Shown: piece by piece, positions 1-11,790 of the stretch | Numbering within the stretch: position 1 is the first letter of the stretch | Layout: each line of letters begins with the position of its first letter | From: Methanosarcinales archaeon | GTDB lineage: Archaea; Halobacteriota; Methanosarcinia; Methanosarcinales; Methanocomedenaceae | Direction: 5' to 3' | Assembly (NCBI GenBank): GCA_030614485.1 | Contig: JAUWTY010000018.1 | Coordinates: 1-11,790, forward strand | DNA length: 11,790 nucleotides | The notes under the pieces: generated by a model | Seen by the model: only the letters and a program-made list of their open reading frames with translations | Database searches by the model: none | What the model was told of the DNA's origin: nothing | Program-made: the position numbers and the translations under genes

Positions 1-344
1 AGTGTAAGGTTGAGATTCCTGGCAAGCCTGGTGGCATCGATAATGTTAATAATAACTGCCGGACATTCATGGATGAGGTACCGCATGGCTGCCCGTTCAT
101 CTTCAGTGGACGTGGATAGTGAATAGATACCGGGCAAGTCCACCACGTTAATAGATTCCCCTTCATGTTTCAGGGTGCCCGTTGTTATCTCTACAGTCGT
201 GCCCGGATAGTTGGATACTTCAACACCTATACCGGTAAGCCTGGAGAAGAATACGCTCTTGCCCACATTGGGGTTACCCACAAGTGCAATGGTTAAAGGG
301 GCATCGGGTGGGATATTGTTATTAGCATTGCAGCATGATCCCAA
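1..344 (-). CDS. feoB: Ferrous iron transport protein B, N-terminal part (runs off window)
   Basis: FeoB is the membrane GTPase-permease that imports Fe2+. Only the first 114 residues lie in the window, covering the start of the cytoplasmic G domain. Visible motifs are the P-loop GNPNVGKS (residues 23-30), the G2 region NYPGTT and G3 DLPG, followed by the typical IIDATRLARNL segment. A Cys pair (C4, C5) precedes the G domain. An in-frame TAA sits two codons upstream of the first usable codon, so the start is almost certainly TTG at 344-342; GGATGTGA, 8 bases upstream, is a good Shine-Dalgarno site overlapping the end of the preceding regulator gene. The gap to that gene is 7 bases, so the two are surely cotranscribed. 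The transmembrane permease part lies outside the window. Confidence 0.96.
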   Translation of the reverse strand, partial: MGSCCNANNNIPPDAPLTIALVGNPNVGKSVFFSRLTGIGVEVSNYPGTTVEITTGTLKHEGESINVVDLPGIYSLSTSTEDERAAMRYLIHECPAVIINIIDATRLARNLNLT

Positions 345-351
345 TTGTTAT

Positions 352-1026
352 TCACATCCCCGGGCTCTGTACCATTATCTTTTGGGCTATATCTTTCCCT
401 ATTGCTACTTCGGTGCCCATGGTCGTGATAGACAGGGTACCTTTTCCCAGTTTCCGCTTCACCTGGATTTCCTGGTCCGGTATCAACCCAATAGCTGACA
501 ACCTGTCCTTTATCTCACGGGTCAGGGATATGACCTTAATCGTGCCGCGCTCACCTTCATTTAATTCTGACAATGGGATGTAATCACGGTATGATGCACC
601 TTGTGGCTCAGTGGGACAGCATTCACCATGCCCGATGGGGTTGCCGTCAGGACAAATATCAGGGTGTCCCATAAAAGCACACATTTTGTCAAGAGTAGAC
701 TCAGAGATAGAATGTTCCATTTTACAGGCTTCCTTATGGGCAATGTCAGGGTCTTCACCCAGTACATCCACAAGGAAGGTTTCGAGCAATTGATGGCGGC
801 GTTTAATTCTCAGCGCTTCGGTGTATCCTTTATCGGTTAAGGTTACGCCATGGTAGGGAGTATATTCGATGTAGCCTGACGCTGACAGTTTCTGAACCAT
901 TTCAGTAACGCTGGGTGCCGAGAGGTTGAGTTCTTCGGCTATCTGGCTGGTGCGGGCCAGACCACCATTCTTTTTTGTGATGTAAAGTATGGTTTCCAGG
1001 TATTCTTCAAAACGTTCGTTTAGCAT
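352..1026 (-). CDS. DtxR/IdeR-family iron-dependent repressor fused to a FeoA domain
   Basis: This 224-residue metal-dependent transcriptional regulator has three parts. Residues 1-65 are a winged helix with recognition-helix region SAPSVTEMVQKL. Residues 66-120 are the DtxR dimerisation and metal domain. Residues about 147-220 are a FeoA/SH3-like domain (IPLSELNEGERGTIKVI). Candidate metal ligands by family alignment are H78, E82, C101, E104 and H105. C101 corresponds to the Cys of iron-type DtxR rather than the Glu of MntR, which favours Fe2+ sensing, whereas the residue at the DtxR Met10 position is an acidic E8, more like MntR. A Cys-containing linker (C125, C136, C137) separates the last two domains. 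It is the first gene of the operon with feoB. GAAGTGA 7 bases before the ATG is the probable ribosome site. The promoter carries a DtxR-type palindrome, so autorepression is likely. No separate feoA is seen here. Confidence 0.93.
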   Translation of the reverse strand: MLNERFEEYLETILYITKKNGGLARTSQIAEELNLSAPSVTEMVQKLSASGYIEYTPYHGVTLTDKGYTEALRIKRRHQLLETFLVDVLGEDPDIAHKEACKMEHSISESTLDKMCAFMGHPDICPDGNPIGHGECCPTEPQGASYRDYIPLSELNEGERGTIKVISLTREIKDRLSAIGLIPDQEIQVKRKLGKGTLSITTMGTEVAIGKDIAQKIMVQSPGM

Positions 1027-1051
1027 TTTATTTTCACTTCTATGGCCTCCG

Positions 1052-1067
1052 TTTAGGTTTACCTAAA
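1052..1067. promoter_or_regulatory. Predicted iron-regulator operator palindrome
   Basis: TTTAGGTTTACCTAAA is a perfect inverted repeat with 7-bp arms (TTTAGGT/ACCTAAA) around a TT spacer. It matches the TTAGG...CCTAA half-site pattern known for DtxR/IdeR-type operators. It overlaps the TATA box of the regulator-feoB operon and lies just upstream of the expected transcription start, where binding would block initiation. The assignment to the adjacent regulator is inferred from position and family. Confidence 0.75.
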
Positions 1068-1074
1068 TATATAA
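1067..1074 (-). promoter_or_regulatory. TATA box of the regulator-feoB operon
   Basis: Read on the minus strand the sequence is TTATATAT. Transcription would start about 25 bases downstream, near 1045, giving a leader of about 20 bases that contains the GAAGTGA ribosome site. The box shares its last base with the operator palindrome. Confidence 0.6.
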
Positions 1075-1160
1075 TTTTGGAATAGTAACTTTTATTATTG
1101 ATGGTTACACTCTTCCAGTTGGTTTACATTCAGCAGTAGCCAGCATTTTTTGACACGGGA

Positions 1161-1168
1161 TAATATAT
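1161..1168 (+). promoter_or_regulatory. TATA box of the radical SAM aminomutase gene
   Basis: TAATATAT lies about 50-55 bases before the start codon. A start of transcription near 1190 would give a leader of about 30 bases. The element is assigned by sequence and spacing only. No palindrome of the iron-operator type overlaps it, so iron control of this gene is not indicated. Confidence 0.5.
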
Positions 1169-1216
1169 GCACGTTAAAGTGTCGAAATTGAAATAACTGC
1201 CCGTAATACGCAGGTA

Positions 1217-3034
1217 ATGGATATGAAGGAACTGATAACTGCAAATGAAGATGAACTCGTTGAGGTATTGTGGGAGTCTAATCCACAAATTTACAATATC
1301 CTCAGACGAAGTGAAGACTTGCATGTCACCAGGGATAAATTGTCCCGGTATTTAAACAATGTCGATGCAGCCCTTTTCAGTGTTTATTCCCACGGGCATT
1401 TCAAAAACATGAACATTCTGGAAAAAAAGAATGCAAGGGACTGCATTAGAGTGTTAAAAACCATTATAAGGACTGAAAATGAAAAACAGGTACGGTTCTC
1501 TGCATTGAAAATGTTATCCAAAATGGCAAAAGTGAGCAGGGTACCCAAGAGAGTAAATAAAGGATTCATCTTTGAGTTCATCTACCTGTTCCGGGGTGTC
1601 AGCGGGAGGTCAGGACTATATTCAGCCAAGGAAGTACCCTCGTTTTTGAAGCTTACAGGAAAGGATGCGGCACTTGAGCGCATGAAGTTCCTTGATGATT
1701 ATGCAGGTCGGATGGAACCGTTCTTTGAGAAATACCGTACCGGTCTGGAAACTGACCTGACACATCGCAGGTCTATGCTAAAGGAACTCATCCTGCAACA
1801 TTTTGGAGCCGACGAAGGGGACTGGAGTGATTATCACTGGCACCTGAAACATATCATCTCAGATATCAGTACACTGCAGAGTATTGTAAAACTTGACCAG
1901 GATGAACAAAAAGGTCTCAAACTGGCCGATAAGTATCACATCCCGTTCCAGATAACACCTTATTATCTTTCCTTGTTTGACAGTGAAAATCTCAAACAAT
2001 TCGACCAGTCCATCAGGGCACAGGTACTTCCCAGTGCGAATTATTGCAAGAACTTCTATGAAAGCAAACAAAAAAATATCAGCATGGATTTCATGGAAGA
2101 GGAATCAACCAGTCCCATTGAAGGAATCACGCGTAGATATCCCAGGATACTTATCCTCAAACCTTACAAATCATGCCCCCAGATATGTGTTTACTGCCAG
2201 CGCAACTGGGAACTTGAAACCATTGACAATAGTGAGATAACCAGGGACGTGATCACAAAGTCCATTGATTGGGTTGCGGACAATCCACATATCAGCGAAG
2301 TGCTGGTTACCGGAGGGGACCCGTTAACACTAAACGATTCTTATCTTGACTGGCTGCTGGGTAAAATATCTGATATTGAACATATTGAACGTATCAGGAT
2401 CGGGACCAGGACTCTGGTCACGCTTCCTTTCCGGTTCACTGACAGGCTTTTAGATGTGTTCAGTAAATATCATCGCCTGGGTGAACAGGAATTATGCGTG
2501 ATGACCCATTTCCAGCACCCCACTGAAATCACTCCTGATGTATTGGAAGTGGTTTCAAATATCAAGAAACAGGGTATTAATATCTATAACCAGCAGGTAT
2601 TTACTTACTATAACAGTAAGAAATTTGAATCATGCCTGTTGCGCAAAACCATGAAAAAATCCGGGATAGACCCGTATTATACTTTTAACACTAAAGGTAA
2701 GGATGAGACCATAGATTACCGGGTCCCCATCTCAAGGATAGAGCAGGAACGCAAAGAAGAGGCCAGGCTTCTGCCGGGACTGGAGCGGACCGATGAACCC
2801 GTGTTCAACGTACCCAGGCTTGGCAAGTCACACCTGAGGGCGTGGCAGGACCATGAAGTTATAATGATATTGCCAAACGGCAGTCGAGTATATCGTTTTT
2901 ATCCCTGGGAGTCCAACCTTGAACTGGTAGAACCCTATAACTATTTGGATGTATCCATCTATGATTACCTGGAACGTCTGTACCTGGATGGCGAGGATAT
3001 TGATGAATACAGTTCAATATTGTACTATTTCTGA
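1217..3034 (+). CDS. KamA-family radical SAM 2,3-aminomutase, glutamate-type pocket residues
   Basis: This cytoplasmic radical SAM/PLP enzyme is predicted to move an amino group from C2 to C3 of an amino acid. From about residue 203 it follows the lysine 2,3-aminomutase (LAM) fold: WSDYHWHLKHII, ITPYYLSLFD, the cluster motif C320-x3-C324-x2-C327, GGDP (366-369), RIGTR, THFQHP and a candidate PLP lysine K537 in PRLGK. R329, two residues after the third Cys, matches the LAM arginine that binds the substrate carboxylate. By my alignment the two LAM aspartates that hold the lysine side chain are replaced by K493 and N531, the pair I recall for glutamate 2,3-aminomutase. Residues 1-200 are a mostly helical extension absent from the roughly 416-residue LAM. 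The Cys-rich C-terminal zinc site of LAM is missing. The start may be ATG 1223 (603 residues), since AGGT lies only one base from ATG 1217. No AblB-like acetyltransferase is adjacent. Confidence 0.85.
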   Translation: MDMKELITANEDELVEVLWESNPQIYNILRRSEDLHVTRDKLSRYLNNVDAALFSVYSHGHFKNMNILEKKNARDCIRVLKTIIRTENEKQVRFSALKMLSKMAKVSRVPKRVNKGFIFEFIYLFRGVSGRSGLYSAKEVPSFLKLTGKDAALERMKFLDDYAGRMEPFFEKYRTGLETDLTHRRSMLKELILQHFGADEGDWSDYHWHLKHIISDISTLQSIVKLDQDEQKGLKLADKYHIPFQITPYYLSLFDSENLKQFDQSIRAQVLPSANYCKNFYESKQKNISMDFMEEESTSPIEGITRRYPRILILKPYKSCPQICVYCQRNWELETIDNSEITRDVITKSIDWVADNPHISEVLVTGGDPLTLNDSYLDWLLGKISDIEHIERIRIGTRTLVTLPFRFTDRLLDVFSKYHRLGEQELCVMTHFQHPTEITPDVLEVVSNIKKQGINIYNQQVFTYYNSKKFESCLLRKTMKKSGIDPYYTFNTKGKDETIDYRVPISRIEQERKEEARLLPGLERTDEPVFNVPRLGKSHLRAWQDHEVIMILPNGSRVYRFYPWESNLELVEPYNYLDVSIYDYLERLYLDGEDIDEYSSILYYF

Positions 3035-3072
3035 AAACATCTTTTAGCGTTACATTTAATGACATTTTTATG

Positions 3073-3276
3073 CTACATTTCTTCGTGACTGTACATTTTT
3101 ATTATTTTGACAGATAAATATACAATAAATAACACTTCTGCGGTTATTCCAATCACCCAGTTTTTGGGAGTACCTAACAGGTCAAATAAACCGATAAAAG
3201 GAATCAACAAAATAATAATTGCAACAATCCAATATTTCTCGTATAATTTGGATGAATGTACATTTCTTTTACTCAT
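3073..3276 (-). CDS. Small two-helix membrane protein, unknown function
   Basis: I do not recognise this 67-residue protein. It starts MSKRNVHSSKLYEKYW and has two hydrophobic segments, at about residues 16-35 (IVAIIILLIPFIGLFDLL) and 40-58, joined by a short GTPKN turn, then a charged end (KIIKMYSHEEM). This suggests a hairpin in the membrane with a positively charged N-terminus inside. The start ATG overlaps the end of the receptor-like gene in the sequence ATGAGTAA, and GGGGAGAT in the upstream gene's last codons serves as ribosome site. A TTG start at 3282 is possible but fits that site less well. Translational coupling suggests it works with the receptor, perhaps as a partner or modulator in the membrane; that role is inference. 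The gene is convergent with the aminomutase gene, 38 bases away. Confidence 0.75.
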   Translation of the reverse strand: MSKRNVHSSKLYEKYWIVAIIILLIPFIGLFDLLGTPKNWVIGITAEVLFIVYLSVKIIKMYSHEEM

Positions 3277-4930
3277 ATTCAATATCTCCCCACATCTTCA
3301 GACCTTGTTTGCTCAACTTTATGACCTTAGTTTCACCTGTCTCGACAATTTCTATGAATCCGTTATTACCCAGAATTTCTACGTAGTCATTCATTTCCTC
3401 GTTCTTCTGGATGTATTCTTTTCTTCCCTTCTTAAGGTCTGGATGGATTCTCTGCATAAGTTCATCCGGGGAACCCGCTTCACCAGTACCCAGTTCATAC
3501 ATTAATTTGAACTGGTCCCTAAGCGGCTCTGATATTGGGTAAAACGGCCTGGTAATCTTGTGTTCGATGTTGGTAAGATTGTCTCCACCATCTATCGAAT
3601 GTGTTGAATATGCCCGGCTATTTGTGATTAATGACGCAACATAACCAACGATTGTAAGGTCTCCTGTTGCACCTGTCAGGTTCAAAAACACTTTACGGGA
3701 TTTATCTTTCTCATTCTGGATTAAAGAAATAATGTCCCGGACTGATTTGAATGTATCATCCATATCAACATCTTTAGATGCCACTTTTGCATAACCCCCA
3801 AGAACATCCTCTGCATTGATAGTCCCAGAATCTACGCTTTTGTTCAGCATCCCCTTCCCTGTGACGTTGATTACTTTGTCTGCCGGGAGCTGTTTTATTC
3901 CTTTTAGCAGGCTTGCCTGTCCAACACCGGCAATAACAATATGGGATACAAATTGAATATTAATAATGTACAGTATAATTCCATATAACACAACAAATAT
4001 CAATACCCACCAGTGCCAGCACAGTATCCATGTTCCATAGTTAAGGCCCATAAAGTCACATTCGTAACTTTTATCTACACTTGTTATATCGATGTCTGAA
4101 CCATCATTTTCAGGTATTAACAATAATCCTGAAAGTGTGGCCGTAGACACAGGTGTATGCGTGGGTGTTGGTGTCGGAGTTGATTTATGTGAGTGTTTGG
4201 GATTACTGCTACCTCCTACGCTCTGGACAGATGGCACATAATACATGCTGTAAACTAAAGGATTTGTGCGGTTGTTGGGTACCATGAACTGGAAAAAATA
4301 TGTGGAATTATCATAACCATAATTCAATGAACTGTTCAATGGTACTATAAATATTATATTACCGCTTGCATCTTCAAGCAGTCCTTCCCTGAAATAATTG
4401 TACTGCGGATTACTGTCAGCGAATGTATATATGGTTGGTACATTGGTGATATTTATTCCGATAGTGGGGAGCTGGAAGGTGGATGTGTTGGTGAACGTAT
4501 TTGCACCCGAATCCCAATCGATTCCTGTGATATTGTCGATGGTAGATATATTCCCTGCTTTGAGTTCAGACAATACCGGGACCGTACTTGAATTTGTAAT
4601 CAGTATGAGGTCTCCTTCATTGATAGTGGCTCCCAGTTCAAGTTTATAGATGGTTCCGATACCTTGCTGGACCGGACTTACAGGGTTAGGGTAGATTGAG
4701 GAAGACTGGGCAATGATCTGGCCGTAGTATCCCTGCCATTTATCGGTATTCATCGAGATGGCAGAGAACTCTATATAGGTGATATAACCTCCTCTTGCGT
4801 CATGGCTGCCGTTACTGGCTGGTTCGGCGGCTACGCTAAAGGACGAGGCAATTATTATTGCCAGCATCAATAATGCCCATCTGGACCCAATTCTAATCTT
4901 GTCTCCAAAGATATTGTCTATATTTTTCAT
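3269..4930 (-). CDS. Receptor-like membrane protein: ectodomain, TM helix, CARF-like domain, winged helix
   Basis: The 553-residue product has a signal peptide (residues 1-35, hydrophobic stretch ALLMLAIIIASSFSVAA), then an extracellular beta-rich domain (36-235) with KWQGYYG at 64-70 and many N-x-S/T sequons. A Ser/Pro/Thr linker follows (about 238-262, TPTPTPTHTP), then about 35 residues, one strong transmembrane segment (about 301-327) and a cytoplasmic part. Residues 328-450 look like a CARF-type Rossmann domain: opening strand HIVIAGVG, then KVFLNLTGATGDLTIVGYVA, which resembles the CARF signature N-x-[ST]-G-G-[ST]-[KR] but lacks the usual second Gly and basic residue. Residues about 460-553 look like a winged helix (ISEPLRDQFKLMYEL ... 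GFIEIVETGETKVIKLSKQG), as in Csa3 and DUF6293 proteins. It is likely a one-component transmembrane sensor acting on DNA. It lies 13 bases after the CWB2-like gene. A longer reading frame to 5143 was rejected. CARF assignment is moderate; topology is well supported. Confidence 0.8.
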   Translation of the reverse strand: MKNIDNIFGDKIRIGSRWALLMLAIIIASSFSVAAEPASNGSHDARGGYITYIEFSAISMNTDKWQGYYGQIIAQSSSIYPNPVSPVQQGIGTIYKLELGATINEGDLILITNSSTVPVLSELKAGNISTIDNITGIDWDSGANTFTNTSTFQLPTIGINITNVPTIYTFADSNPQYNYFREGLLEDASGNIIFIVPLNSSLNYGYDNSTYFFQFMVPNNRTNPLVYSMYYVPSVQSVGGSSNPKHSHKSTPTPTPTHTPVSTATLSGLLLIPENDGSDIDITSVDKSYECDFMGLNYGTWILCWHWWVLIFVVLYGIILYIINIQFVSHIVIAGVGQASLLKGIKQLPADKVINVTGKGMLNKSVDSGTINAEDVLGGYAKVASKDVDMDDTFKSVRDIISLIQNEKDKSRKVFLNLTGATGDLTIVGYVASLITNSRAYSTHSIDGGDNLTNIEHKITRPFYPISEPLRDQFKLMYELGTGEAGSPDELMQRIHPDLKKGRKEYIQKNEEMNDYVEILGNNGFIEIVETGETKVIKLSKQGLKMWGDIEYE

Positions 4931-4943
4931 CAGAACATTATTT

Positions 4944-6728
4944 TCATTCCACAACAGACCCGCATTTTGGACAGAACTGTGCATCACTGGGAATTGATTC
5001 ACCGCAATTGGAACAGATAACCGGTTTTGCACCTGTCCCTGCCACTGCCACTGCACCGGTTTTCCGTCTAGACCATACAACTGCCGCAGCAATAATAAGC
5101 AGCAGTGCAAAGACGGCCAGGTGTAAGCCGGTTGAGATTCCACCTGTCACATTCAGAGGCAGAATTTCATCCAGATTTTTCACCAGGATTTCAGACCGCT
5201 CCCCGTAATCCGCATGTATCGGCACTTCCGGGTTATCGGCCAGGTCCGCTCTTGTGAGTTCCACTCTTGTTGAAACTGTTTGTTTTTCACCTACTTCAAT
5301 AGGTATGGAGTTCCCAAGACGAAGTATCTCTTCATCACCTTCTATCAGCATTGTTATGGAAGGACTCACATAACAGGGTACACTGCCCGTGTTCTCGACT
5401 GTAAGTTCGAGCCTTTGGGTGCCTTTGTCATAATTCACGCCTGACACTGAAATTTTTGAATCGTCTTCTACTGAAATAAGTGTGATATCCAGGATTTTTG
5501 TCAGCAATAAGTTCAATGAACCCGGAGCTTCTCCAAATTCAGATGTAACGATAGCACTCAGGTCGCTGCTCCTTGCATAAGCTGTCAGGTCAATATCATA
5601 GGTGCGGCCGGAGTCGCTGTTTGATTCTATGTACCGGGCAGTATCGTCTCCCACTGTACCCACACGTTCATCTCCTGCCATTATGCCAACCGAGGATTTG
5701 AAGAATTCCCCCATATCCGCATCATTGCGGTAAATGATCTCAAGTTGTTTTGTAGCTTCATTGTACTGGGCAGAAACGGCATCAAGAGAGAGTTCATAGC
5801 GAGGCAGGTAGAACTTGTCCAGGTCTTCTATCAGGCTCATTTCCCCGGTTACCTGCCTGCCCTGTCCGAACTTTACTATTACACTGATACCGGTAGCGTC
5901 CTTTAAAACCTGTCCCGAACCTACCAGTTCATTGCCGATTAAGGTACTGCCTTTGATATCGTTTGATTTCACAAATTCAATAACCTGGGCGGGAACGGTA
6001 TTTGCACCAATGAAAATGACAGGACTATCCCCGCTCATAATTGCGCCCTCGATGAACTCACCATTGGACAGGATTACCGAATCAGTTGGGGACAGTTTTA
6101 TGAATTTGCTGACAATTGCAAGGTTATCATCGAACCTGTTGCCTTCATCTATTATTTCAGGATCAAAACCGTTGAGTTCGTCCTTAACTGCTCTATCCAC
6201 ATGACCGTATATCAATATATTTTCAACATTACGGCTGTTCAGGAAGTTATTAACTTCATCAATATTATCGCGGTTGGCGAACAGTACCCATGAACCGGAT
6301 TTCGCAGCGTATGGGGCTGCAGATATGGCATTATACCCGTACTGGTCATCAACAATTATGAAACTGTTAATATCCAGTTCACTGGCGAGTTTGAGATTCA
6401 GTTCCCTGCCATCGGTTGATTTTGTCTCATCAACCACAGTCAGTCCGCCCTGTTCAATAATGTTTTTGTAATTAACAAGGTAGGGAACACTTTCCGATTC
6501 AAATAAACGTACGTCTAAGTTCTTGTTCAGGTACTGGGGAATTACTCTTGCATGGGGTTCACTGATTGCAAAAAAATAAGGCATATTGTTAAAATTGGCA
6601 TACATTACAGCCGAATAAACATCACCCCAATCAGCTGAATTGATTACTACCTGTCCGGCTTGCTGTGCATTTGCATATCCTGTGTTCAGGATAAGTAATA
6701 GTAAGATAATAAATATTAATTTTCTCAT
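4944..6728 (-). CDS. Membrane-anchored CWB2-like surface protein with cytoplasmic zinc ribbon
   Basis: The 594-residue protein has a signal peptide (MRKLIFIILLLLILNTGYANA), then a long ectodomain. Residues about 25-290 resemble cell-wall-binding repeat 2 (CWB2, PF04122) units: strand-helix units such as INSFIIVDDQYGYNAISAAPYA, then ENILIYGHVDRAVKDEL and SPVIFIGANTVPAQVIEFV. Two beta-sandwich-like regions follow (about 310-400 and 415-520; the second contains LELTVENTGSVPCYVSPSI, like CARDB or other Ig-like modules). One transmembrane helix (about 534-553, LHLAVFALLLIIAAAVVW) ends in a basic stop-transfer RRK, and the tail carries a zinc ribbon, C572-x2-C575-x10-C586-x2-C589. This ribbon type is common in archaeal membrane proteins and may bind protein or nucleic acid. 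ATG 6728 is preferred over TTG 6731 because AGGTGG lies 6 bases before it. It is the first gene of a probable three-gene operon with the receptor and the small membrane protein. Confidence 0.8.
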   Translation of the reverse strand: MRKLIFIILLLLILNTGYANAQQAGQVVINSADWGDVYSAVMYANFNNMPYFFAISEPHARVIPQYLNKNLDVRLFESESVPYLVNYKNIIEQGGLTVVDETKSTDGRELNLKLASELDINSFIIVDDQYGYNAISAAPYAAKSGSWVLFANRDNIDEVNNFLNSRNVENILIYGHVDRAVKDELNGFDPEIIDEGNRFDDNLAIVSKFIKLSPTDSVILSNGEFIEGAIMSGDSPVIFIGANTVPAQVIEFVKSNDIKGSTLIGNELVGSGQVLKDATGISVIVKFGQGRQVTGEMSLIEDLDKFYLPRYELSLDAVSAQYNEATKQLEIIYRNDADMGEFFKSSVGIMAGDERVGTVGDDTARYIESNSDSGRTYDIDLTAYARSSDLSAIVTSEFGEAPGSLNLLLTKILDITLISVEDDSKISVSGVNYDKGTQRLELTVENTGSVPCYVSPSITMLIEGDEEILRLGNSIPIEVGEKQTVSTRVELTRADLADNPEVPIHADYGERSEILVKNLDEILPLNVTGGISTGLHLAVFALLLIIAAAVVWSRRKTGAVAVAGTGAKPVICSNCGESIPSDAQFCPKCGSVVE

Positions 6729-6784
6729 CAAATTCCACCTGTAACTGAATTATTGTTAAAGTATTGTGCTTTGTGAATTTTGAG

Positions 6785-6792
6785 ATTATATG
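6785..6792 (-). promoter_or_regulatory. TATA-like box of the CWB2-receptor operon
   Basis: On the minus strand the sequence is CATATAAT, about 60 bases before the ATG, predicting a start near 6762 and a leader of about 35 bases. A second AT-rich candidate, TTTATTTATT, lies at 6802-6811. The assignment rests on sequence and spacing. Confidence 0.45.
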
Positions 6793-6813
6793 TTGTCTTA
6801 GAATAAATAAATC

Positions 6814-6841
6814 AGAATAGGAATTGTGTAATTCCTATTCT
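6814..6841. repeat. Perfect 12-bp inverted repeat in intergenic region
   Basis: Arms AGAATAGGAATT (6814-6825) and AATTCCTATTCT (6830-6841) flank a 4-base spacer. On the minus strand it lies 67 bases after the stop of the 226-residue gene and is followed by GATTTATTTATTCT, so it could form a terminator-like hairpin. It also lies about 20 bases upstream of the TATA-like box of the next operon, where an activator or dual regulator could bind. The sequence does not decide between the two. Confidence 0.8.
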
Positions 6842-6846
6842 ATTCA

Positions 6847-6880
6847 TTATGTCTGCATTCCATTTATGTCTGCATTCCAT
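6847..6880. repeat. Tandem 17-bp direct repeat
   Basis: TTATGTCTGCATTCCAT occurs twice, back to back and without mismatch, at 6847-6863 and 6864-6880. It lies between the inverted repeat and the end of the 226-residue gene, upstream of the CWB2-receptor operon. Two identical adjacent sites 17 bases apart (about 1.6 helical turns) could bind a regulator; replication slippage is the alternative explanation. Confidence 0.85.
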
Positions 6881-6907
6881 ATTACATACATTTTCCTAGT
6901 TAATTTT

Positions 6908-7588
6908 CTATGTCAGTTCCACATAGAAGAAATATGTCTGCGGACTCACAGATGCATTCACAGGCACAACCATCTGGAAGTCTTTTGTGGTTCCGTCAAA
7001 GGCTTCCTGGTTACTGTCGATCATACCAGCAAACACGAAGTCGGTCATATTGCTTCCACTGAGTCTTGACAACGCCACAGTTTTCCATGTGGGGTTCAGT
7101 GTGGCGTTATATGTCTGGACATAAGGGCCATTCACTACATTTCCCGCAACTGTCAATGCTTGTGAACCGCTTAAGGTATTGTTGGCACTGTCAGAGTTGC
7201 TGCTTGTGAAATTGTATGCGGTGTCGATATCGTCTGGTGTTGCTGCACCAAGCTGGTCCCATTTGGTTAAGTCCATGACATTATCCAATGTGGCAAAAAT
7301 ATTTCCAGCCAGGTTTGAGAGGTTGTAGTTCCATGAATACATCACGTTACCACCGCTCTCAAGCTGAAGACCATTTTCACCAGATTCATTGGTCACGTTA
7401 CCAAAGTAACCCTGCCATTTGCCAGTGGTTGACGTAACATCTGAGAAATTGATCTCAGTTATTTGTCCACCGGTTGCAGTACTGCTTCCATTTGATACAG
7501 GTGCTGCACTTGCCGGCACTACTGTTACAAGTACTACCAGCAACAATGCTGCAAACAGTTTGCTTATATAGTCTGTTTTTCGTTTCAT
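6908..7588 (-). CDS. Secreted protein made of one WQGY-type ectodomain
   Basis: The 226-residue precursor has a clear signal peptide (MKRKTDYISKLFAALLLVVL, cleavage near ASA-AP at 28-29). The rest is a single domain with no membrane anchor. Its N-terminal part reads GGQITEINFSDVTSTTGKWQ followed by GYFGNV (motif at residues 57-65); the middle has NVMYSWNYNLSNLAGNIFA, and the end has FQMVVPVNASVSPQTYFFYV then ELT. The same pattern forms the ectodomain of the receptor-like protein and the C-terminus of the 1271-residue protein. There are several N-glycosylation sequons and no cysteines. The ribosome site GGAGG lies 7 bases before the ATG. I know no named function for this domain; it may be a surface or appendage component, or a soluble partner for the receptor. 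Its promoter is not clear in the 150-base gap upstream. Confidence 0.85.
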   Translation of the reverse strand: MKRKTDYISKLFAALLLVVLVTVVPASAAPVSNGSSTATGGQITEINFSDVTSTTGKWQGYFGNVTNESGENGLQLESGGNVMYSWNYNLSNLAGNIFATLDNVMDLTKWDQLGAATPDDIDTAYNFTSSNSDSANNTLSGSQALTVAGNVVNGPYVQTYNATLNPTWKTVALSRLSGSNMTDFVFAGMIDSNQEAFDGTTKDFQMVVPVNASVSPQTYFFYVELT

Positions 7589-7738
7589 TTTTTTTCCTCC
7601 TTAGCTTTTTATTCGAGTTGTTAATCTTGATTTACATCGTGTTTTTTAATTTCTCCTTTTTGTGGATAAACGTCTCATTTTTAAGAGAAATATGTCATCA
7701 GCCGGGATTGGCCGTTGTGACTTTGAATTATTGAAATC

Positions 7739-10700
7739 TTATCTGAGTTCCAGATAAAAGTCCAAATCACCCCCCGTTACAGGATTAAGATTACATGGAA
7801 TTGATATTTCATAATTGCTGATTTTACCGTCTGCACCAACAGCCGCATTTTTTACAATTGCAATAAAGACCAGTTTTTCGTTATCCCCTGTGTCATAGTA
7901 TCCATTGGTATCTTTCGTCCCATCCCAAAGTATACCGGTTATGAAATTTGCATTAGACAGATTAGTATGGTCGGTCATATCCGTACTGTTCACTATGGGC
8001 ACATTGTAGATGACCTGACCATTGACTGTGAAGGATGTCCTGTCTATCGAAACATTCCCGTAATTGTTGCCTGAAGTGTTTGTGAACAGTTCCGAGATAT
8101 TATTTCCTGCAAATCCTGTTGCATTACCATACCCTGTTATCATTCCCAGATTAATATCAGCATCCAGGAAATCGCCCCCGCTTGCATTGGGAGAATTATC
8201 GCTGTCATAACCCAGCGGGTACAGTTCGCTCCAGTTTATGCCTGCTGATTTATTTACAGCATATAAATTGCCAATGTCAGTAGCGTTACTCCAGGTCCAC
8301 TTTAACATCACATCACTGGCACTATTATTTAAAACCACCCTGCCACTTACATTTCCATTATACTTCTGCCATGCTGACACATTGATGGTTCCGGAAGCGT
8401 TATTATTACTGGTATCTGTATCCAGAGTATTTCCATGAGGGTCTGCCTTGATGGTGATATTATGTGTCCCGGATATTGTGGTCCAGTAGGCAGTGGCATT
8501 GGCGCTGGCACCGGCAGCTATGCTGTTCATTGAGACATTATAGAATTCAGAACTACTTTCATAGAACAGGACATAGAAATTACCAGAATCAGATGCTCCC
8601 TTGTTGTAAATGGTGGCATTAATCGTCAGGTTAACATTTTCTTTAATTTCACCCGTTTCTGTAACCTTTGAAGCATCTACTCCATCATAAACAAATATTA
8701 TGTTCCCGGAAGTGAGGTTCAGGTCAGAGCCGGGACCCAAAAGCGTAATATTCCTTGTTTTTGAGGTATTGTAATTACCCGCCCAGTCATAGGCTGTTGC
8801 GTTTATAAGGTAGACGCCGGGTGATAATGCTGTAAAATTATTTACAGCAGGTGATGAGGTATTGGTAATATTCGTCACCGGCGTACCATTGGTGTAATAT
8901 AGAAATGTAGTAATATTTTTCAGGTTCAGGTCGGTTGCAGTTACGTTTACAGTAATATTATTCCCGAAATGAATGGAATTGTTTGCAGGCGTAGGACTTG
9001 TAAAGTAAATGTCGGGTGATGTGCTGTCAAGGACTATGGTCCTGGTCTGTGTAGTGTTGGAGTAACCAGACCAATCAAATGCTGTGGCGTTGATGTAATA
9101 TATCCCCTCAGACAGACCGATGAAAAGTACGTTGTTTGAGGAAGAGGTAACTGTGATATTGTTCACTTCAGTACCGTTCTCATAATAGAGGTAGTTGGTA
9201 ACATTTTTCAGGTTAATGTCAAATACAGTGATGTTGACTGGAATATAATCCTGGCTGAGGTTGGAATTATTGGCAGGAGTGGTATTGGCAAAGTTGATTA
9301 TGGGAGGGGTACCATCAACAATAATTGTTCTCGAACCAGTTTTATTGAAATTACCTGCCCAATCATATGCAGTGGCGTTGATTATGTAAATATTATCTAA
9401 TAATCCGGTAAAATTATTAAGGGTAGGAGAGGATGTGTTCGTTATATTGTTTAATAAAGTTCCATTATCGTAATAAATATAGATGGTGATATTTTTTAGG
9501 TAAGAATCGCTTGCGGTGGCATTGGTTTGAATATAATCAATGGTAAGATTCACATTATCAGGAGGTGTGGGGCTTTCAAAGGTGATGTTTGGGGGATTGG
9601 TGTCAAGAGTTATTGACAGAGTTTCGGATTTATTGAAATACCCCACTTTGTCATAAACCGTAGCATTAAGCAAATACGTCCCATCAGACAGACCACTGAA
9701 GAAACCCCAATTTTGCAGAGTGAAATAAGTGGTATTACTCATCAGGGTGCCGTTACTATAGTAAAGGTATATAGTGACGTTTTCGAGATTGTTGTCTATT
9801 GCTGAATAATTAAAATCTATCTGGGTATGTGAAAGATTTGAGTTATTAGCAGGTGTGGGACTGACAAAACCAATGGATGGTGGTGTGGTGTCAAGGATAA
9901 TGGTCCTGTTGCCGGTAGATGCGGAGTTTTCGCCTGTGTCATATGCCGTGGCATTGATGATGTAGGTGCTATCTAACAGGCCGGTGAAATTATTAAAAAT
10001 AGGTGAGGAAATGTTTGTAACATTATCTATCAGTGTACCGTTGCCATAATAGATATAAATGGTAATGTTTTTCAGGTTTTTGTCAAAAGCTGTGACATTG
10101 ACAGGAATATAGTCCTGGATAAGATACGAATTATCGAGCGGAGTGGGGGCCGTAAAGTTTATGAGCGGCAGTATGATATCGCGATCTGTCCATGCTGAAT
10201 GATTCACCCACGTCTGGTTAATGTTGGAACGAATATCAACGGTACGTGTGGATATGTTATGCTGGGTATTTGGAATTAAACCGGTTGCATTATAGAACTG
10301 GGTACCGTTTGAGACATTTATTATAAATGTACCATCCATCCAGACTTCAACATGGTCAAAATCAAAATCAGTGGGATCGGTCCATGTCCAGTTAATAAAT
10401 GTTTCATTGTAGGTTACATTTGTCAGGCTGGTGACGGATGCAGGTGGAGTAGTATCAGTTACGTTAGCAGTGTCAGTTCTATTGGCGTAAAGACCCTCTG
10501 CAGTGGTATCCAAATATGTGACATTAAATGTACCGAGTTCAACAACCTGCAGAATATTATCACCAACCGTGACAGATGTGTCTGCTGTGCTGATACTTCC
10601 CGTAAAGACGCCTGTATCATTACCGGTCTCAGTTAATACTATTGTCTCATTGTCTCCATTACTGCTCAACAATGTTACACTTGCGCTTTGGTATGAGATA

Positions 10701-11554
10701 GGGTCAGAATTCCGGTCGACATCATCAATCCTGACATAAACTGTATCGTAAACAATAATATCCGTGACATTACCAGAGCCGTTCATGTCGGCTACAAATT
10801 TGACTGAACCGTTGGTTGTCTTTGTACCTATAGTTAAATATGGTTCAGAAACGACATCAGATACGTAAGCATTATCGCTATCAAGAGCAGTGTTACTTAT
10901 GTCAGCATCTATGTAGTCATTTTGTATTGAGGTTCCGAAAACGAGCCGCATCTGACTTTCGTTTGTAAGATTTGTTAAATTCAGGAATATATCGAACGGT
11001 ATTCTCCAGTCTACAAAAGTGTTATTTGTAGTACCGAAAACATCTGGTGCATCAACAGCCCTGAAATATGTCCAGTTATTGTTGCCAACCACTACACTCC
11101 ATAAGGGGGTGACATCCGGAGCATCACTGGCTGTCATATTTTCTCCTGCATGAGTGTTTTTATGGAGATAAATTGCATCAACATTATTTCCACCTTTAAT
11201 GTACAATATGTATTCATAATTGGAAGTATTGCCATCCGTATCAAATTCTACTCCCCACACATGCTTATTGATGAAATAGTTGCCATTAAATACGGGGTCA
11301 TCTAAAATCCTCATTCGGAAATAGAGATCAGTCCCGTCATTGAATATGTATGATACAGGGTAGGTATCGTTACCAACAATTTCGACATCCTCTTTACCAC
11401 CATAGTCATCAAATGGGTCCGAAAAGTTTCCAGTTTGGTTTACAACAACATGCCACTGTTCGTCAGTTGGCCAGGCAAAGGCTGTAGAAGGCATCGAAAA
11501 AAGAATCAGGAAAATAAATGATATATTCCATTTTTGACAATTGCGATGCAACAC
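7739..11554 (-). CDS. Large secreted multidomain surface protein with Ig-like repeats
   Basis: The 1271-residue protein has a signal peptide (SFIFLILFSMPSTAFA). Domains in order: residues 28-243, a beta-sandwich resembling CBM9-like domains (SYIFNDGTDLYFRMRILDD); 246-365, a beta domain of the type VYVRIDDVDRN ... LTETGNDTGVFTGSI; 369-457, a fibronectin-III-like domain; 465-944, five Ig-like repeats; about 945-1060, a CARDB-like domain (NVNLTINATIYNKGASDSGN); 1061-1271, the WQ-x-Y-x-G module ending FYLELR. I counted roughly 95 N-x-S/T sequons, about one per 13 residues, and only two cysteines. No C-terminal membrane helix or PGF-type sorting tail is visible, so attachment is probably non-covalent or through the shared module. 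The start is GTG 11554 or TTG 11551; GAGGTGGT at 11564-11557 fits the TTG slightly better. A role in adhesion or the cell envelope is likely. Confidence 0.85.
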   Translation of the reverse strand: MLHRNCQKWNISFIFLILFSMPSTAFAWPTDEQWHVVVNQTGNFSDPFDDYGGKEDVEIVGNDTYPVSYIFNDGTDLYFRMRILDDPVFNGNYFINKHVWGVEFDTDGNTSNYEYILYIKGGNNVDAIYLHKNTHAGENMTASDAPDVTPLWSVVVGNNNWTYFRAVDAPDVFGTTNNTFVDWRIPFDIFLNLTNLTNESQMRLVFGTSIQNDYIDADISNTALDSDNAYVSDVVSEPYLTIGTKTTNGSVKFVADMNGSGNVTDIIVYDTVYVRIDDVDRNSDPISYQSASVTLLSSNGDNETIVLTETGNDTGVFTGSISTADTSVTVGDNILQVVELGTFNVTYLDTTAEGLYANRTDTANVTDTTPPASVTSLTNVTYNETFINWTWTDPTDFDFDHVEVWMDGTFIINVSNGTQFYNATGLIPNTQHNISTRTVDIRSNINQTWVNHSAWTDRDIILPLINFTAPTPLDNSYLIQDYIPVNVTAFDKNLKNITIYIYYGNGTLIDNVTNISSPIFNNFTGLLDSTYIINATAYDTGENSASTGNRTIILDTTPPSIGFVSPTPANNSNLSHTQIDFNYSAIDNNLENVTIYLYYSNGTLMSNTTYFTLQNWGFFSGLSDGTYLLNATVYDKVGYFNKSETLSITLDTNPPNITFESPTPPDNVNLTIDYIQTNATASDSYLKNITIYIYYDNGTLLNNITNTSSPTLNNFTGLLDNIYIINATAYDWAGNFNKTGSRTIIVDGTPPIINFANTTPANNSNLSQDYIPVNITVFDINLKNVTNYLYYENGTEVNNITVTSSSNNVLFIGLSEGIYYINATAFDWSGYSNTTQTRTIVLDSTSPDIYFTSPTPANNSIHFGNNITVNVTATDLNLKNITTFLYYTNGTPVTNITNTSSPAVNNFTALSPGVYLINATAYDWAGNYNTSKTRNITLLGPGSDLNLTSGNIIFVYDGVDASKVTETGEIKENVNLTINATIYNKGASDSGNFYVLFYESSSEFYNVSMNSIAAGASANATAYWTTISGTHNITIKADPHGNTLDTDTSNNNASGTINVSAWQKYNGNVSGRVVLNNSASDVMLKWTWSNATDIGNLYAVNKSAGINWSELYPLGYDSDNSPNASGGDFLDADINLGMITGYGNATGFAGNNISELFTNTSGNNYGNVSIDRTSFTVNGQVIYNVPIVNSTDMTDHTNLSNANFITGILWDGTKDTNGYYDTGDNEKLVFIAIVKNAAVGADGKISNYEISIPCNLNPVTGGDLDFYLELR
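8723..10162 (-). repeat. Five tandem Ig-like repeats of exactly 96 codons
   Basis: Equivalent positions start at residues 465, 561, 657, 753 and 849 of the large surface protein (INFTAPTP, IGFVSPTP, ITFESPTP, INFANTTP, IYFTSPTP), so the period is 96 residues (288 bp) with no insertion or deletion. Each unit also has L-K/E-N-I/V-T, a YY-x-NGT strand and Y-x-I/L-NAT-A/V-x-D. Repeats 3 and 5 are closest in their second halves (both contain NAT-AYDWAGN). The units have diverged at many positions. Confidence 0.9.
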
Positions 11555-11620
11555 AGACCACCTCTTTTAGTTCCAATCTTCAAACATTTTTTATTACAGA
11601 ATCTAGTTATGATTATTATG

Positions 11621-11650
11621 ATTATATATGTATTTACCAGTTTATATATA
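11621..11650 (-). promoter_or_regulatory. TATA-rich promoter region of the large surface protein gene
   Basis: Two TATA-like boxes read on the minus strand as TATATATAAA (11650-11641) and CATATATAAT (11630-11621). They would place transcription starts near 11620 and 11600, giving leaders of about 45-65 bases. Which one is used cannot be told from sequence. Confidence 0.5.
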
Positions 11651-11700
11651 TTATGTAAGTTATACCAAAATGATTTTTTCACGTATCCCCAATCATCCCA

Positions 11701-11790
11701 TCACAGTTCATACCGTGTAGAAGACCACACTTCCCTCAATATCCCTTTAATATTGTTCTTATCTACAGAAACATCAAATTTTCTATCAAT
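11701..11790 (-). CDS. C-terminal end of an unidentified gene (runs off window)
   Basis: One minus-strand frame is open from the window edge for 29 codons and ends in TGA at 11703-11701. It contains FDVSVDKNNIKGILREVW and ends SSTRYEL, a plausible soluble protein tail with mixed charged and hydrophobic residues. The two other minus-strand frames contain stops. It is too short to identify. If real, it is cotranscribed or closely followed by the large surface protein gene, with 146 bases between them that hold that gene's TATA elements. Confidence 0.4.
   Translation of the reverse strand: MDRKFDVSVDKNNIKGILREVWSSTRYEL

Follow-up and report, generated by a model that had tools for sequence, protein, structure and literature searches.

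Surface-protein ectodomain fused through a transmembrane helix to a CARF-winged-helix module in a Methanosarcinales archaeon

In an 11,790-nucleotide stretch of a Methanosarcinales genome, analysed as a whole and called the window below, we find an open reading frame (ORF) in which a surface-protein domain and one transmembrane (TM) helix are fused to a CARF-winged-helix module resembling HFX_2341 and DUF6293 proteins. We read its product, with close to even confidence, as a single-pass membrane signalling protein that is switched by its ectodomain and not by cyclic oligoadenylate. In CRISPR immunity, CARF domains have the known role of receiving alarms sent as cyclic oligonucleotides; if our reading is true, a CARF dimer would be usable as a general switch, and the state of the archaeal envelope would be linked to a module otherwise tied to defence. 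The parts are known; their combination, for which a single incomplete genome is the evidence, appears to be new. The receptor and the short ORF that overlaps it are laid out as follows.

3269..4930, minus strand: receptor ORF, 553 aa, with ATG at 4930 and TAA at 3269-3271
4826..4930, minus strand: signal peptide, aa 1-35 (hydropathy peak at aa 18-36; start shared with the same-genus ortholog)
4211..4825, minus strand: ectodomain of an archaeal secreted/surface protein family, aa 36-240 (ortholog, window paralog, alignment)
4013..4210, minus strand: Pro/Thr stalk and juxtamembrane segment, aa 241-306 (from sequence)
3950..4012, minus strand: TM helix, aa 307-327 (hydropathy 2.45 at aa 309-327)
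3581..3949, minus strand: CARF domain, aa 328-450 (PF19810 at aa 330-444; fold match to Cam1, Can2 and Csa3)
3662..3682, minus strand: place of the CARF strand-4 signature, NLTGATG, aa 417-423 (N-x-S-x-x-x-R/K in homologs)
3272..3565, minus strand: winged-helix region with an acidic recognition helix, aa 456-553 (sub-threshold PF22665; residue and charge counts)
3073..3276, minus strand: 67-aa ORF with two strong hydrophobic helices, its ATG overlapping the receptor stop in ATGAGTAA

Hydropathy analysis of the receptor gives two peaks, one in the signal peptide (aa 18-36) and one in the TM helix (aa 309-327, mean 2.45). The Pro/Thr stalk, STPTPTPTHTPVSTAT, is followed by the TM segment WHWWVLIFVVLYGIILYIINIQF, which contains no Asp or Glu and joins just ahead of CARF strand 1. 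About 226 residues lie C-terminal of the helix, and by topology rules the signal peptide, cleaved or not, would place this last part in the cytoplasm. A TM helix and a domain of DNA-binding type, i.e. the winged helix assigned by a sub-threshold Pfam match and by alignment, are found in one polypeptide. An initial annotation made from the letters of the window had placed the signal peptide, ectodomain, stalk and single TM helix where we locate them. It had also called the ectodomain sequon-rich: nine N-x-S/T sequons do precede aa 306, compared to four after aa 326, so that the richness is moderate rather than striking.

The Pfam family PF19810 (HFX_2341_N) matches aa 330-444 of the whole receptor with an E-value of 3.9e-7 and 31 bits (cut-off 30), and the cytoplasmic part alone with 3.7e-8 and 34.3 bits. 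Over its full length the module aligns with soluble CARF-winged-helix homologs at 19-31% identity. A phmmer search with the cytoplasmic half gave nine direct matches to soluble proteins of 234-252 aa (E 5.1e-28 to 3.5e-18) within a small set of fetched ORFs, two of the nine being one protein fetched twice. The predicted structure adopts a Rossmann-like fold of CARF type and matches Cam1 best, and also Can2 and Csa3, mostly over model residues 2-169; this fold had been named beforehand as the test of the domain assignment. No NCBIfam family, the HFX_2341 equivalog model NF051475 included, matches the receptor at E up to 1, and a soluble homolog (L049) scores 40.6 against that model (cut-off 500). 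A PDB sequence search with A1, an alignment of the cytoplasmic module, returned two weak matches, HlyU (E 0.3) and NolR (E 0.88). For the C-terminal region, PF22665 (DUF6293_C) is placed on aa 463-545 with E 0.01 and 16.7 bits, or E 0.0022 and 18.8 bits on the cytoplasmic part alone, both under the cut-off of 27; it matches 11 of 11 members of A1 at E up to 1, with a best value of 2.7e-10. The two Pfam placements agree with the CARF at 328-455 and winged helix-turn-helix at 456-553 proposed by the initial annotation, with the reservation that the latter match is sub-threshold, and the kinship to Csa3 and DUF6293 that it suggested is supported as well.

As judged from aligned residues, the fold of the module is retained while both of its putative binding surfaces are altered. 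After strand 4, a motif [DN]X[ST]XXX[RK] is described as frequent in CARF domains, if not universal, in the available text of PMC4012209. The receptor has NLTGATG at this place, retaining Asn and Thr and carrying Gly in place of the basic residue, a pocket position that is Arg or Lys in 44 of 51 full-length homologs and in 35 of the 40 whose recognition helix aligns gap-free. The 51 are what remains of 53 full-length ORFs after removal of two containing the window protein itself, and they come from already fetched loci, which makes the sample uneven. In Csa3, the loop residues Gly96 and Arg98 are reported to touch the phosphates of cA4 (PMC8699464, available text); this Gly-h-Arg motif is absent from the receptor, which by sequence alignment has Ala-Thr-Gly. 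The Gly96 place says little about the receptor, where it is Ala, since it is variable among the 51 homologs (Ser in 30, Gly in 16, Ala in three, Cys in two). As the Arg98-equivalent is Gly, the case for sensing of an intracellular nucleotide, as the initial annotation envisaged it, is weakened.

The recognition helix was compared with those 40 of the 51 homologs that have no gaps in it. An Arg present in all 40 is Asn in the receptor, and a position occupied by Arg or Lys in 39 of the 40 is Glu. The net charge of the segment is -3, compared to -1 to +5 in the homologs, and that of the receptor C-terminal domain is -6, the lowest of 52 sequences, two others reaching -5 and -4. Core residues are kept, namely a Leu found in 40 of 40 homologs and a Gly found in 39 of 40. 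Because the conserved recognition-helix arginines are lost, the earlier proposal of a working transcription factor loses ground and direct gene regulation is doubtful.

Upstream of the receptor, the window contains three further genes for membrane or secreted proteins and an inverted repeat.

4944..6731, minus strand: 595-aa protein with one TM helix and a C-terminal zinc ribbon, conserved neighbour
6814..6841, no strand: inverted repeat with perfect 12-bp arms and a 4-base loop, in the gap separating the 226-aa gene from the 595-aa gene
6908..7588, minus strand: 226-aa secreted protein, paralogous to the ectodomain of the receptor
7739..11554, minus strand: 1271-aa surface protein with Ig-like and CARDB domains, conserved neighbour

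The second gene upstream of the receptor (6908-7588) encodes the 226-aa secreted protein, to which the ectodomain is paralogous (E 1.4e-15, 31% identity); a weaker resemblance, of 25% in an alignment of three rows that carries no E-value, links the ectodomain to C-terminal sequence of the 1271-aa protein. In G006, a genome of the same genus, the ortholog shares 88% identity over aa 1-200, after which the contig ends. When the whole receptor was searched against 60 relatives, 13 genomes were matched, the window's included, mostly through the ectodomain; the exceptions are a match to the cytoplasmic part in G042 and a weak stretch with stops in G030. Domains related to the ectodomain occur in other surface proteins, one of which (in G017) is joined to a PGF-pre-PGF domain (E 7.9e-38), and the long family members L005, L008 and L010 terminate in hydrophobic surface anchors. 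Structure prediction of the ectodomain from three sequences reached a pLDDT of 36, which supports no fold claim.

The order large surface protein (1271 aa), 226-aa protein, 595-aa protein, ectodomain protein is preserved in G006 and G029, and G017 has the same genes rearranged. This common gene order makes the receptor part of a conserved surface-protein cluster. The cytoplasmic part is unseen in two of these three relatives, whose contigs end within the ectodomain gene, and in the third, G017, the ectodomain is joined to PGF-pre-PGF instead. No CRISPR family scored above cut-off among the six window proteins scanned, in keeping with the setting outside CRISPR that the initial annotation had suggested. 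The arms of the inverted repeat at 6814-6841 are identical in G006, where the loop is changed, and by eye G029 has a different inverted repeat at the same place; the repeat core is single-copy across the contigs of its own genome. The element fits an RNA hairpin, a processing site or an operator. Bacterial promoter patterns show no excess in the window (13, compared to 14.7 in shuffles), and terminator-like sites number 7 against 4.1 in shuffles (sd 1.9).

The 67-aa ORF is preceded by a G-rich stretch, GGGGAGAT, ahead of its ATG. Across the genomes of 60 relatives it matches, besides itself, parts of larger frames in three genomes only (G010, E 3.3e-12; G003, 7.3e-11; G004, 1.4e-5), and a profile search across the order's 185 genomes found it in four, one of them the window's. 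The larger frames encode surface membrane proteins from within the genus and family of the window's genome. In the three larger proteins (L121, L122 and L123, of 492-553 aa), a signal peptide, an ectodomain (with cohesin in two cases), a TM helix and a cytoplasmic loop precede the homolog of the 67-aa ORF, which forms the C-terminal helix pair. By this comparison the 67-aa pair looks like a tail cut loose where the CARF-winged-helix module replaced the loop, and the overlap of the two genes, together with the place of the pair in the other proteins, makes the 67-aa protein a probable partner of the receptor. The receptor TM helix weakly resembles those of the three proteins (E 0.009-0.044 in a three-sequence set), and we do not claim common descent. 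Neither this overlapping ORF nor the paralogy of the ectodomain with the 226-aa protein figured in the initial annotation.

The family to which the CARF part belongs is common, and the fusion is rare. Within the order, 86 of 185 genomes contain PF19810. A profile of the full module matched 71 of 237 genomes of the class, where all of the matches listed but the window's have frames shorter than 310 aa, and 218 of 392 sampled genomes of the phylum. The initial annotation had suggested a genome search for the same signal-ectodomain-TM-CARF order; at the level of order, class and phylum, no second ectodomain-TM-CARF fusion was seen among the matches listed, some of which are cut by contig ends so that a fusion is possible there, as for the 76-aa match G068:C43. 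The gene following that match is a HAD-like ORF, which by eye also lies beside a soluble homolog in G079. When genome contigs were scanned with the single cytoplasmic sequence, none of 49 candidate stretches proved to be a relative; alignment A1 gave six loci there, none of them fused to a TM helix, and in viral contigs it gave 47 candidate stretches without a relative among them. In G040, an open frame of 412 aa that matches PF19810 was considered as a second receptor and rejected, as its 407-aa ORF has no TM helix by hydropathy; this ORF (L052:3725-4945) lies downstream of other ORFs. The same check rejected five phylum matches as fusions (L112-L116, 306-370 aa, none with a TM helix); the five are drawn from the listed phylum frames of at least 300 aa, which also include others of 301-310 aa, e.g. 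in G490, G299, G376 and G460. The fusion is documented in one genome only, given that the nearest ortholog, in G006, ends with its contig after the first 200 aa. The source genome is 58% complete, comprises 182 contigs and holds one complete receptor copy.

We propose that the ectodomain contacts or co-assembles with surface proteins of its own cluster, and that a signal would run along the single helix and, across hardly any spacer, into CARF strand 1. Like other CARF domains, this one is expected to form a dimer, and its winged helix would then shift in position. ToxR and CadC are transmembrane transcription regulators, and ToxR pairs with ToxS; by analogy, the two-helix protein may partner the receptor in the ToxR-ToxS manner. 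It is the loss of the basic pocket residue that leads us to infer outside-in signalling in place of nucleotide sensing, and the loss of the usual DNA-contact residues suggests that regulation would proceed through an altered DNA contact or a protein contact. A bolder version, possible but rather doubtful, is that of a sensor of surface assembly in which a surplus surface-protein copy serves as ectodomain, the CARF dimer as a ligand-free mechanical switch and the split-off two-helix tail as a translationally coupled partner; evolution would then have moved the CARF-winged-helix module from intracellular nucleotide sensing to outside-in signalling. The signalling reading in general draws on the domain and fold matches, the full-length homologs, the signal peptide and TM helix, the paralogy of the ectodomain and the 1271-226-595-ectodomain order in G006 and G029. 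It is further supported by the overlap with an ORF whose counterparts in three relatives form the covalently attached tails of surface proteins, by the pocket Gly where 44 of 51 homologs have Arg or Lys, and by the lack of a Cas10 palm-domain match in eight genomes of the genus, which is weak evidence for the window's own genome, one of the eight and incomplete. Against it stand the single complete copy in a 58%-complete genome, the lost recognition-helix arginines, a Cas10 palm-domain match in one of 17 genomes of the family, and relatives in which the cytoplasmic part is unseen or, in G017, replaced by PGF-pre-PGF.

Alternatively, the module may have given up both of its functions and now serve only as a cytoplasmic dimerisation and anchoring tail of a surface protein. 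The missing basic CARF residue and recognition-helix arginines, the C-terminal net charge of -6, which is the lowest of 52 (with two others at -5 and -4), and the hydrophobic surface anchors at the ends of L005, L008 and L010 all speak for such a passive role. We nevertheless consider it unlikely, if only fairly so, as the whole module is free of stops and coding-like in its codon-position G+C, the core Leu (40 of 40) and Gly (39 of 40) are conserved, and the TM helix joins just ahead of strand 1. The initial annotation had favoured a transcription factor tethered to the membrane, which would combine a surface signal with a CARF-bound cyclic oligonucleotide. The fold matches to Cam1 and Csa3, the cA4 binding of Csa3 and the effect of HFX_2341 on transcription of many genes are compatible with this, but the Gly and Ala aligned with Arg98 and Gly96 (the latter at a variable place), the recognition-helix changes from Arg (40 of 40) to Asn and from Arg or Lys (39 of 40) to Glu, and the eight genus genomes with no Cas10 palm match make it improbable.

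Far less probable still is a membrane-acting defence effector in the manner of Cam1, with helices forming a pore upon nucleotide binding. Cam1 is the closest fold match of the module and likewise has its TM helix N-terminal to the CARF domain (PMC10808066). However, the available text of that report describes a type III CRISPR effector of 206 aa without ectodomain or winged helix, whose homologs have a conserved TM Asp that is thought to line the pore; the receptor TM segment has no acidic residue, and none of the six window proteins scanned matches a CRISPR family above cut-off. An assembly chimera of an ectodomain gene and a soluble CARF gene is equally remote. The single complete copy, the fragmented genome and the ortholog in G006 cut by a contig end would allow for it, but the reading frame is kept, and the two parts are separated by a stalk and a TM helix, a helix that all 14 soluble matches of the cytoplasmic half lack. 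In addition, composition is even, with a G+C of 0.42, 0.41, 0.39 and 0.42 over four parts of the ORF giving no sign of a join, and sequences related to the two-helix ORF form part of surface membrane proteins within this genus and family.

Among characterised proteins, HFX_2341 is described as a global regulator that affects the transcription of many genes and can repress cas genes (PMC11434293). It shares with the receptor, which scores above the PF19810 cut-off, a CARF domain followed by a winged helix; in contrast to this 308-aa protein, for which the available text of PMC11434293 mentions no membrane part, the receptor is membrane-tethered, has an ectodomain and carries changed functional residues. 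Csa3 binds cA4 via Gly96 and Arg98 among other residues (PMC8699464, available text), where the receptor aligns Ala and Gly. The initial annotation presented such a design as apparently undescribed, and this holds for the combination: within a largely open-access literature, we found no description of an ectodomain-TM-CARF-winged-helix protein. It does not hold for the components, as TM-linked CARF proteins and archaeal membrane-bound regulators are already known. Many proteins joining CARF to TM domains have been predicted (PMC9704534), and the 2014 CARF survey lists "a membrane-associated CARF", with no ectodomain mentioned in the available part of its text. Membrane-bound one-component regulators are reported to be widespread in archaea (PMC10269533), in a 2023 census in whose main text, as available, neither "CARF" nor "Rossmann" occurs. 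ArnR and ArnR1, which control surface structures in Sulfolobus (PMC6396743), likewise combine a domain of DNA-binding type and TM segments in one chain according to the text at hand, whereas the DNA-contact residues of the receptor are not conserved.

Elsewhere in the window, positions 1217-3034 encode a KamA-family radical SAM protein (TIGR00238, E 1.4e-91) in which the match begins at aa 192, after a long N-terminal part without clear family, and positions 352-1026 encode a DtxR/MntR-type metal regulator with a FeoA domain.
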